A stretch of DNA of 64,000 nt from positions 1-64,000 of the forward strand of contig NZ_FOAF01000007.1 of NCBI RefSeq assembly GCF_900109575.1. The letters are read 5' to 3'. Shown one piece after another: positions 1 to 64,000 of this stretch. Source of the DNA: Olivibacter domesticus (GTDB lineage Bacteria > Bacteroidota > Bacteroidia > Sphingobacteriales > Sphingobacteriaceae). The position numbers were made by a program, and so were the translations under genes. How positions within the stretch are numbered: the stretch's first letter is position 1; each line of letters opens with the position of its first letter. The notes beneath the pieces are model-generated. The model did not search any database. It worked only from the letters and a program-made list of their open reading frames with translations, and was not told the origin of the DNA.

Positions 1-98
1 CTGCTAAAAACAGTGATCTCTTGCTGACTACTTCCCAAGCAGCAAACTATCGAATCCTTCGATACATCTACGCCAACACAATGTTTAGTTGTTTTCAT
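1..98 (-). CDS. IS110-family transposase, N-terminal part (runs off the window)
   Basis: The reverse strand starts with ATG at 98-96 and is open to the left edge, giving 32 codons. The peptide contains CVGVDVSKDS near residues 7-16, then a short strand-like stretch. A G(V/I)DVSK segment at the extreme N-terminus is typical of the DEDD RuvC-like domain of IS110 recombinases, where this Asp is the first catalytic acidic residue. Only the start is present, so integrity, subgroup and the C-terminal Tnp_20 serine domain cannot be judged. The call rests on this short match alone. Alternatives are another RNase-H-fold protein or a decayed copy. Confidence 0.65.
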   Translation of the reverse strand, partial: MKTTKHCVGVDVSKDSIVCCLGSSQQEITVFS

Positions 99-831
99 GA
101 TAAAATGGGTTAATGAGACAGCAAAAGCTTCCATCATCTTTTCTCGCATTTATACGGGATGCCAAAGCTCCCTAAGTACTGTTCAGACTCGGAGAAGCAT
201 TAGGAGATGGTGAATGATTCTTTTTTCGGGATATTACCTTCAACTCCCTGAAACAAAATATTTCTTCCCTTCTCCTCTTGCTATTTCTCCAGAAACTTAA
301 TGATTTCCAAACATACGAGAAGCAAAAGTTCAAGGCTACACAGCCCTCGCTAAAAATGGTTCCCCACTTGTTCCGTGAAGCCGTTCGCTACACTCACTTG
401 TCACAGAACGGGCATCACTCGCTGAAACCATTTTATTAACGCTCGTTCTGTGAGGCCGGTCCTTCCTGCGCTCCAGAACCACTTCTAATGATACTTTCAC
501 CATTCTTGCCCGCAAAGACCCTCCGTTCTACAAAAAATCCGCCTTAGTCAGCCGCGGTTTGTAGGTGGATGCACTAACATTCTCGCAGCTGTCTACAGCG
601 GGAGCTTTTGCTTCTTTTTGCGGAAAAAAGAAGGCTAAAATAAAAGTTCATTTTTATCAGCAACAAGAAATAAACAGAACCTATTCTTCGATGGAGACCT
701 TAATAAATTTGTTTGATACACTTGGTCAATATCCAGAAAAATTATTTCCTAATAGGATATCATCTAAAAAAAAAGTGTAGAAGTCAGTAAAAATAAATTA
801 GTAGTTTATTTACTTTCCGTAATAACAAACA
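99..831. other. Non-coding stretch upstream of the IS110 start; structured, no convincing gene
   Basis: No coding frame here looks like a protein family. The part nearest the transposase (about 99-340) is where an IS110 element would carry its non-coding end, which in this family can encode a bridge RNA; no boundary could be placed. Further on are inverted repeats 353-361/426-434 (AAAATGGTT) and 402-410/444-452 (CACAGAACG), and an imperfect direct repeat at about 368-384 and 442-458. A hairpin at 611-633 has arms CTTCTTTTT and AAAAAGAAG. A 71-codon frame at 565-780 runs through this hairpin and is low-complexity, so it is not called as a gene. Confidence 0.5.
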
Positions 832-868
832 AAAAAGCGGATTTGATAGATTATCAAATCCGCTTTTT
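832..868 (-). terminator. Rho-independent terminator of the ECF sigma gene
   Basis: A perfect 17-bp stem (832-848 with 852-868) and a 3-nt loop, with A5 on one side and T5 on the other, lies 34 bp past the sigma gene stop. The A/T flanks would let it act in both directions. Confidence 0.85.
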
Positions 869-901
869 GCCGACCTTAAACGGCGCTTACTTTATATTTA
901 A

Positions 902-1444
902 CTACATAGCAGCTGCTATATAGCCGTGCAATTTCATACCTGATTGATAAGGTTTTAACGACTTCTTTAAGGTTTTCCTAGCAACATGTATTCTGGTTTT
1001 CACGGTACCGATAGGAATAGCTAAGTGATCCGCTATCTCGTGATACTTATATCCTTCAAAATACATTGTAAATGGCACATAATAATCATCCGAGAGGTTT
1101 GCCATCGCTTGCTTAATATCGTCCATAACAAACTTGTTTTCTCCCATATTACCGGTAGCACTGTAAGCTAAATTGGCAGATGAGATTTCGTCAGATTTAG
1201 TTACAAAAGAACTAATTTTCACAAAACGACGATAATTGTTTATGAAGGTATTCTTCATGATAGTGTATAACCATCCTTTTAAATTAGTCCCTTCTCTAAA
1301 CTTTTCATAATAAGTAATTGCCTTGAGCACAGTATCCTGAACCAAATCATTTGCATCTTCATCATCATGTGTAAAGTGTAAAGCATACATTTTCAACGAG
1401 TCGGATTGCTGCGTTACCATGGTGTTAAACTCTAGCTTTGTCAT
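902..1444 (-). CDS. ECF-type RNA polymerase sigma factor
   Basis: Sigma-70 family protein of the extracytoplasmic-function type, which directs core RNA polymerase to alternative promoters. Region 2 is visible at residues 27-73, with an acidic DDEDANDLVQDT stretch and GWLYTIMKNTFINNYRR. Region 4 is at about 130-161, with HTH HEIADHLAIPIGTVKTR. The frame extends to a TTG at 1486, but the ATG at 1444 opens with MTKLEF and gives 180 aa, the usual length for this family, so it is preferred. No anti-sigma gene is adjacent, which suggests the short housekeeping-like ECF group common in Sphingobacteriaceae; the regulon is unknown. Confidence 0.9.
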   Translation of the reverse strand: MTKLEFNTMVTQQSDSLKMYALHFTHDDEDANDLVQDTVLKAITYYEKFREGTNLKGWLYTIMKNTFINNYRRFVKISSFVTKSDEISSANLAYSATGNMGENKFVMDDIKQAMANLSDDYYVPFTMYFEGYKYHEIADHLAIPIGTVKTRIHVARKTLKKSLKPYQSGMKLHGYIAAAM

Positions 1445-1625
1445 ACTGTTTAGGGTTTGCGGAAACAAGGCTTTCCTTGTTACCAAGTTTAATACAATCG
1501 CATTTTAAATATCTTAGTTATTTATAATACATTAACAATAATATCCATGCAACTATCTCGCCAAAACAGTATGATAATTTCTGAAAAAAATAATTTTTAA
1601 TAAATAGTTAATTTATATTTAAGGG

Positions 1626-2639
1626 TTATATTACATTAACTTCTCGTTCTAAGGTTATACCGAATCGATTTTTCACACTTTCAATTATTTGCTCAGAAAA
1701 TTCATAAATCTCTAAACCCGTGGCATTTCCTTGGTTTACCAGCACAAGTGCTTGATTTTTCCAAGTACCTGTATTTCCCACAATTTTACCTTTCCATCCG
1801 CATTGATCAATTAACCAGCCGGCAGCAATTTTTACTCTTCCTATATCAAAAGGATAATACACTATGTCCACAAAATCAGACACTAGTCTGTCGAGTGTGT
1901 CCACAGAAATTATCGGATTCTTAAAAAATGACCCAGAATTTCCAATAGTTGAAGGATCAGGTAATTTACTTACTCGAATAGCAGCAACTACGGCTGAAAC
2001 ATCTTTAATTGTTGGCTGGGTTATTCCTCTTTTGCTCAATTCTTCATTAATTGCTCCGTATGTTGTATTTAGTTTCGACTGACTAGAAAGTAAAAGGTTT
2101 AGTTGAGTAATTAGAAATCTATTTTTGTACTCATTTTTAAATACACTATCTCTATAACTAAATTTACAATCTGCGCTATTAAATGTTCTAAAACTACCAT
2201 TACGAATATCAAAGGCGCGGCAAGAATAGAAGACATCTTGCAACTCCACACCGTAGGCACCAATATTTTGGACAGGCGCAGCACCAGCAGTGCCCGGAAT
2301 GAGGCTTAGATTTTCGATTCCTCCGAATCCATTATTAACGCAATACATCACTACATCATGCCAACGCTCACCACCGCCAATGCAAATCTCTATCCCTTCA
2401 TTTATTGGAAAGGCGTGAAGACCTTTAATATTCATATGAACCACGAGTCCATCGTAGTCATCTACAAACAGCATATTGCTTCCGCCACCAAGAAATAGTA
2501 ATTTTTCTGTTTCAAAAGCGCCATCATTATATAATGCTAAAAGATCTTCTTCGTGATTAATATGTACCAATTTTTTGGCAGTTGCCTCTACACCAAATGT
2601 ATTATAGTGTTTTAAAGAAACATTATTCAATATACTCAT
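1626..2639 (-). CDS. murB: UDP-N-acetylmuramate dehydrogenase
   Basis: MurB reduces UDP-GlcNAc-enolpyruvate to UDP-MurNAc with NADPH, a committed step of cytoplasmic peptidoglycan precursor synthesis. The 337-aa protein has the FAD-binding GGGSN (51-55) and IPGTAGAAPVQNIGAYG (114-130), the catalytic Arg of YRDSVFK (R163), the proton-donating Ser of GNSGSFFKNP (S237) and the C-terminal Glu of LEREV (E331). Length and layout match type I (E. coli-like) MurB. It is monocistronic here: the next gene upstream is divergent and the sigma gene lies about 180 bp downstream. No clear terminator was seen. Confidence 0.97.
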   Translation of the reverse strand: MSILNNVSLKHYNTFGVEATAKKLVHINHEEDLLALYNDGAFETEKLLFLGGGSNMLFVDDYDGLVVHMNIKGLHAFPINEGIEICIGGGERWHDVVMYCVNNGFGGIENLSLIPGTAGAAPVQNIGAYGVELQDVFYSCRAFDIRNGSFRTFNSADCKFSYRDSVFKNEYKNRFLITQLNLLLSSQSKLNTTYGAINEELSKRGITQPTIKDVSAVVAAIRVSKLPDPSTIGNSGSFFKNPIISVDTLDRLVSDFVDIVYYPFDIGRVKIAAGWLIDQCGWKGKIVGNTGTWKNQALVLVNQGNATGLEIYEFSEQIIESVKNRFGITLEREVNVI

Positions 2640-2862
2640 TAAAATTTTATGTCGTTTTTATTTAAAAACCTTTTGTAACCTTAAAAACCGTTTCCTTCCC
2701 TATTGACTTTTTTTTTCAAATTTTCAATTTTTGCGTATATTTATATCAAATAGTCGAGAAAAGAAGGCTATGTAAAAAAAAGATTGTCATGATAATTTAT
2801 TTCCAAAGATAAGGTTAATAGTAATTTATTATACATTCCTTTGCACCAACTACTTTAAGCTA

Positions 2863-3480
2863 ATGGATAATCACGATAAAAAGCGTACCCTTATTATTGA
2901 AGCTGCCACTAAACGTTTCGCTCACTTCGGTATAGCCAAAACAACTATGACTGAAATAGCGAAGGACCTATCTCTCTCAAAAGCACTACTTTATTACTAT
3001 TTCCCCGATAAAATAAGTTTATATGCAGCAGTGTTCGAAAGCATTGCTACAAAAATGTTCGATAAGATCGAACAAGGATTAATTGATATCAACAACTGTG
3101 AAGAAGCGGTATTTTATTTAATAGACATGCGTTTAGCATTCGCTATGAAATACTACAATCTTTTTGATCAAAGCTTAAATACCGTTACCGAATTGGCAGA
3201 TGAATTGTCAAGAGTGATACAATTAGTCAGTGAGTTAGAAATAAAAACCATTGCAAGTATTTTTAATAAAGCGAATAAAAGCGGAGAATTAGTTGTTGAT
3301 AAACCCGATTATATTGCCGAAATCTTTTTAAACGCCATGATAGGCATGCGCTTTTGCGTTTTAAAAGATAAAAAAGCAATGTTTATACCCACCAAAGAAG
3401 AATTTGACGAAATTTCAAAAATGCAAAAAAAACTGGCTGTTATTTTCATAAATGGCCTTCGGAATCAATTGTCAAATTAA
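2863..3480 (+). CDS. TetR/AcrR family transcriptional regulator (first of a tandem pair)
   Basis: The N-terminal TetR helix-turn-helix spans roughly residues 8-55 (TTMTEIAKDLSLSKALLYYYF). The remaining ~150 aa form an all-helical ligand/dimerisation domain with no recognisable effector signature. The next gene is a close relative in the DNA-binding part, indicating a local duplication followed by divergence of the sensor domain. Both sit directly upstream of a TolC/MFP/RND operon on the same strand, so control of that pump is the likely role (inference). The gene diverges from murB across a 222-bp AT-rich gap. Confidence 0.9.
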   Translation: MDNHDKKRTLIIEAATKRFAHFGIAKTTMTEIAKDLSLSKALLYYYFPDKISLYAAVFESIATKMFDKIEQGLIDINNCEEAVFYLIDMRLAFAMKYYNLFDQSLNTVTELADELSRVIQLVSELEIKTIASIFNKANKSGELVVDKPDYIAEIFLNAMIGMRFCVLKDKKAMFIPTKEEFDEISKMQKKLAVIFINGLRNQLSN

Positions 3481-3597
3481 CGTCATTTTAACACAAATCT
3501 ATTCTATTTTTTTATCGAGCCAATTTATTGCCTTAATTTTGACCATTACATTTAAAAAGTCAAAAAGTATAAAGGTTAAAAAGTAAGGTCGTCAGCA

Positions 3598-4221
3598 TTG
3601 GAACCAAACGAGATAAAAAAACAGCACATTATAGAAGCCGCACTTAAAAGGTTTTCACATTTTGGTATCAATAAGACAACCATGAGTGAAATTGCTGAAG
3701 ATATTGCGGTATCAAAAGCGAATCTATATTATTATTTCCCGGATAAAACAGCCCTCGTAGTTGACGTAATAAAACATCTAATTGCGGAGGGTACACAGGC
3801 GTATGATGAGATCTTAAATGAATCCGTAAGCATACTCGAAATGCTCATTCGGTTTCTTAAAATACGGAAGGATTTTTTTGAGAAACATTACTTACTCCAT
3901 ATTACAATGGGTTTTGCAGATAGCAATTTGAATATGGAAGAATTAAAAACATTAAGAGAATATGCAGAAATGAGAGAACTCGAAATTCTGCATAAAACAT
4001 TTAAAAAGGGTATTGATACCATGGAACTTGTAACATTTGATGTAAAGATTGTATCTCAGATGTATTTTACCATTCTGAAAGGAATAGCAATGGTATCTAT
4101 TTCAAGGATTTCTAATAAAGATATACCTGAAATTTCAGTTTTCAGCGAAATCTTCGAAAAGCAAAAAATCGCAACTACTATATTTTTGAACGGATTACGA
4201 TATGACATTATAAAAAATTGA
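3598..4221 (+). CDS. TetR/AcrR family transcriptional regulator (second of a tandem pair)
   Basis: A 207-aa TetR-type repressor with HTH at about residues 27-46 (TTMSEIAEDIAVSKANLYYYF), very similar to the preceding regulator; the C-terminal sensor half is clearly different. The start is taken as TTG at 3598 because it yields the normal 10-residue lead-in to the HTH and a purine-rich AAGTAAGG lies about 9 bp upstream. The first ATG would cut into the HTH. The gene lies 117 bp after its paralogue and about 240 bp before the efflux operon, whose leader carries a palindrome that could be its operator (inference). Confidence 0.88.
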   Translation: MEPNEIKKQHIIEAALKRFSHFGINKTTMSEIAEDIAVSKANLYYYFPDKTALVVDVIKHLIAEGTQAYDEILNESVSILEMLIRFLKIRKDFFEKHYLLHITMGFADSNLNMEELKTLREYAEMRELEILHKTFKKGIDTMELVTFDVKIVSQMYFTILKGIAMVSISRISNKDIPEISVFSEIFEKQKIATTIFLNGLRYDIIKN

Positions 4222-4263
4222 GAATTAATTTTCTGATATCACTCGGAAGTCAATAAATATATC

Positions 4264-4284
4264 ATTCGCCCAAGTATGGCGAAT
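4264..4284. promoter_or_regulatory. Palindrome ATTCGCC-N7-GGCGAAT, candidate operator
   Basis: A perfect 7-bp inverted repeat with a 7-bp spacer lies between the second tetR and the RND efflux operon. No T-run follows on the + strand, so a terminator is less likely than a protein-binding site. The symmetry and size fit a TetR operator, but the regulator assignment is inference. Confidence 0.4.
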
Positions 4285-4343
4285 ACTTCTAGTGTTATTG
4301 AAAATATACGAAACCATCATGATTTGTTCAAACCACACAGGGG

Positions 4344-4458
4344 ATGAATAAAAGGCTTAGCCCTTCTTCAATACCGCTGAAAACAAAACAAGAATGAAAA
4401 ATCTGATAGCTTCATCACCTTTAAAGAACAATTTATTAAGATGAAAAACAAGAAATAA
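4344..4458 (+). other. Chain of three mini-ORFs leading into the efflux operon
   Basis: Three very short frames follow head to tail: 4344-4397 (17 aa), 4394-4444 (16 aa) and 4441-4458 (5 aa). The first two junctions are ATGA overlaps, and the last stop (TAA) abuts the ATG of the tolC-like gene at 4459. The peptides look like no known family. The arrangement would allow ribosomes to be passed by translational coupling into the operon, or it may be chance in AT-rich leader DNA. Confidence 0.35.
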
Positions 4459-5838
4459 ATGAGCACCTCAAATTTTAAAATAAAACTAAAGCTAAAACAC
4501 TCTCTAATAGTGTTCATCTCTCTTTTCTTAAGCTCGGGCAACCTTTTAGCCCAAGATTCTTTAACATTAACACAAGCACTCAACTACGCTATTAAAAACA
4601 GCGAAGTACTTGAAAAGGCAAGATTGGATATTTTAGGAGGAAAGCATAAAGTAGCGGAGGTTAAAGCGGGCGCACTACCTCAAATAGATGTTACCAGTAC
4701 GTTAACCTATAATTTGCTAGTTCAACAATTTATTTTACCTGCAGAATTCATGGGAGGTAACCCTGGGGAATTCATATCCGTGAAGGCCGGTCAATCTTGG
4801 GGCGCATTAACACAGGTGCAACTAAATCAAGAGCTGTTTAATCAATCGGTCTTTACTGGCTTAAAAGCAGCAAAGAGCTCGGAAGAATATTATCGTTTAG
4901 CGGCAGAACTAAGCGAAGAGAATGTGTTACAACAAGTTGCAGCCAATTACTACCAAGTAATTATCAATAGAGAACAGTTGAAAGTAATTGATGCCAATCT
5001 AGAAAGAACGGAGAAACTGTTAACAATGGTAACTAGTCAATATGACTTGGGACTCGCTAAAAAAATTGATTTAGACCGCGTAAAAGTGAATAAAAGTAAC
5101 CTGCTTTCACAGAAACAGCAATTGGAAACAACTGTAAATCAGCAAAAAAATCTGCTGAAGTATTATATGGGAATGCCCATTCAAGAAGAAATCAGTCTCC
5201 CGCAAGATGCCGTTCAACAGCTAGAAAATGAAGCCTTACAATTACATAACGACGGATTTAACTTAGAACGATTAGCCCAATATAAAGTACTAAAAAGTCA
5301 AGAGACACTTTTGCAACATCAACGCAAGGCGAATATTGCGGAATACTACCCAAGCCTATCTTTAGGTGCTAATTATATGCTTAATAGCCAAAGTAATCGG
5401 TTTGATCTTTATAGTAGCAAAGCGTTGAACTATGACATGTCTGCTGTTACATTAACGTTAAAGGTTCCAATATTCGATGGTTTTGGCAGGAGGTCGAGAG
5501 TCCGACTGGCAAATGTTGAGCTTCAAAAGGTCAACCAAGATATCCGCAACACATCAAACTCCTTGAAGATGGCGTATAATAATGCTACAAATCAGATAAA
5601 GAACAGTTTAACTACCATAAAAACACAAGAAGAAAATAAGCGACTGGCGGAAGAGGTTTTTTATAGCACACAAAATAACTATCAAAATGGTCTTGCAAGT
5701 CTCACCGATTTATTAACATCAGAGACGGATCTTGTTGCTGCACAAAACAGTTATAATGAAGCTTTATTGAACTATAAAGTGGCTGAGATAGAATTAATAA
5801 AATCAAACGGGAATATTAAATCACTTTTAACTGAATAA
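4459..5838 (+). CDS. TolC-family outer membrane efflux protein
   Basis: Outer membrane channel of a tripartite pump. An N-terminal signal peptide (basic KIKLKLKH, hydrophobic LIVFISLFLSSGNLLAQ) is followed by a duplicated TolC-type helical repeat rich in Leu, Gln and Asn. Recognisable pieces are the first-helix LTLTQALNYAIKNS and the second-repeat GLASLTDLLTSETDLVAAQN. At 459 aa it is normal for Bacteroidota OEPs. It is the first gene of an operon with the membrane fusion protein (45 bp downstream) and the RND pump. Confidence 0.93.
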   Translation: MSTSNFKIKLKLKHSLIVFISLFLSSGNLLAQDSLTLTQALNYAIKNSEVLEKARLDILGGKHKVAEVKAGALPQIDVTSTLTYNLLVQQFILPAEFMGGNPGEFISVKAGQSWGALTQVQLNQELFNQSVFTGLKAAKSSEEYYRLAAELSEENVLQQVAANYYQVIINREQLKVIDANLERTEKLLTMVTSQYDLGLAKKIDLDRVKVNKSNLLSQKQQLETTVNQQKNLLKYYMGMPIQEEISLPQDAVQQLENEALQLHNDGFNLERLAQYKVLKSQETLLQHQRKANIAEYYPSLSLGANYMLNSQSNRFDLYSSKALNYDMSAVTLTLKVPIFDGFGRRSRVRLANVELQKVNQDIRNTSNSLKMAYNNATNQIKNSLTTIKTQEENKRLAEEVFYSTQNNYQNGLASLTDLLTSETDLVAAQNSYNEALLNYKVAEIELIKSNGNIKSLLTE

Positions 5839-5883
5839 TAGCGCGAGATACTCGCATAATAAAAACTTATTTATCTAAATAAA

Positions 5884-6963
5884 ATGAAGAGAATAATTAT
5901 TACTGTAGTCGTTGTAATTGGTGCGGCAGCTCTGATTGGATGGATACTTAACAACAATAAAAAAGAAAATCAAGCTAAAACAGATATTGTAGCCAAGGGA
6001 ACAGGTGCCGTAATTGTACGTACTACCACGGCAAGCAAGTCGCCTATCAACTTAGATTTTTCTTCCAACGGAAACTTTGCTGCTTGGCAAGACCTTGCCT
6101 TAGTAGCAGAAAACAGTGGACGTGTTACGCGAATTTTGGTCGATGAAGGCTCACACGTTAACCGAGGGCAAATACTTGCTAGGATTGACGATGAATATTT
6201 AAATCTGGAGCTTCAATCAGCAGCAGATGAATTAAGTAAGCTTAAAACCGATCAACAACGATATGAAAGCTCTTTTAAAACCGGAGGGGTAACGAAGTCG
6301 CAGTTAGACGATATTAATTTGGATGTTCGCAATGCCGAAAATAAAGTACAACAGTCTAAACGCCGGCTAGCTGACTCCTATATAAAAGCCCCTATTTCGG
6401 GCATTATTAATAAACGCAGTATTGAAGTTGGAACGTATGTTTCTCCCGGTACCGCATTATTTGATATCGTGGATGTGTCTCGATTAAAATTACTCGTAAA
6501 TGCAAATGAATCACAGGTAGTGAACGTTAAAGTAGGCGATCAGGTAAAAATTACTACGAGCGTCTTCCCCGATAAGACGTTTAGCGGTAATATTTCATTT
6601 ATTGCGGCAAAAGCGGATAACACCCTTAACTATCCCGTTGAAATTCGCGTTGAAAATTCTTCTTCTCAATCATTAAAAGCAGGTATGTATGGGACGGCAG
6701 TATTTGACCTTCCAGAACAACAACCTACTATTGTTATTCCGAGAGGTGCCTTTATAGGTAGTGTAAGCAGCAATGAAATATTTGTGTTGGAAGATGGTAA
6801 AACGGCTAAACTTAGGAAGGTTACGTCTGGACGGATACTTGGAGAACAAGTTGAAATCTTGGACGGATTGAAAGAAGGAGAAACTGTTATAACAAGTGGA
6901 CAAATTAATTTGGTTGACGGAACTGAAGTAAAACCACAAAACGACGATAAGAAAAACAGCTAA
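5884..6963 (+). CDS. RND efflux periplasmic adaptor (HlyD/AcrA-type membrane fusion protein)
   Basis: The 359-aa adaptor links the inner-membrane pump to the outer-membrane channel. An N-terminal membrane anchor (residues 4-23, IIITVVVVIGAAALIGWIL) replaces the lipobox of AcrA. A lipoyl/barrel-sandwich half (VLVDEGSHVNRGQILARIDDEYL, split by helices near 110-145) follows, then a beta-barrel (PGTALFDIVDVSRLKLLVNA) and a C-terminal membrane-proximal domain ending LKEGETVITSGQINLVDG. It sits between tolC-like and RND genes with short gaps, so co-transcription is expected. The substrate cannot be read from the sequence. Confidence 0.94.
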   Translation: MKRIIITVVVVIGAAALIGWILNNNKKENQAKTDIVAKGTGAVIVRTTTASKSPINLDFSSNGNFAAWQDLALVAENSGRVTRILVDEGSHVNRGQILARIDDEYLNLELQSAADELSKLKTDQQRYESSFKTGGVTKSQLDDINLDVRNAENKVQQSKRRLADSYIKAPISGIINKRSIEVGTYVSPGTALFDIVDVSRLKLLVNANESQVVNVKVGDQVKITTSVFPDKTFSGNISFIAAKADNTLNYPVEIRVENSSSQSLKAGMYGTAVFDLPEQQPTIVIPRGAFIGSVSSNEIFVLEDGKTAKLRKVTSGRILGEQVEILDGLKEGETVITSGQINLVDGTEVKPQNDDKKNS

Positions 6964-7028
6964 GCATAGACAAAAAAATTGGATAGGCCCATACGCTATA
7001 TGTACCATTAAAATATAACAATTTACGG

Positions 7029-10000
7029 ATGAAAATTGCTGAAATATCAATAAAACGCCCTTCTATCGTTATTGTAGTGTTTACTGCACTAACCTTATTG
7101 GGCATTATATCTTACCTCTCATTAAATTATGAGATGCTGCCTAAGTTCAGTCCAGGTGTTGTTTCTATTTCAACAATATATCCTGGAGCATCTCCAAATG
7201 AAGTAGAAAATACCGTAACGAAAAAACTGGAAGATGCCGTTTCCTCCATGGAGAATATTAAAAAACTGGAAGCAACTTCCTTCGAAGGGCTTTCGGTGAT
7301 TACCATTACACTGACAAGTGAAGCGGATGTCGATTATGCGATAAATGATGCACAACGTAAGGTAAACGCTGTATTATCAGATTTACCAGATGATGCCGAA
7401 ACACCGTCGCTTGCAAAGTTCTCACTTGACGATCTTCCCATCGTAACGCTTTCTGCTACCGCATCGATGGATGACGCGCAATTTTTTGACCTGATAGATA
7501 AACGTATTCAGCCAATTGTTTCTCGTGTAAATGGCGTTGCCCAAGTGAATTTAATCGGGGGGCAGGAACGCGAAATCCAGGTAAATTTAAATGCAGCGAA
7601 ATTGGAAGCATATGGTCTATCCGCACTGGACGTCCAACAGGTTATTCTTAACTCTAACCTGGATTTTCCAACGGGCAGTGTAAAAACGAAGAACCAGGAT
7701 ATCCTAATCCGCTTGGCCGGTAAATATAAATCGGTTAATGAATTACGAAATCTCGTTGTCAGTACGGCAAATGACGGTGCGCAAATACGTTTGATGGATT
7801 TGGCGGATGTGCAAGATACGCAGGAAGACGCTGAAAAAATAGCGCGATTAAATCGAAGCGGTTCTATTATATTACAAATTATCAAGACCTCCGATGCAAA
7901 TGCGGTAAAAGTGAGCGAAGGTGTAAAGGCAATTCTGGAGCGTTTGAAGGCCGACTATCAAAAGGAAAACCTCCAGGTGGTGATCGCAAATGACACATCC
8001 GATTATACGCTTGAATCAGCAGATGCGGTCGTACACGATCTATTTTTGGCGGTTATTCTCGTTGCGGTTGTGATGTTATTTTTCCTGCATAGTTTACGAA
8101 ATGCAGTCATCGTCATGGTGGCTATACCCGCGTCACTTGTCGCTACCTTTATTGGAATCTACCTTTTCGGTTTCACGCTAAACCTGATGTCATTACTTGG
8201 TTTATCACTCGTGGTTGGTATTTTGGTAGACGATGCCATTGTTGTTATTGAAAATATTTACCGACATATGGAGATGGGGAAAAATAAGGTGCGGGCTTCT
8301 TATGATGCAACCAAGGAAATTGGTTTTACGGTGGTGTCTATTACCATGGTAATTGTAGTGGTATTCCTTCCCATTTCGGTAAGTACGGGTCTGGTGTCTG
8401 ATATTCTGCGAGAGTTTTGTGTGGTGGTCATGATCTCTACGCTTTTGAGTTTATTGGCCTCCTTTTCCATTGTACCATTACTCACTTCGCGATTTGGAAA
8501 ACTTGAACGCGTATCAAACAGTAACTTCATCGGAAGATTTATACTTTGGTTTGAAAAACAGTTACACCGCTTCACTAACTGGGTTACCGGTATATTAAAT
8601 TGGGCGTTGGATCATAAAGCCATTACGCTTGTAACCGTGTCCCTCCTATTGGTGTCGTCATGTGGATTGACTTTCGGTGGTTTTATCGGCGCAGAATTCT
8701 TTGCACAGAGTGATCGGGGGGAGTTCTTAGTTCAGATTGAATTGCCGAAAGATGCATCCCTTGAGCTAACCAATCAGGTCACGCGGAAAGCTGAAGATTT
8801 CTTAAGTAAGAAGAAGGAGATTGTCTCGTTGATTACCACAGTTGGTCAATCGAGCGACAACCTCGGCGCGGATCAATCGACCGCCTACAAGGCAGAAATT
8901 ACAGTCAAGCTCACCCCGAAGGAAGAGCGTGATGAGTCTTCCGACATCTATGCAGCCAAACTCAAGGGAGAAATTCAAAAGTTATTGGTGGGCGCAAAAG
9001 TAAAAACCGTACCGATTGACATTTTAGGGGCAGCCCAACAAGCACCAATTGAAATGGTGGTTACGGGGTCTGACTTGGATAGCGTACTCGCTTATGCGGA
9101 GAAAGCGCGTATCATATTATCAAAAGTACCTGGAGCCGCTGAAACAAAATTATCAGTAGAAAGTGGTAACCCAGAAATTACGGTTGAAGTAGATCGAGAT
9201 AAGATGACGGCGCTTGGTCTGTCTTTACAAACTGTTGGGGGGACCATGCAAACGGCTTTTAATGGAAATACCGACGGCAAGTTCAGGCAAGGAGAATATG
9301 AGTATGATATTAATATTCGCTTCGAAGATTACGACAGAAAGAATGTGGATGATGTGAAGAATCTTTATTTCTCTAATAATAGCGGTAAATTAATCAAGTT
9401 GTCACAATTCGCCGAAGTGAAAGAAGGATCGGGCCCAAGTCAGTTGGAACGAAGGGATAAAAGCACCTCTGTGAAGGTACAATCGCAAGCAGTTGGTCGC
9501 CCTTCAGGTACTGTCATTCAAGATTTTGAAAGCAAACTTAGTCAGCTACGGAAACCTACCGGTGTAAACTATGTGTGGGGTGGAGATATGGAAAATCAAT
9601 CGGAAGGTTTTGGAACATTGGGTGTTGCCTTAATGGTCTCTATTGTTTTGGTATACCTCATTATGGTGGCTTTATATGATAGTTTTGTTTATCCGTTCGT
9701 GGTAATGTTTTCCATTCCGCTATCTGTAATCGGGGCATTATTGGCCTTAGCGCTTACCAACAATTCATTGAATATATTTACCATTCTAGGATTGATCATG
9801 CTTATCGGACTGGTAGCAAAGAACGCGATCATTTTGGTGGATTTTACCAACCAGATGAAAGCAGAAGGACACAGTACACGGCAAGCCCTTATACATGCAA
9901 ACCATGCACGTTTACGTCCGATCCTGATGACAACCATTGCGATGGTCATCGGGATGATGCCTATTGCATTAGCGTCGAGTGCCGGTTCTGAATGGAAAAA

Positions 10001-10196
10001 CGGACTTGCTTGGGTCATTATTGGCGGGCTTATCAGTTCACTTTTCTTAACGCTGATTATTGTTCCTGTAGTTTATCAGGTAGTAGACAATATCTTACAT
10101 CGTTTTGGACTTGATAAAAAAGGTGTACCAATCGATGAGCTTATGACTGCTGATTATGAGCATAAGGAGGTTAAAGAATACGAAAACCTACATTAA
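7029..10196 (+). CDS. RND family multidrug efflux pump, inner-membrane subunit (AcrB/MexF-like)
   Basis: Proton-driven resistance-nodulation-division transporter of 1055 aa, the usual length. The first transmembrane helix follows a short amphipathic start (MKIAEISIKRPSIVIVVF). Two large periplasmic loops alternate with two six-helix bundles. The TM4 proton-relay motif VDDAIVVIENIYRHME is at about residue 400, and the second half contains GLIMLIGLVAKNAILLVDF-like helices, here with AKNAIILVDFTNQ. As the terminal gene of the tolC-mfp-rnd operon it is followed by a strong hairpin terminator. Family membership is clear. The hydrophobe/amphiphile (HAE) type is most likely, because the heavy-metal signature is absent. 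Confidence 0.96.
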   Translation: MKIAEISIKRPSIVIVVFTALTLLGIISYLSLNYEMLPKFSPGVVSISTIYPGASPNEVENTVTKKLEDAVSSMENIKKLEATSFEGLSVITITLTSEADVDYAINDAQRKVNAVLSDLPDDAETPSLAKFSLDDLPIVTLSATASMDDAQFFDLIDKRIQPIVSRVNGVAQVNLIGGQEREIQVNLNAAKLEAYGLSALDVQQVILNSNLDFPTGSVKTKNQDILIRLAGKYKSVNELRNLVVSTANDGAQIRLMDLADVQDTQEDAEKIARLNRSGSIILQIIKTSDANAVKVSEGVKAILERLKADYQKENLQVVIANDTSDYTLESADAVVHDLFLAVILVAVVMLFFLHSLRNAVIVMVAIPASLVATFIGIYLFGFTLNLMSLLGLSLVVGILVDDAIVVIENIYRHMEMGKNKVRASYDATKEIGFTVVSITMVIVVVFLPISVSTGLVSDILREFCVVVMISTLLSLLASFSIVPLLTSRFGKLERVSNSNFIGRFILWFEKQLHRFTNWVTGILNWALDHKAITLVTVSLLLVSSCGLTFGGFIGAEFFAQSDRGEFLVQIELPKDASLELTNQVTRKAEDFLSKKKEIVSLITTVGQSSDNLGADQSTAYKAEITVKLTPKEERDESSDIYAAKLKGEIQKLLVGAKVKTVPIDILGAAQQAPIEMVVTGSDLDSVLAYAEKARIILSKVPGAAETKLSVESGNPEITVEVDRDKMTALGLSLQTVGGTMQTAFNGNTDGKFRQGEYEYDINIRFEDYDRKNVDDVKNLYFSNNSGKLIKLSQFAEVKEGSGPSQLERRDKSTSVKVQSQAVGRPSGTVIQDFESKLSQLRKPTGVNYVWGGDMENQSEGFGTLGVALMVSIVLVYLIMVALYDSFVYPFVVMFSIPLSVIGALLALALTNNSLNIFTILGLIMLIGLVAKNAIILVDFTNQMKAEGHSTRQALIHANHARLRPILMTTIAMVIGMMPIALASSAGSEWKNGLAWVIIGGLISSLFLTLIIVPVVYQVVDNILHRFGLDKKGVPIDELMTADYEHKEVKEYENLH

Positions 10197-10218
10197 TAAC
10201 GCACTAAAATAATTTTGT

Positions 10219-10255
10219 AAAAAGGTTCTAGTTGACTGCTAGAACCTTTTTTATT
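10219..10255 (+). terminator. Rho-independent terminator of the RND efflux operon
   Basis: A 13-bp perfect stem (10219-10231 with 10239-10251), a 7-nt loop and a T-rich 3' side lie 22 bp after the RND pump stop. Confidence 0.9.
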
Positions 10256-10336
10256 TCTAAAATTTAACCCCTTAAATAAAAAAGTCAAAAAGGAGTCAAA
10301 CCTCACAAATAATTAAAAATCAACTATTCTAAGTAG

Positions 10337-10344
10337 TACTTTTG
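10337..10344 (+). promoter_or_regulatory. Bacteroidota -7 promoter element (TACTTTTG) of the DUF3817 gene
   Basis: Matches the TAnnTTTG consensus, 31 bp upstream of the ATG. No convincing -33 TTTG was found at the usual distance. Confidence 0.5.
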
Positions 10345-10374
10345 TAAATTCATTATTAAATTAATATAAACAAA

Positions 10375-10686
10375 ATGCCTCAAGACACTTCGCCCGACAG
10401 CAAGACTTTACATCGATTTAGAAAAGTGGCCTTCTTTGAAGGAGTTTCTTTCATACTGCTCGTTTTTATTGCAATGCCTTTAAAATATTGGGCTGATTTT
10501 CCATTGGCTGTAAAATATGTGGGCTGGGTTCACGGTGTATTGTTTATTGCTTATGTCTTCACATTAATTCAATGTTGGATTGAATATAATTGGAAATTTT
10601 CAAGAGTGATTTTATTTTTCTTTGCCTCGTTACTACCTTTTGCTCCGTTTGTTGTAGAGAAAAAATTGAAAAGGGAAGAGCATTAG
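10375..10686 (+). CDS. DUF3817 family small integral membrane protein
   Basis: A 103-aa protein with three predicted membrane segments (about residues 20-38, 46-65 and 74-92). The family signature FxEGxSFxLLxFIAMPLKYW and a VGWVHGVLFIAYV helix are present. DUF3817 proteins are inner-membrane proteins of unknown function; some relatives are annotated YdzA. The start fits the promoter 31 bp upstream. It lies 21 bp before the sulfatase-type gene on the same strand and may be co-transcribed with it. No function is proposed. Confidence 0.85.
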   Translation: MPQDTSPDSKTLHRFRKVAFFEGVSFILLVFIAMPLKYWADFPLAVKYVGWVHGVLFIAYVFTLIQCWIEYNWKFSRVILFFFASLLPFAPFVVEKKLKREEH

Positions 10687-10707
10687 ATTATAAACTTATA
10701 ATATTAT

Positions 10708-12648
10708 ATGATAAAGTTAAGGAAGGTAGAAACGTCTATTTTTATGGCGTTGGTAGCCAGATTTGCACTTTTACTTGGAATATATAGTCTTCTACGTATC
10801 GGTTTTTACCTATTCAATATAAGTTTATTTCCAAATGTAAATACATCGCAATTGCTGATTATGCTATTGGGAGGGATTAAATTTGATATTTCTGCTTTAC
10901 TGTACCTCAATTCTTTATATATAGTTTTACAAAGCTTACCACTTCCTTGCCTATATAATACTTTTTATCAAAAAATATGTAAATGGGTCTTTATCCTAAC
11001 AAATAGTTTAGGTATTGCTGCCAATTTAATAGATTTTGTTTATTACCAGTTCACTTTAAAACGCACTACCGGAACTGTATTTGAGCAGTTTGCGCATGAA
11101 CAAAATAAATTAAAACTTTTTATAGATTTCCTTACAGGTTATTGGTATCTACTCCTTCTGTTTATACTGCTTGTTTTTCTATTAAGCAAGTTATATGATG
11201 CTTTCTCAATTAAACAACCTAATAGAGCTTTAGGATGGTCGTATTACTTAATGCGATCCCTGCTTTTTTTACTTGTTGCAGCATTAACCGTGGTTGGAAT
11301 GCGCGGAGGTTGGCGCCATAGCACCCGACCAATAACACTTAGCAATGCGGGTGAGTTTGTCCAATCTCCTGCTCAAATGAGTATCGTCTTAAATACACCT
11401 TTTTCTATCATGCGTACACTTAAGGCTGTAAGTCTAAAACCTGTTCATTATTTTGATGAGAAGACGCTGGACAGCTTGTACTCACCCATTCATCAACCAT
11501 CAGATACGGCGGCTTTTAAAAATCTGAATGTTGTTTTTTTAATTATTGAGAGCTTAGGCAAAGAACATGTAGGTGCTTTAAATAAAGACCTTGCGCAAGG
11601 TACCTATAAAGGTTATACACCATTTATTGATTCATTGGTGGAAAACAGTTTTACATTTACGCATACCTATGCCAATGGTCGAAAGTCGATTGATGCATTG
11701 CCTTCTATTATCTCAGGCATTCCATCCATAAGAGAGCCCTTTGTGCTCTCTACTTACTCAAGCAACAAAACAACCAGCATCGCTAAATTATTGGCAGAAA
11801 AGGGCTATGAAACTGCCTTTTTTCATGGTGCTCCCAATGGATCTATGGGCTTTTCATCCTATACAAAATTAGCAGGCATTCAACATTATTTTGGAAAAAC
11901 AGAGTACAATAATGATAAGGATTTTGATGGGATGTGGGGTATATGGGATGAGCCTTTCATGCAATTTATGGCCCGCACCATTAACACCTTTCATCAACCC
12001 TTTTTCTCGGCATTTTTTTCACTTTCTTCTCATCACCCCTTTAAGGTACCCGAACAATATAAAGGCAAATTTCCAAAGGGCCCATTGGAAGTACAGGAGC
12101 CTATGGGCTATACAGATATGGCCTTAAGGAAATTTTTTGAGACAGCGGCTAAAATGCCCTGGTATAAAAACACCTTGTTTGTTCTTTGTGCCGATCACGC
12201 AACCGTATCTTTTTTTCCGGAATATCAAACCATTCCGGGGGCATTTTCCATTCCCATCTTATTTTATTATCCTGGAGGTAACCTTAAGGGAAAATTGGAT
12301 AAATCTGTACAGCAGATTGATATCATGCCAACGGTTTTAAACTACCTACAATACGATAAACCTTACTTTGCTTTTGGCTTTGACGCTTTTTCCAAGCGGA
12401 CTGATAACTTCATTATTAACAACAATGATGGCACCTTTAGTCTTTATCATGGCGATTATCTTTTGCTTAACGATGGACAGATAAGTACAGCTTTATACAA
12501 TCTAAAGGAGGATCGACTCACTAAGCATAATTTAATCAAGAAAGAACCTGAAGTGTTGGAAAAATTGGAAACTTACTTTAAAGCCTTTATTCAGCAATAC
12601 AATAATCGTATGATTCAGGATGATTTAACCTATCACCCCATTAAGTAA
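10708..12648 (+). CDS. LTA synthase-like membrane sulfatase / phosphoglycerol-type transferase
   Basis: Alkaline-phosphatase-superfamily enzyme of the LtaS/MdoB type with an N-terminal block of about five membrane helices (residues 10-195) and a periplasmic sulfatase domain (about 270-600). The metal-binding Glu of NVVFLIIES is near residue 280, the presumed nucleophile is Ser327 in NGRKSID, and histidine/aspartate metal ligands are in SSHHPF and ADHA (about 440 and 495). In LtaS the nucleophile is Thr; here the aligned residue is Ser. The substrate in a Gram-negative host is unknown: transfer of a phosphoglycerol or phosphoethanolamine-like group to an envelope glycan or lipid is inferred. 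It is tail to tail with a paralogue. Confidence 0.88.
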   Translation: MIKLRKVETSIFMALVARFALLLGIYSLLRIGFYLFNISLFPNVNTSQLLIMLLGGIKFDISALLYLNSLYIVLQSLPLPCLYNTFYQKICKWVFILTNSLGIAANLIDFVYYQFTLKRTTGTVFEQFAHEQNKLKLFIDFLTGYWYLLLLFILLVFLLSKLYDAFSIKQPNRALGWSYYLMRSLLFLLVAALTVVGMRGGWRHSTRPITLSNAGEFVQSPAQMSIVLNTPFSIMRTLKAVSLKPVHYFDEKTLDSLYSPIHQPSDTAAFKNLNVVFLIIESLGKEHVGALNKDLAQGTYKGYTPFIDSLVENSFTFTHTYANGRKSIDALPSIISGIPSIREPFVLSTYSSNKTTSIAKLLAEKGYETAFFHGAPNGSMGFSSYTKLAGIQHYFGKTEYNNDKDFDGMWGIWDEPFMQFMARTINTFHQPFFSAFFSLSSHHPFKVPEQYKGKFPKGPLEVQEPMGYTDMALRKFFETAAKMPWYKNTLFVLCADHATVSFFPEYQTIPGAFSIPILFYYPGGNLKGKLDKSVQQIDIMPTVLNYLQYDKPYFAFGFDAFSKRTDNFIINNNDGTFSLYHGDYLLLNDGQISTALYNLKEDRLTKHNLIKKEPEVLEKLETYFKAFIQQYNNRMIQDDLTYHPIK

Positions 12649-12688
12649 TTCATATGAATGATAGGGAGGCATTTGGTATGTCCTAAAT

Positions 12689-14560
12689 TCAGTAGGCGAG
12701 ATATTGATGATAAACTTCCTGTAAATAGGCCTTACCTTCTTTAAGAAGGGTGCATTTACGCTTGTAGCAATAACGATCTCCTTTATAATAACTTACATGT
12801 TCGCCAATATGATCGTAGGCAATGGACTCGTTCATTTTTACAACTCCCCAGCCATCTGACCACGTAAAGAAAGAGAATGGAATGGTACGAGGATTTAGCA
12901 AATCCCTACTCCATACATAATGCGTAGCATCAAAACTTAATTGACTGCACAAGGTATTTGCTATATCTACCTGATTTCCTATTATATCATTTCTTTTTCC
13001 TCTAAATGAAGCTTTAAGCGCTCCACCAAAAAATAATAAAGGAATATGATAACGCTTTGGATTATTACTTTCCCATTGCTCAAGTGGTAAACGGTGACCG
13101 TGATCCGCCACTATGACAAAAAGCGTATTTTTATACCAAGCTGTTTTCTTTGCCTGCTCTAAATAATTGTACAGTACCGAATCTGTGTAATATGCAGTAC
13201 TTCGAAAGAGATTCGGCAAATTATCATCTCCAAATTTATGTGGAACAGGCAAATCGAATGGTTCATGATTATTTAACGTGAGCAGCACGGAAAAAAAAGG
13301 TTCTTTTGCTTTTGATAGCTGGTTCAACTGCTTCGTAAAAGTAAGTTCGTCATAAACCCCCCATTTTGATCTTGCAGCCCAAAGGGGGAAATGTTGTTGA
13401 TCAACGATTTTCTGACAACCGTGACTTAACATATACCCTTTAAAGTTATAAAATTCGCTTTCTCCCCCATAATAAAAAGAAGTGCGATATCCGGCACGTG
13501 CAAAATCTGCCACTAAACTAGGCAGTCCCGCCTGTTTATGAATATTTTTTATGATGCTTTGAGAAGATTGGGTGGGAAAAGCGCTAAGTATGGCAATCAT
13601 CCCCTTGTCTGTCCGATCTCCAGACGCATAAACATGGTCAAACAACAGACCGTCTTTAATAACCTGTTCAAGCCGTGGTGCTACACCTTTTTCACCACCT
13701 AAACTCTCCACTAAATCTGCAGTAAAGCTTTCCAAAATGATAAAAACAACATTAGGGCGCTTCGTATTTAAAATGGATAAGGAAGCATTGGAAGAGCGGG
13801 TCATAAGGGGAGCTATTACGCGCTTCGCTTCATTTTCCTCCATTGTTTTATAAGGATTTTTTTTTAATCCTTTAGCATGTACGATATCATACATAAAATA
13901 CCATGCAACGTTCGTGGCCGCATGATTTGGAAATGGAGCAACAGCAAAGTAAACCATGGATGGGTTTAAGGGCGTTAGTCCCCATCCTCCTCTGATCAAT
14001 AAAAAGAGCATTAGTAATAAACCGCCCGAAGCAGTCAGTTTCTGATACCATTTAATGCCCGCGATATTGGTAACTGGCTGGTAAATCCTTAGTTTTTTTG
14101 CCAAAAAGAAACCTACTATACTTAAAAAAAGCAAAATAAAAATCGATAGAAAAATTGGAGAAGATGCTGCAGAAGCAATTGCCAAATGCGGCGAGTCTAA
14201 AAACATATCTACCACCTTATAGGAAATCAAGGTATCCCATTCACGATAAATATTAAAGTTGATGATATTTATGAGTGCGCAAACCATGATAACTGTCCAA
14301 ACATAAAATCTGGAAAATTTCTTTAGGATGTTCAAATCCGTAATCCATAATTGTGCAATAAAAATCAATAGAGGCAAACTACAGATATATGCCGCCATAG
14401 AGGCGTCCATCCGCATCCCATAAATAAAAACTTTTAGTGTATCCGAGATACATAGGTTTGATAATTGTTCATGAAAGTAGAGAAGAAAAAACACTCTACA
14501 AACAAAAGCAAATAACATCCAAAAGGCAAACTGCCTCAGAACGATGCAATATTTATTCAT
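12689..14560 (-). CDS. LTA synthase-like membrane sulfatase, second paralogue
   Basis: Same architecture as the convergent neighbour: about five N-terminal membrane helices, then a sulfatase domain. NVVFIILESF carries the metal-binding Glu (near residue 277), SGDRTDKG supplies a Thr nucleophile (near 317) as in LtaS, and NNHEPF and ADHGHRLP give metal ligands. WGVYDE is the conserved substrate-loop motif. The frame allows a TTG at 14563, but the ATG at 14560 gives MNKYCIV and is preferred (623 aa). It lies 17 bp downstream of the thioesterase gene, so the two are probably co-transcribed. The substrate is unknown. Confidence 0.88.
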   Translation of the reverse strand: MNKYCIVLRQFAFWMLFAFVCRVFFLLYFHEQLSNLCISDTLKVFIYGMRMDASMAAYICSLPLLIFIAQLWITDLNILKKFSRFYVWTVIMVCALINIINFNIYREWDTLISYKVVDMFLDSPHLAIASAASSPIFLSIFILLFLSIVGFFLAKKLRIYQPVTNIAGIKWYQKLTASGGLLLMLFLLIRGGWGLTPLNPSMVYFAVAPFPNHAATNVAWYFMYDIVHAKGLKKNPYKTMEENEAKRVIAPLMTRSSNASLSILNTKRPNVVFIILESFTADLVESLGGEKGVAPRLEQVIKDGLLFDHVYASGDRTDKGMIAILSAFPTQSSQSIIKNIHKQAGLPSLVADFARAGYRTSFYYGGESEFYNFKGYMLSHGCQKIVDQQHFPLWAARSKWGVYDELTFTKQLNQLSKAKEPFFSVLLTLNNHEPFDLPVPHKFGDDNLPNLFRSTAYYTDSVLYNYLEQAKKTAWYKNTLFVIVADHGHRLPLEQWESNNPKRYHIPLLFFGGALKASFRGKRNDIIGNQVDIANTLCSQLSFDATHYVWSRDLLNPRTIPFSFFTWSDGWGVVKMNESIAYDHIGEHVSYYKGDRYCYKRKCTLLKEGKAYLQEVYHQYLAY

Positions 14561-14577
14561 CAAAATTTTGCGATAAA

Positions 14578-14967
14578 CTAGGGTCTATCTCCAGCGAAAG
14601 CATAAGTAATCTCTGTTTTCCCGTGAGGGACTGGATTACCGTTTTCATCTAAATTTACAAACACCAACTTATCTATTGTTAAAATACTTTTCCTTGTGAT
14701 TTTATTGCGCACTTCGCAGGTTAGCGTTATCGAAGTTTTGCCAAAATAAGTTGCTTGTATTCCGAGCTCAATAATTTCTCCCAATGTAGCAGAGCTCACA
14801 AAATTAATTTCTGAAATAAATTTAGTAACCACCTTCGGATTACCTAATTGGACAATAGCATATATAACCGCTTCTTCATCAATCCACCGTAATAACGTTC
14901 CTCCGAACAATGTGCCATTAGGATTTAGGTCTTCGGGTTTAACCCATTTTCGAGTATGAAAATTCAT
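14578..14967 (-). CDS. Acyl-CoA thioesterase, hotdog fold (YciA/ACOT type)
   Basis: A 129-aa single hotdog domain that hydrolyses acyl-CoA to free acid and CoA. The N-terminal NPNGTLFGGTLLRWIDEEA (about 16-34) is the helix motif in which the catalytic Asp lies. It is followed by strands containing VTKFISEINFVSSATLGEIIELG and a Thr-rich FGKTSITLTCEVRN, as in cytoplasmic acyl-CoA thioesterases. A perfect 16-bp hairpin separates it from lpd upstream. The sulfatase-like gene follows 17 bp downstream on the same strand, which hints at lipid or envelope turnover (inference). Confidence 0.9.
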   Translation of the reverse strand: MNFHTRKWVKPEDLNPNGTLFGGTLLRWIDEEAVIYAIVQLGNPKVVTKFISEINFVSSATLGEIIELGIQATYFGKTSITLTCEVRNKITRKSILTIDKLVFVNLDENGNPVPHGKTEITYAFAGDRP

Positions 14968-14984
14968 GTATATTATAAGACTTG

Positions 14985-15027
14985 GTTATAAAGGTATAAG
15001 ACCAAAGCTTCCTTATACCTTTATAAC
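14985..15027 (-). terminator. Perfect 16-bp hairpin between lpd and the thioesterase gene
   Basis: Arms 14985-15000 and 15012-15027 are exact reverse complements around an 11-nt loop, 5 bp past the lpd stop. No U-run follows on the minus strand, so it may be an atypical terminator, an mRNA 3'-end stabiliser or a processing site rather than a classic intrinsic terminator. The arm contains a TACCTTTA string close to the -7 consensus. Confidence 0.6.
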
Positions 15028-15032
15028 AAACA

Positions 15033-16436
15033 TTAAATATGAATTGCTCTATTAGCTGTGGCCGCTAAAGCAGCTTCCTTAAGCGATTCCGTAAAAGTTG
15101 GATGTGCATGGCATATACGGGCAATATCTTCCGCTGAAGCGCGATACTCCATGGCAACCACTGCTTCTGCTATGATATCTGCAACCCGCGGACCGATCAT
15201 ATGCACACCAAGTATTTCATCTGTATCAGCATCCGCTAGCACTTTAATAAAGCCTTCTGTATCCATACTTGCTCTAGCCCTTCCGCTTGCTTTAAATGGA
15301 AAAGAACCAGATTTATATTTTCTACCGTCAGTTTTCAACTGCTCTTCGGTTGCCCCAACACTAGCCACTTCAGGCCAGGTATAAACAACACCTGGAATAA
15401 GATTATAATTTATATGTGGTTTTTGTCCAGCTATCTGTTCAGCAACATAAACGCCTTCTTCTTCTGCCTTATGCGCAAGCATTGCTCCTTTGATGACGTC
15501 ACCAATTGCATAAATCCCTGCAACAGGCGTTTCTAAATGTTCGTTCACGGGTATTTTCTTTCCTCTCTCTTCAAGTGTTATCCCAATAGCCTCTAGATTT
15601 AATCCTTCAGAATAAGCTGTTCTACCAACGGCTACCAAACAATAGTCACCTTCAACGCTTACTGGAGCACCTTTGGCATCTTCTGCTGTAACAGTTACAG
15701 TCTTTCCTTTTACCGAAGCCCCTGTAACTTTATGGCTTAGTAAAAACTCGAAGCCAAGGCCTTTCAGTGATTTTTGTAATTCTTTTCCAAGGCCCTTATC
15801 CATTGTGGGGATGATCGAATCTAAATATTCGATTACGGTAACTTTCGCACCTAAACGCGCATATACCGAGCCCAGCTCCAAGCCTATAACTCCACCGCCA
15901 ATTAAGATAAGCTTTTTCGGAACTTCTGTTAGATTTAATGCTTCTGTTGACGTAATGATTCTTTTCTTATCAATCTTTAAGAAAGGTAATGAAGCAGGTT
16001 TCGACCCTGTAGCAATAATAACATGTTTAGTAGTAATCTCCTCCGCAGCTCCATCTTCCTTGGTAATTTTGATGGTATTTTTGTCAACAAACGATCCTAT
16101 GCCTTGGTAAGTAGTTACTTTATTCTTTTTCATTAAAAAAGTAATTCCGCCTGTAGTTTGTTCTACAACTCCGTTTTTCCGTTTAATCATTTGCTTGAGA
16201 TCAACCTTCAAATTACTTAGATTGATACCATGCTCGGGAAAATGTTTGCTTGCATTATGGTAATGTTCGCTAGAATCGAGCAGCGCTTTGGACGGGATAC
16301 ACCCCACATTTAAACAAGTACCTCCTAACGTATTATATTTCTCAATAATTGCGGTTTTTAACCCTAACTGACCACAACGGATGGCAGCTACGTAACCACC
16401 AGGTCCACTGCCTATTACTACTACGTCGTATTGCAT
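15033..16436 (-). CDS. lpd: Dihydrolipoyl dehydrogenase (E3)
   Basis: FAD-dependent E3 that reoxidises dihydrolipoamide with NAD+ in 2-oxo acid dehydrogenase complexes. FAD motif GSGPGGYVAA is at 9-18 and the redox disulfide GGTCLNVGCIPSKA at 38-51 (Cys41/Cys46). The NAD motif GGGVIGLELGSVYARLG follows mid-protein, and the catalytic dyad lies in HAHPTFTE near the C-terminus (His445/Glu450). Length 467 aa is typical. It is transcribed in the same direction as sucA-sucB 4 kb away but is not in one operon with them. It could also serve pyruvate or branched-chain complexes. Confidence 0.97.
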   Translation of the reverse strand: MQYDVVVIGSGPGGYVAAIRCGQLGLKTAIIEKYNTLGGTCLNVGCIPSKALLDSSEHYHNASKHFPEHGINLSNLKVDLKQMIKRKNGVVEQTTGGITFLMKKNKVTTYQGIGSFVDKNTIKITKEDGAAEEITTKHVIIATGSKPASLPFLKIDKKRIITSTEALNLTEVPKKLILIGGGVIGLELGSVYARLGAKVTVIEYLDSIIPTMDKGLGKELQKSLKGLGFEFLLSHKVTGASVKGKTVTVTAEDAKGAPVSVEGDYCLVAVGRTAYSEGLNLEAIGITLEERGKKIPVNEHLETPVAGIYAIGDVIKGAMLAHKAEEEGVYVAEQIAGQKPHINYNLIPGVVYTWPEVASVGATEEQLKTDGRKYKSGSFPFKASGRARASMDTEGFIKVLADADTDEILGVHMIGPRVADIIAEAVVAMEYRASAEDIARICHAHPTFTESLKEAALAATANRAIHI

Positions 16437-16469
16437 GAATATATTTTATTTCTTTTAAAAATGATTAAT

Positions 16470-16477
16470 CAAAGTTA
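16470..16477 (-). promoter_or_regulatory. -7 promoter element (TAACTTTG) of lpd
   Basis: Matches TAnnTTTG on the minus strand, 33 bp upstream of the lpd ATG; the predicted leader is short. Confidence 0.5.
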
Positions 16478-16542
16478 CAAAATTATTAAGCCCAATTCCT
16501 ATTAAATCCCGCTAAAAACCTTTTGTATACCACAAAATAACA

Positions 16543-16582
16543 TAAAAAAAACAAACCCCGCAGGATGTGCAAACCTACGGGG
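16543..16582 (-). terminator. Rho-independent terminator of the azurin gene
   Basis: In the minus-strand RNA, CCCCGUAGG pairs with CCUGCGGGG (one G-U) around a 9-nt loop and is followed by a U-rich tail. It begins 24 bp past the azurin stop. Confidence 0.9.
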
Positions 16583-16606
16583 AAGAAGTAATCTTTTTTT
16601 GTAGAA

Positions 16607-17146
16607 TTATTCGGCTACAATTTTTCCTTGCATCGTTCCCCAGTGTCCAGGAAAACTACAGATAAATTCATAAACACCCGCCTTAGGCAGTGTAAACTCT
16701 ATTTCGTCAGATTGACCAGGGCCTAAAAGCTTTGTATGTGCAATAATCGAAGAAGCAAAGGTGGAAGGAATATATTCTTCTTCTTTCGCTTTAAAAGCCT
16801 CTCCTCCGAATGCTGCGACATCAGTACCTTGATCCAGTACAACCGCATTGTGTCCCATAGATTCAATTGGTTGCTCACCTATGTTTTTAAGGGTAAGTTT
16901 AACTTTTGAACCTGCCTTCACTTTGAACAAATCTTTATCGAAACGCATATCATCAGACGCTTGCAACTGAATATGATCGGTCGTTTCAACATTTTCTATT
17001 CCCGGAACAGATGCTGCAGGTGTTTCAGCAGGAGTAGAAGTGGTACTCTCATGTTCATGTGTAGCTGTTGAACTTTTATCGCCACCGCCACAAGACGCTA
17101 AAAATAATGCTGCGACAACAGCTGGCACCATAAATACTTTCTTCAT
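16607..17146 (-). CDS. Azurin-like blue-copper lipoprotein
   Basis: A 179-aa secreted electron-transfer protein. A lipobox FLASC (Cys19) and a Ser/Thr/Pro/Ala-rich linker (20-50) tether a cupredoxin domain (about 52-179). All type-1 copper ligands are visible: His99 in MGHNAV, then Cys163, His168 and Met172 in CSFPGHWGTMQG. Azurin carries electrons between periplasmic or membrane redox partners; no partner gene is adjacent. It is monocistronic, with its own -7 element (17185-17192) and terminator. A heptad/octad repeat array lies immediately upstream of its promoter. Confidence 0.95.
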   Translation of the reverse strand: MKKVFMVPAVVAALFLASCGGGDKSSTATHEHESTTSTPAETPAASVPGIENVETTDHIQLQASDDMRFDKDLFKVKAGSKVKLTLKNIGEQPIESMGHNAVVLDQGTDVAAFGGEAFKAKEEEYIPSTFASSIIAHTKLLGPGQSDEIEFTLPKAGVYEFICSFPGHWGTMQGKIVAE

Positions 17147-17184
17147 TTCTTAATCTATTTTTGTTATCTTAAATTAGCTAACCA

Positions 17185-17192
17185 CAAACTTA
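17185..17192 (-). promoter_or_regulatory. -7 promoter element (TAAGTTTG) of the azurin gene
   Basis: TAnnTTTG match on the minus strand, 38 bp upstream of the start codon. Confidence 0.45.
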
Positions 17193-17239
17193 TCAATAAT
17201 TTATTTAAATTCCATTAGATTTCATGCTTATTCATTATT

Positions 17240-17372
17240 AGTTGTCAGTTATCAGTTGCAAGTTGTGAGCATTAGTTATTCTTGCGTAAAATTAACTTAT
17301 CTATTCAACACTCAACCACCTAACTATTCAACCACTTAACCATTCAACAATTTGACTACTTAACTATTTAAC
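17240..17372. repeat. Intergenic heptad/octad repeat array, copy at 17 kb
   Basis: Four 7-bp units of the AGTTGTG type (17240-17267) are followed, after a 34-nt spacer, by nine units of the TATTCAAC type (17302-17372). All of these are 8 bp long except one of 7 bp. Each octad ends in AAC or GAC while the first five positions vary. The array fills the gap between the GNAT gene's 3' end and the azurin promoter. Its spacer differs from that of the 37 and 41 kb copies. Confidence 0.75.
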
Positions 17373-17385
17373 GATCCGCCAAACG

Positions 17386-18555
17386 CTAAAGTATCGGATG
17401 CCTTTCAAACGGTTTTTCACGATCAAACAGATAACGATAGGTATGATGTGTTTTATAGACATAAGCTCCTATTTGATTTGCAAGATTCATCATTTTGGGA
17501 TTAAAATCCCCTATCCAATTCATCTGCAACTCTTCATACCCTGTATTACTTTTTCCGTTAATGAATATTTTTGCTGCCTCCATAATAAGTGCCACTTCCA
17601 CCCCTTTTCGCTGATGAGCGGGTACAACACCAAAGACAATACCGAACAGGGTCTTACATTTTTTGAAAAATTTGTTCCAACAAAGCATAAAAATACCTTT
17701 TAAGCCAATCTTTCCACGTACATATTTAATGAATAATTGATTAACATCCGGAATACTAATAAAGAAACCAATAGGTTCGCCTTCAAAATAGGCAAACCAT
17801 AGGCCTATCGGGTCTACTACTGGCTTTAAGTTTCGCATAAGCTTATCGGCCTGCTCCTTTGTCATCTCTCCTACGCCATCATGCTTTACCCAGGCCTTGT
17901 TATAAACTTCCCGAAACTGTTCCGCTGCGTCAGAAAGATGCTTTCTTTTTATAAAATCAAAGCTATATCCTTTCATCCCCAGCAATCGCTTTGCTTTATT
18001 GGCATATCGTTCACCAATTTCACCTTCAAGGGTTCGCCTATAAGTATATTGTTTATAGTAAACCTGAAACCCATAGGATTCAAACAATTTTTGATAATAA
18101 GGAGGATTATAATTGCTGCAATAACAGGGTTCTGTAAAGCCCTCCACTAAAAGTCCCCACCAACGCTCCCTACTGCCAAAATTAATGGGCCCATCCATTG
18201 CTTCCATACCATGTTCTGCCAGCCAATTTCTGGCTGTATCAAACAACAAGAACGCTGCCTTCTCCTCATCTATACATTCAAAAAAACCGCAGCCTCCGGT
18301 TGGTTGTAAATAATCAATGGAACTAACCTTATCATAGAAAGCCGCAATGCGGCCGACACAGTTTTCTTTCGTATCAAAAAGCAGCCACCTACAACATTGA
18401 CCCATGACAAACAGGGTATTCTTACTTGGATCAAAAATATCCTCTACATCATTATCTAAAGGTCGTATATAATTTTTGTCGGTTCTATATAAAGATTGGG
18501 GCATTTCTAAAAACAACCTAGCAAGCGCTGGACTATCTACTTTTTTAACTTTCAT
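17386..18555 (-). CDS. GNAT-like hypothetical protein conserved in Bacteroidota
   Basis: A 389-aa cytoplasmic protein without signal peptide or membrane helices. The N-terminus (about 1-60) has a FLEMPQSLYRTDKNYIRPL stretch and the middle has GPINFGSRERWWGLL. The C-terminal half contains a region resembling a GNAT acetyltransferase core (GEPIGFFISIPDVN, then FGVVPAHQRKGVEVALIMEA, matching the acetyl-CoA-binding R/QxxGxA loop). Proteins of this size and layout are common in Bacteroidota and usually annotated as hypothetical or GNAT. Substrate unknown. It is monocistronic. Confidence 0.75.
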   Translation of the reverse strand: MKVKKVDSPALARLFLEMPQSLYRTDKNYIRPLDNDVEDIFDPSKNTLFVMGQCCRWLLFDTKENCVGRIAAFYDKVSSIDYLQPTGGCGFFECIDEEKAAFLLFDTARNWLAEHGMEAMDGPINFGSRERWWGLLVEGFTEPCYCSNYNPPYYQKLFESYGFQVYYKQYTYRRTLEGEIGERYANKAKRLLGMKGYSFDFIKRKHLSDAAEQFREVYNKAWVKHDGVGEMTKEQADKLMRNLKPVVDPIGLWFAYFEGEPIGFFISIPDVNQLFIKYVRGKIGLKGIFMLCWNKFFKKCKTLFGIVFGVVPAHQRKGVEVALIMEAAKIFINGKSNTGYEELQMNWIGDFNPKMMNLANQIGAYVYKTHHTYRYLFDREKPFERHPIL

Positions 18556-18767
18556 TCAAAGCGTATAATATCTTAAAGCACCCTTAACCTTTCTTCAAAA
18601 GTCGGGCAGAAAAATCAATTATTCCTGATCTTTTTCAGAAAAATTTAAATATATGCAACATTTCCTTATATCATGCGTCTTATTTGAAAATATCGTGAAC
18701 GTCCACGTATATAGAATTTACCAATTTACTTCAAACGCTGAATAGTATTATCTTAAAATTATAACAA

Positions 18768-19502
18768 ATGAAACACAAAATCGGTTCTACTGGCTGGCTA
18801 GCACTTTTACTACCCTTTCTCTTCATCGGCATTTCCCATGCGGCTATCGTGACTAAAAAATTATCTGATGAAACACGTGCTGTTTCGGGCTTCCATGCGA
18901 TTGAAAATATCGGAAGTATTGACCTCGAAATAAGTATTGGTAATACAGAATCTTTAAAAATCTTCGGTAATAAAGAGGTAATTGATTTAGTAGAAACACA
19001 AGTCAAAAATGGCACCTTGGTTATAAGTATCAAAAAAGACGGACAACGATTTTTCAATAATTGGAAAGTTAACAAAAACCTGTTGATACAGATAAGTGCT
19101 AAGTCCTTAAACGCATTGAGTCAACGCGGGTCGGGCAATATCGTTGTTAAGAATCCTATTAAAGGCGATAAGTTTCAGTTGTCATTAACAGGGTCAGGAG
19201 ATATCACGGTTCCTGTAAATGTAAGTAGCCTGACGGCGACTATAGTGGGTTCCGGAGATATCAGCATGCAGGGAACAGCTACCTCTGCCGATGTAAGTGT
19301 TAGTGGGTCGGGAGATTTCGACGGAGATTCTCTGAAAACGCAAGATGCAAACACTAAAATCAGTGGGTCAGGAGACATTGATATTTATGTATCAAACACC
19401 CTAAACGCGCAGTTATCTGGTTCCGGAGATATTTCTTACGGAGGCAACCCTAAGCAGGTGAATAAACGTAAATCCGGTTCGGGAGAAATTTCCAGTAGGT
19501 AA
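18768..19502 (+). CDS. DUF2807 head-GIN domain protein (secreted, beta-helical)
   Basis: A 244-aa exported protein. A signal peptide (GWLALLLPFLFIGISHA, ending near residue 26) is followed by a DUF2807 domain. Five or more GSGD(I/F) or GSGEI turns occur at regular intervals (about residues 141-240), the hallmark of the stacked-turn fold. An N-terminal FHAIENIGSIDLEISIG strand starts the domain. DUF2807 proteins are often described as putative auto-transporter adhesins, but the function is not established. It is monocistronic and convergent with the next gene, the two stop codons being one base apart. Confidence 0.88.
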   Translation: MKHKIGSTGWLALLLPFLFIGISHAAIVTKKLSDETRAVSGFHAIENIGSIDLEISIGNTESLKIFGNKEVIDLVETQVKNGTLVISIKKDGQRFFNNWKVNKNLLIQISAKSLNALSQRGSGNIVVKNPIKGDKFQLSLTGSGDITVPVNVSSLTATIVGSGDISMQGTATSADVSVSGSGDFDGDSLKTQDANTKISGSGDIDIYVSNTLNAQLSGSGDISYGGNPKQVNKRKSGSGEISSR

Positions 19503-19503
19503 A

Positions 19504-20502
19504 CTATTTTTTCAACCGAGCGTTTCCTCCCAAATTATACCGTAGCATCAACATCTGTTGGTTACTAACTTCTCCTGGGGTAAAATGTAGACTCAACATA
19601 AAATACCCCTCGAGATTTTGAGATTTGAAAGGTCGCCATCCCATATCTAACCGGTTATAGGTATCCTTTGTATAAAATCGATCTCCAAAACTGATATCAT
19701 GTGCCTGCCCTTTATAAAAAGTGTTATTAACAAAAAAGGATTTGTAGGCACCATGTATATCTACTATGGCCCCTTTCGGCGTCCGGCTATCATAAACACC
19801 CCTTAAACGATCCAGAGATGCAAGTACACCCGCTCCAATCGTTAATGAATCCAGCACCGTTTTATCACTTAGGTCAACTCCTATTTGAAGCAAACCTACT
19901 GCGTTATCTCGCACGGGAAATGTTTCGTCTAAACTACTCGCTGAATGAAGCATTGTTAAATAATGCGTAAAATAGAAAATACCTGTTTGAACCTTACCCG
20001 ATAAACCAACGATAAACTGCTCCCTCTTTTCATGTGTCTGGCGACTTGTCCAATCTACCCAGATTTGTTCATGAAAGTTCGCTTTCTGATATTTTAAAAA
20101 TAAACCTTCAATATTTGGCCGATAATACATTAATGTATCGTTGAGCACCGCCCGTGGATAACTGCTTAACAAGTTAAATCGAGGAAAAGCTCCCAGATAA
20201 AACGAGAAACCTTTATCTTCATAATTATAGTAAATGGTAGGATTTGCTTTCGCACCAAACGGCTTATCACCAAATTCCTGTAGGAAATTTACGCCAAAAC
20301 GTACACGGTGCACACTATCTATACTTAAACCCACTTCTGGTGCTATTCGGATACCAAAAATAGTTTGTGAATGTAAACCTGCTTTCAGGTATTCTCTGTT
20401 ATCCGCAAAACCAAAAGTATTTACATTCCACTCAAATACCTCCTGCGATTTAGCAAAAAAACACACGAAACAAAAACATAGGGTGAAAAGGATTCTCTTC
20501 AT
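19504..20502 (-). CDS. Predicted outer-membrane beta-barrel protein, unknown function
   Basis: A 332-aa protein with a cleavable signal peptide (RILFTLCFCFVCFFAKSQ, about 1-20). The rest is dominated by alternating aromatic/polar strands (GFSFYLGAFPRF, MLMLRYNLGG at the end), consistent with a transmembrane beta-barrel. The closing LMLRYNLGGNARLKK lacks the usual terminal Phe. I do not recognise a named family. It is convergent with the DUF2807 gene (1-bp gap), and its 5' side faces the sucB terminator region. Confidence 0.65.
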   Translation of the reverse strand: MKRILFTLCFCFVCFFAKSQEVFEWNVNTFGFADNREYLKAGLHSQTIFGIRIAPEVGLSIDSVHRVRFGVNFLQEFGDKPFGAKANPTIYYNYEDKGFSFYLGAFPRFNLLSSYPRAVLNDTLMYYRPNIEGLFLKYQKANFHEQIWVDWTSRQTHEKREQFIVGLSGKVQTGIFYFTHYLTMLHSASSLDETFPVRDNAVGLLQIGVDLSDKTVLDSLTIGAGVLASLDRLRGVYDSRTPKGAIVDIHGAYKSFFVNNTFYKGQAHDISFGDRFYTKDTYNRLDMGWRPFKSQNLEGYFMLSLHFTPGEVSNQQMLMLRYNLGGNARLKK

Positions 20503-20586
20503 TTAAAACTGATTTTATTAACACGTTTAAGGTTATTACACAATAGCCTCAAAAAATATTTGCTAAATTATAACTGTAAGGTCAAA

Positions 20587-20622
20587 AAAAAAGCGGTTGA
20601 TTTAATAAACAACCGCTTTTTT
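20587..20622 (-). terminator. Rho-independent terminator of sucA-sucB
   Basis: A 13-bp perfect stem (AAAAAAGCGGTTG with its complement, 20587-20599/20610-20622), a 10-nt loop and a T6 run in the minus-strand transcript, 14 bp past the sucB stop. Confidence 0.9.
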
Positions 20623-20635
20623 ACAGAAATATTAT

Positions 20636-21892
20636 TTATATGCCCAACAACAATCTTGCTGGATCTTCTAATAGCTCTTTTACACGCACCAAGAAACTTA
20701 CAGATTCTCTTCCATCCACGATGCGGTGATCATATGATAAAGCCACATACATCATTGGCCGTATAACGACTTCTCCGTTAATAGCAACGGGGCGCTCAAT
20801 AATATTATGCATGCCTAAGATAGCAGACTGTGGCGCATTGATGATAGGAGTAGACATCATTGACCCAAATACACCACCATTAGTGATCGTAAAAGTACCG
20901 CCTGTCATCTCCTCTATTGTTAACTTACCGTCTCTTGCTTTTAATGCCAGATCCCGAACAGATTTTTCGATTTCATCTAAGGTCATCGATTCAGCATTAC
21001 GGATGACAGGTACAACCAATCCTTTAGGAGCGGATACCGCAATAGAGACATCTGCAAAATTACTATATACAACCTCATTCTCCTCTATTCGAGCATTTAC
21101 AGCTGGCCATTCGGCCAACGCAGTAGTAACCGCTTTCGTAAAGAAAGACATAAAGCCTAAGCCAATGCCATATTTCTCTTTAAATTTATCTTTATACTTC
21201 GCACGAATGTCCATGATCGGCTTCATGTCAACCTCATTAAAAGTGGTCAACATAGCTGTTTCATTTTTCACCGTTACCAAACGTTTTGCAATGGTCTTAC
21301 GTAAAGAAGACATTTTCTCTCTACGCTCATCTCTTGCGCCGGTTGCAGCCTTCGGTGTAGTGGCAGCAGCTTGTTCAGCTGGCTTTGCACTAGGAGTTGC
21401 TTGCTGTTCGGCCGCTTTTTGTTCCGCTTTTACTGCATCTTCTTTCGTAATACGTCCGTCTTTACCAGTTCCTTTTATAGCGCTAGGATCAATCCCCTTT
21501 TCTTTCAAAATTTTTGCTGCTGCTGGAGAAGGTGTACCTGCCGCATAATTCTCTTCTTTTTCCTCATCCACATCAGCTTTAGGAGCTGCTGTCTTTTCTT
21601 CAGCTTTCACTTCCGCCTTTGGTGCATCCGTAGAAGGTTTAGCTGCAGCAGAACCGTCTCCCTCCTCAATGATACAGACCACTGCTCCAATCTCTAGCGT
21701 ATCACCCTCTTGGGCAACAATTTTTAATATACCGGCCTTTTCAGCAGGTAATTCAAAGGTGGCTTTATCTGATTCTAATTCTGCAAGGTTTTCATCCATT
21801 TCTACATGATCACCATCCTTCTTTAACCATTGAGATAAGGTAACTTCGGTTATCGATTCACCAACGGCCGGAACTTTTATTTCTAATCCCAT
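20636..21892 (-). CDS. sucB: 2-oxoglutarate dehydrogenase E2, dihydrolipoyl succinyltransferase
   Basis: E2 core of the OGDH complex; transfers the succinyl group from lipoamide to CoA. A single lipoyl domain (residues 1-77) has the lipoylated Lys43 in ESDKATFE. An Ala/Lys/Glu/Pro-rich flexible linker follows, then an E1/E3-binding domain at about 117-153 ([16 protein letters not shown]) and, after a second linker, the catalytic domain with SYDHRIVDG (His389/Asp393). It ends [13 protein letters not shown], typical of the family. It lies 11 bp downstream of sucA in the same operon and is closed by a strong terminator. Confidence 0.97.
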
Positions 21893-21903
21893 AATTGTCT
21901 ATG

Positions 21904-24714
21904 TTAATCTACTTTTGCTGCTTCTTTAGTTGTCTTTTTTACTTGCTTTTTGGTTTCGGTCCCAGCGCTATCATCTGCAAAGGCTCTGCTTACCAATGAA
22001 AGTTGTTGTGTATTGTGTTGTTTCGAATAGCCTGTAGCAGTACTGCTGCTTTCTTTTCGTGATATCACATCTAATTCAACACTCGTTTTACGGTATTTGC
22101 GACAGATATGTGGCCATGCGCCCATATTTTCAGGTTCTTCCTGCACCCAGAAAAATTTGGTTGCATTCTTGTATTTATTCCTAAGCGCACGGATTTTATC
22201 GGTAGGTGTAGGATAAAGCTGCTCAACACGAATGATAGCAACATCCTTACGTTTATCATCTTGCTGCTTTTGCAATAAATCATAATACACTTTTCCGGTA
22301 CAGAACAATACGCGTTTCACATCATTCGTTTTCACATAAGTATCGTCAATAATTTCCTGGAACTGACCGTTGGTAAAGTCGGCTAACTTACTAACCACTT
22401 TTGGATGCCTTAGCAAGCTTTTCGGTGTAAACACGATCAAAGGTTTTCTAAACTCGCGATGCATCTGGCGTCTTAGCAGATGGAAGAAACTTGCTGGAGT
22501 AGTACAGTTGGCAACCTGAATATTATTTTCTGCACAAGCTTCAAGGAATCTTTCGATGCGTCCCGATGAGTGCTCAGGTCCTTGTCCCTCGTATCCATGA
22601 GGCAATAGCATTACTAAACCATTGGAACGTTTCCATTTTGTTTCGGCACTTGACAAATACTGATCAACAATGATCTGCGCACCATTAAAGAAATCACCGA
22701 ATTGCGCTTCCCAAATTGTTAAGCATTGCGGATTTGCCAGGGCATAACCATATTCAAATCCTAAAATGCCATATTCAGAAAGCAATGAATTATAGATGTC
22801 AAATTTAACATCACCATTATTAATTGCCCTCAAGGGGATATACTCTTCTTCAGAATCTTCCAGTGTGATGACAGCATGTCTATGAGAAAAAGTACCGCGT
22901 TCCACATCCTGTCCGGATATACGCACGCGAGATCCTTCTTCCAACAATGTTCCGTAGGCCATCAACTCGCCCATTGCCCAGTCATAAGAATCTTCCGAAA
23001 TCATCTTATTTCTAGCATCGAACAACTTAGCTGTTTTGCTGAAGAACTTCTTATCTTTCGGTAACGTGGTAATTAGCTTGGCGATTTTTATAAATTCGTC
23101 TTTTGACACCGCTGTATTAGCTGGTTTAAAGATATCTTCATATTTTGCCGGTCTTAAACCCTTCCATGCCCCAGAGAACATTGGATTTGCCTCCGAAAGA
23201 TTTTCCACCTCTTTCGATTCATCTAAGCGTTGCTGCAATAAGGCCTTGAAATCTTTTTCCATTTCCTTTGCAAGATTGGCATCAACACTTCCCTGTTCCA
23301 TCAGCTTTTTGTTGTAGATTTCACGTGGATTTGGATGACTTGCAATAGCTTTATATAACTTAGGCTGTGTAAATTTAGGTTCATCCGCTTCGTTATGTCC
23401 ATAACGACGGTAACATAAAATATCAATGTATACATCTGTATGATATCGTTGGCGATATTCTACAGCCATATTAATCGCAAACACTAAAGCCTCCACATCA
23501 TCGCCATTTACATGGAAAACAGGTGAAAGCGTAACTTTTGCCAAATCCGTACAGTAAGTAGATGACCGTGCATCTTTAAAATTGGTAGTAAATCCAATTT
23601 GATTATTGATTACTAAATGAATGGTTCCTCCAGTTGAATAACCATCAAGCTTAGACATCTGCGCCACCTCGTAAACAATACCCTGTCCCGCGATCGCCGC
23701 ATCGCCATGAATTAATATAGGGGCAATCTTTGATTTATCACCATCATATTTCATGTCTATCTTAGAACGTACCAAACCTTCCACAACAGGATCTACTGTT
23801 TCCAAATGCGAAGGATTAGGACATAAACTAAGGTGAACATCTTTACCTGTGTGGGTCTTGATATCGGTAGAGAAACCCAAATGATATTTCACATCACCTC
23901 CAAAATCAGGCTCGCCTGCATTCGCATATGTTTTGCCTTCAAATTCAGAGAAGATATCTTTATAGGTCTTACCCATAATATTGGCCAGCACATTCAACCG
24001 CCCGCGGTGTGCCATTCCAATAACAAATTCTTGTACGCCAAGGTCGCTTCCTTTTTCGATGACAGAATCCAATGCCGGAATTACCGTCTCTGCGCCTTCT
24101 AGAGAAAAGCGCTTCTGACCTAAAAATTTAGTACCTAGGAAATTTTCAAAAACTACCGCTTCATTTAATTTTTGAAGAATACGCTTCTTCTTTTCGATAG
24201 GAAAGTCTGGCTTATTCCTGGTACCTTCCATATGCTCTAACAGCCACTTGATTTTTTCAGGGTGTCTGATATAGGTGAATTCAGCGCCTATCGCCTGGCA
24301 ATAGGTCTCTTCTATTAACTGACGGATATCCCTCAATTTAGCTGGCCCTAAGCCCACTTCTACACCCGCATTAAAAACGGTGTCCATATCAGCCTCTGAT
24401 AAACCGAAAGTCTCCAGTTCTTTTCCCGGGTAATAAGGTCTACGCTCTCTTACCGGGTTTGTTTTGGTAAACAAGTGTCCACGGTCTCTATAACCGTGAA
24501 TCATATTCAATACATTTATTTCTTTAAGGGAATGTTCAGAAACATCACCCCCTTCGACAGGTTTCCCTCCGCCATCCGTCTGCTCACCAAATTCAAATCC
24601 TTCGAAAAATTTCTGCCATCCAAAATCGACCGAATTGGGGTCTTCTTTATACGCTTTATACAGCGAGTCTATGTAACCTGAGTCTGCGTTACTAAGATAT
24701 GAAAGTCTGTCCAT
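21904..24714 (-). CDS. sucA: 2-oxoglutarate dehydrogenase E1 component
   Basis: Thiamine-diphosphate enzyme that decarboxylates 2-oxoglutarate in the TCA cycle. The 936-aa protein starts with the short E1o N-terminal motif (YLSNADSGYIDSLYKAYKED, about 5-24, which binds E2). ThDP and active-site motifs include FVIGMAHRGRLNVLAN and GDAAIAGQGIVYE, and the domain ends with the transketolase-like C-terminal part (LLPHGYEGQGPEHSSGRIER). It is the first gene of sucA-sucB with a -7 element 25 bp upstream of the ATG. E3 (lpd) is encoded nearby. Confidence 0.97.
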   Translation of the reverse strand: MDRLSYLSNADSGYIDSLYKAYKEDPNSVDFGWQKFFEGFEFGEQTDGGGKPVEGGDVSEHSLKEINVLNMIHGYRDRGHLFTKTNPVRERRPYYPGKELETFGLSEADMDTVFNAGVEVGLGPAKLRDIRQLIEETYCQAIGAEFTYIRHPEKIKWLLEHMEGTRNKPDFPIEKKKRILQKLNEAVVFENFLGTKFLGQKRFSLEGAETVIPALDSVIEKGSDLGVQEFVIGMAHRGRLNVLANIMGKTYKDIFSEFEGKTYANAGEPDFGGDVKYHLGFSTDIKTHTGKDVHLSLCPNPSHLETVDPVVEGLVRSKIDMKYDGDKSKIAPILIHGDAAIAGQGIVYEVAQMSKLDGYSTGGTIHLVINNQIGFTTNFKDARSSTYCTDLAKVTLSPVFHVNGDDVEALVFAINMAVEYRQRYHTDVYIDILCYRRYGHNEADEPKFTQPKLYKAIASHPNPREIYNKKLMEQGSVDANLAKEMEKDFKALLQQRLDESKEVENLSEANPMFSGAWKGLRPAKYEDIFKPANTAVSKDEFIKIAKLITTLPKDKKFFSKTAKLFDARNKMISEDSYDWAMGELMAYGTLLEEGSRVRISGQDVERGTFSHRHAVITLEDSEEEYIPLRAINNGDVKFDIYNSLLSEYGILGFEYGYALANPQCLTIWEAQFGDFFNGAQIIVDQYLSSAETKWKRSNGLVMLLPHGYEGQGPEHSSGRIERFLEACAENNIQVANCTTPASFFHLLRRQMHREFRKPLIVFTPKSLLRHPKVVSKLADFTNGQFQEIIDDTYVKTNDVKRVLFCTGKVYYDLLQKQQDDKRKDVAIIRVEQLYPTPTDKIRALRNKYKNATKFFWVQEEPENMGAWPHICRKYRKTSVELDVISRKESSSTATGYSKQHNTQQLSLVSRAFADDSAGTETKKQVKKTTKEAAKVD

Positions 24715-24739
24715 TTACTTTACTAATACGATGTGCTGG

Positions 24740-24747
24740 CAAAGTTA
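24740..24747 (-). promoter_or_regulatory. -7 promoter element (TAACTTTG) of sucAB
   Basis: TAnnTTTG on the minus strand, 25 bp before the sucA ATG; no clear -33 element. Confidence 0.45.
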
Positions 24748-24914
24748 TAAAATATCTGACGGAATGCACATTAAATCACACTTAATTATAAATTAGCGTT
24801 AAAATTTGAGTGAGTCATTCATTCTTTTTTATCATCTCCTATGGCACAACAAAATAAAAACTTCCTATGTTTAAAAATTAACTAAATTTATTGAGGGTAA
24901 ATCTAAATCATTTC

Positions 24915-26216
24915 TTAATCGGTAAGCGATATTTGTGCGCTGTTCCAGCGTTTCACATACTCGCCATTTGGATCAAATAAAGCTTTGAGCTTTTTAATGT
25001 CTTTAATACCATTATCCTTCACACTACTCCCCACCCCGGCAATGTGTGCCCAATTCCCGTAATTGGAAGCAGGCCCATAATCTATTAATTTATCTTCGAA
25101 ATAGGCCGCTCCCAGCAAATGGTTAACCCCCATTTCATGTATTAAATAATGAGCCGCCAGTGCTCTGGGAACATTTGGCATAAAGCCAATGGTATTAAGT
25201 TGATTCATTGCAGCATCAATGATTGGTTCTCCTGTCTCTCCGTTCTTCCATCGATCAAACCTCTTTTCCACTTCTTTTTGTTCTTGCGGAACTTCTTCCG
25301 AAAAACCTTTCAATGTAAAAAATCTATTGCCATGTTTCTTAAACATGAACCGGAAATAATCACGCCACAATAAACCTGTAACTATTGCCGCTGCTGTTCT
25401 TTTTGACAGCCCTCGCTCTTCAAAACGTTTTACTGTATGGTACAAGGTATGGGCCGATAAGCACCCCAGCGCAATCCATGGCGATAAGACAGTCCCTTCC
25501 CCCATCAAAAAATCATTGTCTTGATCAGACTGATCTCCTTCTATAATGGCATTCAACTGTTTAAGCGCCTCTTTTTCACCTCCCTTAAAAACAGATTTAT
25601 CTGCCATTTTTATCGCCGTATCAGTATACCCCAGTTCCTTTAACGTAGGAATATCTCCAGCTTCAAAGTCGTCCGGGAGCATCACATGGTTGGGTGTATT
25701 AACCGTTGGCCGTATAGACGTTTCCCGTTCTACCTTCTTTCTAAAAGTTGCGAACGTATCTGGTATGTCCTTTATAGGGAAAGGTAAATCTTCTTTATGA
25801 TATAAGGTATGCCCTATAAAATGCTTCAAATTTAACCGCTTTTTCCATAACGATTCTTCTACCAGTGTGGACACATGTGTTTCCTCTTCTGCTACTTCCC
25901 TGTGATGATAAACTTCTTTTACATTATACCGCTCGGCTAAACTCAATAATAATTCTTCGGGACAACCACTGGCCACTAACAGATCAGCCCCCAATGCTTG
26001 TAAAGAAAGACGTAAGTCTAGCACACTCTCCAAAATAAATTTTGCTCGAATAACGCCGGTTTTTGACAAACCCCGCTCATCTACGATATAATGTCTGGGA
26101 TCAAAAATATATACCGGGACTACCTTGTCTGCACGTTCTAACGCTTGCCATAATATCTCATTATCATGCACACGAAGATCATTTCTAAACCAAACAAGGA
26201 TTGTATCTTTATTCAT
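24915..26216 (-). CDS. Cryptochrome DASH
   Basis: Photolyase/cryptochrome family protein of 433 aa. The N-terminal photolyase alpha/beta domain opens ILVWFRNDLRVHDNE and contains GLSKTGVIRAKFILES, characteristic of the Cry-DASH branch. The C-terminal FAD domain has SPWIALGCLSAHTLYH, LLWRDYFRFMFKKHGNRFF and ASNYGNWAHIAGVG. Cry-DASH proteins repair cyclobutane dimers mainly in single-stranded DNA, and some act as light sensors. It is divergent from an SDR/epimerase/phr operon, with a canonical -7/-33 promoter. Confidence 0.9.
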   Translation of the reverse strand: MNKDTILVWFRNDLRVHDNEILWQALERADKVVPVYIFDPRHYIVDERGLSKTGVIRAKFILESVLDLRLSLQALGADLLVASGCPEELLLSLAERYNVKEVYHHREVAEEETHVSTLVEESLWKKRLNLKHFIGHTLYHKEDLPFPIKDIPDTFATFRKKVERETSIRPTVNTPNHVMLPDDFEAGDIPTLKELGYTDTAIKMADKSVFKGGEKEALKQLNAIIEGDQSDQDNDFLMGEGTVLSPWIALGCLSAHTLYHTVKRFEERGLSKRTAAAIVTGLLWRDYFRFMFKKHGNRFFTLKGFSEEVPQEQKEVEKRFDRWKNGETGEPIIDAAMNQLNTIGFMPNVPRALAAHYLIHEMGVNHLLGAAYFEDKLIDYGPASNYGNWAHIAGVGSSVKDNGIKDIKKLKALFDPNGEYVKRWNSAQISLTD

Positions 26217-26241
26217 ACTTAATATAGGAAACTTTTAACCT

Positions 26242-26273
26242 CAAATATACTTGTTTTTAACTTCATAAAGCAA
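26242..26273 (-). promoter_or_regulatory. Promoter of the Cry-DASH gene
   Basis: On the minus strand TTG (26273-26271) and TATATTTG (26249-26242) are separated by 21 nt, matching the Bacteroidota -33/-7 architecture, 25 bp before the ATG. Confidence 0.55.
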
Positions 26274-26313
26274 TGCTTAGGCGTATAATCAAGAACCTTT
26301 ACACTATTCTAAC

Positions 26314-26332
26314 AAATGTTCAAACAACATTT
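26314..26332. promoter_or_regulatory. Inverted repeat AAATGTT-N5-AACATTT in the photolyase divergon
   Basis: A perfect 7-bp inverted repeat in the 320-bp gap between Cry-DASH and the SDR/epimerase/phr operon, about 40 bp upstream of the Cry-DASH -33 site. It is well placed for a shared regulator but could be chance in AT-rich DNA. The rest of the gap shows nothing recognisable. Confidence 0.35.
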
Positions 26333-26536
26333 AACAAGTATATCGCTGGAATATTCGTATTTACGGTCCCGTTTTATTGTTCATCAACACCGTTCAACGA
26401 TGAGGTAGAAAGCTAGAAAAAAAACCGTAGCGCTGTGAAAAAATCGAAAAAAGAGTTCGTAAAAAAACTATTTCATTTTAAACTAAACAGAAAGAACAAT
26501 ATAATTGTAGTATAAACGTGACATAGGCCTTGCGAA

Positions 26537-27406
26537 ATGAATACATTGATTACCGGACTGAATAATTATTTAGGTAAAATACTAGCTCTTTTTCTTGCTA
26601 ATGAGGGTTATAACATTTCTTGTTTGGTACGTAATGAAAGACATTTTCTCAAAAGCACCGAAAAGCATCCTAATCTCGTAGTGATGCAAGGAGATTTGGT
26701 ACGTGAAAAATACACTCCTCCACTCAGTGGCAATATGGATGTAGCCATTTACTTAAGTCAAGATTCAGCGGAGTGGGGCGATCAATATAAAAACCTTGAA
26801 CTTCTTTCATTAGTAAATTTTATCAAGCAGGCCCGGAAGACAAACACGCAGCAACTGATTTATATTACCAGGCTTAGAACGCCTTTTATCAAGGAGGTTC
26901 AACAGATTTTAACCGACAGCTATATTTCTTACACCATCATACGGATAAGTAATATCATTGGTGCTGGCTCCATACTAATGGAAATGATGAATAAAATATC
27001 CTCTAAATTCGTCATATTCGCCAATAAACGCCTCGTTAAAATGAGATCGCAGCCCATAGCGCTCCAAGATCTACTTACTTATTTAAATTTTATCGTACTC
27101 AATCCTGCCGCATTCAATCAGAGTTTCGATATTGGCGGCCCAGATATTCTTAGCTATAGGGATATGCTGAAAACTTATCTGAAACTACAACACCTGAGAA
27201 GACCCATTATCGCTTTACCAAGCCTTAGCAATAGGCTTTCAGCCATGTTTATAAGCCTCACTACAGGCGTGAGTGTTCCTACTGCCCGCGCTTTCGGCCA
27301 GCATATTACCGGCGATTTGCTATGTGAAAACAATCATATTCACAATCTATTTCCACATGAATGTTTAACTTTTGAGCAGGCCCTAAAAAAAGCCTTGGTC
27401 AGCTAA
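26537..27406 (+). CDS. NAD(P)-binding atypical SDR (NmrA/YbjT-like)
   Basis: A 289-aa Rossmann protein starting NTLITGLNNYLGKILALFLA, a degenerate form of the TGxxGxxG nucleotide-binding motif with Asn in place of the central Gly. It is followed by ISCLVRNE and VVMQGDL strands, as in NmrA/YbjT-type SDRs. Longer relatives carry a C-terminal DUF2867 domain that is absent here. Catalytic Tyr-Lys is not evident, so a binding or redox-sensor role is possible. It is the first gene of a photolyase operon (29 bp before the epimerase), an association seen with TIGR01777 proteins in other bacteria. Confidence 0.75.
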   Translation: MNTLITGLNNYLGKILALFLANEGYNISCLVRNERHFLKSTEKHPNLVVMQGDLVREKYTPPLSGNMDVAIYLSQDSAEWGDQYKNLELLSLVNFIKQARKTNTQQLIYITRLRTPFIKEVQQILTDSYISYTIIRISNIIGAGSILMEMMNKISSKFVIFANKRLVKMRSQPIALQDLLTYLNFIVLNPAAFNQSFDIGGPDILSYRDMLKTYLKLQHLRRPIIALPSLSNRLSAMFISLTTGVSVPTARAFGQHITGDLLCENNHIHNLFPHECLTFEQALKKALVS

Positions 27407-27435
27407 TTATTTTAACCAATTATTACAATATTGAT

Positions 27436-28356
27436 ATGCAAAGAATCTTAATTAGCGGCACTACGGGACTGATCGGTAAAGCTCTCATTAAAGCACTAAT
27501 AAATAAAGGTTATATTGTCAATGCGCTTGTACGAAAACCACAAGCCGACACAAAAAACATTCATTATTTTACGTGGAATGTGGAAGATGGTATTATAGAT
27601 AAGACCTGTATAGAGGACGTTGACGCCATTATCCACCTCGCCGGCGCCAATATATCAAAGAAACCCTGGAGCAGAAATGTAAGATCTGCCATCCTGAAAA
27701 GTAGAACGGATAGCATTGCATTAATTTATTCCTTATTAGCTTCGGGCAATCATCAAGTAAAAACAGTTGTTTCTGCTTCTGCCACCGGTTACTATGGAAA
27801 CAGAGCAGAAGAATTACTGACAGAGGAAAAACCTCCTGCAGACGATTTTTTGGGACAAACCTGTCTGGCTTGGGAACAAGCCGTAGCCAACGGCAAGTCT
27901 TACGGTTTACGGACGGTAGCCTTACGGTGCGGCATGGTATTAACAGAAGAAGGAGGGGCGCTTCCGGTGCTTACAAAGCCCATCAGCCTTGGCTTTGGAG
28001 CCGCCCTGGGTAATGGCAAACAATACATTCCTTGGATTCATTTAGCCGATGCAGTAGCCATGTACGTCTTTGCACTTGAGCACCTCGGTTTGAACGGTGC
28101 CTATAATATGGTAGCACCCCAAATCATCACGAATCACCAATTGAATCAGGAAATAGCCAAGAAATTAGGTAAACCACTATGGCTCCCTCCAATACCGGCA
28201 TTCATCCTCCGGGGCATTTTAGGAAAGATGAGTGCTATTGTGCTTGACAGCACGAAGGTATCGGCAGAAAGAATAATAAATGCTGGTTTTAAGTTTAAAT
28301 ATCCAACCTTGCGCGAAGCATTAACCGCTACGTATGCCGAAACACGAGCAAAATAG
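27436..28356 (+). CDS. TIGR01777 family epimerase (YfcH-like)
   Basis: A 306-aa atypical SDR. The N-terminal nucleotide-binding motif is ISGTTGLIGKALIKAL (6-21). The family motifs HLAGANISKKPWS, ILKSRTDS and SASATGYYG follow, then GNGKQYIPWIHLAD, and a C-terminal DUF1731 segment (PAFILRGILGKMSAIVLDSTKVSAERI). Family members are putative nucleoside-diphosphate-sugar epimerases of unknown substrate. The gene overlaps phr downstream by 23 bp, implying translational coupling in a light-related operon. Confidence 0.92.
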   Translation: MQRILISGTTGLIGKALIKALINKGYIVNALVRKPQADTKNIHYFTWNVEDGIIDKTCIEDVDAIIHLAGANISKKPWSRNVRSAILKSRTDSIALIYSLLASGNHQVKTVVSASATGYYGNRAEELLTEEKPPADDFLGQTCLAWEQAVANGKSYGLRTVALRCGMVLTEEGGALPVLTKPISLGFGAALGNGKQYIPWIHLADAVAMYVFALEHLGLNGAYNMVAPQIITNHQLNQEIAKKLGKPLWLPPIPAFILRGILGKMSAIVLDSTKVSAERIINAGFKFKYPTLREALTATYAETRAK

Positions 28357-29653
28357 AACCGTTATTCATTGGTTTAGAAGAGATTTAAGATTAAGCGACA
28401 ATAGTGCATTATACAAGGCCTTGTCTGTTGGAACTCCCGTTCAACCTATCTTTATCTTCGATACACAAATACTCAATAAACTAGCAGACAGAGATGATGC
28501 ACGCGTAACGTTTATATATGAAGAGGTAAAAGCGATCCACGCTTCGTTAAAGAAATACCATGGTGCTGTAGCTGTTTATCATGATGACGTCCTCCATGCT
28601 TGGAGAAAGATTATTACTGATTTTAACCCCGTTGCCGTTTATTATAATCACGACTACGAACCCTATGCGCTTGAGCGGGACGAAAAAGTTTCAGCCTTTT
28701 TAAGGGACCAGCAGATCGCTGTTTATTCTTTTAAAGATCAGGTTATTTTCGAAAGAGATGAGTTAATAAAAGCGGACGGCAAACCCTATACTGTTTTTAC
28801 ACCATATAAAAATAGGTGGCTCGAAAAGCTAACAAATGAGGATTTAAAAAGCTATAAAATAAAAGAGCAGCTTAAAAATATACATACTTTCAATCGGCCA
28901 TTTCCTTTGTTAAGCCAGCTTGGTTTCACAGAAACCAAACAACAATTTCCGAACAAAAAATATAAAGATGTTATCGTCGATTACCATGACACGAGAGACT
29001 TCCCTGCATTAGAAGAAGGCACATCCCATCTAAGCATTCATTTAAGATTCGGAACAATCAGTATTAGGGAATTAATGAATGACGCGATCCGATTAAAAGA
29101 TAAAACTTGGTTAATCGAACTCATATGGCGGGAATTTTATATGATGATATTATGGCATTTCCCGCACACCACCGATCATGCTTTTAAGTCGGCATACGAC
29201 CGGATACCCTGGCGCAACAATGAACAGGAATTTGAGGCTTGGTGCAAAGGAAAAACCGGCTATCCACTTGTAGATGCCGGTATGCGACAGCTGAATGAAA
29301 CAGGTTTTATGCATAACAGAGTACGTATGGTAGTCGCAAGCTTTTTATGTAAACATTTGCTAATTGATTGGCGGTGGGGTGAAGCCTATTTTGCCAGAAA
29401 ACTGCAAGATTATGAACAGAGCAGTAATGTGGGGAATTGGCAGTGGGCAGCAGGATGTGGAAATGACGCAGCACCCTACTTCAGAATTTTTAATCCCGAA
29501 TTACAGCTGAAGAAATTTGATCCCGATCTTGTTTATGTGAAGCGATGGGTGCCTGAATTTAATGATCCATTCCGATATCCTATGCCAATTGTGGAACATA
29601 AAAAAGCCCGCGAACGGGCTTTGAAAGTTTATAAAAATGCTTTAAAAAATTAA
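28334..29653 (+). CDS. phr: Deoxyribodipyrimidine photolyase (class I CPD type)
   Basis: Light-dependent repair of cyclobutane pyrimidine dimers with FAD. It is 439 aa. The N-terminal antenna domain is VIHWFRRDLRLSDNSALYKAL. The FAD/DNA-binding C-terminal domain has LIELIWREFYMMILWHFP, GYPLVDAGMRQLNETGFMHNR and SNVGNWQWAAGCGNDAAPYFRIFNP. The start overlaps the epimerase gene by 23 bp. The coding end (29603-29622) also forms the terminator hairpin of the convergent FKBP gene, and the two stop codons are adjacent. Confidence 0.95.
   Translation: MPKHEQNRTVIHWFRRDLRLSDNSALYKALSVGTPVQPIFIFDTQILNKLADRDDARVTFIYEEVKAIHASLKKYHGAVAVYHDDVLHAWRKIITDFNPVAVYYNHDYEPYALERDEKVSAFLRDQQIAVYSFKDQVIFERDELIKADGKPYTVFTPYKNRWLEKLTNEDLKSYKIKEQLKNIHTFNRPFPLLSQLGFTETKQQFPNKKYKDVIVDYHDTRDFPALEEGTSHLSIHLRFGTISIRELMNDAIRLKDKTWLIELIWREFYMMILWHFPHTTDHAFKSAYDRIPWRNNEQEFEAWCKGKTGYPLVDAGMRQLNETGFMHNRVRMVVASFLCKHLLIDWRWGEAYFARKLQDYEQSSNVGNWQWAAGCGNDAAPYFRIFNPELQLKKFDPDLVYVKRWVPEFNDPFRYPMPIVEHKKARERALKVYKNALKN
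29597..29622 (-). terminator. Rho-independent terminator of the FKBP gene, inside the phr coding end
   Basis: In the minus-strand RNA an 8-bp stem AAAGCCCG/CGGGCUUU closes a UUCG loop and runs into U6. It lies 32-57 bp past the FKBP stop and within the last 19 codons of phr, on the opposite strand. Confidence 0.85.
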
Positions 29654-30592
29654 TTAATTGTCTTTTATAGTTACATTAAATTCTAGAGAAGCAAAAGGAG
29701 CCGGCCCGCTACTAGAAATGCCGTAAGCCATGGTTGGGGGTGAGAAAAAATGCACTTCTCCACCCTTTTTAATTTTAGGTAAAATTTCCTGCCATGCTTT
29801 CACAAGGCTTTTTGGCGTAAAATTCACGGAGTCAGATTGATCGAATTCCGTTCCATTCAAGAGGTATCCTTTGTATACAGCCGTAACAGTGGAATCTATT
29901 GTTATTGGATTACCTTCACCCAGCTTACTTATATTGTAATAAATACCACTTTCAGTTTTTTGATAATCCGACAGATTTAATCCTAAAGCTTGTATTCTCT
30001 TTCTAATTGCTAAATCTTCATAAGCTGGTACACTGGCACTGTCCAGTACCCGAATCTCGTAATCCATAGAAGCATTTGGAGGAATACCCAAATCGGCATT
30101 TCCATTTCTGCTATCAGTAAATAATCTTGACGGCACTAGAATCCGGATTTTACCATTCGCTTTCTTTAACACGGTACGAAGTGCCATTTTTAGACCGTCA
30201 TCTTTCTCTAAAATTTGTTGGTATTCGGGAATGTTTGCGATCACTGAACCTTGATTGGTTTCACCAAGGAAATATCCTAAAAAGTCCATGTAACGACTGG
30301 CTGAAGCGAAAGTATCAGCTACAGAATACGTACCGTCTAAGGATTTTTTTGTATAAATGATTGGGTAACTCTCCGTATATTTTAAATCACCACCTTTTCC
30401 TTCTTCTATAATCTGATAAAACATCCCAGTAGTGCCTAGTGGTTCCATCTGCAGGTTATTAGCTTGAATATACGCAGCTATATTTTCGTCATCAAGTGCT
30501 TCAACACTTGTATAGTCCTGTTTTTTACAAGCCGCTATTACTACTAATCCAAATAAGCACAGGAAGGGTAAATTTCTAATAGAAAGGTTCAT
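29654..30592 (-). CDS. FKBP-type peptidyl-prolyl isomerase lipoprotein
   Basis: A 312-aa exported lipoprotein (lipobox VIAAC, Cys22). A degenerate N-terminal FKBP-like domain (about 50-190) precedes a second, better conserved one (about 215-312) with VTAVYKGYLLNGTEFDQSD and a MAYGISSSGPAPFASLEFNV end. It should catalyse or chaperone proline isomerisation in the envelope. Some catalytic aromatic residues look replaced in the first domain. It is 55 bp downstream of another FKBP lipoprotein gene and terminated inside the convergent phr gene. Confidence 0.88.
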   Translation of the reverse strand: MNLSIRNLPFLCLFGLVVIAACKKQDYTSVEALDDENIAAYIQANNLQMEPLGTTGMFYQIIEEGKGGDLKYTESYPIIYTKKSLDGTYSVADTFASASRYMDFLGYFLGETNQGSVIANIPEYQQILEKDDGLKMALRTVLKKANGKIRILVPSRLFTDSRNGNADLGIPPNASMDYEIRVLDSASVPAYEDLAIRKRIQALGLNLSDYQKTESGIYYNISKLGEGNPITIDSTVTAVYKGYLLNGTEFDQSDSVNFTPKSLVKAWQEILPKIKKGGEVHFFSPPTMAYGISSSGPAPFASLEFNVTIKDN

Positions 30593-30647
30593 TTATTTCT
30601 TGTTTCTCTTTTAAATTGGTACCAAATACCAAATCGTACATTTTTCA

Positions 30648-31241
30648 TCAATCGGTTTTAACCGGCTCCTTAATATCTAGTACCTCTAATTCATAGTCAA
30701 GAGGGGAATTCTCTTTTATAATACCGTGACTTCGATTCTGGTAACCAAAAATAGACGGCGTAATAATTCTTATCTTTGCTCCCTTTCTTAGGCCCTCTTC
30801 AAAGAAACCTCCAACAAGCTTCGGATAAAAGGCAACTTTCCACGCTTCACTCTGTCCAGGCTCTGTTTCAGAAGGCAACAAAGATACATATGGGATCGAA
30901 TCAAGTGCTACATTTTGTTCAAACACCGTACTGTCCAACAGCCTCCCTGTATACCTTACCTGCACCAACATATTTTTAATTGGTAATTTATCGGAAGTAC
31001 TGGCAGAATCCAGGTAATTTACTGCCATATCACCAGAATCCTTTAAGACATACCATATACCGGTTTCCTGATGAAATTTAGCAGAATCGGATAAGCCTTG
31101 CGCCGTAATATACGCCGAAAGCAATGGTGCTTCGCGCTCTAAAACTGCTTGATAATCGTACACACCTGGCTCATCTTTATCGCATGATGTTACGATAAGC
31201 CCAATGATCAGAGTCATAAGGAGGGTACAGATTTTATTCAT
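30648..31241 (-). CDS. FKBP-type peptidyl-prolyl isomerase lipoprotein, shorter paralogue
   Basis: The ATG at 31241 gives a 197-aa lipoprotein with lipobox LIVTSC (Cys20). A GTG 12 bp earlier would add four residues and is less likely. One FKBP-like domain is present (about 90-195), with LVQVRYTGRLLDSTVFEQN and ELEVLDI at the end. The region before it resembles the N-terminal part of its neighbour, suggesting a shared origin. A -7 element lies at 31267-31274. The pair probably forms one transcription unit. Confidence 0.85.
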   Translation of the reverse strand: MNKICTLLMTLIIGLIVTSCDKDEPGVYDYQAVLEREAPLLSAYITAQGLSDSAKFHQETGIWYVLKDSGDMAVNYLDSASTSDKLPIKNMLVQVRYTGRLLDSTVFEQNVALDSIPYVSLLPSETEPGQSEAWKVAFYPKLVGGFFEEGLRKGAKIRIITPSIFGYQNRSHGIIKENSPLDYELEVLDIKEPVKTD

Positions 31242-31266
31242 GTAATTCAACACTAATGCGCTTTTG

Positions 31267-31274
31267 CAAAGTTA
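31267..31274 (-). promoter_or_regulatory. -7 promoter element (TAACTTTG) of the FKBP pair
   Basis: TAnnTTTG on the minus strand, 25 bp upstream of the preferred ATG. Confidence 0.5.
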
Positions 31275-31401
31275 TCGAATTAATTCATTAAATGCACACA
31301 TTAACATTTTTTAACAAACACAATTTGCTACACAAATTGCTTTCTATCTTACCCTTCGTTTATACAAATAGTTAAAATCTTGTTGGAAATGTGACCATCT
31401 A

Positions 31402-32973
31402 TTAATGAACATTTGACATATCTACCTTCGCTTTTGCATTTTTTAGCATTAATATAAAAGGAACACAAATTAGGAACATAATACCTATATAAAGAAATAC
31501 ATCCATATAAGACAGTACGGAAGCCTGTCCCATTAACGACCCATCCATCGCTTGTAGGGCCGCTGCCTTCGCCTGGTTCGGAGCCATGCCGTGCTGAATA
31601 AAATTACTTACCATTCCTTGGTATTTTTGCTGAAAGAGCGGGTTATTTGGATTGATATGCTCAATTAAGTTATTTCGATGAAAGGCATTCTGCCTAGTCA
31701 TGAATGTTGTAATTAAGGCAATTCCGAAGGATCCTCCCAATTGTCGCATCATACCAGTAAAAGCAGCCCCCTGACCAATTTGTTGTCCTTTTAAAGTGGA
31801 AAGCGACAAGGTACTTATTGGAATAAACAGCATGCTCATGGCCAATCCACGTAGCATTAACATCCAAAAGAAATTGCCTTCCCCGGTATCTGGTGTCAGA
31901 ATCCGAAATCCCCAGAAACAGAACATAAAAAATAAAAACATCCCCGCAGCTGCCAGGTATTTCTGTTTTAATCCGCGCTGCAAGACCTGCCCAATAATCG
32001 GCATCATAAAAGCTGTCATCAAAGAAGAGGGTACCATTAACAATCCGGCTTGATAGGCCGTCCATCCCAAATTGTTTTGGGTATATAATGGAATAATAAA
32101 TGTAGACCCATATAAACCAAAGCCCATAATGAACGAAAGGATCGTTCCTACACGCAGATTGCTATCCTTCAATACCCGCAATTCAACGATAGGATTCTTT
32201 ACCGTCAATTCCCGCCATATAAAAAGATAGATAAATGCAACACACATAACACTGAATGCCAATATCATGCTATTATTAAACCAATCCTCTTCCTGGCCCC
32301 TTTCCAATACAAATTGTAAAGATCCTACCGCCCCAGCCAAAAAGACAATACCCCACCAGTCAATCTCACTCGCCTTTTTCTTTTCACCATATTTAGGGCT
32401 TTTCACAAATTTCAACGTAAGCATGGTGGCTATAATTCCGATGGGAATATTAATATAAAATATATATGGCCAGCTATAATGCTCTACAATATACCCCCCC
32501 AGCGGAGGGCCTAAAGTTGGTCCAACAATTACCCCTAAACCATATAGCGCCTGCGCCATGCTTCTTTTCTCTAGCGGGTAAACTTCTGTGATAATAGTTT
32601 GTGAGGTAACCAGCAAGGCACCCCCACCTACGCCCTGAAGAAAACGGAAGAGAATTAGCTCCCACATAGTGGTAGCGTTTCCACAAAGGAATGAACAGAT
32701 GGTGAACAGGACGACCGATGCCGCAAAATAATTCCGCCTACCAAATTGTTGGGAGAAAAAGCTAGTTAAAGGTACCACAATCACATTACCAATGGCATAA
32801 GCGGTGATAACCCAGCCAATCTCACTTAATGTGGCGCCCATATTTCCCCGCATATCGTTTAAAGCCACATTGATGATGGTGGTATCGACAATTTCCAATA
32901 AGGCACATAAAATGGCCGTTATCGTGATAATTGCTCTACGCCAACCGTATTCTACTAATGAATTTTGTTCCAT
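31402..32973 (-). CDS. DHA2 family MFS multidrug transporter (EmrB/QacA-like)
   Basis: A 523-aa inner-membrane drug:proton antiporter with about 14 predicted helices. Early motif LEIVDTTIINVALNDM (D1 motif of DHA2), GWVITAYAIGNVIVVPLTSF, RRNYF loop, and motif C-like GLGVIVGPTLGPPLGGYI are visible. It is the last gene of a tetR-tolC-hlyD-mfs operon and so the pump of an EmrAB-TolC-type tripartite exporter. The substrate is unknown. No terminator was recognised in the short space before the FKBP promoter. Confidence 0.95.
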   Translation of the reverse strand: MEQNSLVEYGWRRAIITITAILCALLEIVDTTIINVALNDMRGNMGATLSEIGWVITAYAIGNVIVVPLTSFFSQQFGRRNYFAASVVLFTICSFLCGNATTMWELILFRFLQGVGGGALLVTSQTIITEVYPLEKRSMAQALYGLGVIVGPTLGPPLGGYIVEHYSWPYIFYINIPIGIIATMLTLKFVKSPKYGEKKKASEIDWWGIVFLAGAVGSLQFVLERGQEEDWFNNSMILAFSVMCVAFIYLFIWRELTVKNPIVELRVLKDSNLRVGTILSFIMGFGLYGSTFIIPLYTQNNLGWTAYQAGLLMVPSSLMTAFMMPIIGQVLQRGLKQKYLAAAGMFLFFMFCFWGFRILTPDTGEGNFFWMLMLRGLAMSMLFIPISTLSLSTLKGQQIGQGAAFTGMMRQLGGSFGIALITTFMTRQNAFHRNNLIEHINPNNPLFQQKYQGMVSNFIQHGMAPNQAKAAALQAMDGSLMGQASVLSYMDVFLYIGIMFLICVPFILMLKNAKAKVDMSNVH

Positions 32974-33075
32974 TATATACTCTTTCGTTATCCGTTTCTG
33001 TTTATATTCAGGCGGTTATCAACCACTAAACATTACTCTTAGCTAACAATTAATAGCCATGAAAGCAACCAATAA

Positions 33076-34188
33076 CTAATTTAAATGCACGTCAACTAAC
33101 ACATTCATTCCGGCACGAATTTTATCAATAAAGGCAGGGTCTTGGCCTTCATTAAAATTAATGCGAACCGGTATTCTTTGCACAACCTTCACAAAGTTTC
33201 CAGAAGCATTATCCGGTGGAAGAAGCGACTGCGAAGCGCCGGTGGCAGGTGAAAAAGAACTTATTGTTCCTTCTAGATCGGTATCTGGATAAGCGTCTAC
33301 TTTGATGCTCACTTTCTGTCCCACCTTCATTTTAGTTAATTGTGTTTCTTTGAAATTAGCTACTACCCATTTATCATTTACCGGTACAATGTTGAATAAG
33401 GATTGACCTGCAGACAGGAATTGGCCGGGTTGCAAATTTACCTTACCGATTTGACCATCGATAGCCGCAGTAATGATAGTATAAGAAAGGTTAAGCTTAG
33501 CGGCTTCTACTTCTGCTTCACGTTGTTTTACGGTAGCGCTGGCTACAGAAACCTGACTGGTACTAACTGATTTTTGTGTACTTACGGCAGCGGCTTGACG
33601 GGCAGCGGCTTGTTTTTGTGATTCCAAAATGACCAATTGCTTTTCTGCCACTTGTTTAGTAGCCAAAGCCTGCTCAAATTGTTGTTGTGTAATGCTATGA
33701 TCTTTTATAAGATTTTCATAACGATTAAAATCTTGCTCAGCTCTCCACAAGTTGATCTTTGCAGATTCAATTTGTGCCTCTACCGTTCCAATATCCACTT
33801 TGGAAGTGTTGATATTTGCTTGGGCTACGTGTATGCCTGCCCCAGCTACACTCGCATTACTTGTAGCGGAAGCCAATCCTGCTTCTGCTTGGGCAAGTGT
33901 GATCATATAATCTCTGTTATCGAGCACCACAAGGGTATCACCTTTATGTACTAGCTGATTATCGCTTACATGTACTTCTTTGATATAGCCGGCAACACGG
34001 GGTATAACCGGACTAATAGTGGAAACAACCTGGGCATCATCTGTTTCCTCATGCTTCTGGGCATGCAGGTATTTGATTACCCCATATGTTCCTCCAACCA
34101 GGATTAAAAGAATAAAAACGATTGCAAAGCCCTTGTTTCCAGATTTCTTTTCTGTAGGATTTGCTGTAGTTTGATTATTGTTTTCCAT
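33076..34188 (-). CDS. HlyD/EmrA-type membrane fusion protein
   Basis: A 370-aa adaptor: a single membrane anchor (about residues 19-37) and a barrel-sandwich half (HVSDNQLVHKGDTLVVLDNRDY). A long alpha-helical hairpin rich in Ala/Gln follows (about 90-230), then the second lipoyl half and a beta-barrel (VNDKWVVANFKETQLTKMKVG). The length of the hairpin fits EmrA adaptors that pair with MFS pumps. It lies between tolC-like and mfs genes, about 55 and 100 bp away. Confidence 0.94.
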   Translation of the reverse strand: MENNNQTTANPTEKKSGNKGFAIVFILLILVGGTYGVIKYLHAQKHEETDDAQVVSTISPVIPRVAGYIKEVHVSDNQLVHKGDTLVVLDNRDYMITLAQAEAGLASATSNASVAGAGIHVAQANINTSKVDIGTVEAQIESAKINLWRAEQDFNRYENLIKDHSITQQQFEQALATKQVAEKQLVILESQKQAAARQAAAVSTQKSVSTSQVSVASATVKQREAEVEAAKLNLSYTIITAAIDGQIGKVNLQPGQFLSAGQSLFNIVPVNDKWVVANFKETQLTKMKVGQKVSIKVDAYPDTDLEGTISSFSPATGASQSLLPPDNASGNFVKVVQRIPVRINFNEGQDPAFIDKIRAGMNVLVDVHLN

Positions 34189-34244
34189 TATCTTCTTTAT
34201 AAAATCTGCTTTTTACTTAATTAAAACACTTATAGTTTTTATCC

Positions 34245-35591
34245 CTACTCACCAACACCTACACCAGCACTTTCGTGCAATTTATTATAGGCAACAACCG
34301 CATCAGCTTTTGCGTACTCATAATCAATCCCTGCTTGTAAACGAGCAACATCTGCATCCAGTAAATCAGTTGTTGTAGCCAAACTATTGTCGTATTTATT
34401 TTTCGTAATACGGTAATTTTCATTGGCCTGTTCCACGGCTTTCATATATACCTGGATTTTTTTCAGGCTTTGATTGTAATCCTGGTAGGATTTATGAATC
34501 TGGCTCCTAATGCCATCACTTAACTGTTCTTGATTCCAAGCCAGCTGCTCTTCCTGCGCCTTTGCTTGTTTTACTTTTGCACCTGCTTTATACAAGGCTG
34601 CCAGATTATAACTGAGCCCAGCTCCTACATTTACCGCATTCGTTACCGTAAGTGCATTCGGTACATTAATACCGACATAACCCGCGGAAAGTCCTAATGA
34701 CGGATAATAAGCCCCCTTAGCAATTTGCACTCCTTTATGAGCCGCATCTTGACGTTGTCCTAACGCTTGAAAATCAGCTCTCTTACTTAAGGCTAAACTT
34801 TCCCATTCGGACAATGATTTTACAACTGGTCTGCTATCTAGACCCGTACTATCCAATACAAGTTTAGTTTGCTCATCTAAACCGAGCATTAAATCAAAGT
34901 TAAAGTTGGTGATCTTTTCATTGTTTTCCGCAGTAAGCAATGCTAGTTCCAAGTTACTTTCCTGCAACTGTGCTTTCAATAAATCATTTCTCGGTATTAA
35001 GCCATTTGCTTCCATGCCGGTAAAATCTTTCACACGTTGTTTAGAACTATTAAGGTTTTCGGTAACCAGTCGCACGGATGCTTGTGCTTTATACAAATTA
35101 TAATAGGCTTCAACCGTATTCTGTACAACTTCTTCCTTATTACGAACAGCATCTAATGCTGCAGCCTTCTCTAAAAATTTGGCAGATGCAATACCATTTG
35201 TTATTGTTCCACCCGAAAAAATAGGCAATTTCACTGTGGCCATACCAAACATGGCCTGACTAACGTCTGGCGCTTCAGTAGCTTCACCACCTTCTTCGCC
35301 GGAACCACTATTCTGCAATTTAAAATCGACATTCGGCTTATTCACACGCATATATTGTCCAGAAATGTCAATATCCGGCAGCCTATTATCCTTCGATTCC
35401 TGTAGGGAAGCTACTGCCTGTTTTACTTTGCTACTGCTCACCTTTAGCTCCTTACTGTTCTGAAGGCTTAATTCAATAGCATCTTTTAAGGTGAGCATCT
35501 TTTGCTCTTGCGCAAATGTTGTGTGAACACTCACACCAACAATACAACAGCCAAACAACACTTTATTTATACTTTTTATTATACTATTCAT
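34245..35591 (-). CDS. TolC-family outer membrane efflux protein
   Basis: A 448-aa outer-membrane channel for the MFS tripartite pump. A signal peptide (about 1-27, ending TTFAQ) is followed by two helical repeats. LTLKDAIELSLQNSKELK opens the first, and NSLATTTDLLDADVARLQAG marks the second. An acidic Gly-rich insert (SGSGEEGGEATEAPD, about 91-105) in the first repeat is unusual for the family. It starts 11 bp downstream of the regulator gene. Confidence 0.93.
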   Translation of the reverse strand: MNSIIKSINKVLFGCCIVGVSVHTTFAQEQKMLTLKDAIELSLQNSKELKVSSSKVKQAVASLQESKDNRLPDIDISGQYMRVNKPNVDFKLQNSGSGEEGGEATEAPDVSQAMFGMATVKLPIFSGGTITNGIASAKFLEKAAALDAVRNKEEVVQNTVEAYYNLYKAQASVRLVTENLNSSKQRVKDFTGMEANGLIPRNDLLKAQLQESNLELALLTAENNEKITNFNFDLMLGLDEQTKLVLDSTGLDSRPVVKSLSEWESLALSKRADFQALGQRQDAAHKGVQIAKGAYYPSLGLSAGYVGINVPNALTVTNAVNVGAGLSYNLAALYKAGAKVKQAKAQEEQLAWNQEQLSDGIRSQIHKSYQDYNQSLKKIQVYMKAVEQANENYRITKNKYDNSLATTTDLLDADVARLQAGIDYEYAKADAVVAYNKLHESAGVGVGE

Positions 35592-35602
35592 TAGAATCTT
35601 TT

Positions 35603-36241
35603 TTACTTGTTGGAATCATAGGTTAAATACGCTATAAACATTCTTTTAAGGTGAATTCTTAAGATCTCGATCCGCTCCTTTTTAAAGGCTTCTTTACTTT
35701 CTCCTTCCAGTTTTGCACTTCGAGCTTCGTATCTGCAGTTAGCCAACATCTGGTTTACACTTCCGATCATCACTGAAGAAAGAAATACCACACTCACATC
35801 TTTACGAAAAACACCTAAACGTTGTCCACTTTTTACTGCCCGCTCCACCAGTTTACGATTTTTGGTTTTCATCTCTAAAATCATATCAAATAGAGGTCCT
35901 TCATTTACCACACTCGACTCGCGCATCATCAACTGATTAAATTTTTGTCTGCTAAAAAGCGTATTAATAAACACATCAATGATTCTTTCTACCTTTTCAA
36001 AGGCAGAGCTCTCTTTTTCATATAATATGTTTTCTAAAGTGGTTGTTATAAAAGAAAAGTGGTTTCTAAAAAGTGCTTCCAAAAGCTTTTCTTTTGAACC
36101 GAAGTAATAAGACACCATCGCCACATTTACGTCCGCTGCTTGTGCTATATCCCTAATAGAAGTTTTGTCGTACCCCTTTTCTGAAAAAAGCTTTAAAGCT
36201 GTATCCATGATCTGGAGTTGTTTCTCACTGTATTCCGTCAT
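35603..36241 (-). CDS. TetR/AcrR family regulator of the MFS efflux operon
   Basis: A 212-aa TetR-type regulator starting at ATG 36241 (MTEYSEKQLQIM). The open frame reaches back to a TTG at 36274, but that lies in the operator repeats and is not a credible start. The HTH is at about 25-46 (TSIRDIAQAADVNVAMVSYYFGSKEKLL). The remaining helices form the ligand domain. It is the first gene of tetR-tolC-hlyD-mfs and is expected to repress its own operon through the 17-bp direct repeats just upstream (inference from position). Confidence 0.92.
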   Translation of the reverse strand: MTEYSEKQLQIMDTALKLFSEKGYDKTSIRDIAQAADVNVAMVSYYFGSKEKLLEALFRNHFSFITTTLENILYEKESSAFEKVERIIDVFINTLFSRQKFNQLMMRESSVVNEGPLFDMILEMKTKNRKLVERAVKSGQRLGVFRKDVSVVFLSSVMIGSVNQMLANCRYEARSAKLEGESKEAFKKERIEILRIHLKRMFIAYLTYDSNK

Positions 36242-36266
36242 TCGCTGGAAAATTAACGCGGCAAAA

Positions 36267-36300
36267 TTAAACAAACGTTTAATTCAAACAAACGTTTAAT
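36267..36300. promoter_or_regulatory. Tandem 17-bp operator repeats in front of the efflux tetR
   Basis: TTAAACAAACGTTTAAT is followed at once by a second copy with one change (TCAAACAAACGTTTAAT). Each copy contains the dyad AAACGTTT. The pair ends 25 bp upstream of the tetR ATG, a fitting place for autorepression of the efflux operon. Confidence 0.7.
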
Positions 36301-36566
36301 TAATAATTCTTCGAAAACAAACACAAAAACAACACAACTAATTGAAAAACATATATTTAAAAATGTCATAGAAGCGTAAATTGCTTTTATAAAGGTTTTA
36401 AAGTGAGTAAGATCTGGCAGAATGACATTCCCTGCCTCCGATTTTATTGAGAGAAACGAATAAACAATAACGCACAACTACTCTTTACTGGCAACCTCAT
36501 CAAATGAAGACTATCCCCCATACACGCTGAGAACGTCTTCATACTTGCATCTTGCTGCTTGATACG

Positions 36567-36601
36567 CACAACGAATAACTAACAACCAGTAAATAACAAC
36601 T
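36567..36601. repeat. Short heptad repeat array (AATAACT type)
   Basis: Five contiguous 7-bp units, mostly with AAC at positions 4-6, lie at and just past the 3' end of the RDD gene; the last unit reaches the stop codon. Two of them (AATAACT, AACAACC) recur in the same order at 41661-41674. Confidence 0.5.
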
Positions 36602-37199
36602 ATAAAAGTCGGCCTTTAATAACAAGTGTTTTAGCCAACTTATCATGGAAACATTGCTGCCGTCGATCAAAAAAACCGGTGAGATAGCCAATGCCGAGCG
36701 TAAGTATACATGTAATCTTCGCCACATTTCGCCATAGCGCTCTACCGAAGCCTATGGGATCCCCCTTTTCATCGGTTACTTTAATCTGTAAAAGGAGTTT
36801 ACCCGGAGAGGCATTTTTACTCGAACCTTCTGAAATTACATTTATAAAAAACTTAATGAAAGGGATAAGTGCTAAACCAAAAACTAATAAACTTAATTGT
36901 TCTTGTTTGTTTTCTGCTTTGATAAGTATTGCTAATGCGAAAATACAGTAGATTATAAAAGCAAAAAAATAATCGATCGCCGCCGCTAAAAGGCGAACAT
37001 CAAGTGTTGCGAAATATTGCGGAATAGCCCGCTCAAACTTAATTCCCAATTGCTCACTAAGTGCTGGAATCTCTCGCAGCTCCTTATAATCATCCCATCC
37101 ATCTTGTTTTATAAAATCAGTCCCAACAAGATCCATGGCCTTTAATTCTTCTAAAGAGAGCGGTCCGTGGGGTTTTCCATTTTTAACAAGATAGTACAT
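36600..37199 (-). CDS. GYF_2 plus RDD domain membrane protein
   Basis: A 199-aa protein. Residues 1-55 form a GYF_2 domain (YYLVKNGKPHGPLSLEEL, then QDGWDDYKELREI), a fold that binds proline-rich peptides. Residues about 65-195 form an RDD domain with three to four membrane helices, starting RLLAAAIDYFFAF and containing KNASPGKLLLQIKVTDEKG and ALWRNVAKI. The charged R and D residues in the helices that name the family are visible. The function is unknown. It is monocistronic, with a repeat array directly upstream. Confidence 0.88.
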   Translation of the reverse strand: MYYLVKNGKPHGPLSLEELKAMDLVGTDFIKQDGWDDYKELREIPALSEQLGIKFERAIPQYFATLDVRLLAAAIDYFFAFIIYCIFALAILIKAENKQEQLSLLVFGLALIPFIKFFINVISEGSSKNASPGKLLLQIKVTDEKGDPIGFGRALWRNVAKITCILTLGIGYLTGFFDRRQQCFHDKLAKTLVIKGRLL

Positions 37200-37207
37200 A
37201 TTTTATT

Positions 37208-37352
37208 AGTTGTGAGTTGCCAGTTGTGAGTTGCGAGTATTTAATTAACCCGCAATGTTTACCTCTCTTACCTATTTAACCAATTAACAACTTGACTATT
37301 CAACTTATCAACTATTTAACAACTCGACAATTTAACCTTTCAACTATTCAAC
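37208..37352. repeat. Intergenic heptad-spacer-octad repeat, copy at 37 kb
   Basis: Four heptads of AGTTGTG/AGTTGCC type (37208-37235) are followed by a 37-nt spacer and ten exact 8-bp units (37273-37352), mostly ending in YAAC or GAC. It fills the gap between the RDD gene start and the LiaF-like gene stop. The spacer and much of the octad order recur in inverted orientation at 41465-41600. Confidence 0.85.
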
Positions 37353-37361
37353 TAATAACAC

Positions 37362-38306
37362 TCAATATCGCTGCACCGAAAAAGAACTTAAACCACCCTT
37401 TAAATTGATCAGATAACGGTGGCCAGACTCTTGAAAGCCTTCTGTTATGTAAGAGCCGTCATCTTGTTTTATAAAACCTGGAAATTCTTTCGATGACAGG
37501 CCCGATTTAACCTCAATGCGGCACGGCGCTTCTTTCGGAATTTCAATTTCAACACTTGCCACACCAGATTCCGCGTTAATTTCGCAGACTCCGACTGGGT
37601 TTCCCAATTTTGTTTCAAAGGAAGCAGCACCCCCTTTAAGATCTAGCTTCGCTATTTTATACTTACTTAAATCGAAATTAACAGCACCAGCCCCAACATC
37701 TACTCGAATATTCCAAAAAGGTTTCACGTTAAGCGCTATCTCTGCTGAATTTTCATTTTCATCGAGGTTCCATTCTTTTTTCTTAACGTTTTTCATCCGA
37801 AAAGACAGGTCTGCTACAGAATCTCTCACCGAACTCTGTAGTACGTGGCCTGCAAAAGCACTTTTTGTTTCGGCTTTAAACAAATCTTCCGTTTCCCCAG
37901 CAATTTTATATTCCACTGCTCCACCCTTGATTTCAAGATTTGCTGTTTTTATATGGCTTTCATAGGGGCTTACAAAATCAGCCTTCCGAACTTCTCTCCG
38001 GTCTTCTCTATCCGTTGGTACATCTTCATCATTTTCGTAAACTGTAGCTCCTCTATCCCAATTGTTTCTCGGATGTGAGGACTGGAAGCCTATGAAAACC
38101 AATGCAGCGATAGTGGCTACCACCGAAATAACGTTTCCGACACCTTGTCGTGGTACGAGCAGATTAACCCCCAAAATAATCAAAAATATAGGCCAAAATC
38201 TCCATAAGCTCGACCAGTAAAAGGATATAAACCCTAAATTGCTTAATAGCCACATGATACCTATAAATAATAGTACCAATCCCCAATTTAATCTATCTCT
38301 GTTCAT
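37362..38306 (-). CDS. LiaF-like / DUF5668 membrane protein
   Basis: A 314-aa protein with about four N-terminal membrane helices (residues 7-78, with WPIFLIILGVNLLV repeats typical of LiaF/YvqF-type DUF5668). A charged linker leads to a C-terminal all-beta domain (about 115-314) rich in GGAxxF and GxASV turns, a toast-rack-like repeat. Relatives modulate envelope-stress sensing in Firmicutes; the role in Bacteroidota is open. The gene follows the PspC gene by 4 bp, so the two act together, probably in envelope stress (inference). Confidence 0.8.
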   Translation of the reverse strand: MNRDRLNWGLVLLFIGIMWLLSNLGFISFYWSSLWRFWPIFLIILGVNLLVPRQGVGNVISVVATIAALVFIGFQSSHPRNNWDRGATVYENDEDVPTDREDRREVRKADFVSPYESHIKTANLEIKGGAVEYKIAGETEDLFKAETKSAFAGHVLQSSVRDSVADLSFRMKNVKKKEWNLDENENSAEIALNVKPFWNIRVDVGAGAVNFDLSKYKIAKLDLKGGAASFETKLGNPVGVCEINAESGVASVEIEIPKEAPCRIEVKSGLSSKEFPGFIKQDDGSYITEGFQESGHRYLINLKGGLSSFSVQRY

Positions 38307-38310
38307 AAGC

Positions 38311-38856
38311 TTAATGATTTTGATTATCGGAATAATTATCTTTCATGTCATCCGTTTCTGACGGAGGTGTGTCTTCTTGTTCACTGGAATTCAAATGGCG
38401 CCACTCTTTCTGCTTCGTAAAGGAAGTAAGAATAGTATATAGTCCCGCCAGCACAAATACCGTTGGCCAATAATTAAATATAGTTCTCCAAGAAATAAAG
38501 TCTAATTGTATTACTAACAGAAAAACACCGATACATAAAAGTATCAAACCAGCAGACCGTCGCTGTTGCTTCTTATTTTGCTGTATTTTTTCATATGGAG
38601 CTTGTGTAGCTTTATAATCTACGTTATAAAAATTCGGATCAACATTTGGAAATACATAAGGTTTCCTGGGCACTACAATCCATATGACAATATATGCAAT
38701 GGGTCCAATTAGCCCAATCCCTATAGCACTAAAAAAAATGCTCAGCACAAATAATGCCCTCACCCATGTCTTATCAACACCTAAATATTCTCCAATTCCT
38801 GCGCAGACTCCTCCTATCATTCCCTCTTGTTCATTGCGCTTTAACTCTCTTTCCAT
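38311..38856 (-). CDS. PspC domain membrane protein
   Basis: A 181-aa protein. The N-terminal PspC domain (about 5-66) has GMIGGVCAGIGEYLGVDKTWVRALFV-type sequence with one helix, followed by WIVVPRKP. The second half has two more helices of DUF5668 type (GLILLCIGVFLLVIQLDFISW). PspC proteins are phage-shock-type envelope stress sensors. It is translationally close to the LiaF-like gene (4 bp) and 36 bp downstream of an SDR gene, so a three-gene transcript is possible. Confidence 0.9.
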   Translation of the reverse strand: MERELKRNEQEGMIGGVCAGIGEYLGVDKTWVRALFVLSIFFSAIGIGLIGPIAYIVIWIVVPRKPYVFPNVDPNFYNVDYKATQAPYEKIQQNKKQQRRSAGLILLCIGVFLLVIQLDFISWRTIFNYWPTVFVLAGLYTILTSFTKQKEWRHLNSSEQEDTPPSETDDMKDNYSDNQNH

Positions 38857-38892
38857 TTTATTTGCTTTATAGGTCTCACGGTTTACGCTATG

Positions 38893-39615
38893 CTAAACAT
38901 CCCCGTATAGTGGTGTAATTACTATTTCATCTACATTTGCGCCTTTAGTCATCGTTAAACAAGCAACAACAGCTTGCGCTATATCTGTAGCAGCAACGAA
39001 TCTTTCTTCCGGAATGGTAACGCCTTCCCAAGAAGATGTAAAAGTGGAGCCTGGAATAATTTCGGTTACCTTCACGCCATGTGGGCCAAACTCCTGTCTT
39101 AATACAGAGGTTAGACCATGAACAGCATACTTTGTTACACTATAAGAAGCAGCCTTCACAAAGGGAGATTTTCCGGCTATTGAACCGACATTAAACACAT
39201 GCCCACTTCCCCTCTTACACATGCTTTTTCCAAAGTATACAGATAAATAATGCATACAGAAAACATTTACGGCCATATGATCCGTAAAGGATTCAGTAGT
39301 TTCGTCTAAAAATCCTGATGGGATAAATAAACCAACATTATTAACCAAGATATCAATTTGGCTAAAATGGGAAACGGTTTTATTGGCCAGGTTTTTTACT
39401 TGCACCATATCACCGCAGTCAGCCTCCATATACTGTATCCGTATTGTCGGATACAATACAGAAAGCTCATTCTGTAGCGTTGCTAATGCAGCTGCTGTTC
39501 TTGCCGATAACATCAAATTACAGCCTTCTTTTGCTAAAGCATAAGCGATGCTTTTACCTATTCCCTTGGTTGCACCTGTTATAAGAACATTGCGTCCTCG
39601 TATTGAATTAGACAT
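38893..39615 (-). CDS. Short-chain dehydrogenase/reductase (3-ketoacyl reductase-like)
   Basis: A classical 240-aa SDR: cofactor motif TGATKGIG (13-20), NNVG (92-95), catalytic Ser145, Tyr158 and Lys162 (SxxxAxYSVTK). ASP-66-type DCGD follows the third strand. Substrate not identifiable; annotated relatives include YqjQ-like and 3-oxoacyl-ACP reductases. A heptad repeat array lies just upstream, between it and mlaE, which is divergent. Confidence 0.92.
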   Translation of the reverse strand: MSNSIRGRNVLITGATKGIGKSIAYALAKEGCNLMLSARTAAALATLQNELSVLYPTIRIQYMEADCGDMVQVKNLANKTVSHFSQIDILVNNVGLFIPSGFLDETTESFTDHMAVNVFCMHYLSVYFGKSMCKRGSGHVFNVGSIAGKSPFVKAASYSVTKYAVHGLTSVLRQEFGPHGVKVTEIIPGSTFTSSWEGVTIPEERFVAATDIAQAVVACLTMTKGANVDEIVITPLYGDV

Positions 39616-39637
39616 TTTTATTTTGTTATTGGTTAAT

Positions 39638-39665
39638 CGTTATTAGTTGTTCGTTGCTGGTTATT
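39638..39665. repeat. Short heptad repeat array (CGTTATT type)
   Basis: Four consecutive 7-bp units with GTT at positions 2-4 lie in the SDR/mlaE divergent gap. Read on the other strand they are of the same AATAACG/AACAACT type as 41661-41702. Similar but less regular sequence continues to about 39715. Confidence 0.55.
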
Positions 39666-39860
39666 CGTTTCTTAGTAGCAAGGCATTGTCCAGTTATTGC
39701 TTGTTCGTTATCTACTAACTACGCAGCCAAACAAATATATCAAATTGCTGTTCTTAATTCTGTTTGCGAATAAACAATACTATGTAAGGGCTTCAAATTG
39801 TATTTCAAAGCAATTTTACATAAGTTTGGAAATAATATCACGACTGTTTGATTATACTTT

Positions 39861-40595
39861 ATGTTTTTTACAAGCTTCGGTAAATATTTATTATTACTAA
39901 AAACGGTTTTTAAAAAACCGGAAAAAGGCAGCATCTATTGGAAGGAGATTATGCATGAAATGAACAGCATTGGCGTAGGTTCTTTAGGCCTGGTAGCTAT
40001 TATATCTACTTTTATTGGTGCTGTAATGACCATGCAAATTGCTTTTCAGCTTGTTTCGGATCTTATACCAAATTCTATTATCGGCCAAATCAATCGTGAT
40101 TCCAGCATACTGGAGCTAAGTCCTACCATTTCTGCGCTGGTTTTAGCTGGCAAGGTGGGTTCATCCATTTCTTCGCAAATTGGTTCCATGCGTGTGACCG
40201 AACAAATAGATGCCTTAGAAATTATGGGCATAAACGCCCCCGGATACCTTATACTTCCTAAAATTTTAGCAGGTATTACAATGGTTCCAGTGTTAGTTAT
40301 CATTTCTATTTTTTTGGCACTTAGCGGCGGCTTAATAGGTGGCGCGTTGTCGGGTGCCGTCACCCCATCAGATTATATAATGGGCATTACGGGCGACTTT
40401 AGAGGGTACACAATTGCAGTAGCCTTGGTTAAGGCCTTCGTATTTGGCTTCATCATTACTACAATAGCCGCCTATCATGGCTTTTACGTAAAGGGAGGAG
40501 CACTAGAGGTAGGTCAAGCCAGTACCAAAAGTGTTGTCGTTAGTTGTATTATGATATTGGTTGCCGACTATGTAATTACAGCATTAATGTTATAA
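39861..40595 (+). CDS. mlaE: MlaE-type ABC transporter permease
   Basis: A 244-aa integral membrane permease of the MCE-linked lipid transport systems. The first membrane region follows an N-terminal amphipathic part (YWKEIMHEMNSIGVGSLGLV), and the core has MTMQIAFQL, GKVGSSISSQIGSMRVTEQIDALEIMG and LPKILAGI, all family signatures. It likely moves phospholipids across the periplasm together with MlaF. The MCE protein MlaD is not found next to it. It is the first of an mlaE-mlaF pair 99 bp apart. Confidence 0.93.
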   Translation: MFFTSFGKYLLLLKTVFKKPEKGSIYWKEIMHEMNSIGVGSLGLVAIISTFIGAVMTMQIAFQLVSDLIPNSIIGQINRDSSILELSPTISALVLAGKVGSSISSQIGSMRVTEQIDALEIMGINAPGYLILPKILAGITMVPVLVIISIFLALSGGLIGGALSGAVTPSDYIMGITGDFRGYTIAVALVKAFVFGFIITTIAAYHGFYVKGGALEVGQASTKSVVVSCIMILVADYVITALML

Positions 40596-40634
40596 GCTGG
40601 CAAGTATCTGGACACGAGTTTAGAGAGCATAACA

Positions 40635-40642
40635 TAACTTTG
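40635..40642 (+). promoter_or_regulatory. -7 promoter element (TAACTTTG) before mlaF
   Basis: TAnnTTTG match within the mlaE-mlaF gap, 53 bp upstream of the mlaF ATG. It suggests mlaF has its own promoter besides read-through from mlaE. Confidence 0.5.
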
Positions 40643-40694
40643 CGTGTCAAAATTTACTGGCTAAATAAAGAATCTTCCTACTTGATACTAAAAA

Positions 40695-41447
40695 ATGATT
40701 GAAGTAAACGACATTTACAAATCTTTTGGAGATAATGAAGTCCTTAGGGGTATTTCAGCGAACTTTGAACCTGGGAAAATCAGTCTGATAATTGGTGGTT
40801 CGGGTTCTGGAAAAAGCACATTGCTCAAATGCATGGTAGGACTTCATGAGCCCAATAAAGGAAAAGTGCTATATCAAAAACAAGATTTTACGCGCTTAAA
40901 TTTTGAAGAACGTATACCGATTCGTAAAGAAATAGGAATGCTCTTCCAGAACTCTGCATTGTTTGATTCCATGACTGTTGAAGAAAACATTACCTTTCCC
41001 TTGCAGATGTTTAGTGAGATGTCTAATAAAGAAAGAATAGAACGCGCCAATTTCTGTTTAGAGCGCGTTAATTTAGAAGGTAGAAATAAATTATTTCCTG
41101 CAGAGCTATCAGGTGGAATGAAAAAACGTGTAGGAATTGCTAGGGCCATTGCAATGACACCCAAATACCTCTTTTGCGATGAACCAAATTCTGGTTTAGA
41201 CCCGCGGACCTCCATCGTTATTGACGAACTCATTCAGGATATTACGGAAGAGTATAATACAACTACAGTGGTGGTTACACATGATATGAACTCCGTTATG
41301 GGCATTGGCCAATATATTCTTTTCTTATATCAGGGTGAAAAAAAATGGGAAGGATCTAACAAGGAAATTGCGCATTCCGATGTCGAAGAATTAAATGATT
41401 TCGTATTTGCCAGTCCGTTTATGAAAATAGCTAAGGAAAAATTTTAA
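40695..41447 (+). CDS. mlaF: MlaF-type ABC transporter ATP-binding protein
   Basis: A 250-aa ATPase energising lipid transport with MlaE. Walker A GGSGSGKST (34-42), signature LSGGM (138-142), Walker B YLFCDEP (158-164) and H-loop VTHD are all present. The order of motifs and the short C-terminus are as in MlaF. An octad repeat array begins 17 bp after the stop. No mlaD or mlaC homologue follows. Confidence 0.94.
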   Translation: MIEVNDIYKSFGDNEVLRGISANFEPGKISLIIGGSGSGKSTLLKCMVGLHEPNKGKVLYQKQDFTRLNFEERIPIRKEIGMLFQNSALFDSMTVEENITFPLQMFSEMSNKERIERANFCLERVNLEGRNKLFPAELSGGMKKRVGIARAIAMTPKYLFCDEPNSGLDPRTSIVIDELIQDITEEYNTTTVVVTHDMNSVMGIGQYILFLYQGEKKWEGSNKEIAHSDVEELNDFVFASPFMKIAKEKF

Positions 41448-41464
41448 TAATTGAATCGTCATTA

Positions 41465-41600
41465 GTTAAGGGGTTGAGTAGTTGAAAGGTCAAATTGTCG
41501 AGTAGTTGAATAGTTAAGTTGTTAATTGGTCAAATAGTAAGGGAGGTAATCATTGCAGGTTAATTAAATACTCACAACCTACAACTGGCAACTCACAACT
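41465..41600. repeat. Intergenic octad-spacer-heptad repeat, inverted copy at 41.5 kb
   Basis: Nine exact 8-bp GTT/GTC units (41465-41536), a 36-nt spacer and four heptads (41573-41600) form the reverse complement of the 37-kb copy. The spacer matches at about 33 of 36 positions by eye. Octad numbers differ (9 against 10) and some units are permuted. Confidence 0.85.
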
Positions 41601-41660
41601 AGTATAATCTTGCTACTTATGTCTGATGTCTTGATAACAATAATGAATACTCTGTCAAAT

Positions 41661-41702
41661 CAATAACTAACAACCAGTAACGAGCAACGAATAACTAACA
41701 AC
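41661..41702. repeat. Heptad repeat array (AATAACT type), six perfect 7-bp units
   Basis: Six contiguous heptads with AAC at positions 4-6 end 9 bp before the TATCTTTG element of the methyltransferase gene. Confidence 0.65.
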
Positions 41703-41710
41703 TAATTCCC

Positions 41711-41718
41711 TATCTTTG
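41711..41718 (+). promoter_or_regulatory. -7 promoter element (TATCTTTG) of the methyltransferase gene
   Basis: Matches TAnnTTTG exactly. It overlaps the most upstream TTG of the coding frame, which argues for a start further downstream at 41737. Confidence 0.6.
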
Positions 41719-41736
41719 CCCAAAAGATTCAACATT

Positions 41737-42633
41737 TTGACACAGACGCCCAACACGATACAATTACTTACACCACAATATTGGAAAGATTACGAACTTA
41801 TAGATTGTGGTAATTTTGAAAAACTCGAACGTTTTGGCGAGCTAATACTGATCAGGCCCGAACCACAGGCAGTTTGGCCAAAATCGCTCCATGAAAGCGA
41901 ATGGAACAAACTGCATCACATTCGTTTCAAAGGTAGGTCGGCAACCAGCGGCGATTGGTTAAAAAAAAATCCTAAAATTGCCGACAGGTGGCATATTAGC
42001 TACCAAAACAAGGAAGCCGCTATTAAATTCCGCTTGGGCCTCACTTCTTTCAAGCATGTCGGAATTTTCCCTGAACAAGCCGTTAATTGGGATTATATAT
42101 CATCCACTATTAAATCCTTTAAAAACCCTCAACCAAAAGTATTGAATTTATTTGCTTATACCGGAGGGGCATCATTGATTGCTAAGGCTGCAGGAGCCGA
42201 TACTACACATGTAGACTCCATTAAACAAGTAGTAACTTGGGCAAATGAGAACCAGGAATTATCCGAATTGGATAATATCCGTTGGGTAGTGGAAGATGCA
42301 CTAAAATTTGTGAAGCGTGAGCTAAAGAGGGGCAATAAATACAACGGTATTATTTTAGACCCACCCGCCTATGGGCATGGTCCTAAAGGAGAGAAGTGGA
42401 AATTGGAGGATCATATTACCGAAATGATGCATGATGTAGTACAGCTATTAGACCCCCAAGAACATTTTTTAATTCTGAACACCTATTCCTTAGGTTTCTC
42501 TTCAGTTATTGTAGAAAATCTTATCAAGAGTTCTTTTCCGCAAGTAAAGAACCTGGAAACCGGAGAACTCTACCTTCAGGCAACAGCTGGCAGTAAGCTT
42601 CCTTTGGGTGTTTTTGGTAAATTTAGAAGCTAA
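41737..42633 (+). CDS. Class I SAM-dependent methyltransferase (RlmI/YccW-like)
   Basis: The SAM-binding motif VLNLFAYTGGASLIAKAAGA is followed by VDSIKQVVTWANEN. The catalytic-loop motif DPPAYGHGPKGEKW identifies a family related to 23S rRNA cytosine methyltransferases. An N-terminal strand-rich region (LLTPQYWKDYELIDCGNFEKLE) replaces the PUA domain of RlmI. The frame opens at TTG 41716, but that codon is part of the promoter -7 box, so the TTG at 41737 (MTQTPN) is preferred, giving 298 aa. Target RNA is not known. The stop overlaps the end of the convergent barrel gene by 11 bp. Confidence 0.85.
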   Translation: MTQTPNTIQLLTPQYWKDYELIDCGNFEKLERFGELILIRPEPQAVWPKSLHESEWNKLHHIRFKGRSATSGDWLKKNPKIADRWHISYQNKEAAIKFRLGLTSFKHVGIFPEQAVNWDYISSTIKSFKNPQPKVLNLFAYTGGASLIAKAAGADTTHVDSIKQVVTWANENQELSELDNIRWVVEDALKFVKRELKRGNKYNGIILDPPAYGHGPKGEKWKLEDHITEMMHDVVQLLDPQEHFLILNTYSLGFSSVIVENLIKSSFPQVKNLETGELYLQATAGSKLPLGVFGKFRS

Positions 42634-45298
42634 ATGTATATTTTAGGACAGCCATACGCCCTCTTAAGGAATAATGGCTGTAGTAAAACCTATTACCCGA
42701 TATACTATAGGTTTCATAGTCTTTTACATCAGCTAGGTTAATTAAATTCATTTCAATATCCGAGTGCCATTTATCGATGCGGTAGCGCACATTAGCATCG
42801 ACAAAAAAATAACTTAGATGCTGTCGCTTCTGTTGCCTAAACTGCTGCCTTCCTGTAACCGTCATGAAAAGACTTTTATAGGGCGCAAAATTGAATTGAA
42901 CCGACTGATCGTATAGAGTTATCTGCTGCTCAGGGAGAGAGGGGGTGCCTTCTTTCGCAACCGCCTTACTTTTCATCCAGGTACCTGTTGCATTATAGGA
43001 TAAAGAAATGGCACTCCATAAACGAGCCTCTATACTTGGACTTAGAGAGAATGTGCTATTTGCATAAGGAAAGAGATGACCATTCAATAACTGATTATAA
43101 CGCGCATTGTCCCATGACGCCTTTATCGCCGCGGTAGCACCGAAGACAAATATATATTTGCTAGCGCCGCCGTAAACAGAAAAAGTACTCACATTGTTAG
43201 AGAGTGGTACCAGCACCGTTTGCGTTATATTATTCGTTACCCGGCTAGATAAAATTGCATTCGCTGTAGCTTTGCTCCAGCTTAAACCTCCATGGAGAAA
43301 CAACATAGTGATAGCATGTTGGAAATTATAAGACAGCCCTGCTTGATGATTATTTTGCTCCTGAAGTAAGGCGTCATTTGATTGAAGGCTTCTATAATTT
43401 AGCAAAATTGCACCACGGTATACATTATTAATATCGCCAACCTTATTATTATAGCTATAATTCAACGAAATAAAATCCTCTACTGTCGTCATTACTTTAA
43501 GCCTTAGTGATGGATTAACAAAAAACTGCCTTTTATGGTTATCTACTTGAAAGTTGTGGTCTTGATAACGAATTATTTGCCAAGTCATTGGTATTGAAAA
43601 AGAGGCCTCCAATTTCTCCATTTTGTATTCATAGATAGCATTTGTATACAGGCGACTCCTCGTCCAACGCAGGTTATTATCATCACTTCCTTCAAAAGGA
43701 TTGGTGTGTCCATCGAGCTGTTCAAGCCGTAAGGCACTTTTTAACTGTTGTATTTCATTTAATAGCCCAATTTGATATTGTTGTTTAATAAGCCCGTTAA
43801 CTAATCCGTATGCTAAAGACATCTTATTAAACCAAGAGGGTGTTTGAACCATTTGCTCAGCGCGCGCGTAAGCACTGTCTCTATTGAGCACTTGGTCATT
43901 TATACCAGGCCATATAGTAAGTTTTTGAAAATTCCTATAATAACTGGTGTACCATTCAGCCCGGATAATATTTTTGTTTTTAAGCATCGGTACATATTCT
44001 AAATGATTGGAGAAATCACTAATATGATCGTTTAGCTGCTGGTCTAGTTCAAATTCATTACTCCCTAATTCAGCGCGAATCGGCTGCCCGGTATAAGCAA
44101 CACGCAGTCGGTTTCTGAAATAGTATAGCTCCTTATTAGCTTCCGCACTCAGCGAAATATCCGTTAAGAAGAGGCTTTTAAAGACTTTTTGTTCTTCACT
44201 ATAATGAACCGTATCATCTTCCAAGTACAGATCATTAAAGCTATTATATTCCAAAACATTCCGGTCGGACAGCACATTGATATTCGATTTAAGCTGGATG
44301 CCATTTTTAAGATTCACGAGATTATTGGCGTTAAGAGACCCTGAACGATTGAAATAGTATTGATTTTTCGGTAACTCTGGCACGGCTACTGTGCTAGCCG
44401 ACAATAGTGCTTGCGGATGGCCATTGTCCATCGCTGCAAGGAAAGACGATTGGTTAAAAGCAGTAAAATCGGCTAAAAGGTCCTCGCCAATATTATTTGC
44501 CTTCAACACATTTAACATCTTATATTTTTTATTGAACAGTACAGTATTTAACTCACTATCGTACTGATGTGGCGCGCCCAATCCGATTTTTGCCTGTCCT
44601 GTTAATTTGAGTTTTGCCTTCTCTTTTATGACAAGATTTAGTGCTACCGCATCGCTCAGTACTCGTTGTCGCAGCACCTTAATCGGTTGATGGTTTTGCA
44701 GAATTTCTACCCTTTTCACCATATCGTGCCGAATTGTTTTTGAGCCAATTGCATAACGGTCATTCAACAGATCATCATCATCAATATAGAAATTGGAAAT
44801 ACTTTTTCCATTGTATTTAATTTCTCCCTTATCATTTACCTCAATTCCTGGCATTCGTTTAAGCACATCGCCGATAGAACGGTCTTCATTCTTCGAGAAA
44901 GTGCTCACTTCATAAGACAAGGTGTCGCCCCGCCTGTCAATGCGTGGTCTACTTTTCACTTCTACCTGAGAAAGGTCTATCGCTTGTTCTTCCATTACGA
45001 TCGGGTAGTTTTTTTTTAGATCGGTTATCGAAAGTTTTATGGTTTTATAGCCTAAATGTCTAATTTCTAATCGTATCGGATACAATATTAAAGTGTCTGG
45101 CAACAATAGAGCGAAATCTCCTTTTTCATCACTAGCCTTAAAGCTGACGATATGATTTCGCTCATTTTTGACCATGACGCTGGCATAAGCAATAGCCGTA
45201 CCTGCTCTATTTTTAATATTGCCCTGGATCTGCTTCTGTTGTGCAAAGGCAAAAGCATACCACCCCATAAAAAACAGGCACATGAAAAAATGCTTCAT
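42623..45298 (-). CDS. TonB-dependent receptor-like outer membrane protein
   Basis: An 891-aa protein with a signal peptide (about 1-19). A carboxypeptidase-regulatory-like domain (about 22-105, IQGNIKNRAGTAIAYASVMVKN) and a plug domain (about 110-230, with SIGDVLKRMPGIEVNDKGEIKYNGKS) precede a large beta-barrel. The plug motif fits the Bacteroidota TonB-dependent/OMP_b-brl class. It is 13 bp downstream of a GLPGLI-family gene, a frequent pair in this phylum. The ligand is unknown, and uptake or secretion remains open. Confidence 0.88.
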   Translation of the reverse strand: MKHFFMCLFFMGWYAFAFAQQKQIQGNIKNRAGTAIAYASVMVKNERNHIVSFKASDEKGDFALLLPDTLILYPIRLEIRHLGYKTIKLSITDLKKNYPIVMEEQAIDLSQVEVKSRPRIDRRGDTLSYEVSTFSKNEDRSIGDVLKRMPGIEVNDKGEIKYNGKSISNFYIDDDDLLNDRYAIGSKTIRHDMVKRVEILQNHQPIKVLRQRVLSDAVALNLVIKEKAKLKLTGQAKIGLGAPHQYDSELNTVLFNKKYKMLNVLKANNIGEDLLADFTAFNQSSFLAAMDNGHPQALLSASTVAVPELPKNQYYFNRSGSLNANNLVNLKNGIQLKSNINVLSDRNVLEYNSFNDLYLEDDTVHYSEEQKVFKSLFLTDISLSAEANKELYYFRNRLRVAYTGQPIRAELGSNEFELDQQLNDHISDFSNHLEYVPMLKNKNIIRAEWYTSYYRNFQKLTIWPGINDQVLNRDSAYARAEQMVQTPSWFNKMSLAYGLVNGLIKQQYQIGLLNEIQQLKSALRLEQLDGHTNPFEGSDDNNLRWTRSRLYTNAIYEYKMEKLEASFSIPMTWQIIRYQDHNFQVDNHKRQFFVNPSLRLKVMTTVEDFISLNYSYNNKVGDINNVYRGAILLNYRSLQSNDALLQEQNNHQAGLSYNFQHAITMLFLHGGLSWSKATANAILSSRVTNNITQTVLVPLSNNVSTFSVYGGASKYIFVFGATAAIKASWDNARYNQLLNGHLFPYANSTFSLSPSIEARLWSAISLSYNATGTWMKSKAVAKEGTPSLPEQQITLYDQSVQFNFAPYKSLFMTVTGRQQFRQQKRQHLSYFFVDANVRYRIDKWHSDIEMNLINLADVKDYETYSISGNRFYYSHYSLRGRMAVLKYTFSF

Positions 45299-45311
45299 GA
45301 TGATAAAAGGA

Positions 45312-46202
45312 TTAATCCCGAAGTTCTAAGGGGTTATTCATTATCTTAGAGACGTTATCCAAATTGTCTGTCTTTTGTACATGAATACTCTTGATTCTGG
45401 AAGGATCGGTTAATGGATTTCCCATTAAGGTTGCCGAAGGAGTACTTCTAACTAAAGACATGTCTTTTCCTTTGGATTTAGCAGACATCGCCGCATTAGG
45501 ATTCTTCTTCAAAGCCTCTCTTAATTTTTCAAGTGCTTTTCTGTTCGTTTTTACCAGGTAGTTTGGAATTCCAAACAGCGTACGATCGTTACTCATCTTC
45601 TCAAATCCTGCGTACTGGAAAAAAACTTCATTCCTTGCATCCTTCACTTCTAGGATTAAGCCTGGTAAGCCTTGCAATTTCCACGGGCCATAAGGAAAGG
45701 GCAAGTCGGCAGCAAACCAAGCTATATATCTCCTTCCCCTAAATTCCGTATCAGCCCGTTGGCAGGAGTATCCGCCTATTTCTTTAATTTCATCGCTTAT
45801 TTTCCAGTTAACAGCCGGATAAGTACCATCCAGTAAATATTGTTCATCGCCTAACTTATATAATTCCTTAAATTTTTGACTTGCCGGTTGGAAGTAATAA
45901 GACTCACTTGTTGTTCTGCTACTTCCGGTGATCGTTATGTTGCCGTCAAACGCAGGATCTTCCATCTGTTTTTCCAGACTTTCTTTCATTCTTTCCTCGG
46001 TATAGGTGGCGTATAACGAAGCGTCTTTTCCAATATAAAGTACCATTTCCTCCTCGTGCTGTTTGGATCTTTGCGTCGTGTCGTTAATATGAATGAATTT
46101 ATAATAACATTTGGCTAATACAGGTTCTGTTTCTTGTGCTTTCAAGGCAACATGTAGAAAAAGGATCGCGAATGCAAAAGATATTTGTTGGATGGTTTTC
46201 AT
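45312..46202 (-). CDS. GLPGLI family protein
   Basis: A 296-aa secreted protein with a signal peptide (about 1-22). It carries the family-defining LQGLPGLILEV motif after a GYSCQRADTEFRGRRYIAWFA segment. The C-terminus has low-complexity basic and Met-rich sequence. GLPGLI proteins are of unknown function but usually sit next to TonB-receptor-like barrels, as here (13 bp), so the two likely form one envelope system (inference). The 340-bp gap upstream is described separately. Confidence 0.93.
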   Translation of the reverse strand: MKTIQQISFAFAILFLHVALKAQETEPVLAKCYYKFIHINDTTQRSKQHEEEMVLYIGKDASLYATYTEERMKESLEKQMEDPAFDGNITITGSSRTTSESYYFQPASQKFKELYKLGDEQYLLDGTYPAVNWKISDEIKEIGGYSCQRADTEFRGRRYIAWFAADLPFPYGPWKLQGLPGLILEVKDARNEVFFQYAGFEKMSNDRTLFGIPNYLVKTNRKALEKLREALKKNPNAAMSAKSKGKDMSLVRSTPSATLMGNPLTDPSRIKSIHVQKTDNLDNVSKIMNNPLELRD

Positions 46203-46344
46203 AATACAATTGTTTATAAATACGAATATATAGTAATATTACGAATTTTTCGTAGATACAAATAAATTAATTTTCACTCTTCAAAAGATAACTCATAAAA
46301 TGATCTTATAAACGTTGGATATCGTATGACCATGATCGTATTAA

Positions 46345-46360
46345 ACTTCTATTAAGAAGT
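46345..46360. promoter_or_regulatory. Palindrome ACTTCT-N4-AGAAGT
   Basis: Perfect 6-bp dyad in the divergent gap between GLPGLI and DUF6266 genes; a possible operator, possibly chance. Confidence 0.25.
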
Positions 46361-46389
46361 AAAATTAATAGGATTTAATACGGATTTTA

Positions 46390-46418
46390 TTCGGACTTTG
46401 TTCGGACCTTATTCGGAC
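46390..46418 (+). promoter_or_regulatory. Three TTCGGAC direct repeats phased at 11 bp
   Basis: TTCGGAC occurs at 46390-46396, 46401-46407 and 46412-46418, exactly 11 bp apart and each preceded by TTAT- or TTG-like sequence. They end 38 bp upstream of the -7 box of the DUF6266 gene, at a typical activator position. An inverted GAATAA follows at 46425-46430. Confidence 0.6.
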
Positions 46419-46455
46419 AAAAGCGAATAAAGTCTTATTTATTTCCTATTTTTAT

Positions 46456-46463
46456 TATATTTG
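46456..46463 (+). promoter_or_regulatory. -7 promoter element (TATATTTG) of the DUF6266 gene
   Basis: TAnnTTTG match about 80 bp upstream of the ATG, downstream of the TTCGGAC repeats. Confidence 0.55.
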
Positions 46464-46542
46464 TTAAAGACTTAATTGATATTTTATACATAAGATATCT
46501 GCTTTTTAAAGGCAAGCATTATAAACCTTAAATGAACCAATT

Positions 46543-47193
46543 ATGGGAAGAGTGATCAACGGCGCTAATGGCGCAATTTCAGGTAAAGTAGGAAGTGTAG
46601 TTTTTTGCAAGTGGAAAAACATCGATTATGTAAGAGGATTACCGCGTATAAACCGTAATAGAAAAGCTACTGAAGAGCAAGGGAAACAGCGCAGCAAATT
46701 CGGCTACATGCAAGACATTTTGGGATCTATTGTTCCATTGGTGAGACTTGGATTTATGAACTATGCCCCTAATAGGACTGGTCATAATTCGGCCATGTCA
46801 CATAATATTAAGCATGCAATCACTGAAACTGAAGCAGGCTTGAGAGTTATCCCAGAAAACTTTATGATCAGTGGTGGCATATTACCTGCACCAAGGGAAG
46901 CCAGTATTAGCCAGGAAGGAAACGACTTTATTTTTAAGTGGGCATATGATGCTATAAATGTAGATCGCAGTCATGCTGGAGATAGAACACTTCTACTCAT
47001 CACTGATTTTAAAGAATCTCCAAATTATACAAAATCAGGTGGTTTTAGAGATCAGGGAGAAGACCGTTTAACCATGTTTCGAGAAAAATACAGATCTGGC
47101 ACAATACTACACGGTTATATGGCGTTCTTTGCTACAGACGGCAGTAATAACAGCTCTAACAGTGTTTATGTCGGATCAATAGAAGTCAAATAA
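46543..47193 (+). CDS. DUF6266 family protein
   Basis: A 216-aa protein without signal peptide. The N-terminus MGRVINGANGAISGKVGSVV with the following KWKNIDYVRGLP is the family signature; a Gly-rich start and a beta-rich body follow. DUF6266 proteins occur in Sphingobacteriaceae, often in several copies, and have no known function. The gene stands alone behind an unusual direct-repeat promoter, and a 9-bp hairpin (47207-47235) follows the stop. Confidence 0.88.
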   Translation: MGRVINGANGAISGKVGSVVFCKWKNIDYVRGLPRINRNRKATEEQGKQRSKFGYMQDILGSIVPLVRLGFMNYAPNRTGHNSAMSHNIKHAITETEAGLRVIPENFMISGGILPAPREASISQEGNDFIFKWAYDAINVDRSHAGDRTLLLITDFKESPNYTKSGGFRDQGEDRLTMFREKYRSGTILHGYMAFFATDGSNNSSNSVYVGSIEVK

Positions 47194-47206
47194 ATTACAA
47201 ATTTTT

Positions 47207-47235
47207 ACCTACATTTATGTTAAAACAATGTAGGT
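47207..47235 (+). terminator. Hairpin after the DUF6266 gene
   Basis: A perfect 9-bp stem (ACCTACATT/AATGTAGGT) with an 11-nt loop, 14 bp past the stop. No T-run follows, so terminator function is uncertain. Confidence 0.4.
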
Positions 47236-47247
47236 TAATGATCAAAT

Positions 47248-47385
47248 ATGCTCATGGAAAATAAAGAGAGCCCATCACAAAATAAATTCATGATCTGGCT
47301 AAAGAGAGTGGGTTTTTGGGGCTTTCTATTTTTTCTACTGAAAGGAATTGTCTGGTTGATATTAGGGTACTGGGTGTTAAAGTAG
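47248..47385 (+). CDS. Small single-pass membrane protein (45 aa)
   Basis: MLMENKESPSQ opens a 45-residue frame with a basic stretch (WLKRVG) and a hydrophobic helix (FWGFLFFLLKGIVWLILGYW), typical of a small inner-membrane protein. Similar short proteins are conserved in Sphingobacteriales, where they are sometimes misnamed after neighbouring genes. An ATG at 47254 is an alternative start. It ends 42 bp before the GMC oxidoreductase gene and may share its transcript. Function unknown. Confidence 0.6.
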   Translation: MLMENKESPSQNKFMIWLKRVGFWGFLFFLLKGIVWLILGYWVLK

Positions 47386-47427
47386 TCTTCAAATGTTTTC
47401 GGATTAGACAAACTGAAAAAATAAAAC

Positions 47428-49128
47428 ATGAATATTTTAGGGAAAGCACAAGCAACGTATGATGCCATAGTGATAGGATCAGGTATCAGCGGTGGATGGG
47501 CGGCAAAAGAACTATGTGGTAAGGGCCTTAAAACACTTGTGTTAGAGCGTGGCGGTATGGTAAAACACATTCAAGATTACCCTACCGCCATGAAAGCTCC
47601 TTGGGAATTTCCATACCGTGGCGCACTTCCCCAAAAAACAGCCACTGCTAATCCGATTGTTTCCCGTTGCTATGCCTTTGATGATACAACCGAACACTTT
47701 TTTGTAAAAGATCAAGAGCATCCCTATATTCAAGAGAAACCATTCGACTGGATCAGAGGTTATCAAGTCGGAGGTAAATCATTATTATGGGCTCGACAGA
47801 CTCAGCGCTGGAGTGATTATGAATTTGACGCCCCTGCGCGCGATGGCTTTGCAGTAGATTGGCCTATCCGCTATCGAGATCTAGCACCGTGGTATAGTTA
47901 TGTTGAAAAGTTTACAGGCATCAGCGGTACACGAGACAATATTCCGAATCTTCCCGACAGCGAGGTGCTCCCGGCTTTTGAAATGAATGCGCTCGAAAAG
48001 CATATTAAGACCAAAGTGAAGGAGCACTTTCCTGAAAGGCATGTTATTATTGGCCGCTGTGCCCATCTTACACAACCGCAGGAAATACACGTTAAACAAG
48101 GACGTGGTCAATGTATGGCCCGCCATCTCTGTCACAGAGGGTGCCCTTTTGGCGCTTACTTCAGTTCTAATTCATCTACTATCCCTTGGGCACAGGCAAC
48201 AGGTAATCTCACATTAATGACCGATCAGGTGGTCCATTCTATTCTATATGATGAGCATAAAGGAAAGGCAATAGGTGTACGGACCGTAAATCGACACACG
48301 AAAGAGATACAAGAATATTATGCTAAGATTATTTTTGTGAATGCTTCTGCCTTAAATACCAATTTGATTTTATTGAATTCTACATCATCCCGTTTCCCAG
48401 AAGGTTTGGGAAATGATAATGAGTTATTAGGCCGATATATCGCTTTTCACAATTATCGCGGAAACATTTCCGCCTCTTTTGAAGGTTTATCTGATAGCTA
48501 TTACTACGGTCGAAGACCGACTAGTATTTTTATGCCTTCGTTCCGAAACGTATTCAAGCAAGAAACTGATTTCCTGAGAGGATATATGGTCGCATTCAAT
48601 GCAAGCAGAGCGGGCTGGCCCCGTTCTTCCGACGGACTTGGTGCCACTTTTAAAGATCAGTTAACAGCAGCAGGACCGTGGCAGGTATTTATGATGATGC
48701 AAGGAGAGACCGTGCCGCAATATGAAAACCATGTGCGCCTTAGTCAAGACCAGCAAGATCCTTGGGGAATTCCACAGCTCATCACCTCTGTTGACTATAC
48801 GGACAATGATGTTAGACTGATGCATGATTTTTTGGAGCAGGGTACCGCTATGCTCGAAAAATCAGGCTGTCATAGCATCAGTCAGCTTGATCGTCACGAT
48901 GCCCCAGGATTAGACATACATGAAATGGGTGGTGTACGTATGGGACATGATCCTAAAACATCTCTTTTAAATAAGTGGAACCAATTACATCACTGCAAAA
49001 ATGTTTTTGTAACGGATGGTGCCTGTATGACTTCCACAGGCAATCAAAACCCTTCTCTTACCTATATGGCTCTGACCGCCCGTGCCGCTGACTATGCCGC
49101 AAAAGCCTTATCCAAAGGAGAAATTTAA
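47428..49128 (+). CDS. GMC family FAD-dependent oxidoreductase
   Basis: A 566-aa glucose-methanol-choline-type oxidase/dehydrogenase. The N-terminal dinucleotide fold GSGISGGWAAKEL (residues 17-29) is followed by the FAD-contact GYQVGGKSLLW. The mid-domain has a Cys-rich CMARHLCHRGCPFG. The C-terminal GMC domain contains IHEMGGVRMG and the catalytic-region GNQNPSLTYMALTARAA. Relatives in this phylum oxidise sugars or polyols and often pair with a gluconate-dehydrogenase subunit 3, which is absent here. A DUF2905 gene and a second FAD oxidoreductase follow. Confidence 0.92.
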   Translation: MNILGKAQATYDAIVIGSGISGGWAAKELCGKGLKTLVLERGGMVKHIQDYPTAMKAPWEFPYRGALPQKTATANPIVSRCYAFDDTTEHFFVKDQEHPYIQEKPFDWIRGYQVGGKSLLWARQTQRWSDYEFDAPARDGFAVDWPIRYRDLAPWYSYVEKFTGISGTRDNIPNLPDSEVLPAFEMNALEKHIKTKVKEHFPERHVIIGRCAHLTQPQEIHVKQGRGQCMARHLCHRGCPFGAYFSSNSSTIPWAQATGNLTLMTDQVVHSILYDEHKGKAIGVRTVNRHTKEIQEYYAKIIFVNASALNTNLILLNSTSSRFPEGLGNDNELLGRYIAFHNYRGNISASFEGLSDSYYYGRRPTSIFMPSFRNVFKQETDFLRGYMVAFNASRAGWPRSSDGLGATFKDQLTAAGPWQVFMMMQGETVPQYENHVRLSQDQQDPWGIPQLITSVDYTDNDVRLMHDFLEQGTAMLEKSGCHSISQLDRHDAPGLDIHEMGGVRMGHDPKTSLLNKWNQLHHCKNVFVTDGACMTSTGNQNPSLTYMALTARAADYAAKALSKGEI

Positions 49129-49140
49129 TTAAGTTATGGT

Positions 49141-49362
49141 ATGAAAGAGATAGCAAGAATGATGATGGTTGGTGGAGGGATTATCATGCTTATCGGCCTG
49201 ACCATTTATTTCGCAGGAAGTTATTTTAAATGGTTTGGTAGGCTACCAGGAGATATCCGTATCGAAAAACCCGGATTTAACTTTTATGCGCCTATCATCA
49301 GTATGCTGATTATCAGTGGTATCATTAGCTTGTTAGTATGGCTTTTTAAAAAGCTTTTTTGA
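49141..49362 (+). CDS. DUF2905 family small membrane protein
   Basis: A 73-aa protein with two helices (about 7-27 and 47-69) and the family loop FGRLPGDIRIEKPGFNFYAPI between them. Function unknown in all characterised hosts. It lies 12 bp downstream of the GMC gene and 22 bp upstream of the FAD oxidoreductase, so the three are probably co-transcribed. Confidence 0.9.
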   Translation: MKEIARMMMVGGGIIMLIGLTIYFAGSYFKWFGRLPGDIRIEKPGFNFYAPIISMLIISGIISLLVWLFKKLF

Positions 49363-49384
49363 TAAAACAAAGGCCTCTTAAATT

Positions 49385-51088
49385 ATGAATAGAAGAAAGT
49401 TCATTTCGGGCGTTACACTTGGAGGCACCTATCTAGCCACGCAGCCTTCCATAACCTTAGGATCAAACATCGGACAGACCTATCACACTAAACTTCGGGA
49501 GTTTTCCGCAGACATTGTGGTTGTTGGCGGTGGACTGGGAGGTTGTGCAGCGGCTCTTGCCGCCCTACGTAATGGGCAACGCGTTATTTTAGTAGAAGAA
49601 ACAGACTGGTTAGGTGGCCAGTTAACACAGCAGGGGGTGCCGCCCGATGAACACCAATGGATAGAAACACAGGGTGCTACAAAATCTTACCGTACGTTCA
49701 GGGATAAGGTTCGGTCGTTTTATGTACGAAATTATCCGCTGACAGAAGAAGCGAAGAGCCGAAAATACCTCAACCCCGGTGATGGATCGGTATCGAGGTT
49801 ATGCCACGAACCATGTGTTGCGCTCGCTGTACTAGCGGAATTATTGGCACCCTATCTAAGTAATAGGAAACTGACTTTGCTCATGGAATACCGTGCTATA
49901 CGTGCAGATGTAGAAGGAGAGCAAGTGGCCACCATTGAAGTGCAGCATCAAAAAGACGGAACTAAGTTGGCATTACACGGCCAGTACTTTATAGATGCCA
50001 CAGAGCTCGGAGACTTACTCCCGCTCACGGGAACTGAATATGTGAAAGGCACGGAATCTAAAAAGGAAACAAATGAACTGCATGCACCTGAAATAAGCGA
50101 CCCTGAAAACCAGCAAGCTTTCACGATGTGTTTAGCGATGGACTATATCGAGGGAGAGGATCATCTAATAGATAAGCCTAAAGATTATGCCTTTTGGCGA
50201 GATTTTGTGCCGGATATGCAACCCTCGTGGTCCGGAAAATTACTGGACTTATCCTATTCGAGTCCGCGCACCCTTCAACCCACAAAATTAGGTTTTCATC
50301 CACAAGGTGACGAAACTGGAAAAATGTTAAACCTTTGGAATTATAGGAAGATCATTAATAAACATAACTTCTTGCCAGGCAACTACAGCGGCGACATTAG
50401 TATCATGAATTGGCCTCAGAACGATTATTTTCTAGGAAGTCTACCAGATGTAAGCGACGAGACATTCAAAAAACATGTTGATGCCGCGAAGCAGTTAAGT
50501 TTATCGCTCTTTTATTGGTTGCAAACCGCCGCTCCACGACCTGATGGCGGAGAAGGCTGGCCAGGATTAAGACTTAGAGGAGATATTTTGGGAACAACGG
50601 ATGGCCTGGCTAAATACCCATACGTAAGGGAGTCACGGCGTATAAAAGCACTCTTCACTGTTTTGGAGGAGCATGTGGGTGCGGAGAACAGGGCTTTCGT
50701 GAGTAATGAGCACCAAAAAGCTGACGAATTTTATGATAGCGTAGGCATTGGCTACTATCATATCGATTTGCATCCTAGTACGCAAGGCAATAATTATATT
50801 GATTTTGGTTCGCTGCCTTTTCAAATCCCATTGGGTGCATTGATCCCGATCCGGATGAAGAATTTATTAGCAGCCAATAAAAATATCGGCACGACCCACA
50901 TCACCAATGGCTGTTATCGCCTACATCCGGTTGAATGGAATATTGGAGAGGCTGCTGGTTTATTAGCAACTTATACCTTAAGTAAGAAGACTACACCTCA
51001 CGCAGTTAGAGCAAATGAGACACTACTAAACGATTTTCAGCAGTTTTTGCGAAAAGAAGGCATTGAAACGATTTGGAAAAACATCTAG
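49385..51088 (+). CDS. FAD-dependent oxidoreductase with Tat-like leader
   Basis: A 567-aa enzyme. The N-terminus NRRKFISGVTLGG carries a twin-arginine-like motif and suggests folded export. The FAD motif VVVGGGLGGCAAALAALRNG (about 45-64) and VEETDWLGGQLTQQGVPPDE place it in the FAD-dependent oxidoreductase family often annotated near xanthan-lyase-type proteins. The C-terminal NGCYRLHPVEWNIGEAAGL closes the cofactor fold. The last ~70 codons are duplicated, in diverged form, at 52143-52367 as part of a tandem duplication. Substrate unknown. Confidence 0.88.
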   Translation: MNRRKFISGVTLGGTYLATQPSITLGSNIGQTYHTKLREFSADIVVVGGGLGGCAAALAALRNGQRVILVEETDWLGGQLTQQGVPPDEHQWIETQGATKSYRTFRDKVRSFYVRNYPLTEEAKSRKYLNPGDGSVSRLCHEPCVALAVLAELLAPYLSNRKLTLLMEYRAIRADVEGEQVATIEVQHQKDGTKLALHGQYFIDATELGDLLPLTGTEYVKGTESKKETNELHAPEISDPENQQAFTMCLAMDYIEGEDHLIDKPKDYAFWRDFVPDMQPSWSGKLLDLSYSSPRTLQPTKLGFHPQGDETGKMLNLWNYRKIINKHNFLPGNYSGDISIMNWPQNDYFLGSLPDVSDETFKKHVDAAKQLSLSLFYWLQTAAPRPDGGEGWPGLRLRGDILGTTDGLAKYPYVRESRRIKALFTVLEEHVGAENRAFVSNEHQKADEFYDSVGIGYYHIDLHPSTQGNNYIDFGSLPFQIPLGALIPIRMKNLLAANKNIGTTHITNGCYRLHPVEWNIGEAAGLLATYTLSKKTTPHAVRANETLLNDFQQFLRKEGIETIWKNI

Positions 51089-51112
51089 TGATAATCTAAC
51101 ATTTAAAAACAA

Positions 51113-51892
51113 TTATTCTTCAATCGTGTACAGTGCTTCGATCTCTTCATCACTGATTCGTCTATTATAGCGTCTGAGCTCATCGACTTGACCTTTGAAA
51201 TACGATAGATAATCTCCGGTATCATGGCCGCCGTAATGCCAAGTGGCTCCCATAGTCTGTGAGTCACCCTCAAGATCGTCCATTAAAAACCAGTTCGCGA
51301 GGTAAGGAGCCGATGTTTCCAGTTTATTATCGACAAAGATTTCAACGAACTCATCAGCATCGGACCATCGAACAACAATATGATGCCATCTATTGGGCCT
51401 AATAATTGATACAGTTTGTAGCGGATTAAAGGATGACATACTATCTCGACTCCCCCATCTGTTAACATCTGAAATAAGTGAAACTTCACCTTCGCTTACT
51501 CCTAATCCATATCGAAGTACCCCCAATTGCTGATTTCCTTTAGCGAATAAATATGTTTGATACCTCGTTGTATCCGGAATACTTACCCAAAATGAGAGGG
51601 TCCCTAACGAATTCCCCATTCCAACATCTATATTCAGATAATTCTTACTTAAACATAGCGATGACTTGGGTCTATTAAAGCGATCATGTGAATAGGTAGC
51701 GCCATGTGTGTCATATGTTACGTCCGTTATTGTTTCAGTGCTATTTCCATCAAATGGAAAATACATCTCCAGGCCCTCTTCTAGGTTAACCTTATCAATA
51801 GGCTCTAAACCTGTCCCTTTATTACACGATACCAATAGGCCTATGAATAATAGACTACATAAAAAAAATGAACTAGTAAATATTGATTTCAT
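51113..51892 (-). CDS. LamG-domain lipoprotein, copy 1
   Basis: A 259-aa lipoprotein: lipobox GLLVSC (Cys23) and a concanavalin-A-like LamG jelly roll from about 38. LSFWVSIPDTTR and RWHHIVVRWSD are core strands, and the end has the characteristic GQVDELRRYNRRISDEEIEALY. Such domains bind glycans or serve as accessory modules; no enzyme domain is attached. It is convergent with the FAD oxidoreductase (24-bp gap) and has its own -7 box. Confidence 0.88.
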   Translation of the reverse strand: MKSIFTSSFFLCSLLFIGLLVSCNKGTGLEPIDKVNLEEGLEMYFPFDGNSTETITDVTYDTHGATYSHDRFNRPKSSLCLSKNYLNIDVGMGNSLGTLSFWVSIPDTTRYQTYLFAKGNQQLGVLRYGLGVSEGEVSLISDVNRWGSRDSMSSFNPLQTVSIIRPNRWHHIVVRWSDADEFVEIFVDNKLETSAPYLANWFLMDDLEGDSQTMGATWHYGGHDTGDYLSYFKGQVDELRRYNRRISDEEIEALYTIEE

Positions 51893-51925
51893 AATTCAGG
51901 TGTTTTTTATTATAGATTGTGAAAT

Positions 51926-51933
51926 CAAAATTA
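51926..51933 (-). promoter_or_regulatory. -7 promoter element (TAATTTTG) of LamG copy 1
   Basis: TAnnTTTG on the minus strand, 33 bp upstream of the ATG, identical in the other copy. Confidence 0.5.
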
Positions 51934-52142
51934 TATAAAATATCAGGTCAGTGCCCCCGTTCTCCCTTTCTGTTAAAAAATCGTGTATTATTGTCTAAGT
52001 ATGGCATTTTAAATGTTCCGCGCCCCGACTATTAGCTCCATATTTTCTCATTATTCTCTATTGCTGTTTTTTAATTATGATAATTTGAGATAGTTAAGAA
52101 ATAAATAAAGCGGATATCTCACGACAGCGCGACAGCAACAGC

Positions 52143-52367
52143 GCCAATAAAAACATCGGCACTACCTGCATTACGAATGGCTGCTATCGCTTACATCCGG
52201 TTGAATGGAATATTGGAGAAGCTGCTGGTTTATTAGCTGTATATGCCATCCATAAAAAGGTTGCGCCGCAGACTGTTAAAGCAACGAAGACACTGCTAAC
52301 CGAATTTCAACAGTTCGTGAGAAAAGAAGGCATAAACGGTGTGAAAAAAGATCTAGCGATAATTTAA
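52143..52367 (+). pseudogene. Remnant of the C-terminus of the FAD oxidoreductase
   Basis: Seventy-four in-frame codons aligning with the last ~72 codons of the 49385-51088 gene (NIGTT..TNGCYRLHPVEWN, then GEAAGLLA, ending in a different tail). It has no start codon; the 5' junction is at GCCAATAAAA. It was created by the tandem duplication. The frame is still open and substitutions are partly conservative, so it may derive from a former full paralogue that was later deleted. Confidence 0.85.
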
Positions 52368-52380
52368 GATTTAAAGACAA

Positions 52381-53157
52381 TTATTCTTCAATCGTGTACA
52401 GGGCTTCAATCTCTTCATCACTGATTCGTCTATTATAGCGTCTGAGCTCATCGACCTGACCTTTGAAATACGATAGATAATCTCCGGTATCATGACCGCC
52501 GTAACTCCAAGCGGCTCCCATAGTTTCAGTCTCTTCATATTCATCTTCAGTTACCAAACGCCAGCCTTCTAAGTAAGAAGCTGATGCTTCCAGTTTATTA
52601 TCGACAAAGATTTCAACAAACTCATCAGCATCGGACCATCGAACAACAATATGGTGCCATTTATTCGGTTTGATAACGGATGCAGTTACTAGGTCGTCAA
52701 AATACGATATACTGTCAACCCCCCATCGGTCTCGATTTGAAATAAGTGAAACTTTACCTTCGCTTACTCTTAATCCATATCGAAGTACCCCCAATTGCTG
52801 ATTCCCTTTAGCGAATAAATTTGGTTGAAATCTTGTATCCGGAACACTTACCCAGAAGGAGAAAGTACCTACCGAGTTCCCCATTCCAACATCTATATTC
52901 AGATAGTTCTTACTAAAACATAGCGATGACTTGGGTCTATTAAAGCGATCATCTGTGTATGTAGCGCCATGTGTGTCATACGTTACGCCCGTTATTGTTT
53001 CAGTGCTATTTCCATCGAATGGAAAATACATCTCCAGGTCCTCTTCTAGATTAACCTTATCAGTAGGCTCTAAACCTGTCCCTTTATTACACGACACCAA
53101 TAGGCTTATGAATAATAGACTACATAAAAAAAATGAACTAGTAGATATTGATTTCAT
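52381..53157 (-). CDS. LamG-domain lipoprotein, copy 2
   Basis: A 258-aa paralogue of the 51113-51892 gene, with the same lipobox (LLVSC), LamG core and C-terminal VDELRRYNRRISDEEIEALYTIEE. By eye the ends are almost identical, while about residues 150-225 differ strongly (EEYEETETMGAAWSYGG against EGDSQTMGATWHYGG). This mid-domain variation lies in surface strands and loops and may reflect changed ligand specificity or recombination. It is transcribed from its own copy of the promoter. Confidence 0.87.
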   Translation of the reverse strand: MKSISTSSFFLCSLLFISLLVSCNKGTGLEPTDKVNLEEDLEMYFPFDGNSTETITGVTYDTHGATYTDDRFNRPKSSLCFSKNYLNIDVGMGNSVGTFSFWVSVPDTRFQPNLFAKGNQQLGVLRYGLRVSEGKVSLISNRDRWGVDSISYFDDLVTASVIKPNKWHHIVVRWSDADEFVEIFVDNKLEASASYLEGWRLVTEDEYEETETMGAAWSYGGHDTGDYLSYFKGQVDELRRYNRRISDEEIEALYTIEE

Positions 53158-53189
53158 AATAGGTATTTTTTATTTATAGATTGTGAAAT

Positions 53190-53197
53190 CAAAATTA
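53190..53197 (-). promoter_or_regulatory. -7 promoter element (TAATTTTG) of LamG copy 2
   Basis: TAnnTTTG match 33 bp upstream of the ATG. Confidence 0.5.
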
Positions 53198-53372
53198 TAT
53201 AAAATATGAGATCAGTCACCTCGTCCTCTTTTTTTGTTAAGAAAACGTGTATTGTTGTCTATATATGGTGTTTTTGAGATAGGAGTATTGATTATTAGTT
53301 CCATATTTTCTCATTATTCTCTGTTGGAATTTATTAATTCTTTCATATAATTGAAATAGTTAAGAAATAAAT

Positions 53373-53400
53373 AAAGCGGATATCTCCCGACAACCGCTTT
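53373..53400 (-). terminator. Imperfect terminator-like hairpin upstream of LamG copy 2
   Basis: AAAGCGG (53373-53379) pairs with CCGCTTT (53394-53400) across a 14-nt loop. On the minus strand it runs into a T-rich stretch, so it could insulate the LamG unit from upstream transcription. The equivalent site in unit 1 has lost the second arm at the duplication junction. Confidence 0.45.
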
Positions 53401-53448
53401 ACACTAACTAAACTAAACAAAATATAAACCATCGATATATGGTGATCT

Positions 53449-53580
53449 TTATATCTTTTCATTAAATAATACGGTATTCCCAAAGGGATCAATGAGTGTC
53501 ATTGATGATTTAATTTTAAAGTTCCGGTCCGTCATCCCAACACGAAGGACCGAGAACTTTAAACCAACCAAACCTAACAT
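53449..53580 (-). pseudogene. Truncated C-terminal fragment of a VOC/glyoxalase-fold protein
   Basis: A 43-codon frame from ATG 53580 contains GMTDRNFKIKSSMTLIDPFG and NTVLFNE at its end, which is how VOC-superfamily (glyoxalase/bleomycin resistance) domains finish, with the Asp-Pro-x-Gly-Asn turn. The frame is closed by stops just upstream, so the first ~80 residues are missing. It is called a remnant; a short functional peptide is less likely. Confidence 0.55.
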
Positions 53581-53786
53581 GAAACATGTTTTCCTTTACA
53601 TTGTTTAAGATCCTAATTTAGTTTTGAATATTATTTAGAATCATTATCAATTACAACGCAAGTATAGCTCTTATTTAGAACAAGTACAAATAATATTTAT
53701 AGAAATTTTTATATCGCTAAAAAACAGTGTATAGAAGATCCTTTGCTAGGCCGCCTCCTTATAATAAATCGTTTGTGAAATATTGC

Positions 53787-53794
53787 TATTTTTG
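53787..53794 (+). promoter_or_regulatory. -7 promoter element (TATTTTTG)
   Basis: TAnnTTTG match 61 bp upstream of the lipoprotein ATG; spacing to any -33 TTTG is not canonical. Confidence 0.4.
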
Positions 53795-53854
53795 TTGGTC
53801 GGTGCTAATTATTGTAAGTCGACATGGATGCTTAAACCTGTTATTCCCAGATAG

Positions 53855-54895
53855 ATGAATATTATTTTGCTTTTAGCCAAACGCCTGCTTTTTTCTATCC
53901 TATTTCTCACGGTCGTTAGCACAGCTTTATCATGCGCTCAGTTAACCGTTACCGAAATAACGTCAAATAATGCAGTGGGAGCTGTTGTAAGAGATTCCCT
54001 TACTACGCAGTATGTAGATAGCATGGATTACTTTTCCAGACTATATACTCTTGCGAACGACACCGCTGGAAAATGGCCTGTTTTGAATCAACCTCTTCCT
54101 TTACAAGGTGCTATTTTACCTTATAACCGGATTATTGCCTTTTATGGCAATCTCTACTCCACTAGAATGGGTATCTTGGGGGAGCTTCCACCTAAGCAAA
54201 TGTTGGCAAAGCTTGATCAAGAAGTAGCAAGATGGAATCGGGCAGATAGCAGTTTAAACGCCATACCTGCTCTTCACTATATTGCCGTTACTGCCCAAGG
54301 GGATCCCGGTAAAGATGGGAAACACCGTCTGCGCATGCCAAGTAAACAAATAGACTCTGTTCTAAGCATTGCTGCCATGCGTGACCACATGCTTGTTTTC
54401 TTGGATATACAAATTGGTCTAAGTAATCTAGAACAAGAAATTCCCCGTTTGGAAAAGTATCTTCAGTTGCCCTTTGTGCATCTTGGTATCGATCCAGAAT
54501 TCTCTATGAAAGATGGAAGCAAACCGGGTTCAAGGATTGGAAACTTCCATGCACAAGATATTAACTATGCATCGGATTTTTTAGCGCAATTGGTAAGAAA
54601 ATATAGACTCCCTCCTAAAATATTAGTGGTACACCGTTTTACAAAGGCGATGGTTCAACAGTATCAAGCTATTAAACTCAGGGAAGAAGTACAATTTGTA
54701 ATGGAAATGGATGGCTGGGGAGCCCCAGAATTAAAGAAAGGCACCTATAGGCATTTCATTTATGCGGAGCCTGTACAATTTACAGGATTCAAGTTATTCT
54801 ATAAAAATGACATCAAACAGGCTCCAAAAAGAATGCTTACACCCGAAGAGTTGCTAAAATTAAAGCCAAAACCAATCTACATTCAATATCAATAG
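53855..54895 (+). CDS. Predicted lipoprotein of unknown function (346 aa)
   Basis: The leader (RLLFSILFLTVVSTALSC, lipobox Cys27) indicates an exported lipoprotein. The mature part has no family I recognise. It contains KPGSRIGNFHAQDINYASDFL and PPKILVVHRFTKAMVQQY, which could be strands and helices of an alpha/beta barrel, and FVMEMDGWGAPELKKGTYRH, which looks like a substrate-pocket loop with acidic residues. It is monocistronic, convergent with msrA. I would call it hypothetical. Confidence 0.75.
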   Translation: MNIILLLAKRLLFSILFLTVVSTALSCAQLTVTEITSNNAVGAVVRDSLTTQYVDSMDYFSRLYTLANDTAGKWPVLNQPLPLQGAILPYNRIIAFYGNLYSTRMGILGELPPKQMLAKLDQEVARWNRADSSLNAIPALHYIAVTAQGDPGKDGKHRLRMPSKQIDSVLSIAAMRDHMLVFLDIQIGLSNLEQEIPRLEKYLQLPFVHLGIDPEFSMKDGSKPGSRIGNFHAQDINYASDFLAQLVRKYRLPPKILVVHRFTKAMVQQYQAIKLREEVQFVMEMDGWGAPELKKGTYRHFIYAEPVQFTGFKLFYKNDIKQAPKRMLTPEELLKLKPKPIYIQYQ

Positions 54896-54937
54896 GCAAA
54901 TAACCATCAACGTTAGTTATTTGCCTATCTATCATGG

Positions 54938-55453
54938 TTAATGATCTTGGCTTTTTAGAAATTTCTGTAATTTAGGTTGGATAACAGCTGCACAATAAGG
55001 GTTATCTGGATTATTATTAAAATAATCATGATGATAATCCTCCGCTTCATAAAAGGTTTTTGCATCCACTACCTCTGTTACAATTGGATCATCATATATT
55101 TTCTCTTCAGACAATTTGTTAATAAGCGTTTCCGCTTCAAACTTTTGCTCCGGTGTATGATAAAAAATAGCAGAACGATATTGTGTGCCAATATCATTAC
55201 CTTGGCGATTTAATGTTGTCGGATCATGCGTTTTAAAAAATATACCAAGTAGCTTTTTATAAGAAAGCTTATCGGGATCATAATCTATTTGAACCACCTC
55301 GGCATGTCCCGTTTCACCTGTACAAACTTCCTTATATGTTGGGTTTTCTTTATGCCCTCCCATGTAGCCAGGTAAAACAGTATTTACCCCCTCAAGCTGT
55401 TGAAAAATCGCTTCTGTACACCAGAAACAACCACCTCCGAATGTTGCCTTCAT
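54938..55453 (-). CDS. msrA: Peptide-methionine (S)-S-oxide reductase
   Basis: Repairs oxidised methionine. A 171-aa single-domain MsrA with the catalytic Cys9 in GGGCFWCTE right at the N-terminus. GYMGGHKENPTYKEVCTGETGHAEVV is the family core, and YHHDYFNNNPDNPYC near the end is the substrate-pocket segment. It has no signal peptide, so it is cytoplasmic. It is monocistronic, with a short heptad repeat upstream. Confidence 0.96.
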   Translation of the reverse strand: MKATFGGGCFWCTEAIFQQLEGVNTVLPGYMGGHKENPTYKEVCTGETGHAEVVQIDYDPDKLSYKKLLGIFFKTHDPTTLNRQGNDIGTQYRSAIFYHTPEQKFEAETLINKLSEEKIYDDPIVTEVVDAKTFYEAEDYHHDYFNNNPDNPYCAAVIQPKLQKFLKSQDH

Positions 55454-55490
55454 ACGATTAAGTTAAAAAATTAAAATTAAAAATTAAAAA

Positions 55491-55543
55491 AGCTATTAGC
55501 TATCAGCTTCTATTATACTTCTGCTCGCTCGCAACTCACAACT
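55491..55543. repeat. Degenerate heptad repeat in the msrA-parC gap
   Basis: AGCTATT, AGCTATC and AGCTTCT (55491-55511) and then CGCAACT, CACAACT (55530-55543) run in 7-bp steps. Together they occupy most of the gap between msrA and the end of parC. Confidence 0.5.
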
Positions 55544-58296
55544 TAAAAAAGAGACTGCTGTCCATTATCATCTAAATCGATATCATCTGGATTCGTAATT
55601 TCAAAATCTACCTTTGGTTTGGGCTTTGCTATTGGCTCTTCGTTATTTGACCCTTCGCCATCAGTTGCGTCATCTTCTTCTGCACCCGTCCCAGATTCTT
55701 CAACAGCTATCTCTGATTCTTCTGCATCAGCTGTCTCCATTTTCGATACGACTTCATTTGTTTTCTTATTCAGATCTTCTTCCGCTGTTAACAGTGCTAC
55801 TTTACGGATATCATGCTGACTAAGGCGGTTACCCTGTGCCTTCATTCCTTTGACATCAACAATTTCATTAAGATGTTGTTCTAACGATTCAGCATTTTGA
55901 CTTTTACCTTTCAATAAATCTATCTGAACGACAGGGTCATTTCCATTTGTAAGCAGGATTAGTTTAGACCCTGGCTCTTCATTAATAATCGACGTACTTT
56001 TCCCCAAAGGTGTATTTTCAAATAAGAATCGCTTAACCAAGTAATTACCTGATTTACCATCCAAATGAACAGCAGTATAGACATGGTTCGCATGATACTT
56101 TTCAATCCGGATCATTTTAGGATCAAAATGATTGGTCAATTCGAAGCTACTCAAATTATAAGTACCGTCGGGCATTACAATCAAAATACGGTCATCTCCA
56201 TCGAATTCGCCCAAGTACTTTCCTCTCCCATCAACATTTAAACGATGAAGTATATCGTCGTACCAAATCTTTCTGCCTGCGAGTGTAGATACCCCTTTTG
56301 ACTTCAAAATAATCTTCTTGATAGGGTATTTACTTACAATATTTCCTTGCGAACCTCTTCCTTTAATCGCGATATCTGCAAAATCCAAATCAAACTGCAA
56401 TTTACGCAATTTAGAATGGGGTTTCAGTTGTACATTTACTACTTCTGCCTCTCCATTCGGGTTAGCAGTGAAGTACACAATTTTGGATCCTTTGCTACCC
56501 TTGGTTAGATCGTATGCTTTATCACGCGTTACACCCAAAATGGAAAAACGTTTGACGTAGGAAACACCCGTCTTGGCATCTCGATAGATTAGATTATATA
56601 CCGTTCGTTCATCCCCTTTCTTGAACACACCTACATGGATAATGTCTTTTCCTGCAAAAACTTTATCTTGCACTTTGGTAACTAAACAGGTACCATTCTC
56701 GTGGAACGTAATGATATCATCAATATCTGAGCAGTCGCCCACATACTCGTCCTTTTTAAGACCAGTACCAATGAAACCGTCTACCCGATTTACATAAAGT
56801 TTAACATTTGCCAAAGCAACTTGCGCCGCCTCTACTTTTTCAAACACACGCAATTCAGTTTTTCGCTCACGCCCTTTTCCATATTTTTGTTTCAACCGCT
56901 CATACCAGGCGATAGCATAATCTGTCAGATGTCTTAAATGATGCTTTACTTCTTTGATTTCCTCTTCCAAGGCCTTCATTTGCTCATCAGCTTTTGTCAC
57001 GTCAAAACGAGTGATACTACTCATAGGTTTATCTATAAGCTTTTTATAGTCCTCCGCTAAGATTTCGCGATAAAATTGATGGAAGAATGGTGTAAACAAT
57101 CGATTCAAAACGCCTACCACCACCTCGAAATTTCCGGAATTTTCATAGCCGGGATGCTTATACATCCCTTCTTGTATAAATATTTTCAGCAATGAGCTAA
57201 AAAAGATCTTTTCAAGCAGTTCATTCAGCCTAATCTCGAGCTCCAACTTGAGTAATGCTTTTGTGTTTTTCGTGTTTTCTATGAGTATATCATTCACACT
57301 CATGAAATGAGGCCGCTCATTACGAATCACGCAAGTATTAGGAGAGATAGATACCTCGCAATCGGTAAAAGCAAAAAGTGCGTCAATCGTTACATCTGGT
57401 GAGATTCCAGGTGCCAAATGGACCATAATCTCTACCGAAGCTGCTGTATTATCTTCTATCTTCTTAATTTTAATCTTACCCTTATCATTTGCTGCGATGA
57501 CACTATCTATCAATCCCCCCGTAGTCGTCCCAAAAGGTATTTCAGTTATAGCTAATGTCTTTTTATCACGCTCTTCAATTCTTGCTCGTACTTTTACTTT
57601 ACCTCCTCTAAGACCTTCATTATAAGTAGAGACATCTGCCAATCCACCAGTAGGGAAGTCAGGCAATAAATTTGGCCGACCTCCACGCAATACTTCTACA
57701 GAACCATCAATAAGTTCAATAAAATTATGGGGCATAATTTTGGTAGCCAAACCAACGGCAATACCTTCTGCACCTTGAGCCAATAGCAGCGGGAATTTAA
57801 CCGGCAAAGTTACAGGCTCCTTATTTCGCCCGTCGTAGCTTAATTGCCACTCGGTAGTATCTGGATTAAACACCACATCATTGGCAAATTTACTAAGGCG
57901 TCCCTCGATATAACGCGGTGCAGCGGCAGAATCACCCGTTGTTGGATCTCCCCAGTTTCCTTGGCAATCAATTAAAAGATTTTTTTGACCAATCTGCACC
58001 ATGGCATCGCCAATAGAAGCATCTCCATGAGGGTGATACTTCATCGTATTCCCGATTACGTTGGCTGCTTTGTTGAAGCGGCCGTCGTCCATTTCCTTTA
58101 AAGAATGGAGAATTCTGCGTTGAACAGGTTTTAATCCGTCATTAATATGTGGAACAGCGCGATCTAATATTACGTAAGAAGCGTAATCAAGAAACCAGTT
58201 TTCATACAATCCGGAAAGCGGGATCGTTAGGTTATGACTCAGTTCTTCATCGTTGCTATTTTTAGAAAGTTCGTTGTTATCTATTTCTTCGCTCAT
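55543..58296 (-). CDS. parC: DNA topoisomerase IV subunit A (ParC-type)
   Basis: Type IIA topoisomerase subunit that relaxes and decatenates DNA. The ATG at 58296 gives MSEEIDNN (917 aa); the frame allows a TTG 15 bp earlier. The winged-helix/breakage domain has GLKPVQRRILHSLKEM, HPHGDASI, and the catalytic Tyr129 in AAPRYIE with Arg128. A C-terminal DNA-binding part with beta-pinwheel-like repeats is followed by an acidic low-complexity tail (about 860-917). Bacteroidota ParC is also annotated as gyrase/topo IV A. The partner subunit parE is not in the window. Confidence 0.92.
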   Translation of the reverse strand: MSEEIDNNELSKNSNDEELSHNLTIPLSGLYENWFLDYASYVILDRAVPHINDGLKPVQRRILHSLKEMDDGRFNKAANVIGNTMKYHPHGDASIGDAMVQIGQKNLLIDCQGNWGDPTTGDSAAAPRYIEGRLSKFANDVVFNPDTTEWQLSYDGRNKEPVTLPVKFPLLLAQGAEGIAVGLATKIMPHNFIELIDGSVEVLRGGRPNLLPDFPTGGLADVSTYNEGLRGGKVKVRARIEERDKKTLAITEIPFGTTTGGLIDSVIAANDKGKIKIKKIEDNTAASVEIMVHLAPGISPDVTIDALFAFTDCEVSISPNTCVIRNERPHFMSVNDILIENTKNTKALLKLELEIRLNELLEKIFFSSLLKIFIQEGMYKHPGYENSGNFEVVVGVLNRLFTPFFHQFYREILAEDYKKLIDKPMSSITRFDVTKADEQMKALEEEIKEVKHHLRHLTDYAIAWYERLKQKYGKGRERKTELRVFEKVEAAQVALANVKLYVNRVDGFIGTGLKKDEYVGDCSDIDDIITFHENGTCLVTKVQDKVFAGKDIIHVGVFKKGDERTVYNLIYRDAKTGVSYVKRFSILGVTRDKAYDLTKGSKGSKIVYFTANPNGEAEVVNVQLKPHSKLRKLQFDLDFADIAIKGRGSQGNIVSKYPIKKIILKSKGVSTLAGRKIWYDDILHRLNVDGRGKYLGEFDGDDRILIVMPDGTYNLSSFELTNHFDPKMIRIEKYHANHVYTAVHLDGKSGNYLVKRFLFENTPLGKSTSIINEEPGSKLILLTNGNDPVVQIDLLKGKSQNAESLEQHLNEIVDVKGMKAQGNRLSQHDIRKVALLTAEEDLNKKTNEVVSKMETADAEESEIAVEESGTGAEEDDATDGEGSNNEEPIAKPKPKVDFEITNPDDIDLDDNGQQSLF

Positions 58297-58498
58297 GTTT
58301 TTTTTTATCAACTTTTAGCATCTGAAATCGGTATTCGGCTTCTATTTCTTGGAATATTTACGTCTTGGTAAAGGTCATATGCAATTACCTTTGTACCGAA
58401 CACTGCTTTAACCATTGCATCATTTTCGCTGTAAAAATACTAAACAAATTGGTATTTTATGAAGCGATTACCTCCCTAATATATCGCGCATCTTTAAA

Positions 58499-58529
58499 TT
58501 GCATATAAAGGGTGCTTTGTATATGTTTG
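58499..58529 (+). promoter_or_regulatory. Promoter of the M28 peptidase gene (TTG-N20-TATGTTTG)
   Basis: TTG at 58499-58501 and TATGTTTG at 58522-58529 with 20 nt between match the Bacteroidota -33/-7 promoter, 44 bp upstream of the ATG. Confidence 0.6.
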
Positions 58530-58573
58530 TAACATAGTGTTTATTCGCATAAATTTAACCATATTTTTTTATC

Positions 58574-60217
58574 ATGAGCAAAATATTATACTCTTTACCT
58601 CTCCTTATTTTGTTGCTTGCTGCATGCAATAGCAGTCAGAAAAATACCGACACTACGGATTCTGCTGCTTTTAAGAGCATAACGGAGCTTGGCTTTTCCA
58701 GCTATGTTAAAGATTTAGCCGCCGACAGCTTCGAGGGCAGAAAACCCTTTACTAATGGTGAAAAAAAGACCATTGCTTACATCAAAAATGCATTCGAAGA
58801 AATTGGCCTTACACCTGGTAATGGCGAAAGCTTTTTTCAAAAAGTACCTATGGTAGAAATAAAATCCACACCCAATAGTATCTTATCATTTAATGGTGCG
58901 AAAGGTAAAATTGATTTTAAATTACTTGAAGAGGCTGTGTTGGGCAGTAGGCGCGTGCAGCCCAGCATCGATGTAAAGACCTCTGAAGTTGTTTTTGCTG
59001 GTTTTGGCATTGTTGCCCCAGAATTTAAGTGGAATGATTATGCCGGTTTAGATGTGAAAGGAAAAACGGTGATCGTGATGGTAAATGATCCGGGATATTA
59101 TAATAAAGATCTTTTTAAGGGAAGTAATATGACTTATTATGGACGTTGGACATATAAATTTGAAGAAGCTGCCCGGCAGGGAGCTACCGGTGTTTTAATT
59201 ATCCACGATACCGGTGCGGCTAGTTATGGTTGGCATGTTGTGAGGAGTGGGTGGAGCGGTCCGCAGCTCAATCTCCAAACTGCGGATAATGGTGCGTCAA
59301 GAGCAGCCTTCGAAGGATGGCTTAATGCCGATGCTGCCAAAAGATTATTTGAATTTGCCGGTGTTTCTCCTGACCTAATAGAAGAAGCTAAAAAACCTGG
59401 GTTTAAAGCAGTAGATCTAAAGATTAATACAGGAGTGGCCATTAAACAAGAAGTGAAGAAATCCACTTCCAACAATGTCATTGCCAAAATAGCAGGAAGT
59501 CAACGTCCGGAAGAATGTATCATCTATTCTGCCCATTGGGACCATTTAGGTATTGGTGAGGCTATTAAAGGCGATTCTATCTATAACGGTGCGGTGGATA
59601 ATGCAACGGGCGTTGCCGGTTTACTGGAAATAGCGAAAGCGTTCAAAAATGCAAAGAGAACACCTGAACGCTCCATTTTATTTATAGCACTTACTGGAGA
59701 AGAAGAGGGATTACTTGGTTCTGAGTATTATGCAACACACCCTATCTATCCATTAGCTAAAACAGTGGCCAACCTGAACATGGATGCGATGGCCCCTATT
59801 GCCAAAACGAAGGATGTTACTATTGTAGGGCTGGGGCAGTCGGAAATGGATGACTACGCCGACCGAGCGGCCAAGAAACAACATAGGGTTATCCTTGCTC
59901 CGGCGGACGCTACCAATGGCTGGTTTTATCGCTCCGATCATTTTAACTTTGCTAAAGTAGGCGTACCCGCTTTGTACCCAGCCACTGGTGACGACGTTAT
60001 CGGCAAAGGCAAAGATTTTGGTTTAGCGCAAAAGGCTGATTACAACAAAACACGCTATCATCAACCCGGAGATCAATATGATGATTCTTGGAAGCTAGAT
60101 GGTATCATAGCAGATTTGCAGCTACTCTTCGATGTCGGTTATACGCTAAGTATGGAAACCACCTTCCCAAAATGGAAAGAAGGTTCGGAATTTAAGGCGG
60201 TAGGTGAGAAACGGTAA
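58574..60217 (+). CDS. M28 family peptidase lipoprotein with PA domain
   Basis: A 547-aa exported Zn-aminopeptidase-like lipoprotein (lipobox LLAAC, Cys18). A PA-type insert (about 125-240, KTVIVMVNDPG, GVLIIHDTGA) precedes the M28 catalytic part. Metal and catalytic residues sit in YSAHWDHLGIG (about 320), GAVDNATG (about 341), LTGEEEGLLGS (about 375) and NLNMDAM, with the final ligand in SDHFNFAKVGVP. It cleaves N-terminal residues of peptides or dipeptides in the periplasm. It is monocistronic, convergent with the aldo/keto reductase. Confidence 0.93.
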   Translation: MSKILYSLPLLILLLAACNSSQKNTDTTDSAAFKSITELGFSSYVKDLAADSFEGRKPFTNGEKKTIAYIKNAFEEIGLTPGNGESFFQKVPMVEIKSTPNSILSFNGAKGKIDFKLLEEAVLGSRRVQPSIDVKTSEVVFAGFGIVAPEFKWNDYAGLDVKGKTVIVMVNDPGYYNKDLFKGSNMTYYGRWTYKFEEAARQGATGVLIIHDTGAASYGWHVVRSGWSGPQLNLQTADNGASRAAFEGWLNADAAKRLFEFAGVSPDLIEEAKKPGFKAVDLKINTGVAIKQEVKKSTSNNVIAKIAGSQRPEECIIYSAHWDHLGIGEAIKGDSIYNGAVDNATGVAGLLEIAKAFKNAKRTPERSILFIALTGEEEGLLGSEYYATHPIYPLAKTVANLNMDAMAPIAKTKDVTIVGLGQSEMDDYADRAAKKQHRVILAPADATNGWFYRSDHFNFAKVGVPALYPATGDDVIGKGKDFGLAQKADYNKTRYHQPGDQYDDSWKLDGIIADLQLLFDVGYTLSMETTFPKWKEGSEFKAVGEKR

Positions 60218-60244
60218 GTAGTTGTTGAGCAGTCGGAGTAGTTA

Positions 60245-60307
60245 AGTTGCGCGTTGCCGGTTGCGAGTTGTCAGTTCTTTTAAATCCACAACTCGTAACT
60301 CACAACT
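60245..60307. repeat. Palindromic heptad repeat in the M28/AKR convergent gap
   Basis: GTTG-type heptads (60245-60275) face complementary CACAACT-type heptads (60288-60307). They form an 11-bp hairpin (60261-60298, one G-U) that could terminate both convergent genes. Confidence 0.55.
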
Positions 60308-60311
60308 AATG

Positions 60312-61304
60312 TTAATACTCCGGTAATACAGGTTTGGTTCCCATTATATTGTTTATTTCATCCAATACATTCGCTGTTAATTTTGGGAGCACTTCCAAGG
60401 CCTTGAAATTTTCTTGAAGTTGGCTCTCCTTTGTAGCACCTAAAATGGCTGTAGAGACGTGCGGATTAGCAATAGTCCATGCTATTGATAACGTAGCAAG
60501 ACTTGCACCCAAATCGTTCGCCAGTTTTCCCAGGTTTCTTACCGCATTTAACTTTTGCTCCGTATACGATTTATCTTTCAGCCATCCGTAACCCTCCAAG
60601 GTAAGTCGAGAGCCCTCCGGAATACCATCATTGTATTTGCCCGTCAGCAAGCCAGAAGCAAGCGGGCTCCAAATAGTAGTTCCCATACCTAGATTATGGA
60701 AAATTGGCAAATAATCTACTTCCACTTTTTGCCTATTAAACAAATTGTATTCAGGTTGCTCTACGACAGGTGCCTCTAAATTTAATCTAGCGGCTATTGC
60801 ATGCGCTTCTACAATTTCTGCAGCACTCCATTCACTCGTTCCCCAATAAAGAATCTTACCCTGTTCAATGAGTGTGTTCATCGTGCGCACCACTTCTTCA
60901 ATAGGCACATTCTTATCTGGACGGTGGCAGTAATACAGATCAAGGTAATCTACCTGTAAGCGTTTTAATGCCTCATGGCACGCTTCTACGATATGTTTAC
61001 GTCCTAAACCATGTTGATTAGGCTTTTTATCTTTCCCTCTCCAACCAAAAAATACTTTGCTTGACACGACAAAAGATGTACGATCCCAATTCTTTGCCTT
61101 CAACACTCTTCCCATCATTTTTTCTGATTCCCCTCCTGCATATACTTCTGCATTGTCAAAAAAATTCACGCCGGCATCATAGGCGATTCCCATAAGACGA
61201 TCACTTAATCCATCGTCCACCTGCTTAGCAAAAGTAACCCAGGATCCAAACGATAGCGCACTCAATTGTAAACCGGTACGGCCCATTCTTCTATATTCCA
61301 TCAT
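60312..61304 (-). CDS. Aldo/keto reductase (AKR6-like)
   Basis: A 330-aa NADP(H)-dependent oxidoreductase of the (beta/alpha)8 type. The catalytic tetrad is present: Asp50 and Tyr55 in NFFDNAEVYAGGESE, Lys83 in SSKVFFG and His127 in YCHRPD. The family cofactor loop SPLASGLLTGKYNDG is also seen. It is closer to the K+-channel-beta/YghZ group than to DkgA. Two ATGs stand in tandem at 61304 and 61301. Physiological substrate unknown. Confidence 0.93.
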   Translation of the reverse strand: MMEYRRMGRTGLQLSALSFGSWVTFAKQVDDGLSDRLMGIAYDAGVNFFDNAEVYAGGESEKMMGRVLKAKNWDRTSFVVSSKVFFGWRGKDKKPNQHGLGRKHIVEACHEALKRLQVDYLDLYYCHRPDKNVPIEEVVRTMNTLIEQGKILYWGTSEWSAAEIVEAHAIAARLNLEAPVVEQPEYNLFNRQKVEVDYLPIFHNLGMGTTIWSPLASGLLTGKYNDGIPEGSRLTLEGYGWLKDKSYTEQKLNAVRNLGKLANDLGASLATLSIAWTIANPHVSTAILGATKESQLQENFKALEVLPKLTANVLDEINNIMGTKPVLPEY

Positions 61305-61451
61305 CGTTGATTGTTAATATTGAACGTAGGTAAAACTAAAGAATGGTTGGAAAAGTTTGCACGAAAAGAAAAATGATGACATTATATTGATGAGCCTTTT
61401 TAATTGAAGGGCTGCCAAGCGAATAATGGTTTAATGGAGAGATAAAAGAAA

Positions 61452-61547
61452 AAGTATCAAGATAAAGAGCTGAGCATTTTAAATTGCCCGATACTCCTAT
61501 CTTGATACTTATGTCTTGGTACTTGATACTTATATCTTGATACTATT
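61452..61547. repeat. Heptad array and 13-bp inverted repeat (TATCTTGATACTT) between susD and AKR
   Basis: AAGTATCAAGATA (61452-61464) pairs with TATCTTGATACTT (61498-61510) across 33 nt. From 61499 to 61547 the sequence runs in seven 7-bp units of the ATCTTGA/TACTTAT type. It starts 3 bp past the susD stop and may serve as its transcription end. Confidence 0.65.
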
Positions 61548-61549
61548 CT

Positions 61550-63430
61550 CTAATACCCTGGATTCTGTACCAGTTTGCCATTTCTATTCATTTCATCGCG
61601 ATGGATACTGATAAAGTACATTTTATCTAACCATTGACGATTTTCGATACCGGGATCGAGCTCTGATGGTGCATAGGTATAATTATAGTTTGCTGGATCA
61701 TACTTATAAACCCGTACTTGGCTCCCCTGTTTCAGCGCACCAAAAATGCGGATGATCCTTATTTTATTTCCTAAAGTGGTTGGTGCGATCATCCATCTGC
61801 GTGCATCGAAGAAGCGATGTTCTTCATAAGCCAATTCAACTCTTCGCTCATTCCGGTACCGCTGACGCAAGGCATCTCCCGCTTCTGAAATTGCTGGCAT
61901 ACCGGCTCTAAAGCGGATTTTATTTAACCAGTTTCTAGCTTCTCCATCTTCTCCCAATTCTATACAGGCCTCCACATAATTTAAAACAGCCTCTGTATAC
62001 TTCAATACTGGCCAAGGAACAAATTGACGCGTATTTTGATCAACCACCGCTGGATCTGGATCTGTAAATTTCCGGAAGTAGTAACCTGTGTGCGTGCCGT
62101 TCCAATCTTCGACCGGACTGTTTCTGGTATCCAAACCATATTGTGTTGCAGTACCTCCTGACGCGTTGGTAACCTGGTATTGACCGGTCTGTATTTGATT
62201 ATTAGGGTCTCTTCCTTTTACGTCATCTGTTCTCGGTTTCCAGTCTGATCCATCGTGTAAAATGGTAGCAGATAACCTAGGATCGCGATTTTGATAGGGA
62301 GCAGCCGCGTGCGCAGGGTTATCCCAACTAAACTTACTACCATCTAACATTTCATAATCATCCACTAAATTCTGTATTGGTGTATTCCCAGCCCAGTTAT
62401 GATAGCCATTTGGTCCATTATTTCTGCCCAGCCAGTTTCCTGCTTCATCCTTCAAATCCACAAAAAACCTTCCTAATAATATCTCCCGTGCTCCATCGCC
62501 AGCAACCGCTTTGCTTCCTCCCCCTAAAGAAAGTACCATATAATTTTCTTCTCCTTCTTCCGGCGTTGCAGGAGCTGTTAAATCTAGCTTATAAGCATAG
62601 GCCGTTTGGTTAATTACAGCCAATGCGGCTTCCTTCGCTTTCTGCCAGCGTTCCATACGGTTGCCGCTCGTATACCCTAAGTATTCTTTATTGCTGTAAC
62701 TTGAAATAGTTGGTGATTTAGAAGAGGCCGTGGGCATATCATGTAAATCACTTGCGGCATATAGCAGTACCCTTGCTTTTAATGCCATTGCTGCTGCTTC
62801 ACCGGCTCTTCCCTTCGCTGCACTCAATCCTGTCAGCAAACTGATGGCAGTATCACAATCGGCAACAATGAAGTTCACGCATTCCTCATATGTATTTCGC
62901 GGAGCTGTATAATCAGCTTCACCCAGTTCATACGGCCTATCAATTAAAGGCACTGCTCCGTAAAAGCGAAGAAGCTGTTGATAATAATAAGCACGTAAAA
63001 AGTGTGCTTCACCTTTTAAGCGCTCCACCAAATTATTTGCATTTTCAAATTGAGGTGCGCTGAGATTTTTCAGCGCTATGTTACTTGCCCGCACCCTGGT
63101 ATAAACAGAGTCCCAAAGATACGTTTTCTTGATCTGTCCCTGATCGGCCGGGTTGGAGCGAGATTCCGTAATGGTGTTGATCCCCCTGCCCGGGTGGGTA
63201 AACATAGACTCATCTGTTAACGATGATTGCATCTCCTCTTCGAAGCCTCCCTGCCCAAGGCCATTATATATTTCAAGTACGAAAGCCTCTGCTAAACCTG
63301 CATCGCTCCAAACTACTTCTTGCGGTACTTCTGTTAGCGGTTCGGTGTTCAAAAATTCAGTCTTACAGGAAACTATTCCTATAGTCATCACCGCTAATAA
63401 TATTTGTATTATTCTAATATTCTTTTCCAT
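61550..63430 (-). CDS. SusD/RagB family nutrient-binding outer membrane lipoprotein
   Basis: A 626-aa surface lipoprotein (lipobox GIVSC, Cys22) that binds glycans or peptides over its SusC channel. NTEPLTEVPQEVVWSDAGLAEAF starts the domain, TPR-like helices bear FLRAYYYQQLLRFYGAVPLI, and the C-terminal NRDPRLSATIL and NERRVELAYEEHRFFDARRW are typical. It lies 10 bp downstream of the SusC gene. Without adjacent hydrolases the nutrient cannot be named. Confidence 0.95.
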   Translation of the reverse strand: MEKNIRIIQILLAVMTIGIVSCKTEFLNTEPLTEVPQEVVWSDAGLAEAFVLEIYNGLGQGGFEEEMQSSLTDESMFTHPGRGINTITESRSNPADQGQIKKTYLWDSVYTRVRASNIALKNLSAPQFENANNLVERLKGEAHFLRAYYYQQLLRFYGAVPLIDRPYELGEADYTAPRNTYEECVNFIVADCDTAISLLTGLSAAKGRAGEAAAMALKARVLLYAASDLHDMPTASSKSPTISSYSNKEYLGYTSGNRMERWQKAKEAALAVINQTAYAYKLDLTAPATPEEGEENYMVLSLGGGSKAVAGDGAREILLGRFFVDLKDEAGNWLGRNNGPNGYHNWAGNTPIQNLVDDYEMLDGSKFSWDNPAHAAAPYQNRDPRLSATILHDGSDWKPRTDDVKGRDPNNQIQTGQYQVTNASGGTATQYGLDTRNSPVEDWNGTHTGYYFRKFTDPDPAVVDQNTRQFVPWPVLKYTEAVLNYVEACIELGEDGEARNWLNKIRFRAGMPAISEAGDALRQRYRNERRVELAYEEHRFFDARRWMIAPTTLGNKIRIIRIFGALKQGSQVRVYKYDPANYNYTYAPSELDPGIENRQWLDKMYFISIHRDEMNRNGKLVQNPGY

Positions 63431-63440
63431 GATTTTCTTT

Positions 63441-64000
63441 TTAGAATGTTACAGCTAATCCGGTATTAAGAATTCTCGATTGTGGATAATACTGACCTAA
63501 CACATTCGTTGATTCCGGATCATACGCTTTCATCTTACTGAAAGTTAACAGATTGAACCCACTAACATACACCCTTAGATTGCTTATTCCGATCTTCTCT
63601 CCAATTTTTGTGGGTAATGTATAACCTAGTTCCACATTTTTTAAGCGGATATAATTGGTGCTCTGTAACCAGTATGTATTATTGTTAGAATAATATTGGT
63701 CGCTACGATCCGTAATTCTTGGATGCTCGCTGCTAGGGTTTTCAACTGTCCATCTATTTTCGTAAAACTCTAAAAGGTAATTTCCGATAGCGCCCGATTC
63801 ATCAGAAGCCACCCTCAATTCACCCCCTGAAGCACCTTGGAAAAGTACAGTAAGATCAAAGTTTTTATACTGAAGGCCAATATTTAAACCACCTTGAAAT
63901 GTTGGTTGCCTATTTTTATCCCTTCTTATACGATCGTCTGGTGTAATTTTTCCATCGCCATCGTAATCTTGATATTTCATATCTCCCGGCCTTATGTTGT
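63441..64000 (-). CDS. SusC/RagA family TonB-dependent receptor, C-terminal part (5' end beyond the window)
   Basis: The frame is open to the right edge, with NIRPGD preceding MKYQDYDGDGKITPDDR, the conserved extracellular segment of SusC barrels. The final barrel strands (QSTNYIRLKNVELGYTLP, LRVYVSGFNLLTFSKM) and the C-terminal TGLAVTF are present. It forms the TonB-driven outer membrane channel of a SusCD pair with the SusD gene 10 bp downstream. Confidence 0.94.
   Translation of the reverse strand, partial: NIRPGDMKYQDYDGDGKITPDDRIRRDKNRQPTFQGGLNIGLQYKNFDLTVLFQGASGGELRVASDESGAIGNYLLEFYENRWTVENPSSEHPRITDRSDQYYSNNNTYWLQSTNYIRLKNVELGYTLPTKIGEKIGISNLRVYVSGFNLLTFSKMKAYDPESTNVLGQYYPQSRILNTGLAVTF

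Follow-up and report, generated by a model that had tools for sequence, protein, structure and literature searches.

Iron-repressed small RNAs that spare iron, namely RyhB, PrrF, HrrF, FsrA and IsrR, are well known in the Proteobacteria and the Firmicutes. A candidate RNA in Olivibacter domesticus resembles them in its putative iron-uptake-type promoter, its conserved stretch, its intrinsic terminator and its predicted complementarity to succinate dehydrogenase mRNA. It differs from them in that the complement is in the 3' UTR of sdhB and in that the RNA would either belong to a heme-uptake operon, as its 3' UTR, or outlive it. Unlike RyhB, it has no match to the Rfam RyhB model. No iron-sparing sRNA of the Bacteroidota was among the matches listed for open-access full text, a scope to which the subscription literature is mostly external. 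The Bacteroides RNA that appeared there with iron terms is a nitrite-responsive one (PMC13370916).

The candidate lies at the edge of a tandem duplication in a 64-kb window of O. domesticus DNA (positions 1 to 64,000 of contig NZ_FOAF01000007.1), the features of which are listed in Table 1. As in ordinary tandem duplications that capture part of a neighbouring gene, there is a head-to-tail unit, a truncated neighbour, filler at the joint and a pair of retained paralogues. Two things are unlike such cases: the breakpoint is inside a terminator hairpin and the divergence is strongly mosaic.

Table 1. Positions of the features discussed, in window coordinates.
Feature	Position	Strand	Characteristics
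FAD-dependent oxidoreductase, full-length	49385..51088	+	567 aa; PF12831 FAD_oxidored
Duplicated unit A	50873..52126		Oxidoreductase tail, LamG A, upstream tract and part of terminator hairpin without the CCGCTTT arm
LamG lipoprotein A	51113..51892	-	259 aa; Laminin_G_3 (PF13385); signal sequence ends in LVSC
Tract upstream of LamG A	51893..52126	-	Contains TAATTTTG promoter-like element; ends within terminator hairpin
Junction filler	52127..52142		About 16 nt; no match to either flank
Dead oxidoreductase tail of unit B	52143..52367	+	In register for about 64 codons; frameshift near end
LamG lipoprotein B	52381..53157	-	258 aa; 83% identity with LamG A
Tract upstream of LamG B	53158..53392	-	Unit end inside terminator hairpin, just before CCGCTTT arm
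Conserved 3' RNA, 3' end of candidate sRNA	53368..53442	-	Stretch GTTTAGTTTAGTTAGTGTAAAG (53397-53418) and intrinsic terminator (arms within 53373-53400)
23-codon relic	53449..53520	-	Sub-threshold resemblance to glyoxalase-superfamily C-terminus
Second conserved stem-loop	53516..53588	-	CATGTTTCATGTTAGGTTTGGTTGGTTT...; follows hmuY in G003
Leftover hmuR-type promoter	53631..53693	-	TTATTTGTACTTGTTCTAAATAA (53671-53693), TATACTTG (53659-53666), half-box TTCTAAATAA (from 53631)

In a formal alignment, unit A and unit B (52143-53392) are 85.4% identical, with 1061 identical bases in 1243 ungapped columns and a repeat spacing of 1263–1271 nt. The local alignment score is 851, where the maximum over 30 shuffles is 17. 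The similarity is therefore beyond chance, and the repeats and the alignment together confirm what an earlier note on this DNA had proposed, a unit of about 1.27 kb that is present twice as a diverged tandem duplication carrying LamG genes. An assembly duplicate would hardly show 15% divergence together with indels. Identity differs by part, at 80.4% in the oxidoreductase tail, 87.7% in the LamG gene and 82.3% in the tract upstream of LamG. This tract had been described as a trailing regulatory one; it is indeed duplicated, but because the LamG genes are on the minus strand it is their upstream region. The TAATTTTG element in the tract of LamG A, which we take to be promoter-like from its consensus, is also found in the sister species G001. 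A small ORF upstream of LamG, by eye common to both copies and not evident in G001, was dropped.

The two LamG proteins score 57.0 and 52.1 bits with Laminin_G_3, whose gathering score is 27.6. Cys23 is invariant in 8 aligned sequences, with the lipobox judged by eye. The predicted model (pLDDT 75) is a jelly-roll with concanavalin-like matches in the PDB, for example 5hp6 (Z 18.1, rmsd 2.8, 183 aligned). Many clostridial neurotoxin receptor-binding domains are among the top fold matches, which indicates a shared concanavalin-like fold only. They are most likely lipoproteins of this fold that are anchored in the membrane and bind glycans or proteins. Like other Laminin_G_3/concanavalin-like lipoproteins they combine a PF13385 match, a putative lipoprotein-type signal and a jelly-roll model, but they have no attached enzyme domain. 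The pair here and one distant relative on another contig are the LamG matches in the O. domesticus genome. A contig scan with a LamG query returned two distant loci and was uninformative.

The reading frames of both LamG genes are intact, and purifying selection acts on them (dN 0.099, dS 0.280, ratio 0.35). Their divergence is a mosaic, with two patches that are 63.5% and 62.5% identical, compared with 88.6–97.4% in the rest of the gene. The windowed variance of A–B matches is above that of all 2000 permutations; the longest identical run is unremarkable, being reached in 190 of 2000. Outside the patches LamG has 19% synonymous differences, fewer than the oxidoreductase tail with 44% and the patches with 48% (Fisher p = 0.002 and 0.006). 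Since the tail has more synonymous differences than LamG, a single age for the whole unit requires gene conversion, and we infer such conversion between the LamG copies.

The first oxidoreductase copy matches PF12831 with 339.1 bits over residues 43-548 and has the full FAD-binding domain. It and the tail are the only close matches of this kind in the O. domesticus genome, the remainder being distant. In the second copy the N-terminal FAD-binding part is absent and the match is limited to residues 490-566. The last 74 codons had been thought to remain in frame. An in-register tail does exist, but after about 64 codons a 2-nt deletion shifts the frame and the reading ends with a stop codon at 52365. 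From its opening at 52098, the frame has no ATG, GTG or TTG before 52317, so it is open yet without a usable early start. An otherwise invariant His has become Cys. The omega of the B branch is 0.75, which does not differ from 1 (p = 0.85) and lies far above the background of 0.028 (p = 6e-6). Once the omega of branch A is also freed, the estimates lose their stability, with 12.2 on branch A and 0.21 on branch B, and an omega of 1 for B is not rejected (p = 0.13). Full constraint throughout is rejected both with a clock, which gives equal time to both copies (p = 1e-4), and without one (p = 7e-4). A functional tail B is ruled out by this result and the missing early start codon, and the tail is now dead.

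Whether it was dead from birth depends on the clock. With the clock, the tail fits full constraint for about 70% of its separate history and death from birth is rejected (p = 0.007); without it, death from birth is not rejected (p = 0.44). These tests use 64 codons, saturated outgroups, and outgroup branches that were rounded and fixed. The conserved first 31 codons have 8 synonymous versus 2 non-synonymous differences. The part-time constraint seen under the clock means that a once longer second copy is possible, and together with the 8 versus 2 differences the rejection of death from birth favours either a longer, functional second copy or a diverged import. The first of these would be a duplication of the whole oxidoreductase–LamG pair, followed by a deletion from the hairpin to codon ~496 that removed most of the second oxidoreductase. 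The conserved half of the tail, where the protein sequence is retained while synonymous sites diverge, fits this history as do the clock results, yet it takes two events where one suffices and neutrality is not rejected without the clock. Two full oxidoreductases were not seen in any relative: at E<=1e-50 a match occurs in 8 of 100 genomes (O. domesticus included), with one in each. The second tail is found in one of five genus genomes only. We regard duplication of the whole pair as rather unlikely. For the claim that the second unit has lost its oxidoreductase the evidence is divided: the clock test favours it, and a one-step duplication that starts within the gene needs no loss.

The relatives place the event. 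At the same locus, G001 carries a single LamG gene, 52% identical to A, and a single oxidoreductase gene, 73% identical, in convergent orientation, and the genes that come next are the same as here. The doubling therefore belongs to the O. domesticus lineage, as far as the genomes examined show. G001 is the sole other genome seen with this locus. Its right flank runs uninterrupted past the position of the unit's end, so unit B retains the ancestral right flank. This bears on the second option, in which unit B is a diverged homologue from a sister species that was joined beside A. The divergence of A and B would then be that of the species and the tail would have been functional in the donor, which suits both the clock result and the mosaic of low and high divergence. 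Import is nevertheless improbable, as B occupies the ancestral flank, the G001 LamG is equally distant from both copies (dN 0.42 each) and none of the genomes searched yielded a donor.

The earlier note also saw the unit as possibly left over from a longer array of such gene pairs; apart from the two units themselves nothing speaks for this. A DNA search of the O. domesticus genome found no third unit, there is one full oxidoreductase, G001 is single-copy, and no other tandem LamG pair was among the candidates listed for 399 family genomes, with at most six candidates scored per genome. On these genome-wide LamG, oxidoreductase and DNA searches and the survey, the longer array was rejected as scarcely credible. 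The unit is probably the product of a lineage-specific tandem duplication of a segment that starts inside the oxidoreductase gene, within its 3' end, and stops inside the terminator hairpin beyond LamG. The hairpin may have been the site of the illegitimate recombination or of the template switching that formed the joint, and the recombination proposed earlier is supported as unequal or illegitimate recombination. The oxidoreductase tail would have been passenger DNA. The LamG copies may have been retained for dosage or for different ligands, and gene conversion would have homogenised most of the gene except the two patches.

The right edge of the unit falls within the terminator hairpin of a conserved minus-strand element at 53368-53693. 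In the terminator helix, 8 of 13 pairs are changed on both sides and 99.4% of cells are paired, among 12 distinct sequences from few clades. The whole RNA structure is 97.6% paired against 84.3% when shuffled, in an alignment that was fitted to the model. This indicates that the intrinsic terminator is conserved by compensatory change. For the second stem-loop, RNAalifold on an automatic alignment gave no compensatory pairs. With the arms paired by hand there are some pair changes, which lend it weak support, and a number of pairs are lost in G001, G003 and G004; in G001, two of these losses reflect a misplaced arm boundary. The 23-codon relic matches Glyoxalase_7 at E = 0.02 and 15.3 bits, below the cut-off of 23.6. 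At gathering scores Rfam has no match over the window, and no RyhB covariance-model match was found at E<=5. A permissive Rfam search of 51890-53860 gave three weak matches, taken as chance. The weak match to L20_leader has E = 0.014 and 26.8 bits, compared with a gathering score of 58.7.

In G003 and G002 a six-gene heme-uptake operon (hmuRYTUVS) is present at this place, between the promoter and the 3' RNA. In O. domesticus and two other species the heme genes are missing here, as judged at this locus with only hmuS searched genome-wide, and the promoter and the 3' UTR remain. In the 18% of the O. domesticus genome covered, only distant matches to the receptor and the ATPase of the heme set were found. 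The promoter box is shared with the hmuR promoter of two species and may be read as a Fur box.

The element might be seen as a functionless leftover of the lost operon, made up of its promoter and its terminator, as the six heme genes lie between these very pieces in G003 and G002. Against this, the 3' part is kept at 68/73, 69/73 and 73/74 positions in the three species without the heme genes at this place, while the intervening stretch is kept at only 35/90, 30/75 and 45/75. Also against it, in another genus the 3' RNA has its own promoter, with a similar box upstream, at seven of eight strong loci, and at two of these loci no heme-operon gene was found within 11.5 kb. The iron-box palindrome shows no enrichment over the portion of the O. 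domesticus genome examined (5 sites in 1.22 Mb; 2, 3 and 6 for three scrambled palindromes), in keeping with a leftover.

The RNA model matched 36 of 399 genomes at E<=0.01. Five of these genomes supplied the sequences of the model itself, and eight give strong, independent matches. The other 23, with E above 1e-4, are regarded as unproven; among them is G240 (L117), which contains GTTGTTTAGTTTAGTTA. Genomes carrying the RNA appear to be Sphingobacteriaceae-like. A scan for the element with up to 3 mismatches found 41 places in 60 genomes, and outside the genus a backward control matched about as often; those followed up were the in-genus places resembling the element or its core, and G031.

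The conserved stretch has an exact complement in the sdhB 3' UTR in all three species checked, of 15, 21 and 18 nt in O. domesticus (G000), G003 and G004, respectively. For each species this length was reached by none of 2000 random 60-mers. This complementarity is a further point against a functionless leftover. In O. domesticus, sdhB is not distinguished by the length of its complement alone, since another of 15 nt lies elsewhere, in A-rich sequence ahead of a start codon (L172). Start codons were scanned in 946 ORFs of at least 100 aa, in 1.22 Mb or about 18% of the O. domesticus genome. Sites at -12 kcal/mol or better number 37, whereas 20 shuffled seeds average 53.9 and the reversed seed gives 26. 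There is thus no start-codon enrichment, which counts in favour of a leftover without function. Some of the computed controls accordingly did not support the sRNA reading.

On balance we hold a functionless leftover to be unlikely. With slightly more confidence than doubt, the element is read from its sequence as a candidate for an undescribed, iron-controlled, trans-acting sRNA of Sphingobacteriaceae-like bacteria. Such an RNA would be made from the 3' end of the heme operon or from its own promoter, would pair with the sdhB 3' UTR, would have survived, with the operon's promoter, the loss of the six protein genes from the locus in three species, O. domesticus included, and would be a functional analogue of RyhB.

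The tandem duplication of the surface-lipoprotein gene is real but ordinary. It is a tidy example of a surface lipoprotein doubling and diversifying, with little further significance. The element at its edge may be of more importance. If the reading is true, an sRNA kept after the loss of its host operon would be a natural experiment, showing selection on the RNA itself.

The earlier note held that a unit comprising the end of the FAD-dependent oxidoreductase gene, the LamG lipoprotein gene and a regulatory tract exists twice. Formal alignment of the two units bears this out, with 85.4% identity (1061 of 1243 ungapped columns) and a local score of 851, against a maximum of 17 in 30 shuffles. 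A filler of about 16 nt separates unit A from unit B. The tract belongs to both units, but it is not trailing as described, its position being upstream of the minus-strand LamG gene.

Features of the duplicated unit and of the RNA; L-handles are loci of the genomes examined, and g4 is another genus of the family
Feature	Position	Strand	Remarks
Unit A	50873-52126		Oxidoreductase tail (+), LamG lipoprotein gene (-), tract upstream of LamG
Unit B	52143-53392		Oxidoreductase tail (+), LamG lipoprotein gene (-), tract upstream of LamG
Putative operon remnant	Window 53368-53693; L033:8545-8855; L082:5395-5670; L081; L084; L087	Minus in window	Promoter, stem-loop, 3' UTR
Relic peptide FKIKSSMTLIDPFGNTVLFNEKI	Window 53449-53520	Minus	23 codons; sub-threshold resemblance to glyoxalase-superfamily C-terminus
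RNA core, free-standing	L092, L097		g4
RNA core after hmuS, own promoter	L093, L095, L098, L099, L100		g4
RNA core after hmuS, without own promoter	L096		g4
sdhB 3' UTR complement	L138:502-516; L123 after sdhB; L124:2360-2380	Minus in L123	15-21 nt exact; three species

Five genomes of the genus were compared, G000 being the genome under study. In G001 the corresponding locus carries one copy of each gene, the oxidoreductase 73% identical and the convergent LamG 52%; beyond them lie a 68% identical orthologue of the 346-aa gene in the window and orthologues of msrA and a parC/gyrA-type gene, the last two named by eye. The oxidoreductase-LamG pair and its location are therefore older than this species, and the doubling is seen in G000 only. 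LamG is at a separate place in G003, where the oxidoreductase adjoins SusC/SusD-type genes, and in G004, which has no oxidoreductase match; neither gene was matched in G002. Among 399 family genomes, a sample of a larger group, LamG was matched at E<=1e-12 in 11, one of them G000. The survey for copy number proposed in the note found no second side-by-side LamG pair among the matches listed, two adjacent LamG genes occurring in G000 only among the candidates scored (up to six per genome). This is an ordinary, lineage-specific tandem duplication. A decayed LamG relative with seven in-frame stops is present in the sister species G003 (G003:C1:2655928-2656620, L055). In G004 (L082:4294-6334; window counterpart 46543-49362) the RNA element and then msrA come immediately after a DUF6266-like gene; the genes for GMC oxidoreductase, DUF2905, FAD oxidoreductase and LamG that intervene in the window are missing.

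Both LamG reading frames are open and constrained (dN/dS 0.35, dS 0.28). Identity falls to 63.5% and 62.5% in two patches, codons 141-162 and 198-221, against 88.6-97.4% in the remaining parts. Per site, synonymous differences amount to 0.44 for the tail and 0.48 for the patches, versus 0.19 for the rest of LamG (p = 0.002 and p = 0.006, respectively). This patchy identity and the lower synonymous difference suggest that most of LamG may have undergone gene conversion, which would leave the tail and the two patches at their full age. Alternatively, the patches themselves may change faster. In the predicted structure (pLDDT 75) both fall between the long strands, and confidence is low around the second.

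The oxidoreductase tail of unit B, said to remain in frame over 74 codons, does so for about 64, after which a 2-nt deletion shifts the frame. The tail's reading frame is open from 52098 onward but lacks a start codon up to 52317. The proposed dN/dS check, made with branch-specific codon models of the whole oxidoreductase gene, gave an omega of 0.75 on the B branch, indistinguishable from 1 (p = 0.85) and above background (p = 6e-6). With branch A also freed the estimates were unstable (12.2 and 0.21; p = 0.13 for omega of B equal to 1). Given equal time for A and B, the best fit has the tail neutral for 29% of the time and constrained for the remainder. Constraint throughout is rejected under this model (p = 1e-4). 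The fit is suggestive of a part-constrained history, and the timing is suggestive only, because they rest on 64 codons, with outgroups that are saturated and whose branches were fixed. Two other readings therefore stand beside a one-step duplication. An earlier, longer second oxidoreductase copy is a tentative one, and import of unit B as a diverged copy from a sister species is improbable. A tail dead from birth is rejected under a clock (p = 0.007) and is not rejected without one (p = 0.44).

The right breakpoint of the unit lies within a hairpin (53373-53400), between the inner helix and the CCGCTTT arm, and the same hairpin is whole and uninterrupted in G001. The unit edge exposes a conserved candidate RNA that is probably iron-linked. 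A scan of relatives found an exact 23-mer adjoining the hairpin in G000, G001, G003 and G004. In G003 the hairpin terminates a heme-uptake operon, the order being msrA, promoter, TonB receptor, HmuY, periplasmic binding protein, FecCD permease, ATPase, HemS/ChuX protein and hairpin. G002 has the identical heme gene order next to msrA and a related 3' UTR, without the stem-loop that comes after hmuY in G003. By genome-wide search of the five genomes, hmuS is present in G002 and G003 only; the other five heme genes, looked for at the locus, are missing there in G000, G001 and G004. In these three genomes the promoter, stem-loop and 3' UTR with terminator adjoin without heme genes, and we infer that the genes were lost rather than gained.

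The putative remnant common to these three species is a candidate iron-linked sRNA. For G000-G001, G000-G004 and G001-G004 respectively, its 3' part is kept at 68/73, 69/73 and 73/74 positions and its promoter at 53/62, 54/62 and 56/62, versus 35/90, 30/75 and 45/75 in the stretch between. Between G000 and G001 the LamG upstream tract keeps 88/157, and synonymous sites of neighbouring genes are near saturation. The relic peptide lies between the two conserved parts in G000; none was seen in the elements of G001 and G004.

With the five genus sequences of the 3' part as input, a covariance model was built that matched 36 of the 399 family genomes at E<=0.01. The 13 strong matches (E<=1e-7) are the five genomes that made the model and eight independent ones of g4. 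The RNA has hmuS immediately upstream at six of the eight g4 loci; hmuS is absent in G116 and G047, where none of the six heme genes lies within 11.5 kb. A TATCTTTG promoter element is found 56-96 nt upstream of the core at seven g4 loci, and the box TTATTTATAATCTTTCTAAATAA is exact at six, with a one-base variant in G107; G131 alone of the eight has neither. Seven predicted g4 RNAs of 97-135 nt have a variable 5' part and an almost invariant 3' part. In the terminator helix 8 of 13 pairs have changes on both sides and 99.4% of cells are paired (12 distinct sequences), in an alignment fitted to the covariance model, which favours pairing, and with changes from few clades; sliding the partners lowers pairing to 35-57%. 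A weak match (E = 2.7e-4) occurs in G007 (L120, reverse strand 6400-7700) some 0.6 kb downstream of a truncated hmuR-like segment, and the gene beyond the match is apparently, by eye, the one that follows the RNA in G116.

In G003 and G004 two matches of the scan of relatives lie immediately 3' of the stop codon of sdhB, the gene for the iron-sulphur protein of succinate dehydrogenase; Pfam domains were found for the protein and its flavoprotein neighbour. The site is also present in G000, in which the same gene was examined afterwards. Exact complementarity to each species' own RNA extends over 15 nt (G000), 21 nt (G003) and 18 nt (G004), lengths reached by 0 of 2000 random 60-mers of G000 in each comparison; only G000 is an independent check, since the other two sites came from a search for this sequence. 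By this complementarity the sdhB 3' UTR is a possible target of the RNA. Against this, start-codon pairing is not enriched across 946 genes, another 15-nt complement exists elsewhere in G000, and the promoter box is not enriched in 1.22 Mb of G000. The RNA and sdhB terminator regions may instead share an origin, the complementarity not being regulatory.

No counterpart of the RNA element was found in Rfam or among the open-access papers listed by the searches. The duplication alone is ordinary, and the RNA at its edge may matter more. By sequence this RNA is outside the family of the iron-sparing sRNA RyhB, yet if the reading is right it would act in a RyhB-type manner.
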